Shown: piece by piece, positions 1 through 64,000 of the stretch
Layout of the letters: each line of letters starts with the position of its first letter
How positions within the stretch are numbered: the stretch's first letter is position 1
Origin: an uncultured Clostridia bacterium
GTDB lineage: Bacteria; Bacillota; Clostridia; Saccharofermentanales; Saccharofermentanaceae
NCBI GenBank assembly: GCA_947303185.1
Contig: CAMYXF010000002.1
Location: 181,747 to 245,746 of the forward strand
Reading direction: 5' to 3'
DNA: 64,000 bases
Notes under the pieces: model-generated
What the model was told of the DNA's origin: nothing
Database searches by the model: none
Seen by the model: only the letters and a program-made list of their open reading frames with translations
Position numbers and translations under genes: made by a program

Positions 1-1914
1 TATCAGCTTCTCGCAAACGAACTCAATAAAGAGCTCGAAGGAAAGCGTGTAGATAAGATCTACATGCCAGACAAGCATACAGTTATTCTCCACATCAGAT
101 TTACGGGCGGTTACCAGAAGCTCCTGATATCAATAGATCCGGGCGCTCCCCGTATCTGCTTTGCCGAGAACACTTTGGATAATCCTTCCATTCCGCCCTC
201 ATTTTGCATGCTTCTTAGAAAGTATCTGGCAGGTTCCAGAATCGAGAGCGTAACCAATCCCGGTTACGAGAGAATAATCGAGATCACCGTAAGCAAATAC
301 GATGAGTTAAAAGACAGAAAGACATATACCCTTACCGTTGAGTTAATGGGACGTTTTTCAAATCTTGTCCTCATAAACGAGAACGGCAAGATCCTTGATT
401 CCGCAATCCACGTAGACTTCTCCGTATCACGAGTCAGAGAAGTAATGCCTGCGCGCGTTTATGAATATCCGCCGTCACAGGATAAATACAAGCCCGAAAA
501 GGCTTTGGAGATCGCCAAGACCGGCGAGCTTCCCTTCATGGAATCAGAGCTCCAGCGCCCTGTCGCAAAGGCCCTGGTCGGATCCATCTTAGGCCTGTCC
601 CCTGTTCTTGCCGCATACATCACGGACAAGGCTGACATCGACGACAGAAAGACTCTGCAGATGCTCACAGACGGCGAGAAAACAAGACTCATCAATGCAA
701 TAAAAGAATTCCTTACTTCCATAACTGAAGGAAAATATACGCCTTACCTGTTCTACGGCGAAGACGGAGAACCTGAAGATGCATCAATCGTTGAACTCAA
801 GGGTTATGCTAAAGCAAAGCCCGTATCTTCAATCTCTGAAGCGATCGACATGTGCTATCTTGCAAGAGATTCAAGGCTCGTGCTCGACAAAGGCCGTGAC
901 AAATTAAGCCAGATCATAGGAAGCGCTCTTGCAAGAGTAATCAAGAAGCGCGAGATCCACGAGCAGGACCTTGAGGAAGGCCAGAAAGCTGATGCACTTA
1001 AGCATTCAGGCGACCTTATCCTCACTTACAAATACATGGTCAAGCAGGGTGCTTCAAGCGTTACTCTCATCGATTACGCAAGCGAATCACAAAGCGAGAT
1101 CACCATCCCGCTTAACCCCACACTCGATGCTTCAGGCAATGCGCAGGAATACTACAAGAGATTCCACAAGGCAAAGCGCAAGATGGAACTTGCAGAGACA
1201 TATCTTAAAGAAGATGAACTCGCAGCGCAGTACCTCCGCTCATTAAGCGCGGCCGTTACAGCAGCTTCAAGCGTTGAAGATCTTGATGCGATAAACGAAG
1301 AGATCCGTGCTGAGATCTCCGGTGATTCCGGTTTTCGAAAAGGCTCAGCTTCTTCTAAAAACACCAACACAAACAAAGGCGATCCGAACAAGATGGTCGG
1401 CGTTGCCAAGTCCGGAAAAGCTTCTTCAAGAGCTTTAAGAGAAGCTGCCAAAAGAGCCAACATGAACAAGGGCAACAAGGATAAGAGCAAGGAAAGAGCT
1501 CTTCCCTGCAGAAGATACATGACGTCTGACGGTTATGAGATCCTTGCCGGAAGAAACAACATCCAGAATGAGCAGCTCACCTTCCACAACGCTTCAAGAC
1601 GCGACTGGTGGTTCCACGTAAAAGGACTTCCGGGAACACACGTTATCCTTAAGACAAAGCCCAACGAGGAAATGCCTTCAGACAACGCAGTACTTGAGGC
1701 TGCAAGTCTTGCCGCTTTCTTCTCAAAGGCAATAATCCTTGAAGAGCACATGACTTCCGAAGATTCAAAGCCCGGACAGCTCAAGGCAGAGGTCGACTAC
1801 TGCCCTGTTTCCCATGTAAAAAAGATTCCGGGAGCTAAACCCGGAATGGTAATCTACGAAGGTTATTATTCAGTCTTGGTCGAAGCTAAGGAACCGTCTT
1901 CAAAAGACTTATAA
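1..1914 (+). CDS. rqcH: NFACT / Rqc2-homologue (RqcH) protein, 5' partial (frame open from base 1: YQLLANELNKELEGKRVDKIYMPDK...)
   Basis: N-terminal NFACT-N like sequence and C-terminal DUF814/NFACT-R motif 'DWWFHVKGLPGTHVILK'; reading frame continues upstream of the listed ATG at 64 to the window edge. Confidence 0.9.
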   Translation, partial: YQLLANELNKELEGKRVDKIYMPDKHTVILHIRFTGGYQKLLISIDPGAPRICFAENTLDNPSIPPSFCMLLRKYLAGSRIESVTNPGYERIIEITVSKYDELKDRKTYTLTVELMGRFSNLVLINENGKILDSAIHVDFSVSRVREVMPARVYEYPPSQDKYKPEKALEIAKTGELPFMESELQRPVAKALVGSILGLSPVLAAYITDKADIDDRKTLQMLTDGEKTRLINAIKEFLTSITEGKYTPYLFYGEDGEPEDASIVELKGYAKAKPVSSISEAIDMCYLARDSRLVLDKGRDKLSQIIGSALARVIKKREIHEQDLEEGQKADALKHSGDLILTYKYMVKQGASSVTLIDYASESQSEITIPLNPTLDASGNAQEYYKRFHKAKRKMELAETYLKEDELAAQYLRSLSAAVTAASSVEDLDAINEEIRAEISGDSGFRKGSASSKNTNTNKGDPNKMVGVAKSGKASSRALREAAKRANMNKGNKDKSKERALPCRRYMTSDGYEILAGRNNIQNEQLTFHNASRRDWWFHVKGLPGTHVILKTKPNEEMPSDNAVLEAASLAAFFSKAIILEEHMTSEDSKPGQLKAEVDYCPVSHVKKIPGAKPGMVIYEGYYSVLVEAKEPSSKDL

Positions 1915-2456
1915 ATCTTATCCCTGAACTTGGATTCCTCTAAAGAGAAAATGCATCCGCAAAACTTCTGTCTGTAAAGGCCGCTCTCTCTTGCCATGTC
2001 CTGACCCTGTCTGAAGCCCGGACGGAAATCAATGTAATCGAACTTAACGCCGTACTTTGAAGCCTTCTCTTCACTGATCTGCGCGATCTTATCGTGCTGC
2101 TGGTAAGGGCTTACAAGAAGCGTCGTGCAGAAAGTCTCATATCCGTTTTCGGCTGCGAACTTAGCAACCTGCTCCATTCTTATGTCGTAGCACATCTCAC
2201 ATCTGGAAGAGAATTCCATCAGATATTCTTTGGACTCCCAGTACTCCTGCATGCACTCCGTGCCTTCGGAAATAAGCTTGATCTTAAAGTGCTCACAAGC
2301 CTTCTCAAGATTCTCGTGGCGGCGGTCGAATTCAAACTGCGGCTGGATATTGGGGTTAAACCAATAACAGTCGAGATCACGTCCGCCGGAAGTCAAAAGA
2401 TCAAGCGGATACATGGCGCATGGGCCGCAGCAGGCATGGAGAAGCATTCTTCCCAT
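1866..2456 (-). CDS. queH: Epoxyqueuosine reductase QueH (DUF208)
   Basis: 'LLHACCGPCAMYPLDLL' and Cys-rich 'FCGCIFSLEES' motifs; start overlaps the ruvB stop (TGATG). Confidence 0.88.
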   Translation of the reverse strand: MGRMLLHACCGPCAMYPLDLLTSGGRDLDCYWFNPNIQPQFEFDRRHENLEKACEHFKIKLISEGTECMQEYWESKEYLMEFSSRCEMCYDIRMEQVAKFAAENGYETFCTTLLVSPYQQHDKIAQISEEKASKYGVKFDYIDFRPGFRQGQDMARESGLYRQKFCGCIFSLEESKFRDKIYKSFEDGSLASTKTE

Positions 2457-3580
2457 CAGCCGTTCTCACCGTCCTTATTGGAATTCTGCCAGTCTTCAAT
2501 TGAGATGTTCTCATAGCGCGGCGGAGCAACTTCTGTGCTCTTCATGCCGGCGATAAAAGACGGCGGAGGTGTGAGTCCCAGATGCTCGAAAGCTCTTAAA
2601 GTAAGCATTCTTCCTCTGGGTGTCTTATGTAAGAATCCGTTCTGCAAAAGGAACGGCTCGTATACGTCTTCAATAGTTACAGGGTCTTCACCTGTACAAG
2701 CAGCCAGTGTCTCAAGACCAACAGGACCGCCCTTAAAGATATCAGCGATCGAAGTAAGAAGTCTTCTGTCTACCGCATCAAGACCGATACCATCGATGTC
2801 CAATGCATTAAGACCGTAATCGGATACTTCCTTGTCGATGATGTCCTTATCAAGATATGAAGCGAAGTCTCTCATACGCTTCAGAAGTCTGATAGCGATT
2901 CTAGGTGTGCCTCTGGATCTTGAAGCGATGTTGCGTAAACCTTCGTCATTGATGGCAATACCAAGAAGTCCTGCATCACGCTTAAGGATCTCCATAAGGT
3001 CTTCCGTCTCATATAATTCGAGACGGTGGATCATGCCGAATCTGTCTCTTAAAGGAGCAGAAAGCATACCTGCTCTTGTAGTAGCACCTACCAATGTAAA
3101 GTGAGGAAGATCAAGTCTTACTGACCTTGCGGCAGGACCTTTGCCGATCATCAAGTCTAAGCAATAGTCTTCCATCGCAGGATAAAGAACTTCTTCAACG
3201 CTCTTATTAAGTCTGTGGATCTCGTCGATGAAGAGAACTTCATTCTCATTGAGATTAGTAAGGAGAGCAGCAAGATCGCCTGCCTTCTCGATGGAAGGAC
3301 CTGTGGTGATGTGCATAGCCACGCCCATCTCTGATGCGATAATACCTGCAAGAGTTGTCTTACCTAATCCCGGAGGACCGTATAAAAGAACATGGTCGAG
3401 GGCTTCACCGCGCTTCTTGGCTGCATCGATAAAGATCTTGAGATTGTTCTTTACCTTGGTCTGACCGGAATACTCATCGAAAGTAACAGGCCTTAACGCC
3501 TTCTCTTCCGTATCACCCGGCTGTCTGAGCCTGCCTAATACGCGCTCTTCCTCGTTTTCCTGTTCGTTAAAATTCATCAT
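2456..3580 (-). CDS. ruvB: Holliday junction branch migration helicase RuvB
   Basis: '[22 protein letters not shown]', '[23 protein letters not shown]', '[18 protein letters not shown]'. Confidence 0.98.
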
Positions 3581-3594
3581 GTATGTTTATTCCC

Positions 3595-4221
3595 TTATGA
3601 GAACTTTTTGCCTGCAGCAACCTTCAAAGACTTGCGGATAAGGTCTTCAAGTCCGATGCCGTCTTCGTATGCTGAAGCGACTGCATCTGCTGCTTCCTGG
3701 TCTTTATATCCTAACACAAGCAAAGCACCGACAGCATCCTGCATAACACCTGAATCGCCCTTTACAGAAGCGCTTACTGCAGCAGGTACGACTGTTGCCG
3801 TAGATGCGGCTCCGAGCTGTGATTTAAGCTTGTCCTTGAGTTCAACGATGATCTTCTCTGCACTCTTCTTGCCAAGGCCCTTAACGCTTGTAAGAAGCGC
3901 GACATTGCCGCTCATAACTGCAGCAGCGATCTGCTCGGCAGACAACGAAGCGCAGATGGTATGCGCAACCTTGGGACCTACACCGCTTACCGTGATGAGC
4001 TTTAAGAACATCTCCTTCTGGTCTCTGGAGACGAATCCGTAAAGTGAGATGTCATCTTCTTTAACGCTCTGATAAAGCCATACTGTAACCTCATCACCGA
4101 TGCCTCCGATCTCAGCCGAGATGCCGAGAGGGCAGTTAACAAGATATCCTATTCCGTTATTTTCGATTACTATCTGCTGGTCATTGCGGTCAGCGATAAT
4201 GCCTTTGATATATGCGTACAT
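3595..4221 (-). CDS. ruvA: Holliday junction branch migration protein RuvA
   Basis: 'MYAYIKGIIADR...', HhH region 'LKLITVSGVGPKVA', 'SVKGLGKKSAEKIIVELKDKL'. Confidence 0.97.
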   Translation of the reverse strand: MYAYIKGIIADRNDQQIVIENNGIGYLVNCPLGISAEIGGIGDEVTVWLYQSVKEDDISLYGFVSRDQKEMFLKLITVSGVGPKVAHTICASLSAEQIAAAVMSGNVALLTSVKGLGKKSAEKIIVELKDKLKSQLGAASTATVVPAAVSASVKGDSGVMQDAVGALLVLGYKDQEAADAVASAYEDGIGLEDLIRKSLKVAAGKKFS

Positions 4222-4263
4222 TCAAGGTCTCCTTAAACTCAATAAGAGTATTGTATCAATAAA

Positions 4264-4830
4264 TCAGACAAATCCTTCGTTGCGCTTCTGATATCCGTAT
4301 CTGCCGTACTGGTAACCGGATACTGCCTTGCCCGCAAAAGCTATTCCTGTATTCGCGAGAGTGATAGCCAACGCGAGAGCATCAGCTGCATCGTCAGGCT
4401 TCGGAATCTCTTTAAGTCCGAGAATTGACTTGGTCATCAACTGGACCTGCTTTTTCTCTGCCTTGCCGTAGCCTGTGATAGCAAGCTTTACCTGTCCGGG
4501 CGTGAACTCGAAAACCTCTACTCCTGCTCTTCCAGCTTCAACCAATACAGCGCCTCTGGCCTGTGCCGTACCGATAACAGTCGTATGGTTATGTCCCATG
4601 AAAAGCTCTTCGACGGACATATAATCAGGCTTGTACTGCTCTAAAAGGAAACGCATCTTGTCGTTTATCGCAAGCAGTCTTAAGGGGAAATCTGTCTTCG
4701 CCTTTGTCTCGATAACACCGTAATCGACGACTTCGAACTTCGATCCGACTTTATCGATGATGCCGTAACCCGTGATGGCATAGCCGGGGTCGATACCGAT
4801 GATTCTTTTCTTAACGGGTTCGTTAGCCAT
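4264..4830 (-). CDS. ruvC: Crossover junction endodeoxyribonuclease RuvC (start trimmed to MANEPVKK)
   Basis: 'RIIGIDPGYAITGYGI', 'VEELFMGHNHTTVIGTAQARGA', 'DDAADALALAI'. Confidence 0.96.
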   Translation of the reverse strand: MANEPVKKRIIGIDPGYAITGYGIIDKVGSKFEVVDYGVIETKAKTDFPLRLLAINDKMRFLLEQYKPDYMSVEELFMGHNHTTVIGTAQARGAVLVEAGRAGVEVFEFTPGQVKLAITGYGKAEKKQVQLMTKSILGLKEIPKPDDAADALALAITLANTGIAFAGKAVSGYQYGRYGYQKRNEGFV

Positions 4831-4887
4831 AGTACTCCTGTATAGATATAAACATTTGTTCGTATTATACCGCAACAGCGGATCAAA

Positions 4888-6213
4888 TCAAGTGATTACA
4901 CCTAATATGGCAGGCTTCTTCTCAGGCGGATTGGGACCGATCTCATATGCATCAAGGATAAGATCCATCGCATCGTAAAGCTTATCTTCAGGAAGCTGGC
5001 TGTCTTCGCCAGTATATAAAGCGCAGAGTGAATCTCCTCTTTCAACTCTGTCACCGACCTTTACGAAAAATCCTATTCCTGCGCCGTAGTCGATCTTATC
5101 TGTTTTCGCAAGTCGTCCTGCTCCCAAAAGAACGGATGCCTGGCCGATAAGGTCTGTCTTGATGCTCTGGACGTAGCCCGCATCGGGTGAATTAACATGC
5201 ATGCAGTCGAACGGCTTGGAAACATACACGGGAGATCCTGCCGCATTGAGCTTGCCTCCCTGTGATTCAATAAGCTGCTTATATTTCTCATAGACTGTGC
5301 CGTCAGAAAGCCTTGCGCGGATCTCATTCTTAAGGACTTCTTCGCTCATGCCGGCGTCCTTCTGGGCAATCTTAATAAGATGATATGCAAGCTCTGTTAC
5401 TACTTCGATTACATCGGATTCGCCCTTACCTGTAACTGTATTGAACACTTCCTGCATCTCAAGAACGTTTCCGCAGAATCTTCCCAGAGGCTCGTCCATA
5501 TTGGTGATAACGGCAACAACCTGACGGCCTGCAAGTTTACCGATCTTGATCATGGCTTCAGCAAGTTCCTTTGCCATGTCGAAGTCCTTCATGAAAGCGC
5601 CGGAACCGCAGGTAACATCAAGCACGATTCCCTGCGCACCTGCCGCGATCTTCTTGCTCATGATGCTCGACGCGATAAGCGGGATGGAATCAACCGTTCC
5701 CGTAACGTCACGCAATGCATAAAGGATCTTGTCTGCGGGCGCAAGATCAGGAGTCTGGCCTGAAATGACCATGCCCGTCTGGATAACATACATATGGAAA
5801 TCTTTTGTATCTACTTCAACATTGAAGCCTTCGATGGATTCGAACTTATCGACCGTGCCGCCCGTAAAGCCCAAACCTCTGCCGCTGAGCTTAACTACTT
5901 CAACACCAAATGATGCAATCAGAGGCAAAAGGATAGGCGTGACCTTATCGCCTACGCCGCCTGTGCTGTGCTTGTCTACGGATATACCTTCGATATAAGG
6001 AAGTGTCAGCTGCTTGCCTGATGCGGCCATCTCAAGCGTCAGGGTCGTCATCTCATGTTCATCCATGCCGTTTAAGACGATTGCCATAAGGAGCGCTGAT
6101 GTCTGATAATCCGGAATGCTTCCGTCCGTAACGCCCTGAACGAAGAACTTAATCTGTTCGTCAGTCAGGCTCTGCTTGTCTCTCTTGGCAATTATTATAT
6201 CCCGCATATTCAT
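4888..6213 (-). CDS. pdp: Pyrimidine-nucleoside / thymidine phosphorylase
   Basis: 'DKHSTGGVGDKVTPILLPLIASFGV', 'KLSGRGLGFTGGTVDK' signature. Confidence 0.95.
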   Translation of the reverse strand: MNMRDIIIAKRDKQSLTDEQIKFFVQGVTDGSIPDYQTSALLMAIVLNGMDEHEMTTLTLEMAASGKQLTLPYIEGISVDKHSTGGVGDKVTPILLPLIASFGVEVVKLSGRGLGFTGGTVDKFESIEGFNVEVDTKDFHMYVIQTGMVISGQTPDLAPADKILYALRDVTGTVDSIPLIASSIMSKKIAAGAQGIVLDVTCGSGAFMKDFDMAKELAEAMIKIGKLAGRQVVAVITNMDEPLGRFCGNVLEMQEVFNTVTGKGESDVIEVVTELAYHLIKIAQKDAGMSEEVLKNEIRARLSDGTVYEKYKQLIESQGGKLNAAGSPVYVSKPFDCMHVNSPDAGYVQSIKTDLIGQASVLLGAGRLAKTDKIDYGAGIGFFVKVGDRVERGDSLCALYTGEDSQLPEDKLYDAMDLILDAYEIGPNPPEKKPAILGVIT

Positions 6214-6324
6214 GGAAGATCACCTCCGGTAAAGGTCCTCAATAAAGATATTATAATCTAATAAGTGCAAAATACTCTTTTGTGCTAAACTAATTCAAGC
6301 AAAAACCTGATATGGAGGCTATAA

Positions 6325-7464
6325 ATGGCCGATAATACGAACACAACATCAACATCTTCAACACTTTCCGTAGTCCTCATCGGATGCGGAAGAGTTGCAG
6401 AAAAGCATTTAAAGGCCATTTCCAAGCTTAAGGGCTTAGAGCTCAAAGCCGTAGTGGACGTTAATCCCGATTCCGCGAAAAGACTTCTCGGCTCCGTAAA
6501 AGGTTTTGCGAACGTTAAGACATTTACCGATTACAAGGCTGCCATCGACGAGATCAAGCCTTCAATCGTATCAGTAACGGTTCCTTCCGGACTTCACTTC
6601 CAGATCGCCAAGTATGCAATGGAACACGGAGCGAACCTCCTTCTCGAAAAGCCCATGACCATGTCAGTATCTGAAGCCCGTGAGATTTTCGAGCTCTCAC
6701 AAAAGACAGGTCTTAAGATTGCCATGGGACACATCTACCGTTACCTCCCCATCGTCGGCCTCGTAAGACAGGACATCGCTGAGGGCAAGTACGGCAAGGT
6801 CACACACGGCACCATATACGTACGCTGGGGTCACGGCGAAGATTACTATTCAAGCGCAGCATGGCGCGGAACCTGGAAGAGTGACGGCGGCGCCCTCATG
6901 AACCAGACGATCCACGCTATCGACCTTCTCGTATGGCTTATGGGTTCAGAACCCGAAGAGGCTTCAGCCATGATCGCACAGCGCATCAGAAACATCGAAG
7001 CCGAAGATCTCGGCATGGCCGTATTACGTCTCGAAAACGGCGCTCTCGCACAGATCGAAGGTACAACGGCTACCATCCCGTCCAAGCATACGGCTGAATT
7101 CTCAGTCTTCTGCGAGAACGGCCAGCTCTCAATGGGCCTTGATTCAGGTAAGCCCCATCTTAACATCTTCACTGTTAAGCCCAATGGTAAACTTAAGAAG
7201 CTTAACGGCTACTATATCCGCAAGCAGTTCAAGGAAGGCGGAATGTTCTCATACAAGTGCGCTTTAAATCCGCACCTCGGAATTTACAATGACCTTTATG
7301 AGTCCATCAAGACCGGCAAGAATCCTATCGCTGACGCATATTCAGGATTCTCCTCCGTCGATACTCTCCTTGGAATTTACAAGTCCGCTAAGGAAGGAAA
7401 GCCTGTCGCTCTCCCCCTCACAGACGACTTCAATTCTGTTGATATGACGGGCTTCTTTAAGTAA
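6325..7464 (+). CDS. Gfo/Idh/MocA-family oxidoreductase
   Basis: N-terminal Rossmann 'VVLIGCGRVAEKHLKAI', 'LLEKPMTMSVSEAREIFEL'; RBS GGAGG upstream. Confidence 0.9.
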   Translation: MADNTNTTSTSSTLSVVLIGCGRVAEKHLKAISKLKGLELKAVVDVNPDSAKRLLGSVKGFANVKTFTDYKAAIDEIKPSIVSVTVPSGLHFQIAKYAMEHGANLLLEKPMTMSVSEAREIFELSQKTGLKIAMGHIYRYLPIVGLVRQDIAEGKYGKVTHGTIYVRWGHGEDYYSSAAWRGTWKSDGGALMNQTIHAIDLLVWLMGSEPEEASAMIAQRIRNIEAEDLGMAVLRLENGALAQIEGTTATIPSKHTAEFSVFCENGQLSMGLDSGKPHLNIFTVKPNGKLKKLNGYYIRKQFKEGGMFSYKCALNPHLGIYNDLYESIKTGKNPIADAYSGFSSVDTLLGIYKSAKEGKPVALPLTDDFNSVDMTGFFK

Positions 7465-7510
7465 TAAGAAAATTTTTTCGAATTTAAGTAAAAACACGTA
7501 AAAATAGGTG

Positions 7511-7539
7511 TTGACTTGTAAATACCTAATGGCTATAAT
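7511..7539 (+). promoter_or_regulatory. Sigma-A type promoter for tRNA-Lys: TTGACT-17 nt-TATAAT
   Basis: TTGACT at 7511-7516, 17-nt spacer, TATAAT at 7534-7539, 17 nt before the mature tRNA 5' end. Confidence 0.85.
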
Positions 7540-7556
7540 AACTCACGTTGCTTAAC

Positions 7557-7632
7557 GCACCTCTAGCTCAGATGGTAGAGCAACTGACTCTTAATCAGTG
7601 GGCCCAGGGTTCGAGTCCCTGGAGGTGCACCA
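7557..7632 (+). tRNA. tRNA-Lys(CTT), CCA encoded
   Basis: GCACCTC/GAGGTGC acceptor, anticodon loop CTCTTAA, T-loop GGTTCGAGTCC, encoded CCA. Confidence 0.96.
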
Positions 7633-7640
7633 ACAAAATG

Positions 7641-7668
7641 AAGGATGTCTCAATGACATCCTTTTTTG
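7641..7668 (+). terminator. Intrinsic terminator of tRNA-Lys
   Basis: AAGGATGTC-tcaat-GACATCCTT followed by TTTTG. Confidence 0.85.
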
Positions 7669-7690
7669 TTTTAATCAGAAACAAATTAAA

Positions 7691-7721
7691 ACGGGGCGCC
7701 TCACATCCTGAGACACCCCGT
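7691..7721 (-). terminator. Intrinsic terminator for the 12291->7742 operon
   Basis: Minus RNA ACGGGGUGUCUCA-ggaug-UGAGGCGCCCCGU pairs with two G-U wobbles and is followed by TTTTAATTTG. Confidence 0.75.
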
Positions 7722-7741
7722 CATTATTATTCAGATATATC

Positions 7742-8596
7742 TTATTCCTCGTCGTCAAGGAATTCCTTGAATTCGTCGTATGTTTCAGAAGCAGACAACA
7801 TCTTGGCTGTCCTCTTCTCGATCGAAAATTCTTCGGGAGCAAGAGGTCTTGCAGGTCTCTGAGCTTCCTCAGGCTTCTTCTCTGCTTCAGCCTTAGGTGC
7901 TTCTTCTGCCTTGGGAGCTTCAGCCTTAACTTCTTCCTTAGCAGGTTCAGCCTTGGGAGCTTCTTCCTTCTTATCAGCCTCTGCCTTAGCCTCTTCCTTC
8001 TTCTCAGTCTCTTCAACAGGAGCCATAAGCTTAGCTGCCATCTCTTCAGCAGCTCTCCTGATCTCCTCTTCTTCCTTTGCAGCAGCTTCTTTGGCAGCCT
8101 GTTCCTGGGCTTCCTTCTCTTTTGCTGCCTTCTCCTTGGATTCTTCAAGGAGTCTCTGCTGGAGCTGACGGCGCTCTTCACGAGCCTTGTTCTTAGCGTC
8201 CTCTTCAGCCTTCTGGGCCTGAGCTTCTTTCATCTCTTCCTCAAGCTGCTTCTTACGCTTTTCGTCGTTAAGCTGTGCAATATGTGAAGCCTTAAGGTCA
8301 CCGATCGACTCAGGTGCCTGTACGGCCTTATTCATGATAGCATCCATCCTCGCGCGGCTGACAGCCTTTGAACGCTCTTCATCTTCGGCAACCTTAACAC
8401 CGAGAGACTGAAGCTGTGAAAGCTCTTCAGCTGATACTGTGGGAGCGATAGGCTCAACAACAGGCTGAAGTGTAACTGTCTTGATCTCTACGTCACCGAC
8501 TTCAGAAATGCTGAAGTCAGAAGCCGCTTCCTGAATCTTCTTGATGTCAGGAATTTCTACACCTGGTAGAATCTCGTACTTTTTCTCTTCTCTCAT
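7742..8596 (-). CDS. E/A/K-rich predicted coiled-coil protein, last gene of the kinase/VWA/PP2C operon
   Basis: Long charged heptad-like region 'EEEMKEAQAQKAEEDAKNKAREERRQLQQRLLEESKEKAAKEKEAQEQAAKEAAAKEEEE'; 8 bp from the PP2C gene. Confidence 0.8.
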   Translation of the reverse strand: MREEKKYEILPGVEIPDIKKIQEAASDFSISEVGDVEIKTVTLQPVVEPIAPTVSAEELSQLQSLGVKVAEDEERSKAVSRARMDAIMNKAVQAPESIGDLKASHIAQLNDEKRKKQLEEEMKEAQAQKAEEDAKNKAREERRQLQQRLLEESKEKAAKEKEAQEQAAKEAAAKEEEEIRRAAEEMAAKLMAPVEETEKKEEAKAEADKKEEAPKAEPAKEEVKAEAPKAEEAPKAEAEKKPEEAQRPARPLAPEEFSIEKRTAKMLSASETYDEFKEFLDDEE

Positions 8597-8603
8597 AAAA
8601 CCC

Positions 8604-9692
8604 TCATCCTTTAAGTGATAGCACTAATTCAATTGCTCCTATAATGCAAAGCACAATGCCTATAGCGAGCATAACGATAGAGATCTTGCTGATCTTCGAA
8701 GGTTCTTTTGTCTGTTCCTGAACCTCCGGTCCCGTCTTATCAGCAGCAACTGCTTCAGGCGCTTTCCCGGGTTCCGGTTCAGGCTGCGTTACTGCAGGTT
8801 CCTCGCCGGCACACTTCGAAATGATCTCATGCGCCTTAATGATCTCAGGCTTGATGGCCTGGGACAAATCTTTAAACGTCTCTGAAGATGAAGCAAACTT
8901 GGCTGCTTCACTCTCAAGCGTAGCCGGATCGGGTGCTTTGGTCCCCTCAAAAAACATAACTCCAAAGCTTGCGTCGTCACTGGCATTGCTTGAACCAACG
9001 ATATATTTCTGTACAGTCTCAAGAACTGATTTCTCGCCTTCTTCCCTGCCGTCTGCAAATGTCTCAGCCATCTTTGCTACAACCGGCTTTACGAGACCAG
9101 CATCCTCGTTGTAAACGCTGTCCTGGACGCCGTCAGTCATTAACGCGATAGCATGGACATCGTCAACCGTGGTCTTAAGAAGACGCATATAGTTATCGGC
9201 ATGAGCGGCAGTAACAAAATATGTCTTGCCGTCCTTGTCGTTCTGCGGCATTGAAATTGGGCTTACACCGGAAGGAGATACTCTTACGATGAGACCGTCA
9301 CCGATGTGTCCGATCATCATTCGTCTGTCCTTTACTGCAACGAAAAGAAGTGTGCAGGACAGTCTGTCGATCACGTCGATCGTGCGCTCTTCCATGATGT
9401 CAGCGAATGCCACGCGGAGCTTAGCCATGAGATAACCTCTTACGGCAGCTTCCCTGTTTTCGCTGTATAACGCATCGAAATGCTCGCACAATGTATCCGT
9501 GATTACGTGTACGGCACAATCAGAGCCGAATCTCGCATCCGTATACTGCTTACCGCCGGCGCCGTCAGCAATGCAGACGACAGAAACACCGTTCCTGGCA
9601 ACAGCATAAGACGCGTCCTCACAAGGAGTGCCGCGGTTAACGTGTTTGTTGCCGATGGTCGTGATTGCTCCGACAGTAATTCCCTTATACAT
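8604..9692 (-). CDS. PP2C-family Ser/Thr phosphatase with C-terminal TM helix
   Basis: 'CEDASYAVARNGVSVVCIADGAGGKQYTDARFGS', 'MIGHIGDGLIVRV', 'ALMTDGVQDS'; C-terminal 'ISIVMLAIGIVLCIIGAIELVLSL'. Confidence 0.88.
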   Translation of the reverse strand: MYKGITVGAITTIGNKHVNRGTPCEDASYAVARNGVSVVCIADGAGGKQYTDARFGSDCAVHVITDTLCEHFDALYSENREAAVRGYLMAKLRVAFADIMEERTIDVIDRLSCTLLFVAVKDRRMMIGHIGDGLIVRVSPSGVSPISMPQNDKDGKTYFVTAAHADNYMRLLKTTVDDVHAIALMTDGVQDSVYNEDAGLVKPVVAKMAETFADGREEGEKSVLETVQKYIVGSSNASDDASFGVMFFEGTKAPDPATLESEAAKFASSSETFKDLSQAIKPEIIKAHEIISKCAGEEPAVTQPEPEPGKAPEAVAADKTGPEVQEQTKEPSKISKISIVMLAIGIVLCIIGAIELVLSLKG

Positions 9693-10423
9693 TATTCGTC
9701 CTCGTTAATGAACTTCATGAAATCATCCAATTCAACAGCCTTGCCCTGAGGCTCAGTGTTGATGTTATAAAGTGCGTCATCGCTCATACCTGAAGATACG
9801 ATGGATGATGATGAAGATCCGAGGAATTCGAAAAGCTTGCCGAAGTCTGCAGAGTTAACTGAGATAGGCTCAGAACGCTTAACTGAAAGTCTCTTTAAAA
9901 TATCGAAATCAACGCCGTTACCTACGCCGATGTTGAATACAACAAGTTTGTCATCACGCTCGAGTTCGTTGCACGCCTGGATGGCACGCTCCATGTTCTG
10001 CATAGCGTTAGGACCCTGGGGAGCACCGTCAGTAATGACTACGAGCCAGGGCTGGAAATACTTGATACCCATCTCCTTGTAGCCTTCCTTACGTGCATTG
10101 AGAAGCTCTAATGCAGTAAGAACGCCTTCACCGATAGGTGTAAGTGTTGTGGATGCAGTGATCTCAGGAAGTCCCTTATCCTTGGAGATCTTACCGAAAG
10201 GCATTACGATGTCTACCTTTGAACCGAAAGTGATGATCGCGATATCCGTAGAATTTCTTGTGTCATCATTGTTCTTGATTGAGGCAACGAAGTTCTGAAG
10301 ACCCATGTTGAGCTGTCTGATAGGATTGCCCATCATGGAACCTGAAGTATCAAGTGCAAAACAAATTGGGAGTCTTCTTCTCGTACTTGTTCCAAAATCT
10401 GAACTAGAAAAATTATCCGCCAT
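9692..10423 (-). CDS. VWA-domain protein, TerY-like
   Basis: MIDAS motif 'ICFALDTSGSMMGNPIRQLNMGLQNFV'; 'LVVITDGAPQGPNAM'. Confidence 0.88.
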   Translation of the reverse strand: MADNFSSSDFGTSTRRRLPICFALDTSGSMMGNPIRQLNMGLQNFVASIKNNDDTRNSTDIAIITFGSKVDIVMPFGKISKDKGLPEITASTTLTPIGEGVLTALELLNARKEGYKEMGIKYFQPWLVVITDGAPQGPNAMQNMERAIQACNELERDDKLVVFNIGVGNGVDFDILKRLSVKRSEPISVNSADFGKLFEFLGSSSSSIVSSGMSDDALYNINTEPQGKAVELDDFMKFINEDE

Positions 10424-10533
10424 AAATTTCCTCCGAGTTTTCGAGAGTTTAGATATCTTTAGAATTATAACAAAACATTCCTACAACTTGTATTGGTTGC
10501 AAGACATTTGTTATACAGAGCTCGCGCGAATAA

Positions 10534-12291
10534 TCAGAACAGTCCGAAAAACTTTTTCTTTTTAGCCGGTTCTTCCGTACTGACGGCAGGAGCCGGAGCA
10601 GAAGTTGCCTGTGCAGTCGCTAACGGTGCACTTGGAGCAGGAGCTGCTGCTGTTTCCTCTTCATCAAATCTCATCGGTCTGTAGCTGTTGCTGCCGCCGA
10701 CATTAGATGAGACATATCTGCCTGAAGGAACGTTTCCAAACGATTTCTTCTCAACCGAAGCCTTGGCTGCTGCTATATTTTCCTCTTTTGCTTTCTTAAC
10801 ATTGAGCTTAGCCTGGAGCTGAGCTCTTACTTCTTCTACGTTGACAGTTGCCTGCTTATAGTTCTCGCAAGGGAAAAGCTTATAAGCTTCAGGATCATCG
10901 TATACGAAGTTCTCAAGATTATTCATGTATTCCTGAACGGCCGCGCGCCAGCATACTGCTTCATATGACTTGCCTTCACGGAATGTCTTATAGAGCATGA
11001 CGCGGAGATTCTCAGGGAGATATTCCCAGATATGATCGTAACCGCCGAGCGGAATATGTTCTGTATCAGAATTATCGAGTGTATAAGGGAAGTTATGGTT
11101 AAGGATCTCTTCTCTTAATGTCTCGGCACCCTTTCTGGTCGCATACGGATGAAGTCCGCAGAAAAGGATTGAGAATACCAGCATTGCGATTGAGTAGTCC
11201 TCATCTTCCAAGGTTCTTACGAATCCTGAGAAGTCCTTGCCCCAGAGCTTGGGATCAGTGAACTCTTCAGTACCTACAGGGCAAGGAAGGTTTCCGACCT
11301 GTACACTGTCCATATCGATGAGATACTGTGTGGACGAAGTGTAGATCAAAGCATTCTTGAGCTGGATGTCGCCGGCAACGATATCATGCATATGGAGATA
11401 GAGATACTTGCCGATAAGAGACAGGAGCGTCTCTACTACATCAAGTCTTGTCCAGTCAGGAAAACGCTCAAGGATAGCATCAGGACCGTCGAAAACGTTA
11501 CTGAGCGTAGTACCCTTACCTACGAACATCGTATATCCGATAGGAACACCGCGGAAATAAAGCAGGTGTTGAGGTGTACAGAAACTTGAAGAAGTAATGC
11601 CGAGCTCTGAAAGCTTCTTAAGCTTGGCCCATCTCAAAGGTGTAATAACGCCCTTATGATAGATCTTGGCAACGTACTTCGGATTGTTAGTTGTAAATAC
11701 CATACCTTCAGCGCCGCCGCTCAATCTCTTCTCGAGAATGAACCTGTCACCTTCGGTGGAAATAACCATATCATCGATGCTTGCTCTTCCGTCGCAGTCA
11801 ATGAAAGTATTATTCTTTGCAAGACCACTGATCTCGGGCATCGGCAATTCGCGGATCATCTCTGCAACAGAATGGAAGATCTTAATGTCAGCACCATGCA
11901 TTACTGCAATGTCACCCTTAAAGTCAGGAGACTTCTCATAAAGTCTCTTGGTGAAAATGCCCTTTCTTGTAGTAAGGATGCAGCACATAGGAAGATCCTT
12001 GACCTGCTCTAAGAAATACTCCGTATTGCATGTATGAACAACGTGCAGCGTATTCGTAGACATAAGGCCCTGAATAAGCGAACGCATTGAGTTCTGAACA
12101 TAGATGTCTTTGGGATCCTGCTGCTGGACAACGCACTTGTGGAGAATCTTGAAAGTATCATCAATATAACAATCGATGCCCTTATCCTCAAAGAGGTTTG
12201 TAAGCTCATCAATCCACACTCCGTTGGAATACTCCAAAACCACGGAGTAATCAAGCACAATCGACAGATAGTTGCCTAATTCTTCGAACAT
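10534..12291 (-). CDS. Ser/Thr protein kinase-like protein with unassigned N-terminal ~180 aa region
   Basis: Gly-loop 'RLSGGAEGMVFTTNNPKYVAKIYHKG', catalytic-loop like 'AGDIQLKNALIY', DFG-like 'LIDMDSVQVG'. Confidence 0.8.
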   Translation of the reverse strand: MFEELGNYLSIVLDYSVVLEYSNGVWIDELTNLFEDKGIDCYIDDTFKILHKCVVQQQDPKDIYVQNSMRSLIQGLMSTNTLHVVHTCNTEYFLEQVKDLPMCCILTTRKGIFTKRLYEKSPDFKGDIAVMHGADIKIFHSVAEMIRELPMPEISGLAKNNTFIDCDGRASIDDMVISTEGDRFILEKRLSGGAEGMVFTTNNPKYVAKIYHKGVITPLRWAKLKKLSELGITSSSFCTPQHLLYFRGVPIGYTMFVGKGTTLSNVFDGPDAILERFPDWTRLDVVETLLSLIGKYLYLHMHDIVAGDIQLKNALIYTSSTQYLIDMDSVQVGNLPCPVGTEEFTDPKLWGKDFSGFVRTLEDEDYSIAMLVFSILFCGLHPYATRKGAETLREEILNHNFPYTLDNSDTEHIPLGGYDHIWEYLPENLRVMLYKTFREGKSYEAVCWRAAVQEYMNNLENFVYDDPEAYKLFPCENYKQATVNVEEVRAQLQAKLNVKKAKEENIAAAKASVEKKSFGNVPSGRYVSSNVGGSNSYRPMRFDEEETAAAPAPSAPLATAQATSAPAPAVSTEEPAKKKKFFGLF

Positions 12292-12429
12292 ATAACCCTC
12301 TTCAAAACCTTCTCTCCAATAAGATTTTATACATTAAAAATCTAGAATGCAAGAAAAGAAAACCAAATATTTAATATTAATGCCACGAATACTACAAAAA
12401 TCTAAAATATCGTCTATAGTAACAAACGC

Positions 12430-14292
12430 TCAGCCGATTCCGACCAGTTTCATTAGATATTTAGCATTAGATTGCCTGCTTATACCAGACGTAAGACGGT
12501 AATCGAAGGTGATTCCAGTGTCCGTATAAGTCTCCGAAAAATGATAGTATCTGATGTTTTTAAAATCTTCCGTGGTCTTATCGATCATTGCATAGTCATG
12601 AGTCGTCATAAGACCGCAAATGTAAGGCTTTGAAAGCTTCTTCAAAACTGTCAAAGCACCCTCTGTCCTGTCATCTGAATTTGTGCCTCTGAATATCTCA
12701 TCGATAAGAAACAGCAACGGCTTGTTCTCCCCTGCTGCCTTTACGATACCCGAAATCCTTATGAGCTCTGCCTTGAAAGTACTCATATTCTCTTCAATGC
12801 TGTCTACGATCCTCATTGAACTCATTACTCTCATTCTTCCGAGAGTCAAAGCAGATGCAGGCACAAGGCCGCCTGTCATCGCAAGAATCGTGCATACGCC
12901 TACTGTTCTTATCATAGTTGTCTTACCGGACATATTGGAACCGGTAATGATCGCTATATCCTTATCAATACTAACTGAGTTGCTTACAACAGACTCATGT
13001 GCAAGAAGCGGATGAGCAAGATCCTTACCGTCGAAAAACGCATTGTCTTCTGCTTTTTCTGATCCGACAAATTCAGGGAATGAACTTAAAGGTAATACAA
13101 GACCTGTCTGTGCAGCGCACATAAGCGCTTCAAGGTCAGCAAGCTTATCTATATAAGTGGGAAGTTCCTTGCCATACTTAACAGCCCAGTTACCCATTCG
13201 GTTCGAGATGATGTAATCCAAAGGAACTATCGTATTAAGGATAAGTGCAAACAAAGGCTGGCTTCTTAAACCTGCAAGACTCAAAACGGAATTAAGTTCC
13301 TTCAGTGAATCGTATGCGCCTTTTGACTTGTCATCGCCCTTAACAAGTGACTTATTAAGTTCGTTTTCGAATCCAGCATTTTCAAGGATCGAATAGAGCT
13401 TCAGCATCGTTTTTACCTGGTTAGGCATGCCTTCACAGGCCTTGATGTATTTCTCGTTAAATGCACGGCCGATTATCCAGATGATAAAGTTCAGGATGAG
13501 ACATGCGATCACCATTGCAGATGCATAATCAGGGAAAGCAAACAACGCAACGGGAACGCTGATCCACAATGCAAAACCGATGATGATAAGAACGTTTGCA
13601 GCGGCCTTTGTCTTCGTGCCTTCAGCAGCAAAATCCAAAAGGACTTTGGGGTCTTTTGTCATCTTGCCTACTCTTGCAGTAGCCTGATAATCCATGAGCA
13701 TCTCAGGCTTGGAGCAGAGTTCTTCAACTGCCTTCTGCTTGGCCGTAAGTTCAGCAACGGAAATGTCTGCAGTGTGATTATTCAAAAGGTTTTCAGCAAA
13801 TCTTTTTCTGCCGAATGAAGTCTCGGAAACGTTGAATAATGAAAACAAAGACTTCTTGCCGAAGAGATCGAGATCTGCGCAGTAGTCGTGATCTGCAATC
13901 TCAAAATCCTTACCGTAAAGTCTGTTCTTTGCTGAGCCGATATCTTCCGCCCTCTTAAGACCCTTAACGGCAATATTTCGAAGCTCGTTGAAATCGCCCT
14001 TTATCCTTGCGATATAAGATGCATTTACCTTGGATAATTCATTGAGGTAATTGACCTTTTCGATGATGCCGCCGTGAATGATGCAGAGTACGACAAACAG
14101 AATGAATACAGCTGCTCCGGCAAAATACAGAGGCATAATGTTAGCTGCATATCCGCCGATCAGAAGGCCGGCTGCACCTAAGAAAGTAATTAATCTCAAA
14201 AATGACAAAATGCCGCTCTGCCTTCCATACTTGGCAAGATCGGCAATTATCGTCTGCTCTTTATCTTCGTAGAATTTCAGATTAGCTTTCAT
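12430..14292 (-). CDS. MutS-family ATPase with N-terminal transmembrane hairpin (start MKANLKFYEDKEQ)
   Basis: Walker A 'ITGSNMSGKTTMIRTVG', Walker B 'PLLFLIDEIFRGTNSDDR', 'TTHDYAM'; hydrophobic 'LSFLRLITFLGAAGLLIGGYAANIMPLYFAGAAVFILFVVLCII'. Upstream R-rich part of the listed ORF is out-of-frame sirtuin tail. Confidence 0.88.
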   Translation of the reverse strand: MKANLKFYEDKEQTIIADLAKYGRQSGILSFLRLITFLGAAGLLIGGYAANIMPLYFAGAAVFILFVVLCIIHGGIIEKVNYLNELSKVNASYIARIKGDFNELRNIAVKGLKRAEDIGSAKNRLYGKDFEIADHDYCADLDLFGKKSLFSLFNVSETSFGRKRFAENLLNNHTADISVAELTAKQKAVEELCSKPEMLMDYQATARVGKMTKDPKVLLDFAAEGTKTKAAANVLIIIGFALWISVPVALFAFPDYASAMVIACLILNFIIWIIGRAFNEKYIKACEGMPNQVKTMLKLYSILENAGFENELNKSLVKGDDKSKGAYDSLKELNSVLSLAGLRSQPLFALILNTIVPLDYIISNRMGNWAVKYGKELPTYIDKLADLEALMCAAQTGLVLPLSSFPEFVGSEKAEDNAFFDGKDLAHPLLAHESVVSNSVSIDKDIAIITGSNMSGKTTMIRTVGVCTILAMTGGLVPASALTLGRMRVMSSMRIVDSIEENMSTFKAELIRISGIVKAAGENKPLLFLIDEIFRGTNSDDRTEGALTVLKKLSKPYICGLMTTHDYAMIDKTTEDFKNIRYYHFSETYTDTGITFDYRLTSGISRQSNAKYLMKLVGIG

Positions 14293-15250
14293 CCTTCTTC
14301 GCCTTGGAAGATGCAGGCTTCTTTGAAGCGGCGGCAGAAGGTTTCTTAGCCGGTGCCTTCTTCGAAGCAGTCTTGGGTTCTGCCTTTGCAGTATCCTTCT
14401 TTGCTGTTGTTGTCTTAGAAGCCGTCTTCTTGGCAGTCGTCTTCTTTGCTGTAGTCTTCGAAGCGGTCGTCTTTCTTGATACTCTCTTCGGAACGCACTT
14501 ATCAAGAACATCACCGACATTATCGTGGATCGTGAGAAGCGCCTTAAGATCCATATAAGTAGAACTCTTATTTATAATAACGATTCTGTCGTGCTTTAAG
14601 AACTGAGCGAAAGTAGCAGCGGGATAAACAGTAAGTGATGTTCCCGCAATGATCATGAGGTCGCACTTCTTAACAGCTTTGATCGCATTATCAACATTCT
14701 CATGCTCAAGGTTTTCTTCGTAAAGAACGATGTCAGGTCTTACGATGCCGCCGCATCTGTCACAGTGCGGAACGCCTTCCTGAGCGGCAATATATTCGAT
14801 ATTGAACTTCTTACCGCAATCCATGCAGTAATTTCTGAATACAGAACCATGAAGCTCGATAACGCACTTGCTTCCTGCCTCCTGGTGGAGGTTATCGATG
14901 TTCTGTGTGATTATGGCCTTGAGCTTGCCCTGTCTCTCAAGTCTTACGAGAGCCTTGTGAGCCTTATTGGGTCTTGCATCAGGATAGATAAGCTTACGCT
15001 TGTAAAAATCGAAAAAGTCTTCAGGATGCTCCATGAAGAAATCGTGAGCGATGATGTCGATCGGTCTGTACTTGGTACCGCTCTCAGTATTGTAGATACC
15101 GGCACCGCTTCTGAAGTCGGGGATGCCGCTCTCTGTGGATACGCCTGCTCCACCAAGGAAAACAATATTCTTGGATTCTGCGATCAGCTTCTTGAGCTGA
15201 TTGATCTTGTCTTCGCGGACGCTGCCGAATCTGTCAATTCTCGTTTCCAA
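14282..15250 (-). CDS. Sir2-family NAD-dependent deacylase with Lys/Ala/Pro-rich C-terminal tail
   Basis: 'FLGGAGVSTESGIPDFRSGAGIY', 'ITQNIDNLHQEAG', 'IELHGSVFRNYCMDCG', Zn Cys pairs 'CMDCG'/'CDRCG', 'IAGTSLTVYPAA'. Confidence 0.95.
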   Translation of the reverse strand: METRIDRFGSVREDKINQLKKLIAESKNIVFLGGAGVSTESGIPDFRSGAGIYNTESGTKYRPIDIIAHDFFMEHPEDFFDFYKRKLIYPDARPNKAHKALVRLERQGKLKAIITQNIDNLHQEAGSKCVIELHGSVFRNYCMDCGKKFNIEYIAAQEGVPHCDRCGGIVRPDIVLYEENLEHENVDNAIKAVKKCDLMIIAGTSLTVYPAATFAQFLKHDRIVIINKSSTYMDLKALLTIHDNVGDVLDKCVPKRVSRKTTASKTTAKKTTAKKTASKTTTAKKDTAKAEPKTASKKAPAKKPSAAASKKPASSKAKKDES

Positions 15251-15263
15251 AACAATACCTCAA

Positions 15264-15719
15264 TCAATGAACATCTACTATGCCGTCGCCGTCAAGGTCA
15301 ACACCTTCGAGATCGCCGTGATCGTGGAACATTCCGGCTGCGCCGAACATTTCCTTACCGGTAACACGCTTCTCATCGCGTCTCATCTCTACAAGTGTGC
15401 TCAATGCTTTTCTGACTCTGTCAGGTGTCTTGATATTCTTGATCTCAAGAACCGGTGTGGACTTGTCGGCAGTCGTAAGGATAACCGAACCAACACCAAA
15501 GATCTTCTGCCAAAGATTCTGTTTAAACGTAAGATCCAGCACTCTGTAAAGAAGGATTTCTTCAGAACTGATGTTGAAGATACCCTTTTTCATATAAAAC
15601 TTGTTGTTGCTGAAACTGTAAACAGTAAAGGAAATAGGCAGTCCAAGATATCTCTTTTTGTCTTGCCAGAGAATCTCTTCGTTCTCTGTGAGATTTGTAA
15701 GTCTGTCAATTCTGCCCAT
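15264..15719 (-). CDS. Small protein with PH-like region and C-terminal 'DLDGDGIVDVH' EF-hand-like loop
   Basis: bPH-like pattern 'TENEEILWQDKKRYLGLPISFTVYSFSNNKFYMKKGIFNISSEEILLYRVLDL'; start trimmed to MGRIDRL. Confidence 0.6.
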   Translation of the reverse strand: MGRIDRLTNLTENEEILWQDKKRYLGLPISFTVYSFSNNKFYMKKGIFNISSEEILLYRVLDLTFKQNLWQKIFGVGSVILTTADKSTPVLEIKNIKTPDRVRKALSTLVEMRRDEKRVTGKEMFGAAGMFHDHGDLEGVDLDGDGIVDVH

Positions 15720-15834
15720 ATTCAAGCTCCCTTCGGGAAGGCGACAATAGCTCTTCACAACTTACATTATAATAAAAAACAAATTTATTGTACAAATTTA
15801 TCAAAATGAAACGTAATTGAAATATAACGGCATG

Positions 15835-17721
15835 TCAGGTTTCTTCCGGATCGCCCCTCTTGGGATCGATAATATCGCGGTAATCGAACAGCTCCTCATA
15901 GACCTTACGCTGCAAAGTTACGTAGCTCATCATGGCACGGTCAAGATAGAGGTAATTGTCTCCGTAAGTGTAATACGGACTTGCTCCGCCGCCGAAGAAG
16001 ATCCTGAATCCGTGATTCTTGTAGTACACTGCCCTGTCGTCCGTTCCGGGAATGTAGTTTCCGTTCGGATATACAAGCATATGTACCTCTCCGAAAAGGC
16101 TTCCTACCTGGTCAAGCCATTTCTCGGTGTCATCTATAAGAACCTGCTTCTCTGTGTTGGTGCAGTCCTGGATGTAGTCATATGTGCAGTTAGCAAACTG
16201 CCAGCCGTTATCTGAAAGTACGTTAGCGATCTCGGTAACCCTGTCCCTGTTGTACTGGATCTCTTCAGGTGTCGGGTTGATCTGGGGCATGTTGGCAGCG
16301 CTTAATGCTGCATTACGGTCATCTACCTCATCTGCGCTGATTACGTATCCGAATACGGACTCGTGACCGCTGACGGAGATGATTCCCTTAGCGCCGTCAT
16401 AGGTGAAGTCAGGATGCTTTTCAACGAACATATCAAGGATTCCGATAGCCTCAGCATTTCTGCCGACTACGGTCTCACCTGCATAGTTTATGTATTCACC
16501 GCAGACCTGGCTCTCATCGTTGAGGACAAGTCTTCTGCATGTTCCGTAGCTGTAAGCCGATGCATTGTACTGAAGATTCTCGATAACAACAATGAGCGGC
16601 TTCTTGCCCTTCGGAACACGGAGATTGCGCTCAAGAAGGAATGTCGGATCACTCATATCAATGAGGTCCTCAGGATTTACAAGAACATAATCTCTCTCGT
16701 AAAGGTTTTCGAGGATCTTCTCAAACTCATAAGTCGTAAGGTAAAGGCCCGTCTCGCTTGAACGGATACGGCTTGAGAAAGCGATATCGGCATCCGCGAT
16801 AAGTGATCTTACGCAGATAACTTCGATGGGTCCTCTGTACTCCTTAACTTCGCTCGTATAAGAAGTTGCAGTAAGAAGGTTACTCTTGATCATCTCGTCT
16901 TCAGGGAAGATTACCGCGAGATCGGAGAAAAGCTGCTCAGCTGAATAGAACTTAGATGTCTGGAGCATGTGCTCGCCTTCAGCCATCATGGGCTCATACA
17001 TCAGGTCCTTGATCGCCGTGATTCTCGCGAAGCAGTAGTCACCTACGAATCCGTCATAATTCTGGTCTACCTGTGTATATTTCTTAACAGCGGCAATGTA
17101 ATCGCCTTCGTTGTAAGCCTTCTCAGCAGTCTGGACATCACCTGTCGCAGTCTCCATAAAGTCGAGCTCTCTGAGCAAAGGATTTGCAGTTGCAGAGAAG
17201 TTGCCGATAGGAGATAACTGGTCAAAGAAATACATTACGACAGGCTTTTCGACGTTGCCCAAAAGGAAATCTTCACAGATGCTGTACATTCTCTCTGAGA
17301 CGACAGAGCTCGTAAGCTCCTTCATCGAATTGAGGAAATTGATGTCGCTCGCTGTAAGCACATATCTGTTGGAAATGATTCTGTCGCAGAGTGAATCAAC
17401 ACGTACTCTGACGATATTCTGCATATCATCAAGCATCTGGAGCTTGGTGGCATTAGCCTCCTGGTTCTCAGGAGATGCCTTTAAGACCTCATCCTGGATG
17501 CCTCTGTAGATCTCAAGAGCTTCGGCATAATTACCTTCGTCAATTGCAGCCTCGAAGCTCGGAACAGTCTCTTTTTCGTATGCGTTTTTTCTTCCGATAA
17601 AGAACGTCGTTACGCCCAGAACAATGAGCATAATGGCACAAACAACAGCTGCGGTATAGTAACCCTTACCGCCCTTTCTGTCGTCTTCTCCGACGTGATA
17701 CTCGGAAGAAAATACCGTCAC
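15835..17721 (-). CDS. Membrane-anchored protein with degenerate polysaccharide-deacetylase-like domain
   Basis: N-terminal TM 'YYTAAVVCAIMLIVLGVTTFFIG'; C-terminal 'PLIVVIENLQYNASAY...MLVYPNGNYIPGTD' reminiscent of NodB-type folds; GTGA overlap with the topoisomerase A-subunit gene. Confidence 0.55.
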   Translation of the reverse strand: MTVFSSEYHVGEDDRKGGKGYYTAAVVCAIMLIVLGVTTFFIGRKNAYEKETVPSFEAAIDEGNYAEALEIYRGIQDEVLKASPENQEANATKLQMLDDMQNIVRVRVDSLCDRIISNRYVLTASDINFLNSMKELTSSVVSERMYSICEDFLLGNVEKPVVMYFFDQLSPIGNFSATANPLLRELDFMETATGDVQTAEKAYNEGDYIAAVKKYTQVDQNYDGFVGDYCFARITAIKDLMYEPMMAEGEHMLQTSKFYSAEQLFSDLAVIFPEDEMIKSNLLTATSYTSEVKEYRGPIEVICVRSLIADADIAFSSRIRSSETGLYLTTYEFEKILENLYERDYVLVNPEDLIDMSDPTFLLERNLRVPKGKKPLIVVIENLQYNASAYSYGTCRRLVLNDESQVCGEYINYAGETVVGRNAEAIGILDMFVEKHPDFTYDGAKGIISVSGHESVFGYVISADEVDDRNAALSAANMPQINPTPEEIQYNRDRVTEIANVLSDNGWQFANCTYDYIQDCTNTEKQVLIDDTEKWLDQVGSLFGEVHMLVYPNGNYIPGTDDRAVYYKNHGFRIFFGGGASPYYTYGDNYLYLDRAMMSYVTLQRKVYEELFDYRDIIDPKRGDPEET

Positions 17722-19979
17722 TTCAGATCATCAAAGCTAACCTGCTTTGCCTCCAATGAATTCTCTCTAATGTAGTAACCGATAGCCGGTACCTTACGTA
17801 TTCTGTAGTACTCGGGATCCTGTACCTCAACTTCTGCAAGACGTGCGAGAGTCTTTAATACGGAACCCTTCTTCGATACGAGAAGCTGGACACCCTGTGT
17901 CGTTCTCGTTGTCTTAAGCGGGATCAAAGATGCCTTGAATACGGCAGCCTTGTCGAGGCTGTTTGTGACGATAAGGTCAGGATCTTCGTCTTCGGCAAGA
18001 AGCATGAATCCGATTGCCTTGCTTCCGTCAAAATATGCGTTTACGAGCTTCTTTCTGTTCTGCTTTGTCTCATAAGAAGCGATCGGGAATCTTGCAGCCT
18101 TGCCGTTCTCGAAGGCGATGAAAAGGATGCCCTTGTAATCTGTCGTGGAGATCATGAACATCGGCTTCTCGCCGTCTTCCATGCCGAGCTCGCTGTTTAA
18201 GTAGTGACCCAGATCACCCGGCTTGGTATCTGAGAAATCATAAACGTGAGTCTTATAAAGATTGCACTTATCAGTAAAGATAAGAAGGTCTGATTTGTTC
18301 TCGCACTCAAAGCCCATGAAGATCTCATCGTCATCCTTGGTCTTGAGTTCGCCAGCATTCTGGAGTGACTTCATCGTGTGCTTCTTAAGATAACCGTGAC
18401 GAGTAAGCATAAGGTGAAGTCTGTAGTCAGGAATGACAGCTGTCTCTTCGAAAGTCTCTGTCTCTTCCATGCCGACGAGCTCTGACTTTCTGGGCTGGCC
18501 GTACTTCTCTGCTACTTCTCTTAATGTCTTAGCGATAAGGTTATTAATTCTTCTGGGGCTTCCCAAAAGATCTTCCGTATCAGCGATGTCAGCCTTGAGC
18601 TTATCCCTGTCTGAAATTCTGTTTAAGATGTACTGCTTGTTGATGTTACGGAGCTTGATCTCTGCAACGAATTCAGCCTGCTCTTCATCGATACCGAAAC
18701 CTGTCATGAGGTTAGGGATAACGTCAGCTTCAAGCTCTGTCTCTCTGATGATCTTGATAGCCTTATCAATATCAAGAAGGATAACTGCAAGACCGTCCAA
18801 GAGGTGCAGCCTCTTCTTCATTTTCGCAAGGTTGAAGCTGAGTTCTCTGCATACGCAGGTTCTTCTCCACTTGAGCCATTCATCAAGGATCTGGGCAATA
18901 CCCATTACTCTCGGTGAACCGTCGATGAGGATATTGAAATTGCATGAGAAAGTATCTTCAAGCTTTGTGAATCTGAAGAGCTTTGTCATGAGCTGCTCGT
19001 GGTCTGTGCCTCTCTTGCAGTCGATAGTTATCTTAAGACCGTCCAAGTCTGTCTCGTCTCGGATATCTGCGATCTCGCTTGCCTTCTTGCTCTTAACAAG
19101 ATCTGCGATGTTATCGATGATGGCCTCAACGCTTGTGGAATAAGGGATCTCAGTGATCTCGATGAGGTTCTTAGCCTTATCAACGTTATACTTTGCTCTT
19201 ACTGAGAACGTTCCCTTACCTGTATCGTAAATGGACTTCATCTGCTCTTTGTTATAGAGGATCTTTCCGCCTCCCGAAAAGTCCGGCGCGGGCATGATCT
19301 CAAGAAGATCGGTATTGGGATCTCTCATGTATGCTTCAGTTGCAGCGCATACTTCAGCAAGGTTGAATGAGCAGATATTGGATGCCATACCGACGGCGAT
19401 ACCCTGGTTTGCATTTACGAGCACTGCAGGGAAAGTTGTAGGAAGAAGCGTAGGTTCCTTCAGTGTGCCGTCGTAGTTATCGATCATGTCTACGGCATCT
19501 CTGTCGATACCCTTGAAGATCTCTTCACAGATCTTCTCAAGTCTTACTTCCGTATAACGGGGTGCAGCGCACTGCATGTCTCTTGAATACTGCTTACCGA
19601 AGTTACCCTTTGAATCTACGAAAGGATGAAGCAAAGAACCGTTACCTCTGGTAAGTCTTACCATCGTGTCGTAGATAGCCTGGTCGCCGTGAGGATTGAG
19701 CTTCATGGTCTGACCGACTACGTTTGCGGACTTGGTTCTGTTGCCGCCCAAAAGGCCCATCTTATACATCGTATAGAGGAGCTTTCTGTGTGAAGGTTTG
19801 AAGCCGTCGATCTCAGGAATTGCACGTGATACGATGACACTCATCGCATACGGCATATAGTTGATCTCAAGCATCTCTGTTATCGGCTGGTCGATAGCCG
19901 GCATATCCTTGGCATTGCTGTCAGTAAGCTTTGCCTTAAGTGAATCTGAATTGATGTCTTCTTTTTTCTTACGTGCCAT
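17718..19979 (-). CDS. parC: Type IIA topoisomerase A subunit (ParC-like)
   Basis: 'YAMSVIVSRAIPEIDGFKPSHRKLLYTMYKMG', 'HGDQAIYDTMVRLTR', active-site Tyr 'AAPRYTEVRL'. Confidence 0.85.
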   Translation of the reverse strand: MARKKKEDINSDSLKAKLTDSNAKDMPAIDQPITEMLEINYMPYAMSVIVSRAIPEIDGFKPSHRKLLYTMYKMGLLGGNRTKSANVVGQTMKLNPHGDQAIYDTMVRLTRGNGSLLHPFVDSKGNFGKQYSRDMQCAAPRYTEVRLEKICEEIFKGIDRDAVDMIDNYDGTLKEPTLLPTTFPAVLVNANQGIAVGMASNICSFNLAEVCAATEAYMRDPNTDLLEIMPAPDFSGGGKILYNKEQMKSIYDTGKGTFSVRAKYNVDKAKNLIEITEIPYSTSVEAIIDNIADLVKSKKASEIADIRDETDLDGLKITIDCKRGTDHEQLMTKLFRFTKLEDTFSCNFNILIDGSPRVMGIAQILDEWLKWRRTCVCRELSFNLAKMKKRLHLLDGLAVILLDIDKAIKIIRETELEADVIPNLMTGFGIDEEQAEFVAEIKLRNINKQYILNRISDRDKLKADIADTEDLLGSPRRINNLIAKTLREVAEKYGQPRKSELVGMEETETFEETAVIPDYRLHLMLTRHGYLKKHTMKSLQNAGELKTKDDDEIFMGFECENKSDLLIFTDKCNLYKTHVYDFSDTKPGDLGHYLNSELGMEDGEKPMFMISTTDYKGILFIAFENGKAARFPIASYETKQNRKKLVNAYFDGSKAIGFMLLAEDEDPDLIVTNSLDKAAVFKASLIPLKTTRTTQGVQLLVSKKGSVLKTLARLAEVEVQDPEYYRIRKVPAIGYYIRENSLEAKQVSFDDLK

Positions 19980-19984
19980 TTATA

Positions 19985-21979
19985 TCACCCTAAATCAAGC
20001 ATATCGAGGTACTTCTTACCGTCCATCTCGATATGAAGTTTTCTTCCTGCAAGATTGTCTCCGAGCAAAAGATCGAAGATCTCAGCGGTCTTCATTGCGT
20101 CTTCGGGACAAGCCTTGATAAGTCTTCTGGACTTCGGATTCATGGTTGTCTTCCACATCATCTCAGGCTCGTTCTCACCCAAACCTTTTGATCTCTGGAT
20201 CGTGCAGAGCTTTGGATCTACTTTGGCAAGGATCTCTGCCTTTTCCTTCTCGTTGAATGCGAAGAATGTCTCTTCCTGAGCGTTCTTTCCCTTAGGTCTG
20301 TACGTGATCTCAAACAAAGGAGATTCTGCTACATAAACATAACCCTTCTCGATAAGAGTAGGAGTAAGTCTGTAGAGCATCGCAAGGATAAGAGTTCTGA
20401 TCTGGAATCCGTCGACGTCGGCATCGGTACAGATTATGATCTTGTTCCATCTGAGGTCATCAAGATTGAATGCGCTCATGTCCTTTGTGTGCTTATTCTT
20501 GATCTCAACGCCGCATCCCAGAACCTTGAGAAGATCAGTGATGATCTCGCTCTTAAAGATCGTTGCGTAATCAGCCTTGAGGCAGTTTAAGATCTTACCT
20601 CTTACAGGCATTACAGCCTGGAATTCAGCGTCACGGCCGAGCTTAACGGAACCCAAAGCTGAGTCACCCTCTACGATGTAAAGCTCACGCTTTGCTACGT
20701 CCTTAGTTCTGCAGTCGACGAACTTCTTGATTCTGTTGTTGATGTCGACCTTGCCCATGAGGGTCTTCTTGATGTTGACCTTGGTCTTCTCGGCATTTTC
20801 ACGCGCACGCTTGTTGATGAGGATCTGCTCGATTGTCTTGGCTGCAAAATCCTTATTCTCGATAAACCAGATCTCAAGATTATCCCTGATGAGCTGAGTC
20901 ATGAAGTCCTGGATAAACTTGTTGTTGATAGCCTTCTTTGTCTGGTTCTCGTAAGAAGTCTGTGTTGAGAATGTATTGGTAACAAGGATCAAAGAATCAG
21001 CGATATCCTGGAAGATGATCCTGGACTCATTTGCCTTGTACTTGTCGCGCTGCTTGATCTGCTTGTCGATCTCAGCAACAAAAGCATTCCTTACGGCCTT
21101 ATCAGGTGAGCCGCCGTGCTCAAGGAAACTGGAGTTATGGAAGTATTCCAGAGCGTTTACTTCGTTATTGAAGCAGAAAGCAACCTCTGCCCTAACCTTA
21201 TATTCGTCACGGTCTTCCTTGTCTCTGCCCTTGCCTTCGCCGGAGAATGTATATGTCTCCGTAAAGCCCTTCATGCCGTTGAGCTCATCGACATATCCCT
21301 TGATACCTTCGGGATAGATAAATGAGTACTCTTCGCCTGTCTCGGCATCCTTAAGGATGAACTCGATTCCGCTGTTGATTACGGACTGACGCTTGATGAT
21401 CTCCTTGAATGTATCAAGAGGGATAAGGATCTCTGTAAAGACCTCTGTATCAGGCTTCCAGCGCTGGATGGTACCTGTCCTGTTGAATCTGTAAGGAGAC
21501 TGAATGAGCTCAGTTACAGGCTCACCCTTCTTAAATGACATCTCATACTTTGTATGGTCTCTGAAAACCGTTACTTCAAAGAACTCAGAAGCATACTGAG
21601 TAGCGCACGCACCAAGTCCGTTAAGACCTAATGAGAACTCATAGTCGCCTGATGAGTTATTGTTGTACTTACCGCCCGCATAGAGCTCGCAGTATACGAG
21701 TTCCCAGTTGTATCTTCCCTCTTTGGCATTGTAATCCATCGGGATACCACGGCCGAAGTCCTCGACTTCGATGGAACCGTCTGCATATCTTGTGATGATG
21801 ATCTTGTCGCCGTGACCTTCCCTGGCCTCGTCGATAGAGTTCGACAGGATCTCGAAAAAGGAATGAATGCATCCTTCAAGATTGTCAGAACCGAAAATAA
21901 CAGCCGGACGGAGTCTTACTCTGTCCGCACCCTTGAGCATCGAAATACTCTCGTTGCCGTAATCTTTCTTACCCGGCAT
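19985..21979 (-). CDS. parE: Type IIA topoisomerase B subunit (ParE-like)
   Basis: GHKL 'FEILSNSIDEAREG', 'VEDFGRGIPMDYN', Toprim 'LYIVEGDSALGSVKLGRD', 'IICTDADVDGFQIRTL'. Confidence 0.85.
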   Translation of the reverse strand: MPGKKDYGNESISMLKGADRVRLRPAVIFGSDNLEGCIHSFFEILSNSIDEAREGHGDKIIITRYADGSIEVEDFGRGIPMDYNAKEGRYNWELVYCELYAGGKYNNNSSGDYEFSLGLNGLGACATQYASEFFEVTVFRDHTKYEMSFKKGEPVTELIQSPYRFNRTGTIQRWKPDTEVFTEILIPLDTFKEIIKRQSVINSGIEFILKDAETGEEYSFIYPEGIKGYVDELNGMKGFTETYTFSGEGKGRDKEDRDEYKVRAEVAFCFNNEVNALEYFHNSSFLEHGGSPDKAVRNAFVAEIDKQIKQRDKYKANESRIIFQDIADSLILVTNTFSTQTSYENQTKKAINNKFIQDFMTQLIRDNLEIWFIENKDFAAKTIEQILINKRARENAEKTKVNIKKTLMGKVDINNRIKKFVDCRTKDVAKRELYIVEGDSALGSVKLGRDAEFQAVMPVRGKILNCLKADYATIFKSEIITDLLKVLGCGVEIKNKHTKDMSAFNLDDLRWNKIIICTDADVDGFQIRTLILAMLYRLTPTLIEKGYVYVAESPLFEITYRPKGKNAQEETFFAFNEKEKAEILAKVDPKLCTIQRSKGLGENEPEMMWKTTMNPKSRRLIKACPEDAMKTAEIFDLLLGDNLAGRKLHIEMDGKKYLDMLDLG

Positions 21980-22077
21980 AACTTACCCAACTCCTTAAAA
22001 TAAATAATATATATGTATTTGACTTTTCGATTATAACACAAAGAATTCCATATCCTTCAAGCCAAAACAGGTGCAAA

Positions 22078-22110
22078 AACAAGGTTGTCCCCAAAACGGA
22101 CAACCTTGTC
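22078..22110 (-). terminator. Intrinsic terminator of the zinc-ribbon gene
   Basis: Minus strand ACAAGGTTGTCC-gttttgg-GGACAACCTTGT-TTTTG. Confidence 0.75.
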
Positions 22111-22135
22111 AAAAAAAGCTTATTTTCAGATGAGA

Positions 22136-22843
22136 TCAGATATCGGGAACCTCTTCAGGATTGCACTGCTTAAGTTCAAGTCCGTAAGGTCCCATGTATC
22201 TGTATACAACGCTGACCTTGAATGCCAGATTATTGGTCTGAGGACCTACAGTAATCTGGAACTGGTTGCTCTGCATCCTGTTGATCCTTGTGCCAGGCCT
22301 TGCGCCCAGGCCGATAACGTGGGTTCCGGAGCTGAGCATGATTCTCACGGACTCACGGTTTGCAACCTCGCCATAGAAAACGTTATCGATGTAGATAGCT
22401 ACAGGAACGATTGCAGCCGAAGGAAGTCCGTTACCCATCCTGTAAATGAGGAGCTGGCCGCCGTAAGCGTAAGCTTTACCGCATCTTGGGCATGCGAAAC
22501 CGAATGACGCATCTCTCTTAAGGGCATCACCAACAGTCTGACAGTCGGGACAGACAACTCTGTACTTTCTTCCGATAGGAATATTGATATTCGTTCCATC
22601 CGTCGTCGGCGCAGCATACGGAATCTGCTGATAAGTGGAATGAGCCTGAGCCTGGGGCTGCGCCTGTGCAACAGTCTGAGGATTTATCTCAACGGGAGCT
22701 ACAGGAGCTGTCTCCGGAGCAGGACCGGGAGCCGGCGCATTGCCTGCAACAGGTGCCTGGGGAGCTGCCTGGACGGGAGTTCCGCAGATCATGCAGAACT
22801 TGTTGCCCTCAACAATGGGATTACCACACTTAACACAATTCAT
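22136..22843 (-). CDS. Zinc-ribbon domain protein with Ala/Pro-rich linker
   Basis: 'CVKCGNPIVEGNKFCMICG' and second 'CPDCQTVGD...FACPRCGKAY'. Confidence 0.75.
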   Translation of the reverse strand: MNCVKCGNPIVEGNKFCMICGTPVQAAPQAPVAGNAPAPGPAPETAPVAPVEINPQTVAQAQPQAQAHSTYQQIPYAAPTTDGTNINIPIGRKYRVVCPDCQTVGDALKRDASFGFACPRCGKAYAYGGQLLIYRMGNGLPSAAIVPVAIYIDNVFYGEVANRESVRIMLSSGTHVIGLGARPGTRINRMQSNQFQITVGPQTNNLAFKVSVVYRYMGPYGLELKQCNPEEVPDI

Positions 22844-22923
22844 AATATCTACCCCCTTCGTATTCAGATATACGATTGCATTATATCAGAAAAAATTTAC
22901 TGAATTAAAGTATTGGAATATAA

Positions 22924-22962
22924 AAACCAAAAGCGCTCCGATTTTACTCGAAGCGCTTTTTG
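22924..22962 (-). terminator. Terminator of the tRNA-Gly/tRNA-Arg unit
   Basis: Minus strand AAAAAGCGCTTCGAGTAAAATCGGAGCGCTTTTGGTTTTT. Confidence 0.75.
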
Positions 22963-22963
22963 A

Positions 22964-23040
22964 TGGTGAGCCATGGGGGACTCGAACCTCCGGCCCACAG
23001 CTTAGAAGGCTGTTGCTCTATCCAGCTGAGCTAATGACCC
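22964..23040 (-). tRNA. tRNA-Arg(TCT), CCA encoded
   Basis: Reverse complement GGGTCATTAGCTCAGCTGGATAGAGCAACAGCCTTCTAAGCTGTGGGCCGGAGGTTCGAGTCCCCCATGGCTCACCA; anticodon loop CTTCTAA. Confidence 0.95.
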
Positions 23041-23114
23041 TGGAGCGAGTGATGGGAATCGAACCCACGTGGTCAGCTTGGAAGGCTGAAGTTCTACCAT
23101 TGAACTACACTCGC
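23041..23114 (-). tRNA. tRNA-Gly(TCC), CCA encoded
   Basis: Reverse complement GCGAGTGTAGTTCAATGGTAGAACTTCAGCCTTCCAAGCTGACCACGTGGGTTCGATTCCCATCACTCGCTCCA; anticodon loop CTTCCAA. Confidence 0.95.
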
Positions 23115-23181
23115 ATATGGCACTTTCAGTTAAGTGCCTATGTATATTACACTAAGGTTTAAAAATAATCAACTAAGAATT

Positions 23182-23619
23182 TTAGTTAGGCATTGTGCCT
23201 GTGAGATAAGTCTCTGAAACGTAGAATCCGTCCTGTGTCTTATACCAGCCGCCGCTTGCCTTGGCAACAACTGTAATAGACTGGCCTCTTGTAAGAGTAC
23301 CAACTTTCTCATAGCCCGTGCCGGGTCCCTTTCTTACATTGAGGAACTCGCCCTTTGTTACGTTTGCATAGTATGTAGCAGGTGACTCAAGTTGTGTCTC
23401 TGTCCAGGTAATCTCTTCGTTGTTTGTAAGAGGACCTGAATATTCGGGAAGTGTTGTTGTCGGGATAGTAGTAGTGGTGGTGGTTGTCTGTTCAGAAGAG
23501 TCAAGTGTTGATTCCGTGGGCTTTGTCTTCTTGCATGCAGCAATTCCGATAGCCATAACGGTAACCATCATTCCAGCAATAAGCGCGGTTGTAAATCTCT
23601 TTCTGTTCACAATTATCAC
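23182..23619 (-). CDS. SH3b-domain lipoprotein-like secreted protein
   Basis: N-terminal hydrophobic segment and Cys 'MAIGIAACKK', Thr-rich linker, SH3b 'FLNVRKGPGTGYEKVGTLTRGQSITVVAKASGGWYKTQDGFYVSETYL'. Confidence 0.8.
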   Translation of the reverse strand: MIIVNRKRFTTALIAGMMVTVMAIGIAACKKTKPTESTLDSSEQTTTTTTTIPTTTLPEYSGPLTNNEEITWTETQLESPATYYANVTKGEFLNVRKGPGTGYEKVGTLTRGQSITVVAKASGGWYKTQDGFYVSETYLTGTMPN

Positions 23620-23713
23620 CTCCGCATAATCGTATATCTTATTATTACATACTTTGCAAATAAATATATGGAAATTTTGTTACAAGTTAAGACAAATTTA
23701 TTTTCGCGCGTTT

Positions 23714-24313
23714 TTACATGTCATCTTCAAGCATATAGAACGCTTCATGGTCCCTGTATCTGCCGTTGATATGCATGTAAGAGTTCCTCTTCCCTTCATA
23801 GTGAAAGCCGACTCTTTTAACAAGGTTCAGCGAAGGCTCATTCTCGGGAACGATGAACGCCTCGATCCTGTGCATCTTATACTCATCGAAAACAAAAGCC
23901 ATCGCGCTCTTTAAAGCTTCAGTCATGTAGCCCTTGCCGGTATGGTCCTTATCAAGATGGTATCCGCACGCGCAAGACATCATGCCGCCGTAAGCAAAAT
24001 TGAAAAAAGACACACGGCCGATAATCTTATTATCATCCTTAAGCGAGATCCACAAAGGCACAAGACTGCCTTCAAGAAACGAATTGCAGTCATATGCCAG
24101 ATATTTCTTCTGTGTGGAAACAGTAAAATAATCGTCTGTATGTGTCTGCGAAAACTGCTTGTGGAAATCCCTGTTATCAAGCAGATACTCGGTTACCCTT
24201 GCAGCTTCACTTTTACGAAGCACGGCAAGCCTTAAGTTATCAGTATCAAGGGCGAGCATTTCATATCTCGCCCTGTTAGTAGATACACTGTAACCCGGTC
24301 TGGACATCAGCAC
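23714..24313 (-). CDS. GNAT-family (RimJ/RimL-like) N-acetyltransferase
   Basis: 'GYHLDKDHTGKGYMTEALKSAMAFVFDEYKMHRIEAFIVPENEPSLNLVKRVGFHYEG'. Confidence 0.88.
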   Translation of the reverse strand: MLMSRPGYSVSTNRARYEMLALDTDNLRLAVLRKSEAARVTEYLLDNRDFHKQFSQTHTDDYFTVSTQKKYLAYDCNSFLEGSLVPLWISLKDDNKIIGRVSFFNFAYGGMMSCACGYHLDKDHTGKGYMTEALKSAMAFVFDEYKMHRIEAFIVPENEPSLNLVKRVGFHYEGKRNSYMHINGRYRDHEAFYMLEDDM

Positions 24314-24327
24314 ATTAGTTAACCTGA

Positions 24328-25599
24328 TTATTCTTCGTCGTCATCATCGTCGTCATCGTCATCTGCGTATGAATCCTCAGTAGATTCTGTCTCTTCATCC
24401 GTAGGTTCCGTTGTTTCCGTATCGACTGTTGTAGTCTTCAAAAGAAGCTCTCTTGCATAGAGTCCGGCATCTGAAAGAAGTCCGTCAGGCCAGTGTCCGC
24501 CTTGCTTCTGGGCATCAGTATAGTTCTCTGCATTTAAGAGCAAAGCATTAGTATCATTATCGATATCACTTCCGATTCCGATGCTGCACCATGAGATACC
24601 GTTTGCCTCAAGGAACAGAGCCCACTTTTCGCTCTCATTTCTGAAGATACCGCCCTTAAGATTCTCAGTGCAGAAACTCCACTCTGTAATGAATACGCAC
24701 AATTCCTGTTCGAGAATAGCAGTGATATTGTCTCTCATTTCCTGCTTGTTGTTGCCTGAGAAAACGCGGCATCCGTAGATGATGTTTTCGAACTCAAGGC
24801 CTGATTCGGAAATAGCACTGATATCCTGTCCGTTATTCGGAACACCTACGATGACAATGCTGTTAGGATTGTTCTCTCTTACGGCATTGATAACTTCAGT
24901 AGCGAAAGGCTTGATCATGTCTTCCCACTCATTAGGAACTTCATCGGTATCTTCATCGGGTTCCTCATAGAAAAGCGGATAGTTATTAACCTCGTAAATG
25001 AGGTTGGGAAAATCAGAATAAATAGCAGAAAGTCTCTTGAAGAAATCTACACATGCTTCCTTGGTCTCTTCTGCATCATCGTAGTAAGCTACGTTCCAGT
25101 CAACGATGACGTAGATTCCCTGATCGATGCAGAGATCACAGATCTTGCAGACCATGTCGAAGTACTTGTCGGGATCTTTCAGATATCCTTCGATATCCTT
25201 ATCGCCTGTAAGCGCGATTCTGAGGACATCACAGCCCCAGTCTTCAGCAAGGGTCTTAACTACTTCTTCAGTGAAAAATCCTTCACAGTTCTGAATGCCG
25301 AAAGTGCTCATTCCCTTAAGGACTACTTCCTCACCTTCACTGTTTACGATCTTTGAACCGCTTACGCTTAAAACACCTGTATTCTCAACAATGCTGTCGG
25401 TTACAACAGCAACGCTTGAAGGCTCTGTTGCTTCCGGCGGAAGTGTCGGTTCAGTCTCTGTAGGTTCAGTCTCAATAGTAGTCTCCGTTGCAGTTGTAAT
25501 TGACGGTAAAGTTTCAGGTCCCAAATTGGTCGTACAGGAACAGAGCAAAATAGCCCCTGCAAGCCCTAAAACACTTATTCCGCGCAAAAGTTTATTCAT
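24328..25599 (-). CDS. GH5-like (cellulase-fold) lipoprotein with Asp-rich C-terminus
   Basis: Lipobox-like 'AGAILLCSC'; 'GMSTFGIQNCEGFFTEEVVKTLAEDWGCDVLRIAL', 'YVIVDWNVAYYDD', 'LIYEVNNYP', 'VFITEWSF'; tail 'ADDDDDDDDDEE'. Confidence 0.75.
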   Translation of the reverse strand: MNKLLRGISVLGLAGAILLCSCTTNLGPETLPSITTATETTIETEPTETEPTLPPEATEPSSVAVVTDSIVENTGVLSVSGSKIVNSEGEEVVLKGMSTFGIQNCEGFFTEEVVKTLAEDWGCDVLRIALTGDKDIEGYLKDPDKYFDMVCKICDLCIDQGIYVIVDWNVAYYDDAEETKEACVDFFKRLSAIYSDFPNLIYEVNNYPLFYEEPDEDTDEVPNEWEDMIKPFATEVINAVRENNPNSIVIVGVPNNGQDISAISESGLEFENIIYGCRVFSGNNKQEMRDNITAILEQELCVFITEWSFCTENLKGGIFRNESEKWALFLEANGISWCSIGIGSDIDNDTNALLLNAENYTDAQKQGGHWPDGLLSDAGLYARELLLKTTTVDTETTEPTDEETESTEDSYADDDDDDDDDEE

Positions 25600-25803
25600 T
25601 TCCAAAATCCTCACAAAATTAATCAAAGACAGTAAAAAATCGAGTCTTTTTTAAATACTTTGACTATATAATCAGAAGTATTATAGAGCAAAGCAAACAA
25701 AAAACTAACAACACTTTATAATAATTTGTTAAGAGTGATGTTTTTTTGATACTTTTACTCTATAATATTGTTAAGAATAAACGATATCGGGAGTCGGAGA
25801 GTT

Positions 25804-26145
25804 ATGGCACGTACAGACGCGATCAAAGACAAAATCCTTAAACTCGGTTCGAAGCAGAAACTTGGAGCTTTGCTCAAGTATGCTGATAATGCAGAAGACG
25901 ATGTCCGTATGACTGTAGCAATGGCTATGGGCATGATCCCGAATTATGAGTCCGGAATGGCTCTTATTCCCCTTCTCCGTGACTCTTCTCCTATCGTCAG
26001 AGCTGCTGCCGCTACAGCTGCTGCAGACATCCACGCAAAGCACTGTGAAGAGTACGTTAAGAAGCTCGCTTTCGCTGATTCAGATCCTAACGTTAGACAG
26101 GTTGCAAAAGCCGCTTTCGATAAGCTTAAGGACAGCGTAGTCTGA
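25804..26145 (+). CDS. HEAT-repeat-like small protein
   Basis: 'ALLKYADNAEDDVRMTVAMAMGMIPNYESGMALIPLLRDSSPIVRAAAATAAADIHAKHCEEYVKKLAFADSDPNVRQVAKAAFDKL'; RBS GGAGA before ATG at 25804. Confidence 0.75.
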   Translation: MARTDAIKDKILKLGSKQKLGALLKYADNAEDDVRMTVAMAMGMIPNYESGMALIPLLRDSSPIVRAAAATAAADIHAKHCEEYVKKLAFADSDPNVRQVAKAAFDKLKDSVV

Positions 26146-26168
26146 TAACAAATTAAAGTTGAATTTAT

Positions 26169-26201
26169 AAGGGTTGTCTCAAGTGAGGCAACCCTTATTT
26201 T
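26169..26201 (+). terminator. Intrinsic terminator (GTCTCA-core family)
   Basis: AAGGGTTGTCTCA-ag-TGAGGCAACCCTTATTTT. Confidence 0.75.
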
Positions 26202-26221
26202 ATTCCACATTTATCTTTTGG

Positions 26222-26312
26222 TTTCCTCCAAAGCATTAATTTTGTAACGCGTGGAGGAAAGAATTGTACTATATTTCCTCCAAATGTGGTTTTCCCAGCT
26301 ATGTGGAGGAAA
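26222..26312. repeat. Hairpin array A: two copies of TTTCCTCCA-N21-TGGAGGAAA
   Basis: Copy 1 26222-26260, copy 2 26274-26312; identical 9-bp arms, both loops exactly 21 nt with different sequence; period 52 bp. Confidence 0.9.
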
Positions 26313-26374
26313 AAAATAGCATAAACAAAGGATGCCTCACTAATGTGACATCCTTCGTTTTAACTTAAGTTAAA

Positions 26375-27037
26375 TTATTCCTCGATCGGAACGATGTGCT
26401 CTGCATCCTTGAAGATGTGCTTTTCAGGGATAACGCCTCTTACTCTTGAAAGAGGATATACTCTTGAGCCTCTGCCGATAACAGTACCGGGATTAAGAAC
26501 GCTCTGGCATCCTACTTCAACGTTATCGCCTACGATAGCTGCGAACTTCTTAAGGCCTGTCTCGATTACTTCATCACCGCTCTTAACACAAACGAGAGTC
26601 TTGTCAGACTTAACGTTGGATGTGATTGCGCCTGCGCCGAGGTGAGACTTGAATCCGAGGATGGAGTCGCCTACGTAGTTATAGTGAGGAACCTGAACGT
26701 TATCGCTGATGATTACATTCTTAAGCTCTGTGGAGTTACCGATAACGCACTTGCTGCCGATGAGGGCGCTGCCTCTGATAAATGCGCACTGGCGAACTTC
26801 TGTCTCAGGTCCGATGATGCAGGGTCCTGCAATGTATGCTGAATCGAAAACCTTGGCACTCTTTGCGATCCAGATTCCTTCGCCCTTGTTCTCGTAAACT
26901 TCAGGATCAAGTGTGGGACCTAAAGCGAGGATGAATTCCTTGATGAGAGGAAGTGCTTCCCAGGGATACTTCTTGTCTTCGAGGATCGGAGCTGCAAGTG
27001 TGTGTGTCAAATCGATAAGATCTTTTGTTTCTAACAT
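26375..27037 (-). CDS. Left-handed beta-helix nucleotidyl/acyltransferase-like protein (GlmU C-terminal type)
   Basis: Hexapeptide pattern 'SAYIAGPCIIGPETEVRQCAFIRGSALIGSKCVIGNSTELKNVIISDNVQVPHYNYVGDSILG'. Confidence 0.8.
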   Translation of the reverse strand: MLETKDLIDLTHTLAAPILEDKKYPWEALPLIKEFILALGPTLDPEVYENKGEGIWIAKSAKVFDSAYIAGPCIIGPETEVRQCAFIRGSALIGSKCVIGNSTELKNVIISDNVQVPHYNYVGDSILGFKSHLGAGAITSNVKSDKTLVCVKSGDEVIETGLKKFAAIVGDNVEVGCQSVLNPGTVIGRGSRVYPLSRVRGVIPEKHIFKDAEHIVPIEE

Positions 27038-27084
27038 GTTTTATATCCTTTCTGTCCTCTAAATTGTATGGACAATAGAATCCG

Positions 27085-28578
27085 TTAGTTGGAAGAATAT
27101 ACCGTTACTGATATAGTCTCCGGCAGCTGACGCTCGACACGGAAATAGATGTTTCCGTCAGCACTCGATACCGTGATCGGAAGTTCTACGACACCTACGT
27201 CGCCTTCTGAGATCTCAGAGTAATCGATGGATACAACGATATCGTCAACTGTAAGCTTGTTGATGGTTCCTGCTCGTCCTACGATCTCAAGATCAACGGA
27301 CTTGATCGGGTAAGAAACTTCGGCGTTATCGGGAAGATTCTGATACTGGCTGATCGGAACCGTGATAGTTCTTGTAACAACAGGGTTGTTGATAACCTGG
27401 ATATATATCCACAGGAAAAGTGACATGAAGAACGAGAGAACGATGAAGATGATCTTCGTAGGTGTTCCGACTTTGTCAGAGTTGGATGCCTGATCAGCTT
27501 CTTTTGTTCTGATGGTGATCGGAACTGAGCTCTCACCTGCTACCTCAACCTGTGTTGTAGGAACAGCTGTTGCTGCAGCGGCTGCTGCGGCCTTTGTTTT
27601 CGAAGCCTTGCCGACATCTTCCTGGCTCAATACTTCTACGTCAGCATCTTTATTCTTGCCGCGGAACTTGTCGAGGATCTTGTCGACGAATGTCTTCTGT
27701 TCACCGCCGTATTCCTTAAGGCCTAAGAGATATGAGAGGTTTGCCTCGAGCTCTCTTGTGGATCTCATCTCGAAAAGTCTGCCGTTAACTGCGATGGAGG
27801 TCTTACCTCTCTCCTCAGATACGACAACTGCAACAGTATCACCCATCTCACTTGCGCCGACTGCGGCTCTGTGACGTGTTCCTGAGCGCTCAAGCGAATG
27901 CATCGTAACGGAGAGCGGGACATGGCATCTTGCTGCGATGATCCTGCCGTCTCTGATAAGAAGGCCGCCGTCGTGCATGGGTGAACCCTTATAGAAAATG
28001 CTCTGCAATACAGAGTTTGTGACTTCGGAATCGAATGTGACTACGTTCTCCTGTGAAAGGAGCTCGTCAAGTCTTGTACGTCTCTCGATAAGGATAAGAG
28101 CGCCGGTATATGTTCTGGACATCTCTTTGCAAGCGGCGCTTATCTCTTTAATGAATGAGTTGAGTTCTTCCTTTGTCATGATGGACTCGCTGTGTCTGAA
28201 CGGATTAGCCGCATTGGACGTACGGAGACCCACAGTCTCCAAAGCTCTTCTGAGCTCAGGCTGGAAGAGTACTACGAACAGGATCGCAACGATATAAAGG
28301 AGTCTGTTAAACAGGAATCCGACCATGTCGAGTCCGAGAACGCCGCAGAAAGCAACGAACATAAGGATAAGAACGATACCCTTGATGAGCTGCCATGCTC
28401 TGGTCTGTCTGATGAACATCAGGAGCGTATAAAAAAGGAACGTTACGAGCGCGATATCGAATGCGTAACGGATAAAATCCCATACGCTGCCAAAGAAGAG
28501 CGTGCCTTTAGAAAGGCTGTTAAAAAGCTCTCCCAAGAATTCGAATATCTGAGTGATGATAGATGTGTTGGACATCAA
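27085..28578 (-). CDS. cdaA: Diadenylate cyclase CdaA fused to a C-terminal TM plus YbbR domain
   Basis: Three N-terminal TM segments; DAC motifs 'MHDGGLLIRDGRI' and 'GTRHRAAVGASE'; C-terminal TM 'IIFIVLSFFMSLFLWIYIQVI' then YbbR-like 'VDLEIVGRAGTINKLTVDDIVVSIDYSEISEGDVGVVELPI'. Confidence 0.88.
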   Translation of the reverse strand: MMSNTSIITQIFEFLGELFNSLSKGTLFFGSVWDFIRYAFDIALVTFLFYTLLMFIRQTRAWQLIKGIVLILMFVAFCGVLGLDMVGFLFNRLLYIVAILFVVLFQPELRRALETVGLRTSNAANPFRHSESIMTKEELNSFIKEISAACKEMSRTYTGALILIERRTRLDELLSQENVVTFDSEVTNSVLQSIFYKGSPMHDGGLLIRDGRIIAARCHVPLSVTMHSLERSGTRHRAAVGASEMGDTVAVVVSEERGKTSIAVNGRLFEMRSTRELEANLSYLLGLKEYGGEQKTFVDKILDKFRGKNKDADVEVLSQEDVGKASKTKAAAAAAATAVPTTQVEVAGESSVPITIRTKEADQASNSDKVGTPTKIIFIVLSFFMSLFLWIYIQVINNPVVTRTITVPISQYQNLPDNAEVSYPIKSVDLEIVGRAGTINKLTVDDIVVSIDYSEISEGDVGVVELPITVSSADGNIYFRVERQLPETISVTVYSSN

Positions 28579-28661
28579 CCGGTCCTTCTTCCCTAACGCT
28601 TATCTTATTTAGTATAACATAAGGGACCAAAATCAATGTCGGTAAATTTGTATTATCGGCA

Positions 28662-30014
28662 TTAAGTTCCTGACGTTTCTGTAGTTTCAACAGCGTAAGT
28701 CTGTCTTGTCTGCTCAGCCCTGAAAGCATCGTATGCAGCAGGTGTCATGCCCTTGTCTGAACCCTTGAGCAGAGCTTCGCAGATGATGAAAGCCACGCAG
28801 TTGATCCTTATCTGGAGTCTGTCACCGCTGCAGTCGATCTCACCGTCGCCGTTGCGGTCGTAATCTTCCTCTACGAGAACGGAATCCAGGAATGCCGTGC
28901 TGTCGGCAGGCGTTCTTCTGATGTTTCCGCCGTAATCCTGAAGACTCAGGTTCTTGGTCTCTTTCATCTGGTCGTAAGTCGTGAAGTTATATTCATAGCT
29001 CTCGAAATATACAACAGGTATCATGCGGTCATCGAAAACCTTGAAATCCGATACCGTCTTCGGCATTTCCTTGAAGATATCGTTAACGCCGTCATCGTCA
29101 ACATCGACCTTGATACCGGACTCGTTGTAATAGAGATCGAATCCGTAATTCGTATAAAGAGTATTGGAGAAGCATACGTCGTAAGCCTGATAGAGCTTTC
29201 TTCTCATCTCATATCTTCTCGTTGAAATAAGTGACTTATAGCCTGAAGATGCATATACCTTGTCGCCTGCGTAAAGGCTGTCGACATCGTACATAACGTC
29301 GATGCTGTGCTGTTCTTCATATGAAAGGGACTGATAGAAAGCTTCAGCTCCTGTGAAGTTATCTGTACCGGCGCCGAAGAATACAAACCAGACATCGAAG
29401 CCGACGTTGGAATATTCCTTGAAAGCCATAAGAGCTGTCAGGACACAGGCTGTACCGGAAGCATTATCGGAGATGCCGTCATATCTGAATTCAGGCTCTT
29501 CCTCTTCTTCATCCTCGTCCTCATCGTCGTAGTCTTCGTCATCGTAATCTTCATCATCTTCGTCGTAGTCTTCATCGTCATACTCTTCTTCGTCATCTCT
29601 GTATTCGGAATAAAGATCAGCGTCATAATGAGTACCGATGATAGCAACTCTGTGCTCAAGCACAAAAGTGCCGTCGTCCTGGGCGCAGTAAAAACCTGTT
29701 CCCTCGACTTTAACGATGTAGTTGGCAGATGTTCCGCCGGAACCCTGGAAACTCTGAACTTCGGGTGTATAGCCGAGTTCCTTAATCTTTTCCTCAATAT
29801 AGGCACCGGTCTGTGACTCTCCTGTTGAATAAGCACGTCTGTCAGGGAACTTGGAAGCAATCTCCCTGGCGATGTCAGAACCGTATGTGCCATAATCTGC
29901 AGGCTTTCCGTCGTTCTTGTTCTTATTCTTACAAGAAGTCAGGAGCAAAGGCTGTGCCATTAACGTGACACAGGTTGCTGCAGCTATTACCTTTTTGATC
30001 AAATCACTTTTCAT
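28662..30014 (-). CDS. M28-peptidase-like lipoprotein with acidic Asp/Glu/Tyr insert
   Basis: Lipobox 'LLLTSC'; 'VAIIGTHYDA', 'DGISDNASGTACVLTALMAF', 'VWFVFFGAGTDNFTGAEAF'. Confidence 0.75.
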   Translation of the reverse strand: MKSDLIKKVIAAATCVTLMAQPLLLTSCKNKNKNDGKPADYGTYGSDIAREIASKFPDRRAYSTGESQTGAYIEEKIKELGYTPEVQSFQGSGGTSANYIVKVEGTGFYCAQDDGTFVLEHRVAIIGTHYDADLYSEYRDDEEEYDDEDYDEDDEDYDDEDYDDEDEDEEEEEPEFRYDGISDNASGTACVLTALMAFKEYSNVGFDVWFVFFGAGTDNFTGAEAFYQSLSYEEQHSIDVMYDVDSLYAGDKVYASSGYKSLISTRRYEMRRKLYQAYDVCFSNTLYTNYGFDLYYNESGIKVDVDDDGVNDIFKEMPKTVSDFKVFDDRMIPVVYFESYEYNFTTYDQMKETKNLSLQDYGGNIRRTPADSTAFLDSVLVEEDYDRNGDGEIDCSGDRLQIRINCVAFIICEALLKGSDKGMTPAAYDAFRAEQTRQTYAVETTETSGT

Positions 30015-30031
30015 AACTTGCGTATTATACC

Positions 30032-31132
30032 CTAAACTTCCTCTTCATTTGAGGCAATCGTTGAAGATGCGGGCGCAATCTTCTTAAGCCTGTCCTCAAG
30101 GATCGTCAAAGCCTCGTCAGTTGAGGGATTCTTGATGGCCCAGCTTCCCTTGCCGTCCTTTTCCTCATAGCAGACCAGTGGCTTGTCGGTGCCGGAGCCT
30201 TTTCGATATGAATCCTTAAGCGAATTCATGATGGCGTTAAAGCTTACTCCCTTAAGTTCCGTGGGGAGACCGAGCTTGATATAGATTGCGGAAATGGCCG
30301 TTCTTGCCTTGTCCGGCACGGTCGCGAAAAGACTTAATGCCAGGGCCTCGCCCTCCGAATAGTTCATGAACCTGAAGTAGCCCTCGACAGCCTCCGACAG
30401 CTCGCTTCCAAGTGTCAGGAGCACGGGATTCTTCCTGTCTATCGCTGCCCTTGCGGCATATACGCGGTTAAGGAAAACCCTGATGTCTGAAAGGCTTGAG
30501 CCTGAGAGCTCGATGAGATCCGTCAGAAGTCCGAAATCAGCCAGCAGCGCGTATCTTATGATCTGCGAATATCCGTTGGGAATGTACTTCTTGGGAACCG
30601 TCGAAAGATACTTGGGATCTATAAATACGGCCGTCTGTGAGATCTCTATTGATGCCGTATTCTTGCGGCTTCCGGAGTTAAGGTAAGCCTTATCTGAACA
30701 GCTCGTCTCAGCCATGGATGAAAGCGTCGTCGGAACCACTATAAACCTGGACTTACCGGTATAAAGAGCCGATGCAAAAGCCGCGATGTCAATGACTGCG
30801 CCGCCTCCGAATGCGATTATCCAGTCGTTGCTGTTAAGACCGAAGTCGGCAAGCTCTTTAATGACGTAGTTAACCTGCGAAAGGTTCTTGTTCTGTTCGC
30901 CCTCTTCTATGGTGATGAGGCAGGGCTTAATGTTCCTTATGACGAACTGCTTCTCAAAAGCGTTGTAATAGTAACCGCTTACCTGTCTGTCGGATATTAT
31001 CGCAACCTTGATCTCCTGACCTGAGAGATCTTTGTTGTCGTACTGCTCAAGGATAAATCCGGCTACGAACTCTTCGGCAATACCGCTTCCGGTAAAGCAG
31101 TCATAGCTGCGGTTGCAATCAAGTCTGTCCAA
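30032..31132 (-). CDS. Divergent 3-dehydroquinate synthase-like protein (probable TTG start, AGGAG RBS)
   Basis: 'WIIAFGGGAVIDIAAFASALYTGKSRFIVVPTTLSSMAETSCSDKAYLN'; 'VPKKYIPNGYSQIIRYALLADFG'. Start placed by RBS; the 466-aa track ORF overlaps gltX. Confidence 0.75.
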   Translation of the reverse strand: MDRLDCNRSYDCFTGSGIAEEFVAGFILEQYDNKDLSGQEIKVAIISDRQVSGYYYNAFEKQFVIRNIKPCLITIEEGEQNKNLSQVNYVIKELADFGLNSNDWIIAFGGGAVIDIAAFASALYTGKSRFIVVPTTLSSMAETSCSDKAYLNSGSRKNTASIEISQTAVFIDPKYLSTVPKKYIPNGYSQIIRYALLADFGLLTDLIELSGSSLSDIRVFLNRVYAARAAIDRKNPVLLTLGSELSEAVEGYFRFMNYSEGEALALSLFATVPDKARTAISAIYIKLGLPTELKGVSFNAIMNSLKDSYRKGSGTDKPLVCYEEKDGKGSWAIKNPSTDEALTILEDRLKKIAPASSTIASNEEEV

Positions 31133-31228
31133 GCTTTTAAGGCTCCTTTCGCTTGCAAAATCAATTTGTATATTAACACAAAAGTGATAAAATAAACGCT
31201 CAGGTAATTTATTTAATAGAGGTTGTAT

Positions 31229-32680
31229 ATGAAAATAAGAACGAGATTCGCACCCAGCCCTACGGGTTTTATGCATGTCGGTAATCTTCGCACCGCACTT
31301 TATGAATACCTTACGGCCAAGCATGAAAACGGCACTTTTGTCTTGAGAATCGAAGACACAGACCGTGAGCGTTATGTTGAGGGAGCAACTCAAGTAATAT
31401 ATGACACAATGAAGCTCGCAGGACTTGAGCACGACGAAGGTCCTGATATCGGCGGCGAGTTCGGCCCTTATGTCCAGAGCGAGAGACTTTCAATGTATAA
31501 GCCTTATGCCGAGCAGCTCGTTGAACAGGGTAAAGCATACAGATGCTTCTGCACAAAGGAGCGCCTTGAGGCATTGAAGGAGAATGCTCCTGAGGGTACA
31601 GGTTACGACCGTCACTGCAGAGACCTCTCTGCTGAAGAGATCCAGAAGAACCTTGATGCAGGCATGCCCTACGTCATCCGACAAAAAATGCCTTTGACAG
31701 GCTCCACTTCTTACCACGATCTCGTTTACGGCGACATCACGTTCCCCAACGAGGATCTCGACGACCAGGTACTTATCAAGACAGACGGCTTCCCTACTTA
31801 TAACTTCGCAAACGTTATCGATGACCACACAATGGGAATCACACACGTTGTAAGAGGATCCGAGTATCTTTCATCCACACCGAAGTACAACCTCCTCTAC
31901 GAGGCATTCGGTTGGGAGATCCCCACATACATCCACCTGCCGCTCATCATGGGCAAGTCAGTTGACGAGGAAGGCAACGAGGTAATCTCCAAGCTTTCAA
32001 AGCGTCACGGATCAACAGGATTTATGGACCTTATAAACGAAGGATACCTGCCTGAGGCGATCATCAACTACATCGCACTCCTCGGCTGGGCTCCCAAGGA
32101 TACAAGAGAGATCTTCTCACTTAAGGAACTTATCGAAGCATTCGACATCAACGGCATCTCCAAGTCACCTGCCGTATTCGACTACGATAAGCTCTCATGG
32201 GTTAACCAGGAACACATCAAGGCTATGTCCGACGAGGAATTCCTTGAGCACGCAAAGCCCTTCTACGATGAGGCCGGCGTTGACGCTTCCTGCTATGCCC
32301 TTCTCGCTGAACTTTTAAAGCCCCGTATCGCTAAGTTCACAGAGATCACAGAGAAGCTTTCTTTCATTAAGGAGTACGGCGACTTCGAGCTCGAACTCTT
32401 CGAGCACAAGAAGAGCAAGTCCACTATCGAATCTTCCAAGCAGATGCTCGAAAAGGCTATCCCCGTACTCGAGCAGCTCGACTGGGACAGAGACGTGATC
32501 ACAGAAGCAATGAAGACTCTCGCAGAGGGCCTCGAAGTTAAGAATTCCGTGGTTATGTGGCCCGTACGTATCGCTGCAGCAGGCGTTGCCGTAACGCCCG
32601 GCGGATGCGCTGAAGTTATGCTCCTCCTCGGTAAGGAAGAGTCACTCAGACGAATCAAATATGCTTATTCAAGACTTTAA
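31229..32680 (+). CDS. gltX: Glutamyl-tRNA synthetase
   Basis: '[23 protein letters not shown]', '[10 protein letters not shown]'. Confidence 0.96.
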
Positions 32681-32697
32681 TTCGGGAGAATATTTAT

Positions 32698-34359
32698 ATG
32701 GCTGACAGCAAGAATTTTATTGAGCAGATTATTGACGAGGAGCTCAAGGAAGGCGGCCGCGTATACGGCAAGAAGATCCACACAAGATTCCCGCCCGAAC
32801 CGAACGGCTACCTTCATATCGGACACGCAAAGGCATTGGAGATCGATTTCGGTACAGCTGAAGAATACAACGGCCTCTGCAACCTCAGAATGGATGACAC
32901 CAACCCCACCAAAGAGGATGAGGAATTCGTTGAGGCGATCAAGGAAGACATCCACTGGCTCGGTCACGACTGGGACGACAGATTCTTCTATGCATCCGAA
33001 TACTTTGAAAAGATGTACGAATTCGCAATCGAGCTCATCAACAAGGGCCTCGCTTATGTTTGCGAACTCACACCTGACCAGATGCGTGACATGAGAGGCG
33101 ACACCAAGACTCCCGCCGTCTCCCCTTACCGTGACAGACCTATCGAGGAGAGTCTCGACCTCTTCAAGAGAATGAGAGCCGGCGAATTCGAAGACGGCAA
33201 GATGACACTCCGTGCGAAGATCGATCTCGCATCCGGCAACTTCAACATGAGAGACCCTGTCATCTACCGAATCAATCACCTGCCTCACCACAGAACAGGT
33301 ACAGAGTGGTGCATCTATCCTATGTACGACTTCGCTCATCCGATCGAAGACGCTCTTGAAGGAATCACACACTCCCTCTGCTCTCTCGAGTTCGAGTCAC
33401 ACAGACCTCTTTACGACTGGGTAGTAAACAACATTTCCGTTGAGACAAAGCCCCGTCAGATCGAGTTCGCAAGACTTGGTATCACTCACACAGTTCTTTC
33501 CAAGAGAAAGCTCCGTGCCATGATCGAAGCAGGAATCGTTACAGGATGGGATGACCCCAGAATGCCCACTCTCTGCGGTCTTAGAAGAAGAGGTTATACA
33601 CCTGCTTCCATTCACAACTTCAGTGCACGTAACGGCGTTGCAAAGGTTAACTCAGTTGTTGACTTCGCATTCCTTGAATATTGTCTCCGTGAGGACCTTA
33701 ACGATCACGCACAGAGAGCAATGGCTGTATTAAAGCCCGTTAAGCTCATCATCGACAACTATCCTGAGGGCTCTTATGAGTCATTCGACGTTGAGAATAA
33801 TCCTAAGGATGAGAACGCCGGCACACGTAAGGTTACTTTCTCCAGAGAGCTCTGGATCGAGTCCGAAGACTTTATGGAAGAACCTGCTCCCAAGTATTTC
33901 AGACTCTTCCCCGGCAACGAAGTCCGCTTGAAGTCCGCTTATGTTGTTAAGTGCGTTTCATGCGATCACGATGCAGACGGCAACGTTACTGCAGTTCACT
34001 GCACATATGATCCTGAATCCAGAGGCGGCAACACTGCTGACGGCAGAAAGATCAAGTCAACAATCCACTGGGTAGATGCAAACAACTGCGTTGACGGTGA
34101 GATCAGACTCTACGACAGACTCTTCACAACAGAGCAGCCTGACCTTGCTGACTGCAACTATCTCGACTTCATCAATCCTGATTCTCTTGAAGTCATCAAG
34201 GGCGCAAAGCTTGAGAAGTTCCTTGAGAACACACAGCCTGAAGACAGATTCCAGTTCTTGAGAACCGGTTACTTCTGCGCTGACTCAAAGGATTCATCAC
34301 CTGAGCACCTCGTCTTCAACAGAGCGGTATCTTTGAAGGACAGCTATAAACCCGAGTAA
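32698..34359 (+). CDS. glnS: Glutaminyl-tRNA synthetase
   Basis: '[26 protein letters not shown]', '[21 protein letters not shown]', '[16 protein letters not shown]', C-terminal anticodon-binding region. Confidence 0.96.
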
Positions 34360-34378
34360 TTCTTTTTTGAATCTTAAA

Positions 34379-34414
34379 ACAAACACCGTCCTAAATCAGG
34401 GCGGTGTTTTTCTT
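34379..34414. terminator. Terminator between convergent glnS and EFR1-like gene
   Basis: AAACACCGTCC-taaatca-GGGCGGTGTTTTT. Confidence 0.75.
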
Positions 34415-35179
34415 TTATGAGTATTTCTCGATTCCTGCCTGCTGGTGCAAGGTTTTACCCAGAAGAGTTATTGCCTGCTTCGGGCAATAGTTTACGCATC
34501 TGTAGCACATGGTACACTGGCTGTCTGCAACCGCTTTGCCGTCCACTATCTTAATGTTCTGTGTAGGACAGTTGTTCGCACATATACCGCATCCGGCACA
34601 CTTATCCGGGTTTATCTTGAGCTTATCCGTATAACCCATTGCCTTGTTATAAAACCAGAGCCTCTGACCGAATAAGCCTGCCATATGAGCCCAGAAAGAT
34701 AATCCCTCCTGAGGATACTTCCCTTCCTTCATCCGCCTTGCTATTTCCGTAACGCGCTGTTCTGCTTTCTTAACGATCTCCCTGTTCTGCTCCGCAGTCT
34801 TTTTCAGAGCCTTACAGTCACCGATCGAGTCTGGCATTATTATCTGGATTCCTCCTGTGATAACCGCACCGTACTTTTTCAGAAGCCTTGCCGCGCAGCC
34901 CGTTCCGTCACCGGCGAACAAGCCCATTGTCGTAATAAGGAATATCTTCTTGCCTTTCCACACATTCCGGTTCTTGTTAATAAAATCCCTTACCAGATAC
35001 GGAATGTTCGAAAACATAGTCGGATAAGCTAAGATCAGTTCATCACCTTCCAATGCCTTCATTGCATCTGCCGATTCGATCGGAGCGCTTATTCCATCCG
35101 CTCCGAGTTCATTTAAAAGCAGCGAGACTATATGTCTCGTATTTCCTGTTCCGCTTAAGCAGATCGCATTCATAAGCAT
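34415..35179 (-). CDS. EFR1-type flavodoxin/ferredoxin protein
   Basis: Flavodoxin-like N-terminus 'LSGTGNTRHIVSLL' and two 4Fe-4S motifs 'CAGCGICANNCP', 'CTMCYRCVNYCP'. Confidence 0.88.
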   Translation of the reverse strand: MLMNAICLSGTGNTRHIVSLLLNELGADGISAPIESADAMKALEGDELILAYPTMFSNIPYLVRDFINKNRNVWKGKKIFLITTMGLFAGDGTGCAARLLKKYGAVITGGIQIIMPDSIGDCKALKKTAEQNREIVKKAEQRVTEIARRMKEGKYPQEGLSFWAHMAGLFGQRLWFYNKAMGYTDKLKINPDKCAGCGICANNCPTQNIKIVDGKAVADSQCTMCYRCVNYCPKQAITLLGKTLHQQAGIEKYS

Positions 35180-35778
35180 CCCTCCAAAAGCATCCTGAAT
35201 GCTTTCTTAAGATACTCTTCCTTACTCATCTTAAATCTCATTTTGAGATACTCTTCCTTGTCACTGGCCATCGAGATTATTCCTGATATCGAAGACCACA
35301 TCATGATGACCGCAGGATATATATCGATGTCTTTTCTGACAACGCCTTCCTTAATGCCGCTTCTGATAAAATCAGCGATCGCTTCATTCGTCGCCTCGCC
35401 GACATCATAGATCTTCTTATAGATCTCCTGCTCCATATCCATGGAGATCTTTCCCAGCGTTCCTCTATAGATGACCGGATGTTCTTCAAACTTGGCGACG
35501 AGCGCAAAGCACAGCTTGTAATAGCGCTCCTCGAAAGTTCCTTCGCCGTCAGCCGCCTTCCTGGCATCCTCAAGCATGAATTCCATGTAACGGCACATAA
35601 GCGAATCCCAGATCTCTTCTTTGCTTCTGTAATACGCGTAAACCGTTGCCTTGCTGATGCCTGTGTTGTACGCGATCTCATCGACCGTTGTAGCTTCATA
35701 TCCCTTGCTCTCGAAAAGCTTCTCTGCAGCATCCATTACCGATTCTTTATAAATGATGATCCTCGTTTTCTTTGACAT
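35170..35778 (-). CDS. TetR/AcrR-family regulator
   Basis: HTH 'AAEKLFESKGYEATTVDEIAYNTGISKATVYAYYRSKEEIW'; overlaps the EFR1-like gene start by 10 bp. Confidence 0.9.
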   Translation of the reverse strand: MSKKTRIIIYKESVMDAAEKLFESKGYEATTVDEIAYNTGISKATVYAYYRSKEEIWDSLMCRYMEFMLEDARKAADGEGTFEERYYKLCFALVAKFEEHPVIYRGTLGKISMDMEQEIYKKIYDVGEATNEAIADFIRSGIKEGVVRKDIDIYPAVIMMWSSISGIISMASDKEEYLKMRFKMSKEEYLKKAFRMLLEGCL

Positions 35779-35950
35779 GCTATCTCTCCATTCCTTGTTT
35801 CAAAAATGCTATTTCAATTGTCTAATTTCATACTGACAGTTCAATTCCTGTACTGTTAGTTCAATTATTGTACTATCAGTCTGAAATTAGGTCAAGAAGA
35901 TGCTGTTTCAAAACAGAAGGCGGATTGCGGCGTTACTGATAAACAAAATA

Positions 35951-35976
35951 AAAAAGCACCCCTAAGGGTGCCTTCG
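35951..35976 (-). terminator. Terminator downstream of the ABC ATPase gene
   Basis: Minus strand AAGGCACCCTTAGGGGTGCTTTTTTATTTTG. Confidence 0.75.
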
Positions 35977-36066
35977 TTCTCAATTGAAGTAAGAAAATCA
36001 ATAACCGGCCAGGAACGCTTTCGTTCTCAATTGAAGTAAGAAAATTAATAACCTGCCAGGAATGCT
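35973..36066. repeat. 47-bp tandem duplication covering the 3' end and stop of the ABC ATPase gene
   Basis: TTCGTTCTCAATTGAAGTAAGAAAAT[C/T]AATAACC[G/T]GCCAGGAA[C/T]GCT at 35973-36019 and 36020-36066, three differences. Confidence 0.92.
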
Positions 36067-36800
36067 TTGGTTCTCTCCTGCTTGGGATTCGTTACGAGTT
36101 CATAAGCAGGACCTTCTTCGACGATTACGCCGCCGTCCATGAAGATGATGCGGTCGGCTACGTCTCTTGCAAAGCTCATCTCGTGGGTAACGATAACCAT
36201 GGTCATCTTCTCTTTCGCGAGTTCCTTAATGACGTTAAGGACGCCTTTGGTGAGCTCAGGGTCCAATGCGGATGTCGGCTCGTCGAAGAAAATGATCTCA
36301 GGGTTTGTGGCAAGCGCTCTTGCGATTGAGACACGCTGCTGCTGGCCGCCTGAAAGATTGCAGGGATAGTCGTTGGCTTTCTGCATGAGGTCCATCTTTT
36401 TAAGAAGTCCGTTGCAGACCTTATCTGCCTCTTCCTTGCTCATCTTGTGGACGTGGATAAGAGCTTCTGTGATGTTGCGTCTTACTGAGAAATGCGGAAA
36501 GAGATTGAAGTTCTGGAAAACGAGGCCGAACTTTGAGCGGATCTGCTTTTCGAGTTTCTTGTCGCAGTATTGGCCGTCTTCGCAGAGGACGTCGCCGCCG
36601 ATGGCGATCTTGCCTGCGTCGACCTTTTCGAGAGTTGTGGCGCATCTTAAGAGCGTGGACTTGCCGCCGCCTGAAGGACCGATGACGGCAACGACTTCGC
36701 CGCGTCTGACCTCCATGGAAATGCCCTTAAGGACCTCCAGATCTTCGAAGGACTTATAGACTTTACTTATCTCAAGAACAACGTCGCTTTTTTCAGGCAT
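36045..36800 (-). CDS. Polar amino-acid ABC transporter ATPase
   Basis: Walker A '[13 protein letters not shown]', '[15 protein letters not shown]', '[15 protein letters not shown]'. Confidence 0.95.
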
Positions 36801-36813
36801 TAGGCTTTCCCCG

Positions 36814-37485
36814 TTATGAATAGTAGGACATGGATTTCTCCACGCGGTTTAATATCTGTTCGATGATCAGGTTCGTCACGTAGTAGAATGCGCCGGCAAC
36901 GATGAAAGGAATTACCGATACCTGCGCTGATGCGGCTGCGGATGCCTTGGTGAACATCTCGGTTACCGAGAGGACCTGGGCAAGTGACGTATCCTTAACG
37001 AGCGTGATTATCTCGTTGGAAACTGAAGGCAGAACGCGCTTAACGACCTGGGGCAGGATGATCTTGAAGTAGGTCTGCATTTTCGAGAAACCCAAAACGG
37101 TCGCAGCTTCATACTGGCCTTTTGACATGGACTGGATGCCGCCTCTGAAGATCTCGGCGAAATATGCCGCGTAGTTCAAAGAGAACGCAACGATGGTCGC
37201 GATGAATCTGTAGTTGAACGGACCGATCTGGATGCTTCCGAGATTGATACCGAAGATGTAATAAGGTCCGAAGTAAACCAGCAGGAGCTGGAGCATGAGA
37301 GGCGTGCCTCTTAAGATCGAGATATAGAGCTGGAAAATCAAAGATACGATCTTTATCTTGGACATTCTGCCCTTGGATACGAGCAGACCCAGAGGAATCG
37401 AGAAGATCAGCGTGAAGAAGAAAATCCCGAACGTGAATTTGAAGCCCTGAAGCAGCTGGATCAATGTCGACTGTATAGCACCCAT
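36814..37485 (-). CDS. Polar amino-acid ABC transporter permease
   Basis: '[13 protein letters not shown]', '[40 protein letters not shown]'. Confidence 0.95.
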
Positions 37486-37486
37486 A

Positions 37487-37900
37487 TCAATACCCCGGCA
37501 TCATCCACATGACTTTGGTGTCATTGTAATACTTTACCGTCCAGGAAACGGAGTGTTCTTTTTTATTGATCGTGAAATCCCATACAAAACCGTCTTCAGC
37601 AGGTCCGTAACTGTATGTCTCAAGAACTTCGCCAAGCTGCTCAACAGCTTCGAAGCGCTGTTCCTCATTCATGTTTTTATAGTAATCGCTCCTGCCGAAC
37701 GTCTCTAAAACGTTCTTGGCAAAATCAAGCTTAAACTCTTTGGTGTTGGTATCCGGATACATGGACGGAAGAACTGCTATCCTGCATTCATTGATAAACA
37801 AAACTGCATCAAACTTTTCAGGTTTGCTTGAAGCGCATCCCGTAAAAAGGATGACTGACAAAGCTGCAACTAAAATTGTAGATAGGATCCGTTTAAACAT
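37487..37900 (-). CDS. Small lipoprotein of unknown function inside the ABC transporter cluster
   Basis: Signal and lipobox 'LSVILFTGCASSK'; 2 bp from the permease start. Confidence 0.7.
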   Translation of the reverse strand: MFKRILSTILVAALSVILFTGCASSKPEKFDAVLFINECRIAVLPSMYPDTNTKEFKLDFAKNVLETFGRSDYYKNMNEEQRFEAVEQLGEVLETYSYGPAEDGFVWDFTINKKEHSVSWTVKYYNDTKVMWMMPGY

Positions 37901-37927
37901 AGGGATATTTTAGCATAATAAAATAAA

Positions 37928-37968
37928 AAATGGGGCGTCTCACAAACCCGTGAGATGCCCCTGAAAAA
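37928..37968 (-). terminator. Terminator/attenuator after the substrate-binding-protein gene (GTCTCA-core family)
   Basis: Minus strand GGGGCATCTCAC-gggttt-GTGAGACGCCCCATTTTTTATTTT. Confidence 0.75.
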
Positions 37969-37984
37969 GCGTTAAAAAATTAAC

Positions 37985-38764
37985 TTATTTTCCGATGATC
38001 GTAATGTCTGTACCGAACCACTTCTCGGAGATCTTAGCTGTTGTTCCGTCAGCTGCCATCTCTTCAAGAGTCTTCTGGACATCGTCACGGAGAGCTGTGT
38101 TTCCGAGAAGGAAACCAACGCCGTACTGCTCTGTAGCAACTGCCTCATCGAGAACTGCGAAGTCCTTGCCTGATGTCTGGATCTCGTAACGTGCAACGAT
38201 CTCGTCCATAACGATTGCATCAACGCTGCCTACTTCGAGCTCCATCATTGACTGGAGATAAGAATCGAGCTCAACAACTTCACCGAATGTAGCTGTGAGA
38301 TCCGGATTGTCATTCAAAGCTTCAAGAGCGGAAGAATCCTTCTGAACTGCAACTGTCTTACCTGCAAGATCAGCAAGTGATGTGATGTCTGAACCGTTCT
38401 TAACAACTACTACCTGAGCGTTCTCCATGTAAGGATCAGACCATGTGTACTTGTCAGCTCTGTCGTCTGTAATTGTGAAGCCGTTCCAGATGCAGTCGAT
38501 GTTGCCTGTCTTAAGCTCCTGGTCCTTTGAATCCCAAGCGATAGGCTGAGCTACAAACTCCATACCAAGACGGTTTGCAACTTCCTTAGCGAGGTCCAGA
38601 TCGAAACCAACATAAGAACCGTCGTCAGCAACGAATCCCATGGGCGGGAATTCCTGGTCGAAACCTACGACGAACTTCTTATCATCCTTCTTGCCGCATC
38701 CTGCGATAGCAAGTGCCAAAGTAGCAACTGCCATAACTGATGCTACAACCTTCTTCATAACCAT
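37985..38764 (-). CDS. Polar amino-acid ABC transporter substrate-binding lipoprotein
   Basis: 'ALAIAGCGKKDDKKFVVGFDQEFPPMGFVADDGSYVGFDLDLAKEVANRLG', 'DCIWNGFTITDDRADKYTWSDPYMENAQVVVV'. Confidence 0.95.
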   Translation of the reverse strand: MVMKKVVASVMAVATLALAIAGCGKKDDKKFVVGFDQEFPPMGFVADDGSYVGFDLDLAKEVANRLGMEFVAQPIAWDSKDQELKTGNIDCIWNGFTITDDRADKYTWSDPYMENAQVVVVKNGSDITSLADLAGKTVAVQKDSSALEALNDNPDLTATFGEVVELDSYLQSMMELEVGSVDAIVMDEIVARYEIQTSGKDFAVLDEAVATEQYGVGFLLGNTALRDDVQKTLEEMAADGTTAKISEKWFGTDITIIGK

Positions 38765-38796
38765 AAAACACTTTCCTCCATTAGTTTCTGGTTTAA

Positions 38797-39441
38797 TTAT
38801 TTGGTGCCGAAAATACGGTCACCCGCATCTCCCAAACCAGGGAGAATATACGCATTTTCATTGAGCTCTCTGTCAACGTTACCAACATAGATGTCAACGT
38901 CGGGATGAGCCTTTGCAAGTCTCTCGATACCAACGGGAGCTGCGATGATGCACATGAACTTGATGTTCTTTCCGCCGTGAGCCTTGATTGAATTGATGGC
39001 ATCAACAGCCGAACCGCCTGTAGCAAGCATAGGGTCTACTACAAGGATGAGACGCTGATCGATGGGATCAGGAAGCTTGCAGTAGTAATCGTGAGGTTCA
39101 TGTGTCTCAGGGTCTCTGTAAAGACCGATGTGGCCGACCTTTGCGAGAGGTACGAGAGCCTCAACGCCGGGAACCATTCCGAGACCTGCACGAAGGATCG
39201 GAACGATGGCAAGCTTCTTACCGTCGATCATGGGAGTCATTGTTGTCTCGAGAGGTGTCTGGATCTCAACATCCTTGAGAGGAAGATCTCTTAATGCCTC
39301 ATAACCTTCGAGAGTTGCGATCTCTTCAACGAGCTGTCTGAACTCATGAGTTCCTGTGCTTACGTCTCTTAAAAGTGAGATCTTGTGCTTGATGAGCGGA
39401 TGCTCCATTACCTGAACGTTCTTAAAATCCTTGTACTGCAT
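38797..39441 (-). CDS. upp: Uracil phosphoribosyltransferase (start trimmed to MQYKDFKN)
   Basis: '[13 protein letters not shown]', '[12 protein letters not shown]', '[19 protein letters not shown]'. Confidence 0.96.
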
Positions 39442-39635
39442 ATTCGTCTCCTTTTCGCATTGATAAACATGGGACAAATTATCTCTTGGAATATTTTAGT
39501 AGAATGATTTTTTAAGTCAACAAATTCGAGTTGCGCACTTCGGAAAATATTACAGATAAAAGTCAAACTGATTACTTGAATTTTGCATAAGAGTGCTATT
39601 ATTTATCTAGTTTTGCATCCTAAGGAGGGTTTGTT

Positions 39636-41264
39636 ATGGGTAAATCCAATCTTCAGGATGGTGCGGTCTACGACGCGAAAACTCTAGGTGCCGGTCGTGT
39701 TATAGTACTCGGTTTCCAACACATGTTCGCCATGTTCGGATCGACTGTCCTCGTCCCTGCTCTCACCGGATTGTCGGTGTCTGCCACACTTCTTTTCGCA
39801 GGTTTGGGAACAATTCTTTTCCATCTCCTTTCCAAGAGAAAAGTACCTGCATTCCTCGGTTCTTCTTTCGCTTTCCTCGCCGGCTACTTCGCCATTGCAC
39901 CCAATGGTGAAAAAGAACTTCTGCCTTATGCCTGCTTCGCAGTTGCGATCGCAGGTCTCGTCTACCTGATCCTGGCAGCACTCATCAAGGCATTCGGCGT
40001 CAACAGAGTAATGAAGTTCTTCCCGCCTATCGTTACGGGACCTATCATCGTCGCAATCGGTCTCTGCCTTTCAGGTACGGCAATCAACAGCTGCTCGACT
40101 AACTGGCTCGTAGCCGTTGTTGCGATCATCATCATCGTTATCTGCAATATCTGGGGTAAGGGAATGGTCAAGATCACTCCTATCCTCCTCGGTGTTCTGG
40201 GAGCTTGCGCTCTCTGCGTAATCCTCACGCTCACAACAGGTCAGACAGTTGACGGTTACTACACCATCATGGGTAACCCCAACCTCCAGCTGTTCTCCGT
40301 CGCAAGCATCGAAAACATCAAGAACGCTGCATGGTTCGGTGCACCTTTCCAGTTCAGCGATACAGCTTTCTCGATCTTTACCGGCGGAAACGTCAACACA
40401 AGCCTTCTCATCACGGCTATCGTTACCATCGTTCCTATCTCTCTTGCAACTATCGTTGAGCATATCGGCGACATCTCCGCTATCTCTTCAACAGTAGGCA
40501 CGAACTTCGTTAAGGACCCCGGACTTCACAGAACACTCATGGGTGACGGTCTTGCTACAACGCTCGCTTCACTCTTCGGTGCTCCTGCCAACACAACATA
40601 CGGTGAGAACACGGGCGTTCTTACACTCTCAAAAGTTTACGATCCGCTCGTAGTTGAGCTTGCTGCTTTCTTCGCAATGCTCTTCTCCGTATCACCTAAG
40701 CTCGCAGCTTGCATCTCCGCTATCCCGACACCTGTTGTCGGCGGTATCTCCCTTGTACTCTACGGAATGATCTCCGCTGTTGGTGTAAGAAACGTTGTCG
40801 AGAACAAGATCGATTTCAGCAAGGCAAGAAACGTCATCATCGCTGCAATCATCCTCGTCCTTTCAATCGGCGTTACATACAGCGCAGTCGGCTCTATCAA
40901 GATCCCGATCGGCAAGAAGTATGTTGACCAGACAGTACAGTATGTTGAAGTAGACGGCGAAAAGTATTACCTCGACGCAGCTGATGCTGTAAGCCTTCCT
41001 AGCGACACTATAATAGTCGCTTCCTCTGTAAGTGCGGTCAAGGAAGAGACAACACAGGTTGAAGAGCCTGTCCTCGTTATCTCCCTCTCCGGTCTTGCAG
41101 TCGGATCAATCGTAGGTATTGTCCTCAACGCTATCCTTCCGGGCAAGGACTATGTCTTCGAAGACAACACCGACGCGGCTACTTCAAAGTTCAAATCCAT
41201 GGAACCCGTTGAGCCTGCAGATAAGAAAAAGTCAGGTTCAGGCAATAAAAAGAAGAAGAAATAA
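39636..41264 (+). CDS. uraA: Uracil/xanthine permease (NCS2), with Lys-rich C-terminus
   Basis: 'VLGFQHMFAMFGSTVLVPALTGL', 'TTYGENTGVLTLSKVYDP'; divergent from upp. Confidence 0.92.
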   Translation: MGKSNLQDGAVYDAKTLGAGRVIVLGFQHMFAMFGSTVLVPALTGLSVSATLLFAGLGTILFHLLSKRKVPAFLGSSFAFLAGYFAIAPNGEKELLPYACFAVAIAGLVYLILAALIKAFGVNRVMKFFPPIVTGPIIVAIGLCLSGTAINSCSTNWLVAVVAIIIIVICNIWGKGMVKITPILLGVLGACALCVILTLTTGQTVDGYYTIMGNPNLQLFSVASIENIKNAAWFGAPFQFSDTAFSIFTGGNVNTSLLITAIVTIVPISLATIVEHIGDISAISSTVGTNFVKDPGLHRTLMGDGLATTLASLFGAPANTTYGENTGVLTLSKVYDPLVVELAAFFAMLFSVSPKLAACISAIPTPVVGGISLVLYGMISAVGVRNVVENKIDFSKARNVIIAAIILVLSIGVTYSAVGSIKIPIGKKYVDQTVQYVEVDGEKYYLDAADAVSLPSDTIIVASSVSAVKEETTQVEEPVLVISLSGLAVGSIVGIVLNAILPGKDYVFEDNTDAATSKFKSMEPVEPADKKKSGSGNKKKKK

Positions 41265-41284
41265 CTGACAAACATTAACAACAA

Positions 41285-41321
41285 TGAGGGTGTCTCAAAC
41301 ATGAGGCACCCTATTTATTTT
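41285..41321 (+). terminator. Terminator of uracil permease gene (GTCTCA-core family)
   Basis: GAGGGTGTCTCA-aaca-TGAGGCACCCTATTTATTTT. Confidence 0.75.
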
Positions 41322-41327
41322 CTGAAA

Positions 41328-41433
41328 ATTCAGTTCGTTTTTCAGTTAGTAACTGAACTTTGAACTGAATATTTTTCGAATAGCGCGAAAATTCAGTTTC
41401 TTTTTCAGTTAGTAACTGAACTTTGAACTGAAT
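41328..41433. repeat. Hairpin array B: two copies of ATTCAGTT-[nested TTCAGTTAGTAACTGAA]-GAACTGAAT
   Basis: Copies 41328-41370 and 41391-41433, period 63 bp, nearly identical 43-mers. Confidence 0.92.
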
Positions 41434-41444
41434 AACTGCGGCAA

Positions 41445-41556
41445 AAAATCACACAGATAGTCACAGTACACCCTGACGTTTACTATGATTTTTCGAGGTT
41501 TGTAAGTTAAAATCACACTAAAAGTCACAGTATACCCTGACATTTTGTGTGATTTT
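41445..41556. repeat. Hairpin array C: two copies of AAAATCACAC...(AGTCACAGTAYACCCTGACRTTT)...TGATTTT
   Basis: Copies 41445-41492 and 41509-41556, both 48 nt, period 64 bp; copy 2 has a perfect 10-bp AAAATCACAC/GTGTGATTTT stem. Confidence 0.9.
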
Positions 41557-41563
41557 CAGCAAA

Positions 41564-41597
41564 AGAAAAAATGCTGCGGACAAGAGCCACAGCATTT
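41564..41597 (-). terminator. Terminator downstream of gene 41620-42201
   Basis: Minus strand AAATGCTGTGG...CCGCAGCATTTTTTC. Confidence 0.65.
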
Positions 41598-41619
41598 CAA
41601 ATCAGAATGAAAAACAATA

Positions 41620-42201
41620 TTAGAAAAGTGCGATCAGGATACCAATACCTGCTGTCTCAAGAACTATAACAACACCTAACAGCAGTGCATACATCTTAAG
41701 TTTTGCCAGATTATCAACGGCAACAGCAGGAGCTTTGGTGTCTTTCTTTTCGATGGTATCAACACCGCTCATTGCATCGGCAATGTAGTCGGTCGAAGCG
41801 GCAGCGTCTTCTTCAGCAATATAAACGGGCTGCTCAGGTTCATTGATAACGGGAGTCCTTACCCTGCGTCTTACATCAGTTATATCAGTCTCCGGAACGA
41901 AGATCTTGCTCTCAACCTTGGGAGCGCCCTTTCTGATTCCGACGACCTTGGGCTTAACTTCGCCCTTTAAGAGCGCCGAATCTTCAAACGGATTCATCGC
42001 ATTAACGGACTGCTCTGTAAACTCAGGAGAATCAGAATCCTTGATGAATGTCTTCTGCGCTTCATCGTAGTGAACATTAACATCAACCCTGGATTGTCTG
42101 GTGATGGGAACATTACGATCGGGATCTAATCTTCCCGGTCGCTCATATAACGGCTTATCGTCACCATTTAAAAAGAATAAGTTGTTGTTGTCTTCGCTCA
42201 T
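41620..42201 (-). CDS. Hypothetical protein with C-terminal TM anchor
   Basis: C-terminal 'LKMYALLLGVVIVLETAGIGILIALF'; remainder polar. Confidence 0.7.
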   Translation of the reverse strand: MSEDNNNLFFLNGDDKPLYERPGRLDPDRNVPITRQSRVDVNVHYDEAQKTFIKDSDSPEFTEQSVNAMNPFEDSALLKGEVKPKVVGIRKGAPKVESKIFVPETDITDVRRRVRTPVINEPEQPVYIAEEDAAASTDYIADAMSGVDTIEKKDTKAPAVAVDNLAKLKMYALLLGVVIVLETAGIGILIALF

Positions 42202-42210
42202 CGTTGCAAA

Positions 42211-45200
42211 TTATACCATTTTAACGAAACCGTCGTCATCCATCTCCAAAAGCCCCTGTCTGATGCAATAATCAACAGCCCTCTTTCCGAGCTTGTAATT
42301 ATCAGAATCTTCAGGCGCTCTCGTAAAGCCCAAAGCCTTGCATGTCTCGGTTATCAGGCTCGCATAAGGCATGCCGTACTGTGATACTGCAAGATAGTTT
42401 GCAGCACACGCAGCTTCCTGGACGGGAATGTCATAAGCCTTTCTGGGCTTCTCTCCTTCAGCAGGAACTCTGTAGAAGTCCATGACCTTGCCCATCTCGG
42501 TTCCGTCTTTCCAGAGGAAGATAACTTCGGAATCGTCATCTTCGGATGCAAGATCGAGTTTCTGCGTCGTGTAGTGAAGCTTAACGTTCTTCTCGATGCT
42601 TCTTACAAGATATGTGCAACGCTCACGGAGCTTGGGCGTCATCTTAGCTATGCCCGCAAGCGTGATCAGCTCTTTTGCAAGCACGTCGGAACTGATAGGA
42701 GATTCCTGGTCAACTATCGCAATAACGCAGTCCTGAAGATACTTGGTATTGAGAGCATCGCAGAAATCAGCCGCAGTCATTTTCTTCGGCTTCAGATCGG
42801 ATACTTTGTATACCCTCTCAGGATTTCCGTCAGAAGGACCGCCCTCTAATTCAGTCGTTTTTTTTTGCGTCTGATCTTCAGATGCTTCAGGTTCTTCTGC
42901 AGTTGTCTCTTCGGCTTCTGTTTCCTGATCGTAGATTACTACTTTAGGTCCGCCTTCTTCCGGTGCTGCTTCAGCAGTTTCCGTTGTCTCTGCGGGCACA
43001 TCTTCAGCAGGTGCTTCCTCTACGGGAGCTTCCTCTTCCTTCTGTGAATCGTTTATCAGCTGAATAAGCTTCTCGAAAACCTTATCGGGATTCTCCCACC
43101 ATTCAAGAGACCAGATCCTTACGATATTCCAACCGAAGCCCTTGAGCATTGAAAGCTGAGATACTTCTCGTGAAGTAGTTGTTCCGGATGCTGCATAAAC
43201 AGGACCGTCGAGCAGGATACCCAAACAATATGTGCCTTCCTTATCAGGAGATACGACACCGATATCGATCTTGAAGCCGGATTTGCCGACACCCTTGTCT
43301 GTGTCATAACCTGCAGCCTTGAATCTTGCGCAGATGTCATCTGCGATACCTGTGAATGCTGCATTTCTGTCGATAAGAGGTGTGCCAGAGTTATCAGAAG
43401 AACTACCGGTAGAAGCAATGTCCTGATCCCAGACTGTGCTTCCGCCTGCGTACTGAAGGAATCTCTTGAACGCCCTGACGCCTTCTGATGCAGTCTCGTT
43501 GATACGGATCTCTTCAGGTGAGATAGAAGAGAAAACCTTCATCTCGATTCTGGATCTCGTAACTGCTACGTTAAGTCTTCTCCAGCCGCCGTCTCTGTTA
43601 AGAGGACCGAAGTTCATTATGAGTTTGCCTGTCTCATCCTTACCGTAACCGACGGAGAACAGGATTACGTCACGCTCATCACCCTGGACGTTTTCGAGGT
43701 TCTTAACGAAGATAGGCTCGTCGCTTCCGAATGCCCACTTCTCGAGTTCGGAATCCTTGCTTGCAGCTTCGTCCAAAAGATCTTCAATCAGGGTCTGCTG
43801 CTGGATATTGAAAGTAACGACACCGACACTGTACTTCGAGAGTTCAGGATCGTGCGCACGCTTAACTATCTCATCGATAACGGCCTGGGCCTCAACCTTG
43901 TTGGTTCTGGTCTTACCTGAATCAAACGTGCCGTCGCAGTCAACCATTGTAACCTTGGATTGTCTGTCATCAGGTGACGGGAACGTGTAAAGTCTGCCGT
44001 CGTAGAACGACTTATTGGAGAACGTGATAAGGCTCTCGTGGCGGCTTCTGTAGTGCCAAGCAAGGAACATCTGGGGCATGCTGATCGCAAGGCAGTCATC
44101 GAGAATGCTCTCGAGATCTTCAGTCTCAAAATCTTCCTCATCGCCTACCTGTTCAGTGAAGAAAGACGTAGGAGGCATCTGCTTCGGGTCGCCTACGATA
44201 ACGGCTTCCTTACCTCTTGCGATAACGCCGATTGCCTTACATGTAGGAAGCTGGGATGCCTCGTCGAAAACAACGATATCGAACATTCCGCAGTTATCAG
44301 GATCAAGGAACTGCGCGCAAGAAAGAGGGCTCATGAGAACGCAGGGACAAAGCTTCAAGATGAGGTCTCCAATCTGCGTGAACAGGGTTCTGATTGATAC
44401 TCCCCTGCCGCCCGACTTGATCGCATGCTGCAGGATTCCCAGTGCGGAAGATACATTGGCATCCTTACTGAGGTCAGGAAGATTTTTCGCGATGCGCAAA
44501 TAGATCTCCTGGCGTGTGAGCTTTTCGAACTCATCAGTGATCTTTGCAAGTTCATCGATTTTCTTCTCGAAAACAAGACCGCTGAAAGATCTCAATACTT
44601 CCGAGTTATCGATGAGCATCGAGATGAGCATAGAGCTGTAGCCCTTGCGGAATGCACTAATAATTCCATTGCCGTCTACAACGCCTGAATCATATGCCTT
44701 AACAAGATTTGTAACCTTGTAATCAACGCACTTTTCAGCCATGAGATTAAACTGCATTCTGTCTCTCAGATATTCACTGTCATTCAGGAGATCCTGAGCC
44801 ATCTGCTTCTTGGATTCAAGAAGATCTGCAGAAGGCTCAAACGCACCATACTCGAATCCGTATGTGTTCTTGAGATTCGTGTATGAAGCGCTGTAAGAAG
44901 CAGTCTTCGCATTAAACGCGTTAACGGCATCACTCAAGAATGCATCGCCGTTGCCGACAAGCTTTCTTACCATGCCTGTAGGATCGAATGCAGTAAACTC
45001 TGCAAATGCAGAATGCGCATTCTCGTTAAGAGTCTCAACATAGTTGATATCAAATCCAGGGAAAGCTGCTCCCGGATTATAAAGCTCACCAAGATAACCT
45101 CTTACTGAAGTTATGTAATTGGTAGCATTCTGAACTGAATTCTTATACTCGGTTAGAAGCTTAAATGCCTGCTCAAGAGTCTCTTTATGATTGCCCTTAT

Positions 45201-47391
45201 CGTAAGCCTTAACCTTCTTATAAACGTTGCCTTCAGCCATGCCGCGCACAAGAGCATTCTTAGCCTTTGCGGTCATGAGTTCACTAAGAAGAGCCGCACC
45301 GTCAAGATCCAAGAATCCGTCCTGCCAGTCATTGCACAAAGCAGTTCTCTTAGCCAATGCATCCTTGCACGCATAAACTGCATCTCTTAATGAGAGATAA
45401 GCGCTCTCTGTATCGTCACAGCAGATAAGTCCCTTAGGAAGATTAAGTGCCTTGAGTTTTGCGATCGATGTGCCTGCATAATTAAGGCCGGCAATTCTTC
45501 CGACAGTTCCGGGCTCACCTGCTATTCTGCAGTTGTTATCAGTAAGGAACTTATCAAAGCCTGCAACGCTTGCTGCAAACTCATCGTAAGCTTTGATGAA
45601 TTCTTCAACGAGTGAAGGAACTTTGCTCTTTGCATCCTGTGAATATGAAGATGCTTTTACGAACGGAAGTTTGCCGTTGAGGTTACCTGAAGATGCGACG
45701 AGTTCTCCCAATGAAGATTCAATATCCTTGAACTTCTGGTCATTAAGATCACTAATGAAACCTTCATCAAACTTACCGCAGTCAGGCGCTTCCTGGTTGG
45801 ATGCATAAACGTTAATGAGCTCATAAAGAGTCATGCCGCAAGATTGAGGCGCATGGAGTTCGTCAACATATTTGTCGAGTTCTTTTCGCTTTGCGACGAT
45901 ATCTTCCAAAGACTTCTCATAATCGCCGTCGACCTGTGTCTTAAGCCTTACTTCACTTGCTGTTTTAAGCTGATCAAGAACATAACTCTTACGGATCTTA
46001 TTTGAGTGAAGTTCAAGACAGAACGGTGCGATTCCGATCTTCTCGAGACGCTTATAAACGACATCAAGAGCAGCCTTTTTCTCGGCAGCGAAAAGCACCT
46101 TCTTGTTGTTAGCAAGACAGTTAGCGATTATAGACGTAATCGTCTGTGACTTACCGGTTCCCGGAGGGCCGTGGAGAACAAAGCTTGCACCCTCACCTGC
46201 ACGCTTGATCGCTGCAAGCTGTGAGCTGTCTGCAACGATGGGAAGGAACACGTCTTCTTCAGGCACTTTGCCTGTAGCAGTCATATCTTCGTATTCCCAC
46301 TCGAGTCCGCCATTGATAAGGCTCTTAACGATCTTATTTCTTGCAATCTCATCTCTGTGGCTGTGCATGTCATTCCACATAACAAACTGTGAGAATGAGA
46401 ACAGACCGAGCACGCATGACTCAACGATTTCCCAGTCCTTAAGTGAGCTTACTGCTTCCTTAACCTTTGCGAAGACAGCATTAACATCAACACCGCTTTC
46501 GTCAGTGGGAAGTTCCTTGCTGAATGAATCGAATTCGATCTTGAAGTCCTGTCTTAATTTCTCAGAGACGGTAACGTTGAACTGGACGTCCTCATCTCTT
46601 CTTCTCATCGTATACTTGATGCCGAACTTCTTAACGAGTTCAACAGGGATCAAAAGGATAGGCGCATAACACGGATCTTTTCTGTCTTTCTCATACCACT
46701 TCAAAAATCCGCATGCGAGGAACAAAGTGTTGGCACCGTTCTCTTCCATTGAAGTCTTGGCGCCTCTGTAAAGTGTCTTGATGTTCTTATCAAGGACGGC
46801 ATTAGTAAGAGAAGAAACCAGAGTTCCCTTCTCATATTTCTTATCGATGAATTCTTTAAATTCGGTAATGTCTGCAAGATCTTCGATGGAATAATCCTTT
46901 GCAGGAACGCCCTTGATCTTCTTGCTTTCTTTGGCAGGTTCTTTAGCAACTTCAGCGTCAGGAGCTGCCTCTGCTACTGCATCGGGTGCTGCTACAGGTG
47001 CAACTTCGGGTGCAGCTACAGGTGCAACTTCGGGTGCTGCTATAGGAGCAGCCTCAGGAGCAGCTTCCTGGACAGGCTTTTCTTCTGCAGTTTCTTGAGC
47101 AGGTTCTGTACCTTCAGCAGGAGCTGCCGTATCAGCGGCATCCTTTGATTCAGGTTCTTGCGAAGCGGTCTCCTCTTCTTCTGGCTCTTCATCTTCGCCT
47201 CTGGAAATTATGGTGAAATTCTTATCCTGTGCGATCAGGTCTTCAATGTTTGCGCAGCCGGGCACAAACAAAGGAATCGAAGAACCTTTTATCCTCAGGT
47301 TAAGAAGTGAATTACGTGTACTTAAATCAAGGAGTTTTCGCTCCCATAAGTCGAATTTGACTTTGCTTCTCTCAAGATTGAGTTCACCCAT
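42211..47391 (-). CDS. Giant DUF4011-type superfamily 1 helicase with Vsr-like nuclease region and DUF3320-like C-terminus
   Basis: 'WERKLLDLSTRNSLLNLR' start, Walker A 'VLHGPPGTGKSQTITSIIANCLANNKKVLFAAEKKAALDVV', 'VVFDEASQLP', 'NVAVTRSR', 'DIGVVSPDKEGTYCLGILLDGPVY'. Confidence 0.85.
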   Translation of the reverse strand: MGELNLERSKVKFDLWERKLLDLSTRNSLLNLRIKGSSIPLFVPGCANIEDLIAQDKNFTIISRGEDEEPEEEETASQEPESKDAADTAAPAEGTEPAQETAEEKPVQEAAPEAAPIAAPEVAPVAAPEVAPVAAPDAVAEAAPDAEVAKEPAKESKKIKGVPAKDYSIEDLADITEFKEFIDKKYEKGTLVSSLTNAVLDKNIKTLYRGAKTSMEENGANTLFLACGFLKWYEKDRKDPCYAPILLIPVELVKKFGIKYTMRRRDEDVQFNVTVSEKLRQDFKIEFDSFSKELPTDESGVDVNAVFAKVKEAVSSLKDWEIVESCVLGLFSFSQFVMWNDMHSHRDEIARNKIVKSLINGGLEWEYEDMTATGKVPEEDVFLPIVADSSQLAAIKRAGEGASFVLHGPPGTGKSQTITSIIANCLANNKKVLFAAEKKAALDVVYKRLEKIGIAPFCLELHSNKIRKSYVLDQLKTASEVRLKTQVDGDYEKSLEDIVAKRKELDKYVDELHAPQSCGMTLYELINVYASNQEAPDCGKFDEGFISDLNDQKFKDIESSLGELVASSGNLNGKLPFVKASSYSQDAKSKVPSLVEEFIKAYDEFAASVAGFDKFLTDNNCRIAGEPGTVGRIAGLNYAGTSIAKLKALNLPKGLICCDDTESAYLSLRDAVYACKDALAKRTALCNDWQDGFLDLDGAALLSELMTAKAKNALVRGMAEGNVYKKVKAYDKGNHKETLEQAFKLLTEYKNSVQNATNYITSVRGYLGELYNPGAAFPGFDINYVETLNENAHSAFAEFTAFDPTGMVRKLVGNGDAFLSDAVNAFNAKTASYSASYTNLKNTYGFEYGAFEPSADLLESKKQMAQDLLNDSEYLRDRMQFNLMAEKCVDYKVTNLVKAYDSGVVDGNGIISAFRKGYSSMLISMLIDNSEVLRSFSGLVFEKKIDELAKITDEFEKLTRQEIYLRIAKNLPDLSKDANVSSALGILQHAIKSGGRGVSIRTLFTQIGDLILKLCPCVLMSPLSCAQFLDPDNCGMFDIVVFDEASQLPTCKAIGVIARGKEAVIVGDPKQMPPTSFFTEQVGDEEDFETEDLESILDDCLAISMPQMFLAWHYRSRHESLITFSNKSFYDGRLYTFPSPDDRQSKVTMVDCDGTFDSGKTRTNKVEAQAVIDEIVKRAHDPELSKYSVGVVTFNIQQQTLIEDLLDEAASKDSELEKWAFGSDEPIFVKNLENVQGDERDVILFSVGYGKDETGKLIMNFGPLNRDGGWRRLNVAVTRSRIEMKVFSSISPEEIRINETASEGVRAFKRFLQYAGGSTVWDQDIASTGSSSDNSGTPLIDRNAAFTGIADDICARFKAAGYDTDKGVGKSGFKIDIGVVSPDKEGTYCLGILLDGPVYAASGTTTSREVSQLSMLKGFGWNIVRIWSLEWWENPDKVFEKLIQLINDSQKEEEAPVEEAPAEDVPAETTETAEAAPEEGGPKVVIYDQETEAEETTAEEPEASEDQTQKKTTELEGGPSDGNPERVYKVSDLKPKKMTAADFCDALNTKYLQDCVIAIVDQESPISSDVLAKELITLAGIAKMTPKLRERCTYLVRSIEKNVKLHYTTQKLDLASEDDDSEVIFLWKDGTEMGKVMDFYRVPAEGEKPRKAYDIPVQEAACAANYLAVSQYGMPYASLITETCKALGFTRAPEDSDNYKLGKRAVDYCIRQGLLEMDDDGFVKMV
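46982..47053. repeat. Three 24-bp in-frame tandem units encoding (APEVAPVA)-type repeats
   Basis: TCGGGTGCTGCTACAGGTGCAACT x3 with few changes, within the Ala/Pro/Glu linker of the helicase. Confidence 0.85.
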
Positions 47392-47493
47392 AAGTGATTC
47401 CTCCTGATAAGGCTTTTATCAAATAATTGTAACAAATTATCGCGTTTTTGTAAGCGTGCGGAATTTAATCTCAGAATAATAAAACCCACATTT

Positions 47494-49161
47494 TTAAGTG
47501 GTTTTCTTTACCAGATAGAACTCACCAAGAGTTCCGTCTGTAAGCTCGGCATAGATTACTTTTCTGTCGCCTGCCAATTCTGTTATTGTCTGGTTAGGAT
47601 CAAGGTTATCGCCTTCAAGCCAGTACTCATCTGTGCCGATGAAAACAATGACATACTCCTCATTATCAAGGCACTCGCCGAATACATCAGTCTTTTCGAT
47701 GGCTTCATAAGTAGTAAGATACACATCATTGAAATTCAGGATCTTCATGAAGTTTCCGACAGGAATTGAAGATGTTCTCTCGTGACCGGTGCAGATCATG
47801 ATCAGCTTGTAATCTGAATATTTCTCGGTGATCTCATTCTTTTCGGCTTTTTCAATAAACAGATACGGTGTGAGCTTGTTAAACACGCCCATATAGCAGA
47901 ACGTCAGAGAATAAGCGGCGCACAATCCGATGATGATGCCTCTTAATAACGGCTTTTGTCCTGCCGTATATTTATCGAAGAAACATCCGACAAATACATA
48001 AATCAGCGGAACTATAAAGTAGACGTATCTGAGATAAACATACTCACCGCCGACCCATGCGACAGTAAGGAATGTCAGCGCGAAAACGCCCAAGATCCAA
48101 AGAGCTTCCTTGGACGGCTTAAGTACTGATTTACCGTTCTTTATAAGTGAAAGAACCAGAACAATAACCATCAGGCATGCAATTCCGATGCAAACCTTAT
48201 TGCCGAAGTCTTCGTAGGCAAAACTGTCGATCAGTTCCTCTGTAAGATTCTTGATCTGTCTTAAGTGAAGTCTTACATCAAAAAGGCTGCCTGTAACTTC
48301 AGCACCGACGTTGTTTGTAGATGTTCCAAACGCCTGTGAGAGAATGCTCGGGTACGTTACATAGACCATGCCGACGGCTACGAGCGAACCGATTCCGTAG
48401 ATCAGCATGTGCTTGATATCCTTCTTTTTGATGAGATAGATAACGAACAGCAATACTCCCCAGAAGCACAAAACAAGCGAGTAATAATGCGTCATGGCGC
48501 CCAGATAGATTATCAGCCAGGCAAATATCATGCGTCTGATGTTAGCGCCCTTTTTAAGCATAAGGACCGTGCAATAACAGAAGGCCATGGCGAAAAACGA
48601 CAGTTGCGCATACATTCTGATAAAAGATGCAATCTCCATTGCTATCGGCGATATTCCGTATACAAGTACCGGCAGGAACTGGAGCCACTCGGATGTTATC
48701 ATCTTCCTGGAAATGCCGTAGATCATGAGATCAACGCCGACCATGAAAAGCAGGTTTACAAATAATCCAATCCACTTGCTGAACTGGTTCGGGAAAAGAG
48801 AACTTACCGTATGAATTACGCAGTAATAAAGCGGCGGATGCGCATCTAAAGAATTGTTATAGAAGACTTTGTCATACGCGAACTTTTCGCCATCCTGTAC
48901 AGAAACATATTCACTGAACTCACCGCCCGAAAACCATTGGTCCCACTTGGAATCATCATAAGCAACGCGGTCAACGTCATAGCTGTTGGACAGCATATAT
49001 GTATAGATCTCATCGACATGATATTCCTTTTTGTCCATGCCGATCTTAATGAAAGCCGTAAGCTGAAGAGCAATAATGAACGTCAGAACAAGAACCCTGA
49101 TTACAGGATTCATTTTGGTTCTTACCGGGTTCTTAATTTGTTCTGAAGAACTCAAGGTCAT
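47494..49161 (-). CDS. GT-C fold membrane glycosyltransferase (GT39-like)
   Basis: 'YHVDEIYTYMLSNSYD', 'SLDAHPPLYYCVIHTVSSLFP', multiple TM helices. Confidence 0.75.
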   Translation of the reverse strand: MTLSSSEQIKNPVRTKMNPVIRVLVLTFIIALQLTAFIKIGMDKKEYHVDEIYTYMLSNSYDVDRVAYDDSKWDQWFSGGEFSEYVSVQDGEKFAYDKVFYNNSLDAHPPLYYCVIHTVSSLFPNQFSKWIGLFVNLLFMVGVDLMIYGISRKMITSEWLQFLPVLVYGISPIAMEIASFIRMYAQLSFFAMAFCYCTVLMLKKGANIRRMIFAWLIIYLGAMTHYYSLVLCFWGVLLFVIYLIKKKDIKHMLIYGIGSLVAVGMVYVTYPSILSQAFGTSTNNVGAEVTGSLFDVRLHLRQIKNLTEELIDSFAYEDFGNKVCIGIACLMVIVLVLSLIKNGKSVLKPSKEALWILGVFALTFLTVAWVGGEYVYLRYVYFIVPLIYVFVGCFFDKYTAGQKPLLRGIIIGLCAAYSLTFCYMGVFNKLTPYLFIEKAEKNEITEKYSDYKLIMICTGHERTSSIPVGNFMKILNFNDVYLTTYEAIEKTDVFGECLDNEEYVIVFIGTDEYWLEGDNLDPNQTITELAGDRKVIYAELTDGTLGEFYLVKKTT

Positions 49162-49239
49162 TTCTTACTCCGGATCTAAGCAGTCTTAAAAACGCTATTT
49201 ATAATAGCATAAACCTACTGCTATCAATGAATACTTGCC

Positions 49240-49950
49240 TTATTTCGCGTTAAGCTTTTTTCTTAATTCCTTGTAATCCGGAACTATGGAGCCTACGACA
49301 TTCCAGAAGTCAGCCGAGTGATTGGGCACGATAAAGTGGGCAAATTCGTGGACGACGACATATCTTATGAGCTCCCTTTCCTTCTCGAAAAGCCTGTAGC
49401 TGAACTTCAACTCTCCCCTCTTGGCAAAGCACTCGCCCCAGAAAGACTTGTAGTCACCGAGCGTAATCTTCTTAGGCATGGGGACGCCGCGCTTTTCGAA
49501 CAAGGGATACATCTCGTTGCAAAGGTCGACGATAAGACTTCTGATGCAGCGCCTTCTCCACTTCTCGTAGGTCATGTATTTGGTGCGGTAGTCTTCTGTG
49601 TTGGTAACTTCGAGAGTAATTATGCCGTCTTCGGCATGGCAGGAGTTTTTCGAAGCCCGGACAACCTTCAAAGTACAGGGCGACCCAAGCACCATGAAGA
49701 TCTCACCGTCAACATACTGACGCGAAAGACTCTTGGTCTTCTCTTCATTAACGACGTTGTCGATGGCGTTGAGGAGATAATCCTGCTTGGAAATAATGAA
49801 AGCAACTGCCTCGTCAGTCTTGGCATAGTACGGCAGCGAGCAATACAAAGTACCGTCTCGCCTTACGCGGACGTTGATGTTTCTGACTCTTTTGCGTTCG
49901 AATTCGATGCCGACTTCCCGGTTGCCGAGAATCAATTTGCGGAACGACAT
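49240..49950 (-). CDS. YgjP-like zinc metallopeptidase domain protein
   Basis: 'VVVHEFAHFIVPNHSADFWNVV', 'KSFWGECFAKRGELKFSYRL'. Confidence 0.88.
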   Translation of the reverse strand: MSFRKLILGNREVGIEFERKRVRNINVRVRRDGTLYCSLPYYAKTDEAVAFIISKQDYLLNAIDNVVNEEKTKSLSRQYVDGEIFMVLGSPCTLKVVRASKNSCHAEDGIITLEVTNTEDYRTKYMTYEKWRRRCIRSLIVDLCNEMYPLFEKRGVPMPKKITLGDYKSFWGECFAKRGELKFSYRLFEKERELIRYVVVHEFAHFIVPNHSADFWNVVGSIVPDYKELRKKLNAK

Positions 49951-49959
49951 ATGGTTCCT

Positions 49960-51828
49960 TTAGTTATTGGACTTGATCAACTTATCGAAGTTCTTGCCGT
50001 TAACGTCATACATTGTGTGACCGAGCTCGGCAAGGCGGCTCTCGATATGTTCCTGCTCCTTGGGACGCTTGATCTTAAGCGTCGTTGTCTTGATCATGTC
50101 TTCTTCGGAGAAGACATAGTTACGTACTATCTTGTACTGAGGCATCTTGTGGTTAGCCTCATGCATCTTATCGTTGAGATATGTCTCGATCTGGCTGTCG
50201 TCAGCTTCTGTTGCAAGGCCGAGCTCAGCGCCGATTACCTTACGGTTGATGAGGAGCTTAGCGCAGATGTCGATTGCTTCACGGTCATTCTTGTTGCCCC
50301 AGACGAATGCCTCGGATACACCCTTGATCTCGGTAATGACTGCCTCGATCTCTTCAGGGAATGCCTTCTTACCGTTTGTAAGAACGATCATGGACTTAAC
50401 ACGGCCCGTAATGTGGATGGAACCTGTCTTGTCGATATAACCCATGTCGCCTGTATGGAACCAGCCCTCTTCGTCGATGGCTTCCTTTGTAGCTTCATCA
50501 TTCTCGTAGTAACCGAGCATGACGCAATCGGACTTTGTAAGGATCTCACCTACTGCCTTAGGTCCTGTGCCTTCAGCATCTATGGCAACCGTAATGCCTG
50601 CCATCGGGCGTCCTACTGAACCGTGAACGTCGCAAACCTCAGTATTAACGGAGATAACCGGTGATGTCTCGGTAAGTCCGTAACCCATATAGAACTGGAG
50701 ACCGAAGTCTGTGAATGCGTCGATATACTTCTTGTCGATTCCGGCACCGCCGATGACGATCATACGGAAGTTGCCGCCGAGCTTATCAAGGATATCCTTG
50801 AATACGTTGCGTCTTACGTCGATACCGCACTTCTTAAGGAATCTGGTAACAGGTCTTGCGATCGCAATGATCCTTTCCTTGCCCGAAGCCTTGATACCGT
50901 CTTCGATCTTCTCGTAGATGTTCTCGAAAAGAAGCGGAACGGAAATACATACATCCGGCTTCCACTCTTCCATGTTCTTGACGATGTATCTCAAGCCGTC
51001 GCACATACAGATGCACGCACCGCAGGAGAGGATGAAGAAGTCGCATGTATTTTCGAAAGTATGATGCAAAGGCAGGATTGAGAACGCTCTGTCTCCCCTT
51101 CTTACATCAAGTGTCTGTGAAATCGCATATACGTTTGAAACGATATTCTTGTGAGAGAGCAAAACGCCCTTACTCATTGAAGTCGTTCCCGAAGTAAAGA
51201 GAATGATCTTAGCTGCTTCAGTATCGATCGGAGTATCCATGAACTTGGTATCTCCGGCCTCAAGGTACTTATTACCCTCTTTAATGAGGTCATAGATATC
51301 AGCGAAACGGTCATCGTCCTCAGGCCATGTATCGTCCTTCGTCTTACCGGAAAGACCATCCTTATAGAAAATAACGAACTTATTAAGCGGAATGTCGAGC
51401 TCGCCTGACTTGATCTTCTCAGCGATGGAAAGCATCATCTTGTGATGTCTGTGATGGTAGAAAATAAGGCGTGATCTTGATCTTACAAGGAGCTGGATGA
51501 GCTCGTCTTCAGGAAGCGCTCTGTCCAAAGGCACGCCAACGGCATTAGATGACAGGATCGCATTATAAGAAACGAACCACTCGTAAGCATTCTCACCTAC
51601 TACGGCAAGACGCTCACCTGCATATTCACTGTTAAGGATATAAGTTCCAAGACCCTTGATATCGTTCCCGTACTCGAAAAAGCTTCTGTGAACCTCGGAA
51701 AGCTTCGGGGAACGTCTGAAGATAAAAGCATCAAGTTCGGAGTACTTTGCACAGGTTTGAACAACCAGATCTCTTAAGTCATTAAACTTCTCAGCTGTAA
51801 AGACAGGCGTACCCTGTACAGGATTCAT
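49960..51828 (-). CDS. AMP-binding long-chain acyl-CoA ligase-like protein (start trimmed to MNPVQGTP)
   Basis: 'IILFTSGTTSMSKGVLLSHKNI', 'YMGYGLTETSPVISVN', 'GWFHTGDMGYIDKTGSIHITGR'; GGAGG RBS before ATG at 51828. Confidence 0.92.
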   Translation of the reverse strand: MNPVQGTPVFTAEKFNDLRDLVVQTCAKYSELDAFIFRRSPKLSEVHRSFFEYGNDIKGLGTYILNSEYAGERLAVVGENAYEWFVSYNAILSSNAVGVPLDRALPEDELIQLLVRSRSRLIFYHHRHHKMMLSIAEKIKSGELDIPLNKFVIFYKDGLSGKTKDDTWPEDDDRFADIYDLIKEGNKYLEAGDTKFMDTPIDTEAAKIILFTSGTTSMSKGVLLSHKNIVSNVYAISQTLDVRRGDRAFSILPLHHTFENTCDFFILSCGACICMCDGLRYIVKNMEEWKPDVCISVPLLFENIYEKIEDGIKASGKERIIAIARPVTRFLKKCGIDVRRNVFKDILDKLGGNFRMIVIGGAGIDKKYIDAFTDFGLQFYMGYGLTETSPVISVNTEVCDVHGSVGRPMAGITVAIDAEGTGPKAVGEILTKSDCVMLGYYENDEATKEAIDEEGWFHTGDMGYIDKTGSIHITGRVKSMIVLTNGKKAFPEEIEAVITEIKGVSEAFVWGNKNDREAIDICAKLLINRKVIGAELGLATEADDSQIETYLNDKMHEANHKMPQYKIVRNYVFSEEDMIKTTTLKIKRPKEQEHIESRLAELGHTMYDVNGKNFDKLIKSNN

Positions 51829-51986
51829 ACTATTACCTCCACCGTCCATGCACCCCACTTTTCGTGAAAGCATGAATAACTAAAAAAATATATCATACTT
51901 GATAACAAAAACGCAATAATTCGCTAAATTACTATTTATGAGTATAATATGTGCGTATTTAAGACAGAAACTATTCAGGAGATTAT

Positions 51987-52760
51987 ATGTCTGAAGAGAA
52001 TATTAAGACCGAAGATACTGTAAAACAGGCCTCTGAGCCTGCCATGTCAAAAGCAGATCACCATAAGCATCTGGACGAGAAGTATCCTACCAAAAGAGGT
52101 TTTTGGGACGTAGTAGCCAAAAACGGATTCCTCATCCTGACCCACATCCTCTGCGACATGAAATGTATCGGCAGAGAGAATTTCCCCAAGCAGAACCCCT
52201 ACGTTGTCGCATCCAACCACCAGAGTTACCCCGACGGCGTTCTTATCATCGACTATCTCCCTAAGGGACACTTCAAATACATGTGCTGCCTTGCAGCTTC
52301 CGACCTTGAGACCAACCACGGCAAACTCGGCCGTCTCATCATGAGAGTCGGCAGAGGCATCGCAGTCGACCGCTACGGCAACCCCGTCAGAGGTCTCATC
52401 AAGGCCAAGAAAGAAGTCGAGAAAGGCAACATCTGCTTCGTCTTCCCTGAAGGCACCCGTTCCCACACCGGCAAGCTCGCCGAGATGAAGGACGGCGCCG
52501 CTTATCTCGCCATCAAGGCCGGCGTTCCCATGGTTCCAGTCTACATCGCAGGCGCTTACCAGATCTGGCCCAGAACATCCAAGAAGCCCCACCCGCTCAA
52601 CGGTCTCCACCGCCGCAAGATCAGAATCTACGTCGGCGAGCCCCTCCACGGCGAAGACTTCGACAACGACGCTCACAAGATGACCGAAGCCCTCTCCGCC
52701 TGGATGCACCAGCAGGAAGACCTCCACTGGGATCCCGAGACAAACTACGAGTCGAAGTAA
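51987..52760 (+). CDS. plsC: 1-acyl-sn-glycerol-3-phosphate acyltransferase
   Basis: 'VASNHQSYPDGVLI' (NHX4D) and 'VFPEGTRSHTGKL'. Confidence 0.9.
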   Translation: MSEENIKTEDTVKQASEPAMSKADHHKHLDEKYPTKRGFWDVVAKNGFLILTHILCDMKCIGRENFPKQNPYVVASNHQSYPDGVLIIDYLPKGHFKYMCCLAASDLETNHGKLGRLIMRVGRGIAVDRYGNPVRGLIKAKKEVEKGNICFVFPEGTRSHTGKLAEMKDGAAYLAIKAGVPMVPVYIAGAYQIWPRTSKKPHPLNGLHRRKIRIYVGEPLHGEDFDNDAHKMTEALSAWMHQQEDLHWDPETNYESK

Positions 52761-52783
52761 GGTTAGTTATTAAAGCTTATTCA

Positions 52784-53105
52784 ATACCGACTAAAATGCC
52801 TGAAATGGTAATTTAGTCGGTATTTTTTTTGCGCGTGTGCGCCGCGAACCGACTAAATCTCTCTTTTTGAATGTTTAGTCGGTAGTTTGCCGGCTTTCTC
52901 GAGGTGTTTTCTTCGTTTAGAACCGACTAAACCCTTAAAATCTTCAGTTTAGTCGGTTGTAAACGGTTGTTTTCGCGTCTTTCGAAGCCAAAATTACCGA
53001 CTAAAACTAGAAAATAAACAATTTAGTCGGTTGCAAACGGCTTATACTGCCTCTTCTGATGAAAAAAATACCGACTAAAACTCGAAAATAATAACTTTAG
53101 TCGGT
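52784..53105. repeat. Hairpin array D: five copies of ACCGACTAAA-N16-TTTAGTCGGT
   Basis: Core copies 52786-52821, 52848-52883, 52922-52957, 52996-53031, 53070-53105; all ten arms identical, all loops 16 nt; last four copies at exactly 74-bp period with 38-nt spacers. Confidence 0.95.
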
Positions 53106-53107
53106 AA

Positions 53108-53208
53108 ATACCGTCCCAAACGCGAAAATCCCAATTGGGACGGTATCCCACACAACTCCCACTCAAACAAATACCGTCCCAAACGGCAAAACTCCATTTG
53201 GGACGGTA
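53108..53208. repeat. Hairpin array E: two copies of TACCGTCCCAA-N15-TTGGGACGGTA
   Basis: Copies 53109-53145 and 53172-53208, period 63 bp, loops 15 nt. Confidence 0.93.
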
Positions 53209-53236
53209 CGGACAAACAAAACAACAAATAAATCTA

Positions 53237-55897
53237 TCAGCTATACAACCCGCCCAGATACTCCGTAGCGAACTGGATCTTTGTCGGGTTGAAGACATCC
53301 CTGCTCTCTTCGGTCGGATAGATGAAGAACGTGTCGTCGTAGGTGGACAAGGTGACGCAGGGGCCGAACTTGCCGCGGTAATCGTATTCGGTGTGGAGCG
53401 ATACCATTGACTTGGCCGGGAACTTCAATGTCTCGTGCTTTTCGGACCTGTAATTGTCGAACTCCAGAGAGAAGCCTTCGTTATCCTGGATCAACCTGCC
53501 GACGCCGCAGTCGACAAAGTTTACGGAATTAGGCAATGCCTCTACCCTTACCGGGATATCCAGCTTATAACGGCCTTCCCTAATCTCTTCGTGGACAAAG
53601 CCTCTCTGCCACTCGTACCAGTCAGGAATGTGGATGACTTCGCCGGTTAACGAATGAAGCTGACCAAGCTCATCCATCTCGTAAGTGTCGCCGCAGTGCT
53701 TGCAGCAGATTTTGTTGCCGTAGGAAGTCATGGCGAAATCCTTGCCGCACTTTCTGCACTTGTACAACGGGAAATGAAGGCCTTCTGCTCTCCACTCGTC
53801 GTCGATGACGATCTTGTTTTCGAGCTGGTACTTGTATTCGTCGTAAGTGAGTTCTTTGGAGATGCGCTCGAGAATCTCATCAACGGAGAGCTTACCAACC
53901 TCATCAGCAGTTACCACGCACTTAAGGTCGGCGTGAAGCCTTGCGCCTTTGCGTTCCTTGAGGTTCCAGATGGGCTGCTGGAGATAGTTGCCCTGCATGT
54001 TGAGAGTTACGACGGGTACCTTGAGCATCTTGGCAAGCTTGGCGATGGAAGGCGTCAGGTGCGAGTTGGTGCCGACGTTCGCGTATCTTGCTTCAGGATA
54101 GATGACCATGATGTCGCCACGCTTGATTACCCTGGCGATGTTGCGGATCAGGGACTGGTCGTTGATGAACTTACGGGTGCCGAGGCAGCCTGCCTGGCGG
54201 TATATCCATTCGCCGAAGTTTTCGAAGCCTTCAAGCTCTGAAATGTAGTTAGCACGGTAAGGCTTTAGAGCCAGCGGAGTTACATAGAAATCCATAAAGG
54301 AGTTATGAGATCCGTATACCAGGAACGGCGGCTTGATGCCTTCCATGTTGTGCTTGTCGATCTTGAGCTTATAAGGAGATACGGTCATCTTGCAAAGGAG
54401 CCACATCAGAGGCAGGAAAAAGAGATTCTGCCTGGGCGGTACCTTTGCCCTGTCAAAAGGTCGCTTGTCAGGGCTTGCGTATGTATCTCTTCTTATGTAA
54501 CGGCGGATGCCGGGAATCTTGCTGAGGAGCAGATAAAGAACGCCCGTAAAGATAAAGGATGCCAGCGTAGGTGTCAGCATGAACAGTATCTTGTTGTGAA
54601 CGATTCCCTGGATAGGATCGTAAATAACAAGCGTGAATCCGAAGCCAAGCGCAAGGCAGATGATGCCTACGATATTAAAGCCCTTGGAATACTGGTAAGC
54701 ATTGTGGCCGGGCAATTCATATGCACTCTTAAGATCGAGCTTCTGTTTTCTGATAAGGAAGAAGTCCACGAAAAGCAGTGCCGCGAGAGGAGCATAAACG
54801 CATGCGCCGATAGTAAGGAAGCTGCCGAAGTATTCGGTGATCTTGCCCCATACGCAGAGGAGCGCAACGTACACACCCAACACAAGAACAAGAGTCTTAT
54901 ATGAGATCTTCTTGAATGTTGATTTGAGCATTACGCCGTATATGTAAGAGCCGACAGCCTGTGTTCCGATGTTTGCAAAAGCAACGAGGAGCAAAGAAGA
55001 CAGACCAAGGATCGGTGCTGACAATGTAGCCATCATGAGAGTAGGATCGTCTACCATCTGACCTGTTACATACTGCATTGCGATTGCCATGACTGCGCCG
55101 ACTACTACGAAGAAAGAGCCTGCTGCACCCTGTCCGAGAACGCCTGCGTAGTAACCCGATTTCTCAGATTTACAAAGACGCGGAACTTCCGCCATGCCTC
55201 CGACGAGCGTTATAACAAACGCGAAGTTCGCTTCGATCGTAAGAACGTAATTGACCGTCTTGTCTGCATCGCCTGCAAGCTCTGGCTGGTAGTTCCAGAT
55301 AACATCCATAGGTACGGATGTGAAGCCTACTACGACTACTGCCACGCCGACCAATAACAATAAAGGAACGAGTATACGTGTTGTCCATGTGATAGTGCCG
55401 ACGCCGCGCAAAGCGATGATGGTGCCAACGACTACGCACGATAAACTCAGTACGAGGTGTGCCCCGTTAAACAGCTGTATTCCGAACAGTCCAAGAAGGT
55501 TTTCCATCGAGTCTGCGAAAAGTTCGCAACACACTGCGTACCAGGGGAAGTTTACGAGGATGATTATTATCGTAACTATCTTGTTGCCCTTGGGTCCGAA
55601 CACGCTTCGAAGCCATATCCAGATATCGATACCGTATCTTACCGACAAGATTACCGGAAGCTGGTATACCATCAGCATGAATATTGCTGCGAGGAATGCT
55701 CCGATCAGGAGCTGTTTAAAACCGACTAATGTTGCGAGATAAGAGCCCTGGGTGTAACTCCATGTGGCGATGCAGTATCCCGATAAGACGAGAAGCGCAT
55801 CCATGAATCCGTATTTTCGCTCTTTGGGGAGAACGGGTAAAGTACCGCAGTAAACCTCGTTCTCGATTTCTTTGTTGACATCATGTTTATGACTCAC
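53237..55897 (-). CDS. Fusion: NCS1-type nucleobase/cation symporter + PlsC-like acyltransferase + Cys4 zinc-ribbon-like region
   Basis: N-terminal ~470 aa multi-TM CodB/NCS1-like 'MDALLVLSGYCIATWSYTQGSYLATLVGFKQLLIGAF'; C-terminal 'YGSHNSFMDFYVTPLALKPY' (HX4D), 'MVIYPEARYANVGTNSHLTPSIAKLAKMLKVPVV', 'CRKCGKDFAMTSYGNKICCKHCGD'. Confidence 0.85.
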   Translation of the reverse strand: MSHKHDVNKEIENEVYCGTLPVLPKERKYGFMDALLVLSGYCIATWSYTQGSYLATLVGFKQLLIGAFLAAIFMLMVYQLPVILSVRYGIDIWIWLRSVFGPKGNKIVTIIIILVNFPWYAVCCELFADSMENLLGLFGIQLFNGAHLVLSLSCVVVGTIIALRGVGTITWTTRILVPLLLLVGVAVVVVGFTSVPMDVIWNYQPELAGDADKTVNYVLTIEANFAFVITLVGGMAEVPRLCKSEKSGYYAGVLGQGAAGSFFVVVGAVMAIAMQYVTGQMVDDPTLMMATLSAPILGLSSLLLVAFANIGTQAVGSYIYGVMLKSTFKKISYKTLVLVLGVYVALLCVWGKITEYFGSFLTIGACVYAPLAALLFVDFFLIRKQKLDLKSAYELPGHNAYQYSKGFNIVGIICLALGFGFTLVIYDPIQGIVHNKILFMLTPTLASFIFTGVLYLLLSKIPGIRRYIRRDTYASPDKRPFDRAKVPPRQNLFFLPLMWLLCKMTVSPYKLKIDKHNMEGIKPPFLVYGSHNSFMDFYVTPLALKPYRANYISELEGFENFGEWIYRQAGCLGTRKFINDQSLIRNIARVIKRGDIMVIYPEARYANVGTNSHLTPSIAKLAKMLKVPVVTLNMQGNYLQQPIWNLKERKGARLHADLKCVVTADEVGKLSVDEILERISKELTYDEYKYQLENKIVIDDEWRAEGLHFPLYKCRKCGKDFAMTSYGNKICCKHCGDTYEMDELGQLHSLTGEVIHIPDWYEWQRGFVHEEIREGRYKLDIPVRVEALPNSVNFVDCGVGRLIQDNEGFSLEFDNYRSEKHETLKFPAKSMVSLHTEYDYRGKFGPCVTLSTYDDTFFIYPTEESRDVFNPTKIQFATEYLGGLYS

Positions 55898-56049
55898 AGA
55901 AAGAACCCTCCTATTATTCCAAGAAGAGATACTACTGTTATTACTGCCGCAATGATGTAGTCTTTCTTTGTCATGCGGGGAATCGTGTTCTGCTTCTCCG
56001 CTTTGAGGATCTCGTCGATCCTCGACTCAATTTCATTTTCGCTATTCAT
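55894..56049 (-). CDS. 51-aa single-TM small protein MNSENEIESRIDEILKAEKQNTIPRMTKKDYIIAAVITVVSLLGIIGGFFL
   Basis: ATG with GGAGATATTT RBS; stop TGA overlaps GTG start of the fusion gene (GTGA). Confidence 0.75.
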   Translation of the reverse strand: MNSENEIESRIDEILKAEKQNTIPRMTKKDYIIAAVITVVSLLGIIGGFFL

Positions 56050-56071
56050 AAATATCTCCGCGTTAAAATTG

Positions 56072-56104
56072 TTGAGGCTGCCTTATTATATCAAGACAGC
56101 CTCA
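56072..56104 (-). terminator. Hairpin terminator between the PadR operon and the 51-aa gene
   Basis: Minus strand TTGAGGCTG...CAGCCTCAACAATTTT. Confidence 0.5.
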
Positions 56105-56145
56105 AAACCTATCCCTATCCCAAAAACTTACTGATGATTATTTAA

Positions 56146-56325
56146 TTAAGTTCCAAGGTCCTGGACTTCTTCCGTGACCTGGTTGATAGCGCCCTGCCAA
56201 TCGTATTCCATAGCCTTGCCACCAAGCTTGACAGCGAACAGAACAATCGTAATAATGCCCAGAAAGCAAGCCAGAAAAAGGGCAATTCCACCTGTGATCA
56301 ATAATTTAATATCTTTCTTTTCCAT
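56146..56325 (-). CDS. 59-aa single-TM small protein MEKKDIKLLITGGIALFLACFLGIITIVLFAVKLGGKAMEYDWQGAINQVTEEVQDLGT
   Basis: GGGGAGGAC RBS overlapping the end of the upstream DUF1700-like gene. Confidence 0.75.
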   Translation of the reverse strand: MEKKDIKLLITGGIALFLACFLGIITIVLFAVKLGGKAMEYDWQGAINQVTEEVQDLGT

Positions 56326-56328
56326 TGT

Positions 56329-56898
56329 TTAGTCCTCCCCTAAGCCGTAATTCCATACGTTCTTGTTCCATCTGATGTAAGACTTCAGGCCCTTGATGTA
56401 GTACTTGATGCCGAGGACCAGTAACATAACAAGGAAGACTGCGACACAGATCATTGTAAGGATCAGGAAAATGAAAGGTACGATGAACTCTGTGAGTACG
56501 CCGGTGATCAAGCCTGCAACGATAAGTCCGATAAATGCGAGATCAGCTGCGAGACAGCAGAATGCTGCGATGATCGCGAAAAGAAGGATTAGCCAGCACT
56601 CGATGCCTACGAAAGCGTTGAAAATAATTACGAAGATCCTGCCTCTTCCGTCAGGTCCCTTGAAGTTATCGGACATCTTTCGCTTCTTCATGATCTGATT
56701 GAGCTTAACGCCGTCCTTGAATTCAGCTGCGAGTTCCTTGGGATCACCAAGGCTTGCAGCGATCTCGTCTTCGCTTCTGCCTAAACTTATACCTTCATCA
56801 AAATGCTCTTCAATAGATTGGATGATGTCTTTTACATCACCATAGGGCATGTGCCCCAATTCATTGGTGAGCTTTGTAACATATTCCGTTTTATTCAT
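56329..56898 (-). CDS. DUF1700/HAAS-domain membrane protein (start trimmed to MNKTEYVTKL)
   Basis: 'MNKTEYVTKLTNELGHMPYGDVKDIIQSIEEHFDEGISLGRSEDEIAASLGDPKELAAEF' then TM helices; overlaps PadR stop. Confidence 0.88.
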   Translation of the reverse strand: MNKTEYVTKLTNELGHMPYGDVKDIIQSIEEHFDEGISLGRSEDEIAASLGDPKELAAEFKDGVKLNQIMKKRKMSDNFKGPDGRGRIFVIIFNAFVGIECWLILLFAIIAAFCCLAADLAFIGLIVAGLITGVLTEFIVPFIFLILTMICVAVFLVMLLVLGIKYYIKGLKSYIRWNKNVWNYGLGED

Positions 56899-57226
56899 CG
56901 GCTTTTCCTCCAGTCTCCTTGCTGAGAATATCATTCACTTCCCCGCAGAACTTAATCCACTCATCCCGTTCGGCATTTAGTTTGTTACGGCCGGCTTCGG
57001 TGATGTGATAGTATTTACGCGGCGGCCCGTTCTGAGATTCCTGCAGGTAAGTTGATACCACACCTTCAGAAGCAAGCTTTCGCAGTATCGGATACACAGT
57101 GCCGTCTGCTACTTCGACTTTACGTGCAAGATTGCCTGCGAGGTCGTAACCGTAACTGTCACCCTTCTCAAGCAAAGCCAGCACGCACAAATCGAGAATG
57201 CCCTTCTTGATTTGGCTGTTCATTGG
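56891..57226 (-). CDS. PadR-family transcriptional regulator
   Basis: 'MNSQIKKGILDLCVLALLEKGDSYGYDLAGNL', 'DGTVYPILRKLASEGVVSTYLQES...PRKYYHITEAGRNKL'. Confidence 0.93.
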   Translation of the reverse strand, partial: PMNSQIKKGILDLCVLALLEKGDSYGYDLAGNLARKVEVADGTVYPILRKLASEGVVSTYLQESQNGPPRKYYHITEAGRNKLNAERDEWIKFCGEVNDILSKETGGKADE

Positions 57227-57430
57227 CAATACCCCTTTCATTCCGATTTGACGGGCTATGGGGCGCCCCCTATTCCTTAGCGCCCCGCCGTCACTACCAT
57301 TTATAGCACACTACTGTTTATTGTTCAATACTAAATCTTAAACAATTCCGTTTGCCTTAAAATTCACTCATTTCAATACGTTTTGTCTATTAAATAAAGA
57401 ATGTTATTATCTTCCTTGACGGAGGAATAT

Positions 57431-58483
57431 ATGAGTCAGCAGGACGAACTTTCCAAATTCAAACAGATCATTTCCAAGCTTCCTGAAGACAAGAGGAAGT
57501 TTCTGTATAAGCGCCTTCAGTCCTTACCGCCTGATGAGCGCGAAAACTATATCGCAGAGTTTAATAAGAAATACTATATAGAAGAAAAGAAAGAGAAAGA
57601 GCCCAAGAACGGCGTACAGAGTATCGTACTTGGTATCCTCATCGCTCTCTTCGTTGTAGGTGTCTGTTATTTCATTTACGCATTTAATAAACCGGCATTA
57701 GACAGCAAGTTTAACGAGATGTTCGGCATGCCGCCTTCAGAGACTTTTGATACTACACCCGACGGCAGTAACATCGCGGGAGAAGAGCCCATGCACTTCC
57801 CTACCGAGACACCCACTCCCGTTCCGGCTACGCCCACACCTACTCCGGTTCCGCTCGCAGATGACCACCCTGATCTTACAGGCCTGGTTATCGTAATCGA
57901 CCCCGGTCACCAGCAGGAAGCTGATACCGAACTTGAGGAATCAATACCCGGCACGACAGCCGAAAAGGAGCGCGCCACATCAGGCGCAGTCGGCGTTAAC
58001 AGCGGAGCAAAAGAATACGAACTCACTCTTGAATACGCGATGGTACTTAAGAGCTATCTCGAAGGATGCGGCGCTGAAGTAATCCTCACGAGAACCGAGA
58101 ACGATGTCGACATCTCTAACATCGAGAGAGCCCAGATTGCAATAGATAACAATGCGGATTATTTCATCAGGATTCATGCTGACGCAGCACCCGACAGCGA
58201 GATAAGCGGAGTCAAAGTATATGTTCCATCAACGGGAAGTTATTCTTCAAGCATCGCTTCATCAGGTGAAGATCTTGCAGATGCGGTTGCTGATGCTATC
58301 GGTCTTCCCTCTCTCGGATCTGTCCAGTCCAACATGTACACGGGACTTAATCACGCTGATTCTATCAAGTCTTATCAGATCGTCGTAGGCTATCTTTCAA
58401 ACAGCGATGACGATTCTGTTTTAAACCGTGTAGACACGCCTTACAGCTTTGCCGTAGCCGTTGCAAATTTCCTTGGAGAGTAA
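57431..58483 (+). CDS. N-acetylmuramoyl-L-alanine amidase (Amidase_3), TM-anchored with Pro/Thr linker
   Basis: 'LVIVIDPGHQQEADTE', 'SGAKEYELTLEYAMVLKSYLEGCGAEVILTRTEN', 'ADYFIRIHADA'; GGAGG RBS before ATG 57431. Confidence 0.88.
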   Translation: MSQQDELSKFKQIISKLPEDKRKFLYKRLQSLPPDERENYIAEFNKKYYIEEKKEKEPKNGVQSIVLGILIALFVVGVCYFIYAFNKPALDSKFNEMFGMPPSETFDTTPDGSNIAGEEPMHFPTETPTPVPATPTPTPVPLADDHPDLTGLVIVIDPGHQQEADTELEESIPGTTAEKERATSGAVGVNSGAKEYELTLEYAMVLKSYLEGCGAEVILTRTENDVDISNIERAQIAIDNNADYFIRIHADAAPDSEISGVKVYVPSTGSYSSSIASSGEDLADAVADAIGLPSLGSVQSNMYTGLNHADSIKSYQIVVGYLSNSDDDSVLNRVDTPYSFAVAVANFLGE

Positions 58484-58577
58484 TTTGTTAACTTTGAGTT
58501 TTCGCGATTGAAAATACAAAAAGTTTGATATATTAGATTTATCGAGGCAAACAATATTTTCGAGGAGGTAAGTTATT

Positions 58578-59153
58578 ATGACGGACTACGATTCCTTCAA
58601 CATGAAGGATATGGCGAAGCTCAAGAATGTCAATGAGGCAGATGCGCTTCTGAACGATATGAAGGGTGGTTCCAAGGACGGCGAGATCAAGAGCGAATAC
58701 AAGGCCCTCAAGGAAGTTGAAGAACTCAAGAGAATGGTCGAAAAGCAGTCTTGTCTCATTCACGCATTCTGGATAATGCTTAAGGAAAAAGGCTATACAA
58801 ACGAAGAGTTCGATAAAGCATTAACTGAGGCAGCTCTTCTCGTTAACAGAAAAGATTATAAGAACGTAAAGACATGTCCTAACTGCGGCAAGGGTCTCCA
58901 GAAAATGGAGAATAAACTCTTCACTTCAAAGTGCTACTACTGCGGTCTTGAAGTCCTTAATAATCCTTACAAGAAGTACGACGGACTTGATCCGTACAAT
59001 ACAGGCTATTCTGAACCTGAAGAAGAACCTGCTCCCTACATCTCCGATGATGAGGCAGATGCTCAGGAACTCAAGGAAACTCAGGATATCATCAGCCAGA
59101 GCTTTGAGCCCTACGATGTTTCAAAGGACTTGAACTTCGACGAAGAGACTTGA
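58578..59153 (+). CDS. Zinc-ribbon-containing hypothetical protein
   Basis: 'CPNCGKGLQKMENKLFTSKCYYCGLEV'; GAGGAGG RBS. Confidence 0.75.
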   Translation: MTDYDSFNMKDMAKLKNVNEADALLNDMKGGSKDGEIKSEYKALKEVEELKRMVEKQSCLIHAFWIMLKEKGYTNEEFDKALTEAALLVNRKDYKNVKTCPNCGKGLQKMENKLFTSKCYYCGLEVLNNPYKKYDGLDPYNTGYSEPEEEPAPYISDDEADAQELKETQDIISQSFEPYDVSKDLNFDEET

Positions 59154-59240
59154 TTTTAACCGCACAGTCTGTATAATCACGCGTAAGCTTAATTGCTTCG
59201 GTCGCATGTTGTCGTGACCGGAGCAATTTCTTTCAGATCT

Positions 59241-59619
59241 GGGGATGCACTGGTTTCGACGGGGCTTCTGAGGTCGGGAAAGCGGGTAGAGGATCCTCGT
59301 TGGCCTCTTTAATAAACGAGGAATTGCAAGTAATTGCAGACAACACAGAGCTCGTAGCAGCCTAAGGCTACCGTCCTCCCGCCTATCTTCTCGCGGGAGT
59401 GTACGTACACCGAAGACCTCGCCTGAGAGAGGTTAAGCAGGCAGTCCTACCGGTTAAGCTTTGCGCCGGATAGCGACTTTAATCTTTATGAAGCTACAGG
59501 AACCGCAATCTGTCAGCAGATGACGCGGGAATTGGAATAATTCAACTACTGACTGCACCCGGAGATTGTCCCGGAGGAAGAGGTTTCGGACAGGAGTTCG
59601 ATTCTCCTCATCTCCACCA
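59241..59619 (+). ncRNA. ssrA: Transfer-messenger RNA (tmRNA); tag reading frame ends ...ADNTELVAA*
   Basis: 5' GGGGATGCACTGGTTTCGACGGGG and 3' AGGAGTTCGATTCTCCTCATCTCCACCA; frame GCAGACAACACAGAGCTCGTAGCAGCCTAA. Confidence 0.95.
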
Positions 59620-59633
59620 ATTACGAAAAATAG

Positions 59634-59690
59634 AACCTTCTGCAACATAAGGACAGTTCGCTTACGCGAAACTGGTTGCAGAAGGTTTTA
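59634..59690 (+). terminator. tmRNA terminator
   Basis: AACCTTCTGCAAC ... GTTGCAGAAGGTT TTATTCTT, 13-bp perfect outer stem. Confidence 0.8.
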
Positions 59691-59876
59691 TTCTTATCCG
59701 TCAAGAATTAATTCTGTCCTAATAATTCAATTGTTCATTTGTTTTCTAAGGATATAATTTACTTAATCATCTTTGGGAAATACAAAACACCAGATAATTC
59801 TCTTTTTTCTTATTTCATTTCAATCGCAGCTTATTCAGTTTTGCATTTCCAAAATCACACAACATTTATAGAAGCA

Positions 59877-59905
59877 TTGATAACACGTATTTATACGTGT
59901 ACAAT
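59877..59905 (+). promoter_or_regulatory. hicAB promoter TTGATA-17-TACAAT with palindrome ACACGTATTTATACGTGT in the spacer
   Basis: TTGATA 59877-59882, spacer 17 nt, TACAAT 59900-59905; palindrome 59883-59900. Confidence 0.75.
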
Positions 59906-59933
59906 AATATTGAAGCTTCTGAAAGGAGTAGCA

Positions 59934-60119
59934 ATGAAGATCTCAGAAATGAAGAAGCTTCTCAAAAAGAACGGCTGCTTTTATGTAAGAGAACTGAATG
60001 GTCACGAAGACTGGTACTCACCTATTACAAAAAAGCATTTTCCTATACCAAGACACAATTCGCAGGAACTTGGAACAGGAATCGAAAACGCAATCAAAAA
60101 ACAGGCAGGAATTAAGTAA
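59934..60119 (+). CDS. hicA: HicA-type toxin (61 aa)
   Basis: 'MKISEMKKLLKKNGCFYVRELNGHEDWYSPITKKHFPIPRHNSQELGTGIENAIKKQAGI'; AAGGAG RBS. Confidence 0.88.
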   Translation: MKISEMKKLLKKNGCFYVRELNGHEDWYSPITKKHFPIPRHNSQELGTGIENAIKKQAGIK

Positions 60120-60139
60120 ACATCCGGAAAGGAATTATC

Positions 60140-60556
60140 ATGAAAAATAATAGATCATCAATATATGCATATCCGGCCATCTTCACACCAGAAAAAGAAG
60201 GCGGCTTCTTTATTCATTTTCCTGACATCGATAATTGCTTCACATGCGGCAATACTATCGAAGAAGGTTTGATGATGGCCAAAGATGCATTAGCATTAAT
60301 GGTTTATACAAATTATGAAGAAACAGATATGCCCGTCCCTTCGAGCACACCCATAAACGAACTTAAACTTAAGAAGAATGAGTTTGCAACTTATATCGCA
60401 TGCGATACTGCAGAATGCAGAAGGAAGTTTGGTTCCAAGGCAGTAAAAAAGACTCTTACAATACCTGAGTGGCTTAACGATGCAGCAATGAAAGAAAACA
60501 TTAATTTCTCTCAGGTTTTGCAAGATGCTTTAAAAGAAAAACTTAATGTCAGTTAA
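60140..60556 (+). CDS. hicB: HicB-type antitoxin
   Basis: 'YPAIFTPEKEGGFFIHFPDIDNCFTCGNTIEEGLMMAKDALAL' plus C-terminal DNA-binding-like 'KTLTIPEWLNDAAMKENINFSQVLQDALKEKL'. Confidence 0.92.
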   Translation: MKNNRSSIYAYPAIFTPEKEGGFFIHFPDIDNCFTCGNTIEEGLMMAKDALALMVYTNYEETDMPVPSSTPINELKLKKNEFATYIACDTAECRRKFGSKAVKKTLTIPEWLNDAAMKENINFSQVLQDALKEKLNVS

Positions 60557-60679
60557 AACTAAACGGCGATCGGATTGTTCCTGTCGCCATTTAATCTATT
60601 CAATATAGCACTTCCCTTCTACCCTTCCATCTGTTTTTCACAGGTTAGACGGATAGTAACACAAAACGTTACAACTTTT

Positions 60680-60877
60680 TCAAACTGAATTAATTGCCTT
60701 GATTGCTCCTGAACAGTGGATCCTTACAACACGGTTCTCATCAGTCTCAGAAATCCTCTTAAGTTCCTGTTCATAGGGTTTTACAAACAAAGGCCTGCGC
60801 TTACCCAAAACGCGGAAAATTACAGGTGCTTCTCCCTGAAATGCAGCCTTATTTGCCTGACTGGTCTGCCCTGCTGC
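60680..60877 (-). pseudogene. Startless 65-codon open frame, possible gene remnant
   Basis: 'AAGQTSQANKAAFQGEAPVIFRVLGKRRPLFVKPYEQELKRISETDENRVVRIHCSGAIKAINSV*' with an upstream in-frame TAA and no ATG/GTG/TTG start. Confidence 0.3.
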
Positions 60878-60886
60878 TTACGGACA

Positions 60887-60921
60887 GCAAAATAAAACCT
60901 CCTGCAAATATTGCAGGAGGT
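60887..60921 (-). terminator. Terminator of the GG-leader peptide gene
   Basis: ACCTCCTGCAA-ata-TTGCAGGAGGT, 11-bp perfect; minus-strand tail TTTTATTTT. Confidence 0.8.
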
Positions 60922-60962
60922 CAGGAGAATACATTAAACCCAAATTCTTACAGTGGTATCAA

Positions 60963-61259
60963 TTACATTTTAGCGAGTATCTGAATTGCTCTCTGTGCAT
61001 ACTTGGCAACATAATCCTTAAGCTCAGCCAAGGTATATTCTGAATACTTCTCATAAAGATAACCGGGAAGATTCTCGACTGCCCAATTGATTGCTTCCTG
61101 AACGTTATTCTTTACCATGTCTTTCAAAGCATCGATTCCGGGATAAAGCTTAAGCAGTTCTACAAGATCCTTAATCGGAATATCCGCTATGCCAAGTCCG
61201 GATCCACCGGTAACATCGTCCAACTCTTCAACGTTTAATTCCAAGTCTTTATCTGTCAT
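60963..61259 (-). CDS. Double-glycine-leader peptide (putative bacteriocin/RiPP-like precursor), 98 aa
   Basis: 'MTDKDLELNVEELDDVTGG|SGLGIADIPIKD...'; AGGAGG RBS upstream of ATG 61259. Confidence 0.75.
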   Translation of the reverse strand: MTDKDLELNVEELDDVTGGSGLGIADIPIKDLVELLKLYPGIDALKDMVKNNVQEAINWAVENLPGYLYEKYSEYTLAELKDYVAKYAQRAIQILAKM

Positions 61260-61472
61260 AGTTATTTCCTCCTGGTCTTTTAGCTTATGGATTAAGTTTA
61301 ACCCAGGCATGTCAACTCATGATTAACGATTGATTTCTTTTATGTAAATTGAACAGACTTTGCTTTTGTAGGCAAACAGGTGCTTGAATACCCTATTTTT
61401 GATATAATTGCCATATACTTGTAATATTTTTAATATAAGGCTGACATTTTCGTGCTCTAGGGGGAAAGCATT

Positions 61473-62384
61473 ATGAACAAGAAAACAATAGCTATAATTG
61501 CAGGTTCAGCAGTAGCTTTGATTGCGGTTGCCGTTACAATCTTCTTCTTGATTCCTAAAGATAAATCCTACAGACTCCTGAAACTTTTTGAGTTCAGCGG
61601 ATCCGGTACGGTAACAAGGGAAAGCAAAGGCGCCATTACTCCTTATGCAAACATGGTCCTGGAAAGCGGAGATACGGTATCTCTTGACAGCGGTGTCATG
61701 ACGATCCAGGCAGACGACGATAAGTTCATTCATCTGGACCAGAATACAACCATTCAGCTTGTTGCAACCGGCTCAAGTGCCAACAGCAAGACTTCAATCC
61801 AGCTCCTCGAAGGCGGCATTACGAGCGACATCAGAAACAAGCTCTCCGCTGAATCAACATACGAAGTTAATACCCCTAATTCAGCGATGTCAGTCAGAGG
61901 TACGGTTTTCTACACATATGTATATGAGATCGACGGCGTTAAGTACACGAGAACATGCTGCTTCGAAGGTGAAGTAGTATCAAGACTCGTGTATAAGAAC
62001 GGTACATATTCCGTCGAACAGGTATCAGTCCCTAAGGGTAAGGAAGTAATCATCTACGAAGACGGAACTACTACTGATTACCTTTATGACGAGCCCCAGG
62101 ACATTGACTATAACACTATTCCTGAAGAAGTACTTTTAGACCTCAGGAATCACATTGACACCCAGGGTGAAGACTTATCCATTACAAGTGATGAAATCAC
62201 ACGTATTTTGGAAGGTCCTTACTACGTAACATTCACATACAAGGGACAGGAATTCGGAACACAGATCGTTGACAAGGGCCAGCTCGCGCAGATTCCTGCA
62301 CTCTCCCCTTCTGAAACAGGCAATTGGGACTTCGATTTTAAGACGCCCATTGACCGCGATGTAACGATCGAATGGAAAGGATAA
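61473..62384 (+). CDS. FecR-domain membrane-anchored protein with C-terminal InlB-repeat-like module
   Basis: TM 'TIAIIAGSAVALIAVAVTIFFLI'; 'TVTRESKGAITPYANMVLESGDTVSLDSGVMTIQADDDKFIHLDQNTTI...TPNSAMSVRGTVFYTYV'. Confidence 0.8.
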   Translation: MNKKTIAIIAGSAVALIAVAVTIFFLIPKDKSYRLLKLFEFSGSGTVTRESKGAITPYANMVLESGDTVSLDSGVMTIQADDDKFIHLDQNTTIQLVATGSSANSKTSIQLLEGGITSDIRNKLSAESTYEVNTPNSAMSVRGTVFYTYVYEIDGVKYTRTCCFEGEVVSRLVYKNGTYSVEQVSVPKGKEVIIYEDGTTTDYLYDEPQDIDYNTIPEEVLLDLRNHIDTQGEDLSITSDEITRILEGPYYVTFTYKGQEFGTQIVDKGQLAQIPALSPSETGNWDFDFKTPIDRDVTIEWKG

Positions 62385-62398
62385 TTGGGGGTAAGTTT

Positions 62399-64000
62399 AT
62401 GAAGATTAAGACATTTACAAAAATTTTAAGCGGTATCCTTTGCGCTGCTCTTACCATGCAGATTGGTTTGGGAGTAACAAAAAAGCAGGCTCATGCAGAA
62501 GGATTTGTAAGCGTTGACTCCAATAACATTGTTGAACTGCAAACACCGAGCGGATCTACTAATTACGTTGATTTTTTTATCTCTGCAGGATCAAATGGAG
62601 GCTATGTAATTACTACAACCGCTGCAGACGGTTCTGAGTCAACGACAGACGTTGCGTCAATGAGAGACCTAAGGTTATACAATAATGTTTACTTAAAAAC
62701 ACAATCAGATATTCAAATTTCAAATTTAAGTATGTATGGTAATTCCACCTTTCTAATTAATGAGGGACACAAAGTAACATTAGGAGGTTATACAAGCCTT
62801 AACGGAATGATAGCAATAGAAAAAGATGGAACATTGCAATTAGACCGCATGTTTGATTTGACTTTTCATAATGATTATTTTAGAGGTTTTCAAAACCGCG
62901 GTGGAACTGTAATTGCCAACACAATAAATCTCGCCATTGACGAAACATTATTCTTCGATCAACCAGGGTCTAAATACATTGCAAAAAGTTCTTTCGTAAA
63001 TGGCTCTAAATCTCTGTCTGGAAAAGTTTATACACAACCTAATACCACCATTTCTAATTCAGGAGGCAGATTCACGCTTAATGTAGATGGTGGTGAAGTA
63101 ACAGTGCAAGGTTCATATAGCGACAGGACAGCATCCGAATTTTTTACCAACCCAAACCTTTCTTTTACCAGTCTTGATGATGTGTACTATGGTCAGGACT
63201 ACGATATGGGAGATTTGCTTACTGCAGTTAATGGTTATGACCTTTCTAACGTTGAAATTCAATACGCAAATTCACAGAGAACAATTATTGAAAAACCTAC
63301 AGCTGTTGGTTCAAATTATGCTGTACGCGCAGTTGCTCCTTATACCGGTTCCTACAGAGGTGTTACAACAGCATGGCAAAGCTTTGACATCGTTTATCCG
63401 ACCCTTGAAGACTTCGATTTAACCTCTCCATATGTATCTGTAAGCGGTGTGGTTAATGGTAAATATATTCCCGGCGCACTGACCATTACAGCGCCCGAAG
63501 ACTATTTGTTGGGAAGCACTACAATTCCTGATGTTACCGGCTTCTCAAGCTCACTGTCACTTACAGCAGATCAGATTGCAAATGACGTTGGAGAAATTAA
63601 TGAGGATTTAGGAATTGTTTTCAAGAATTCAGATGGTTGGATGACCGATGATATAACTCTTGCAACAGCATATCCCGGTATTGAGAATTACATTTTCGAT
63701 TTGGAAGATCCTTACGTTGACGTAAAGACAGTTGATGACAGAGAAATGTCCATTGAGGACGGCAAGCTCACCGGTGATAAAGTTGTAATCGGCATTAGAG
63801 ATGTTAATCTCGATAAGATTTATTTAAATGGTGAACTCTACGACTATGTAGAACTTTCAGATGGTTATGTAGAACTCGAGTTAAATAGCTCTAAAGCAAA
63901 AGCAACTGATTACAAGATCAAAGCAACTGACCTTGCAGGCAAATCCACCACATTAGAGTTTACCCTGTTCCCTAACACTACAGATGCTCTTATTTCTGTC
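62399..64000 (+). CDS. Large secreted beta-rich surface protein, 3' partial
   Basis: Signal peptide 'MKIKTFTKILSGILCAALTMQIGLGVTKKQAHAE'; frame open to window end (534 codons), absent from ORF track because no stop; Ig-like 'IEDGKLTGDKVVIGIRDVNLDKIYLNGELYDYVEL'. Confidence 0.8.
   Translation, partial: MKIKTFTKILSGILCAALTMQIGLGVTKKQAHAEGFVSVDSNNIVELQTPSGSTNYVDFFISAGSNGGYVITTTAADGSESTTDVASMRDLRLYNNVYLKTQSDIQISNLSMYGNSTFLINEGHKVTLGGYTSLNGMIAIEKDGTLQLDRMFDLTFHNDYFRGFQNRGGTVIANTINLAIDETLFFDQPGSKYIAKSSFVNGSKSLSGKVYTQPNTTISNSGGRFTLNVDGGEVTVQGSYSDRTASEFFTNPNLSFTSLDDVYYGQDYDMGDLLTAVNGYDLSNVEIQYANSQRTIIEKPTAVGSNYAVRAVAPYTGSYRGVTTAWQSFDIVYPTLEDFDLTSPYVSVSGVVNGKYIPGALTITAPEDYLLGSTTIPDVTGFSSSLSLTADQIANDVGEINEDLGIVFKNSDGWMTDDITLATAYPGIENYIFDLEDPYVDVKTVDDREMSIEDGKLTGDKVVIGIRDVNLDKIYLNGELYDYVELSDGYVELELNSSKAKATDYKIKATDLAGKSTTLEFTLFPNTTDALISV

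Follow-up and report, generated by a model that had tools for sequence, protein, structure and literature searches.

In the window, the whole stretch of 64,000 nucleotides that was analyzed, a transporter of the NCS1 family and an acyltransferase (AT) of the PlsC fold are joined in a single polypeptide, and comparison of related loci shows that these two proteins and a small transmembrane (TM) protein form one conserved unit. Judged from sequence, this module may well be a coupled uptake-and-acylation unit, a reading that we prefer to the others and whose chances we place slightly short of even.

A single reading frame joins a transporter and an acyltransferase

As claimed in an earlier sequence-only reading of this DNA, the NCS1-acyltransferase chain is encoded by one uninterrupted open reading frame of 886 aa on the minus strand, which begins with GTG at 55897 and has its stop at 53237. 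The features of the locus are the following:

49960..51873, minus strand, AMP-binding acyl-CoA/ACP ligase-like gene (PF00501)
51987..52760, plus strand, stand-alone plsC-like gene, convergent (PF01553, 83.5 bits)
53171..53209, minus strand, terminator-like 16-bp stem directly 3' of the fusion stop (pattern match only)
53237..55897, minus strand, NCS1-acyltransferase fusion CDS with GTG start (open frame and Pfam; fused homologues)
53243..53563, minus strand, C-terminal PH-like beta barrel and closing helix, residues 779-885 (AF2 secondary structure; Foldseek with modest scores)
53693..53758, minus strand, Cys4 zinc-ribbon-like element C714/C717/C732/C735 (Cys invariance)
53978..54367, minus strand, PlsC-fold AT core, residues 511-640 (PF01553; motifs; Foldseek match to 5kym)
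54086-54100, minus strand, YPEAR motif in the AT core, residues 600-604
54290-54307, minus strand, HX4D motif H531-N-S-F-M-D536 in the AT core
54488..55897, minus strand, NCS1 transporter half, residues 1-470, with 12 predicted TM helices (PF02133; AF2 and Foldseek)
55894..56049, minus strand, 51-aa protein with a single TM helix; its stop codon and the GTG start of the fusion overlap (GTGA)
56146..56325, minus strand, 59-aa small TM ORF between a HAAS gene and the module (tblastn matches in Saccharofermentans loci only)

Both Pfam domains score above their cut-offs, PF02133 (NCS1) on residues 21-424 (E 1.7e-16, 60.5 bits vs. a cut-off of 23.5) and PF01553 (acyltransferase) on residues 513-634 (E 3.5e-7, 30.5 bits vs. 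23), and 12 TM helices are predicted, which bears out the initial assignment to an NCS1-like transporter and a PlsC-like acyltransferase. The HX4D sequence HNSFMD, the YPEAR motif and the Cys4 ribbon were likewise found where listed above, and the stand-alone plsC described as convergent does face the fusion.

The fusion has both fused and two-gene relatives

The window belongs to a rumen genome that resembles Saccharofermentans. Nine genomes of the same genus contain the fusion at 89-97% identity and with no stops, and a tenth contains it at 71% identity in a different locus; altogether, fused frames are present in 31 Saccharofermentans genomes. A search for the same domain order in other genomes, covering the 80 best relatives in named genomes, gave 53 single-chain fusions and 27 two-gene loci, so that the relatives are not all encoded by two separate genes. 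Carrier and AT genes are adjacent in 26 of the 27 two-gene loci, and in the exception (L116) the AT lies 1.9 kb from the carrier. The carrier gene comes first in the two-gene loci and stop and start codons often overlap. Fused carriers were found in Saccharofermentans, many Lachnospiraceae, Acetivibrio mesophilus, Enterocloster asparagiformis and Pelethocola, and two-gene carriers in Ruminococcus, Ruminiclostridium, Pseudobacteroides cellulosolvens and a Treponemataceae MAG. The only split copy of its kind within Saccharofermentans occurs in one MAG (G070, L145:6302-8994), where a single frameshift divides the fusion, as assembled, at the linker. An assembly or frameshift artefact is ruled out by the recurrence of the same frame in the 31 genomes of the genus and in 53 of the 80 loci, and the fusion is real. 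No paper on an NCS1-acyltransferase fusion was found in a literature search, and a PHROGs search gave no match.

The trees obtained from the two halves allow a simple history. In the NCS1 tree all fused rows lie on one side of a single branch (SH-aLRT 93 against a mark of 95); a single fusion event from a two-gene ancestor would therefore suffice, and in the AT tree the fused/split pattern requires one change. Distances of the carrier and AT halves correlate (r=0.87), as is expected for co-inherited genes. The sister group of the Saccharofermentans fusions contains, among others, many fusions from Lachnospiraceae, a pattern suggestive of horizontal transfer.

Conservation is highest in the transport core

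The carrier half misses the cut-off of NCBIfam model TIGR00800 (ncs1) with 55.6 vs. 353.1 bits, and by its sequence it is placed outside the canonical TIGR00800 subfamily. A full-length AF2 model of the fusion reached a pLDDT of 85 and a pTM of 0.70, and as the latter value means moderate confidence, the interdomain geometry was not used. In Foldseek comparisons this model matched Mhp1 (4d1a; TMt 0.79) and CodB (7qoa; TMt 0.85). Residue W119 of the fusion presumably pairs with W117 of Mhp1, according to our reading of the alignment. In NCS1 proteins the N- and the C-terminus are both cytosolic, and the AT is thus placed at the inner face of the membrane; model and homology predict a LeuT-fold carrier of 12 TM helices whose C-terminus lies in the cytosol and bears the AT.

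Among 60 aligned sequences, the invariant fraction is 83% in TM1, 57% in TM6 and 55% in TM8, vs. 18% in both TM11 and TM12 (helix ranges were TM6 213-240, TM8 295-327, TM10 353-382, TM11 409-425 and TM12 443-459). The carrier half is also more conserved than the AT half, with 80 vs. 70% in fused rows and 68 vs. 58% in split rows. Since no other part is as well conserved as the transport core, a degenerate carrier is ruled out.

These values bear on the view that the NCS1 half mainly anchors the AT at the membrane or in a complex, with transport being unrelated to acylation. Enzymes of the AT fold act at membranes, the placement of the two domains relative to each other is only moderately confident, and in three Saccharofermentans genomes (G002, G073, G091) the AT occurs alone, all of which would suit a scaffold. 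Against a scaffold, the carrier half is more conserved than its enzyme and TM1 is far more invariant than TM11 and TM12; the carrier retains its small partner protein, split and solo ATs each possess a hydrophobic helix at the N-terminus, and split pairs remain adjacent although they are untethered. We therefore regard the scaffold as unlikely. The sequence-only reading had offered coupled uptake and lipidation, or membrane tethering, as the meaning of the fusion; the fusion and a functional linkage hold up in the 53 fused and 27 two-gene loci, whereas pure tethering has become less likely because of the conserved transport core, the small partner of the carrier and the hydrophobic helix of the unfused ATs.

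The acyltransferase half keeps its catalytic motifs

The AT half misses the cut-off of TIGR00530 (1-acyl-G3P acyltransferase) with 17.6 vs. 102.95 bits. Its model has a pLDDT of 88.9, and the best Foldseek match is PlsC from Thermotoga maritima (5kym). HX4D, YPEAR and all four Cys residues show no change in any of the 60 sequences, YPEAR taking the place of motif III EGTR, which is absent from all 60, and the four Cys are invariant also across the wider AT family (38 rows). The C-terminal PH-like barrel gave modest Foldseek scores with EVH1 2ifs (E 7e-4) and the OCRL PH domain 2kie (E 5e-3). As motifs and Cys4 residues are retained throughout and conservation peaks in the transport core, carrier and AT both look active.

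Alternatively, the AT together with the zinc ribbon and the PH-like tail might sense a membrane lipid and regulate the carrier, acylation of the cargo not being their purpose. Barrel and ribbon are indeed appended to the AT, and in other families LeuT-fold carriers are known with a soluble regulatory domain behind them. Yet the invariance of the catalytic HX4D and YPEAR motifs favors an enzyme, as does the existence of the AT without the carrier, and a sensor seems distinctly improbable.

Homologues of the AT half are present across most of the order. The genome to which the window belongs has 10 PF01553 matches, and further acyltransferases on C17, C6, C3 and C14 are 23-31% identical to the AT half. 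Of 40 genomes from the genus and order (that genome and 39 relatives), only 1 gave a match to PlsY (PF02660) and 4 gave one to PlsX (PF02504) above cut-off, so that the step with which phospholipid synthesis usually begins looks replaced.

A small TM protein accompanies the carrier

The 51-aa protein encoded directly upstream of the fusion had gone unmentioned in the sequence-only reading. A homologue of it, 50-60 aa long and with a single TM helix, is encoded just before the carrier in 78 of the 80 best relatives, fused or split, and the two loci in which it is missing (L069, L119) both begin at contig ends. Among 24 Saccharofermentans copies of this ORF, 2280, 1095 and 6808 differences fall on codon positions 1, 2 and 3, respectively, and this predominance of third-position changes marks the ORF as a gene that is translated and under selection. 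A similar small protein precedes the carrier in all five loci where the closest NCS1 relatives occur without an AT, and none was seen at three solo AT loci, so the small protein belongs with the carrier, probably as an accessory subunit. It matches no Pfam or NCBIfam family above cut-off. To our knowledge no subunit of an NCS1 carrier has been described so far, and the small TM protein could be the first.

Neighboring genes and sister carriers

The stand-alone plsC and the acyl ligase gene adjoin the module in 19 and 18 Saccharofermentans loci, respectively, and in none elsewhere; without conservation beyond Saccharofermentans, both are ruled out as members of the system. Beyond this genus the only neighbors conserved throughout are the parts of the module itself (small TM protein, carrier and AT), and the scattered histidine kinase, GGDEF-EAL and HTH genes look incidental.

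The closest NCS1 relatives that lack an AT are 43% identical to the carrier half (five cases: G005, G019, G074, G078, G334), and all five directly adjoin a gene for a cytidylyltransferase-choline kinase (LicC-LicA-like), its domains having been scanned in two loci and assigned by 41-42% identity in the other three. One such cluster (L142:292-8727) comprises the NCS1 carrier, the LicC-LicA-like gene, a PEP mutase-cytidylyltransferase, a TPP enzyme and an Fe-alcohol dehydrogenase, and is probably involved in phosphonate/choline surface decoration. The LicC-LicA-like genes beside the sister carriers, joined in one case by phosphonate-type genes, suggest that their cargo is an amino-alcohol. In its binding region the fused carrier has C123 (TM3) where the sisters have D, and several residues in TM6 and TM8 differ, so its cargo is likely related to that of the sisters but different. 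In the genome of the window (86% complete) no choline kinase was found above cut-off, and a literature search yielded no paper on an NCS1 carrier beside LicCA.

The neighborhood also touches on the idea that the NCS1 half flips lysophospholipid inward for re-acylation by the AT, as a functional analogue of LplT-Aas. The PlsC-like fold of the AT and the plsC and acyl ligase genes adjoining the module in Saccharofermentans would fit, and LplT and Aas are known as operon or fusion (PMC11416262). On the other side, the carrier is a LeuT-fold NCS1 protein and not an MFS protein, the sister carriers adjoin a choline-kinase-like gene and not lipid genes, and the chain lacks the ligase domain of Aas. 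NCS1 carriers, usually regarded as nucleobase carriers, move small polar solutes. A lysolipid flippase is thus quite improbable.

Proposed function of the module

In the coupled uptake-and-acylation reading, the cargo of the carrier would be a small polar alcohol or a headgroup, either resembling choline or being a glycerophospho-ester. At the inner membrane face, the AT would use acyl-ACP or acyl-CoA to esterify the imported compound, or a lipid made from it, so that acylation would trap the compound in the membrane. We count in its favor that the sister carriers adjoin an enzyme that could trap their substrate, that the pairing recurs in fused and two-gene form and needs only one fusion event on the trees, that no neighbors other than the module's parts are conserved throughout beyond Saccharofermentans, that the distances of the two halves co-vary, that both halves look active and that LplT-Aas, with an unrelated carrier, offers a precedent for operon and fusion of a carrier and an acyltransferase. 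Against it we count that we know of no NCS1 protein that transports lipids or glycerophosphodiesters, that the binding-region residues differ from those of the choline-kinase-linked sisters, and that in five Saccharofermentans genomes the AT occurs with no NCS1 gene of this branch (G002, G073, G091 (78%); G013, G089 (44%)); the solo AT of G002 nests within the fused clade of the AT tree, so the enzyme is able to function in the absence of the carrier. Conversely, each complete NCS1 gene of the branch in Saccharofermentans carries or adjoins an AT (31 fused and the frameshifted G070), the one in G094 being cut by a contig end, and no carrier of the branch without an AT was seen within the genus.

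A narrower proposal, possible but doubtful, is a lipid-salvage machine in which the NCS1 carrier and its small TM subunit would pass a headgroup or glycerophospho-ester directly to the attached AT. If so, uptake and the first lipid-forming step would lie within one chain, an undescribed class. With coupling of this kind, carrier-plus-acyltransferase systems would no longer be confined to MFS flippases but would include the NCS1 family, and rumen and gut Clostridia would have a direct route from external headgroups to lipid. The module forms a natural series, as one chain or two and with or without the enzyme, which makes the reading testable, and it occurs in the named isolates A. mesophilus, E. 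asparagiformis and P. cellulosolvens.

Comparison with known systems

Mhp1 and CodB share the predicted fold of the fusion carrier, as the TMt values of 0.79-0.85 indicate, but are only 16-19% identical to it; the fusion does not reach the TIGR00800 cut-off and adds a C-terminal enzyme and a small partner protein. T. maritima PlsC has the acyltransferase core fold and HX4D in common with the fusion AT, which differs in having YPEAR where the usual motif is FPEGTR, in its ribbon and PH-like tail, and in scoring below the TIGR00530 cut-off. The Lic-1 system (LicB, LicA, LicC) resembles the sister loci in combining a carrier with a trapping enzyme, here an NCS1 protein beside a LicC-LicA-like fusion; however, the sister carrier is not LicB, and no kinase accompanies the fused NCS1-AT.

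The closest parallel in arrangement is LplT-Aas, whose carrier and PlsC-type acyltransferase are encoded side by side or, depending on the species, as a fusion, one protein with both being reported for Aggregatibacter actinomycetemcomitans (PMC10434233), and in which acylation takes place at the cytosolic face, where model and topology also place the AT of the fusion. In contrast, LplT is an MFS carrier, whereas the fusion carrier is of the NCS1/LeuT fold (PF02133); the LplT-Aas enzyme has an acyl-ACP synthetase domain, whereas the fusion chain has no AMP-binding domain; and the fusion has a Cys4 ribbon and a PH-like domain in addition, as well as the small TM protein as its partner. Because of these differences in carrier fold, synthetase domain and additional domains, the module is not classed as an LplT-Aas system, although it may work like one.
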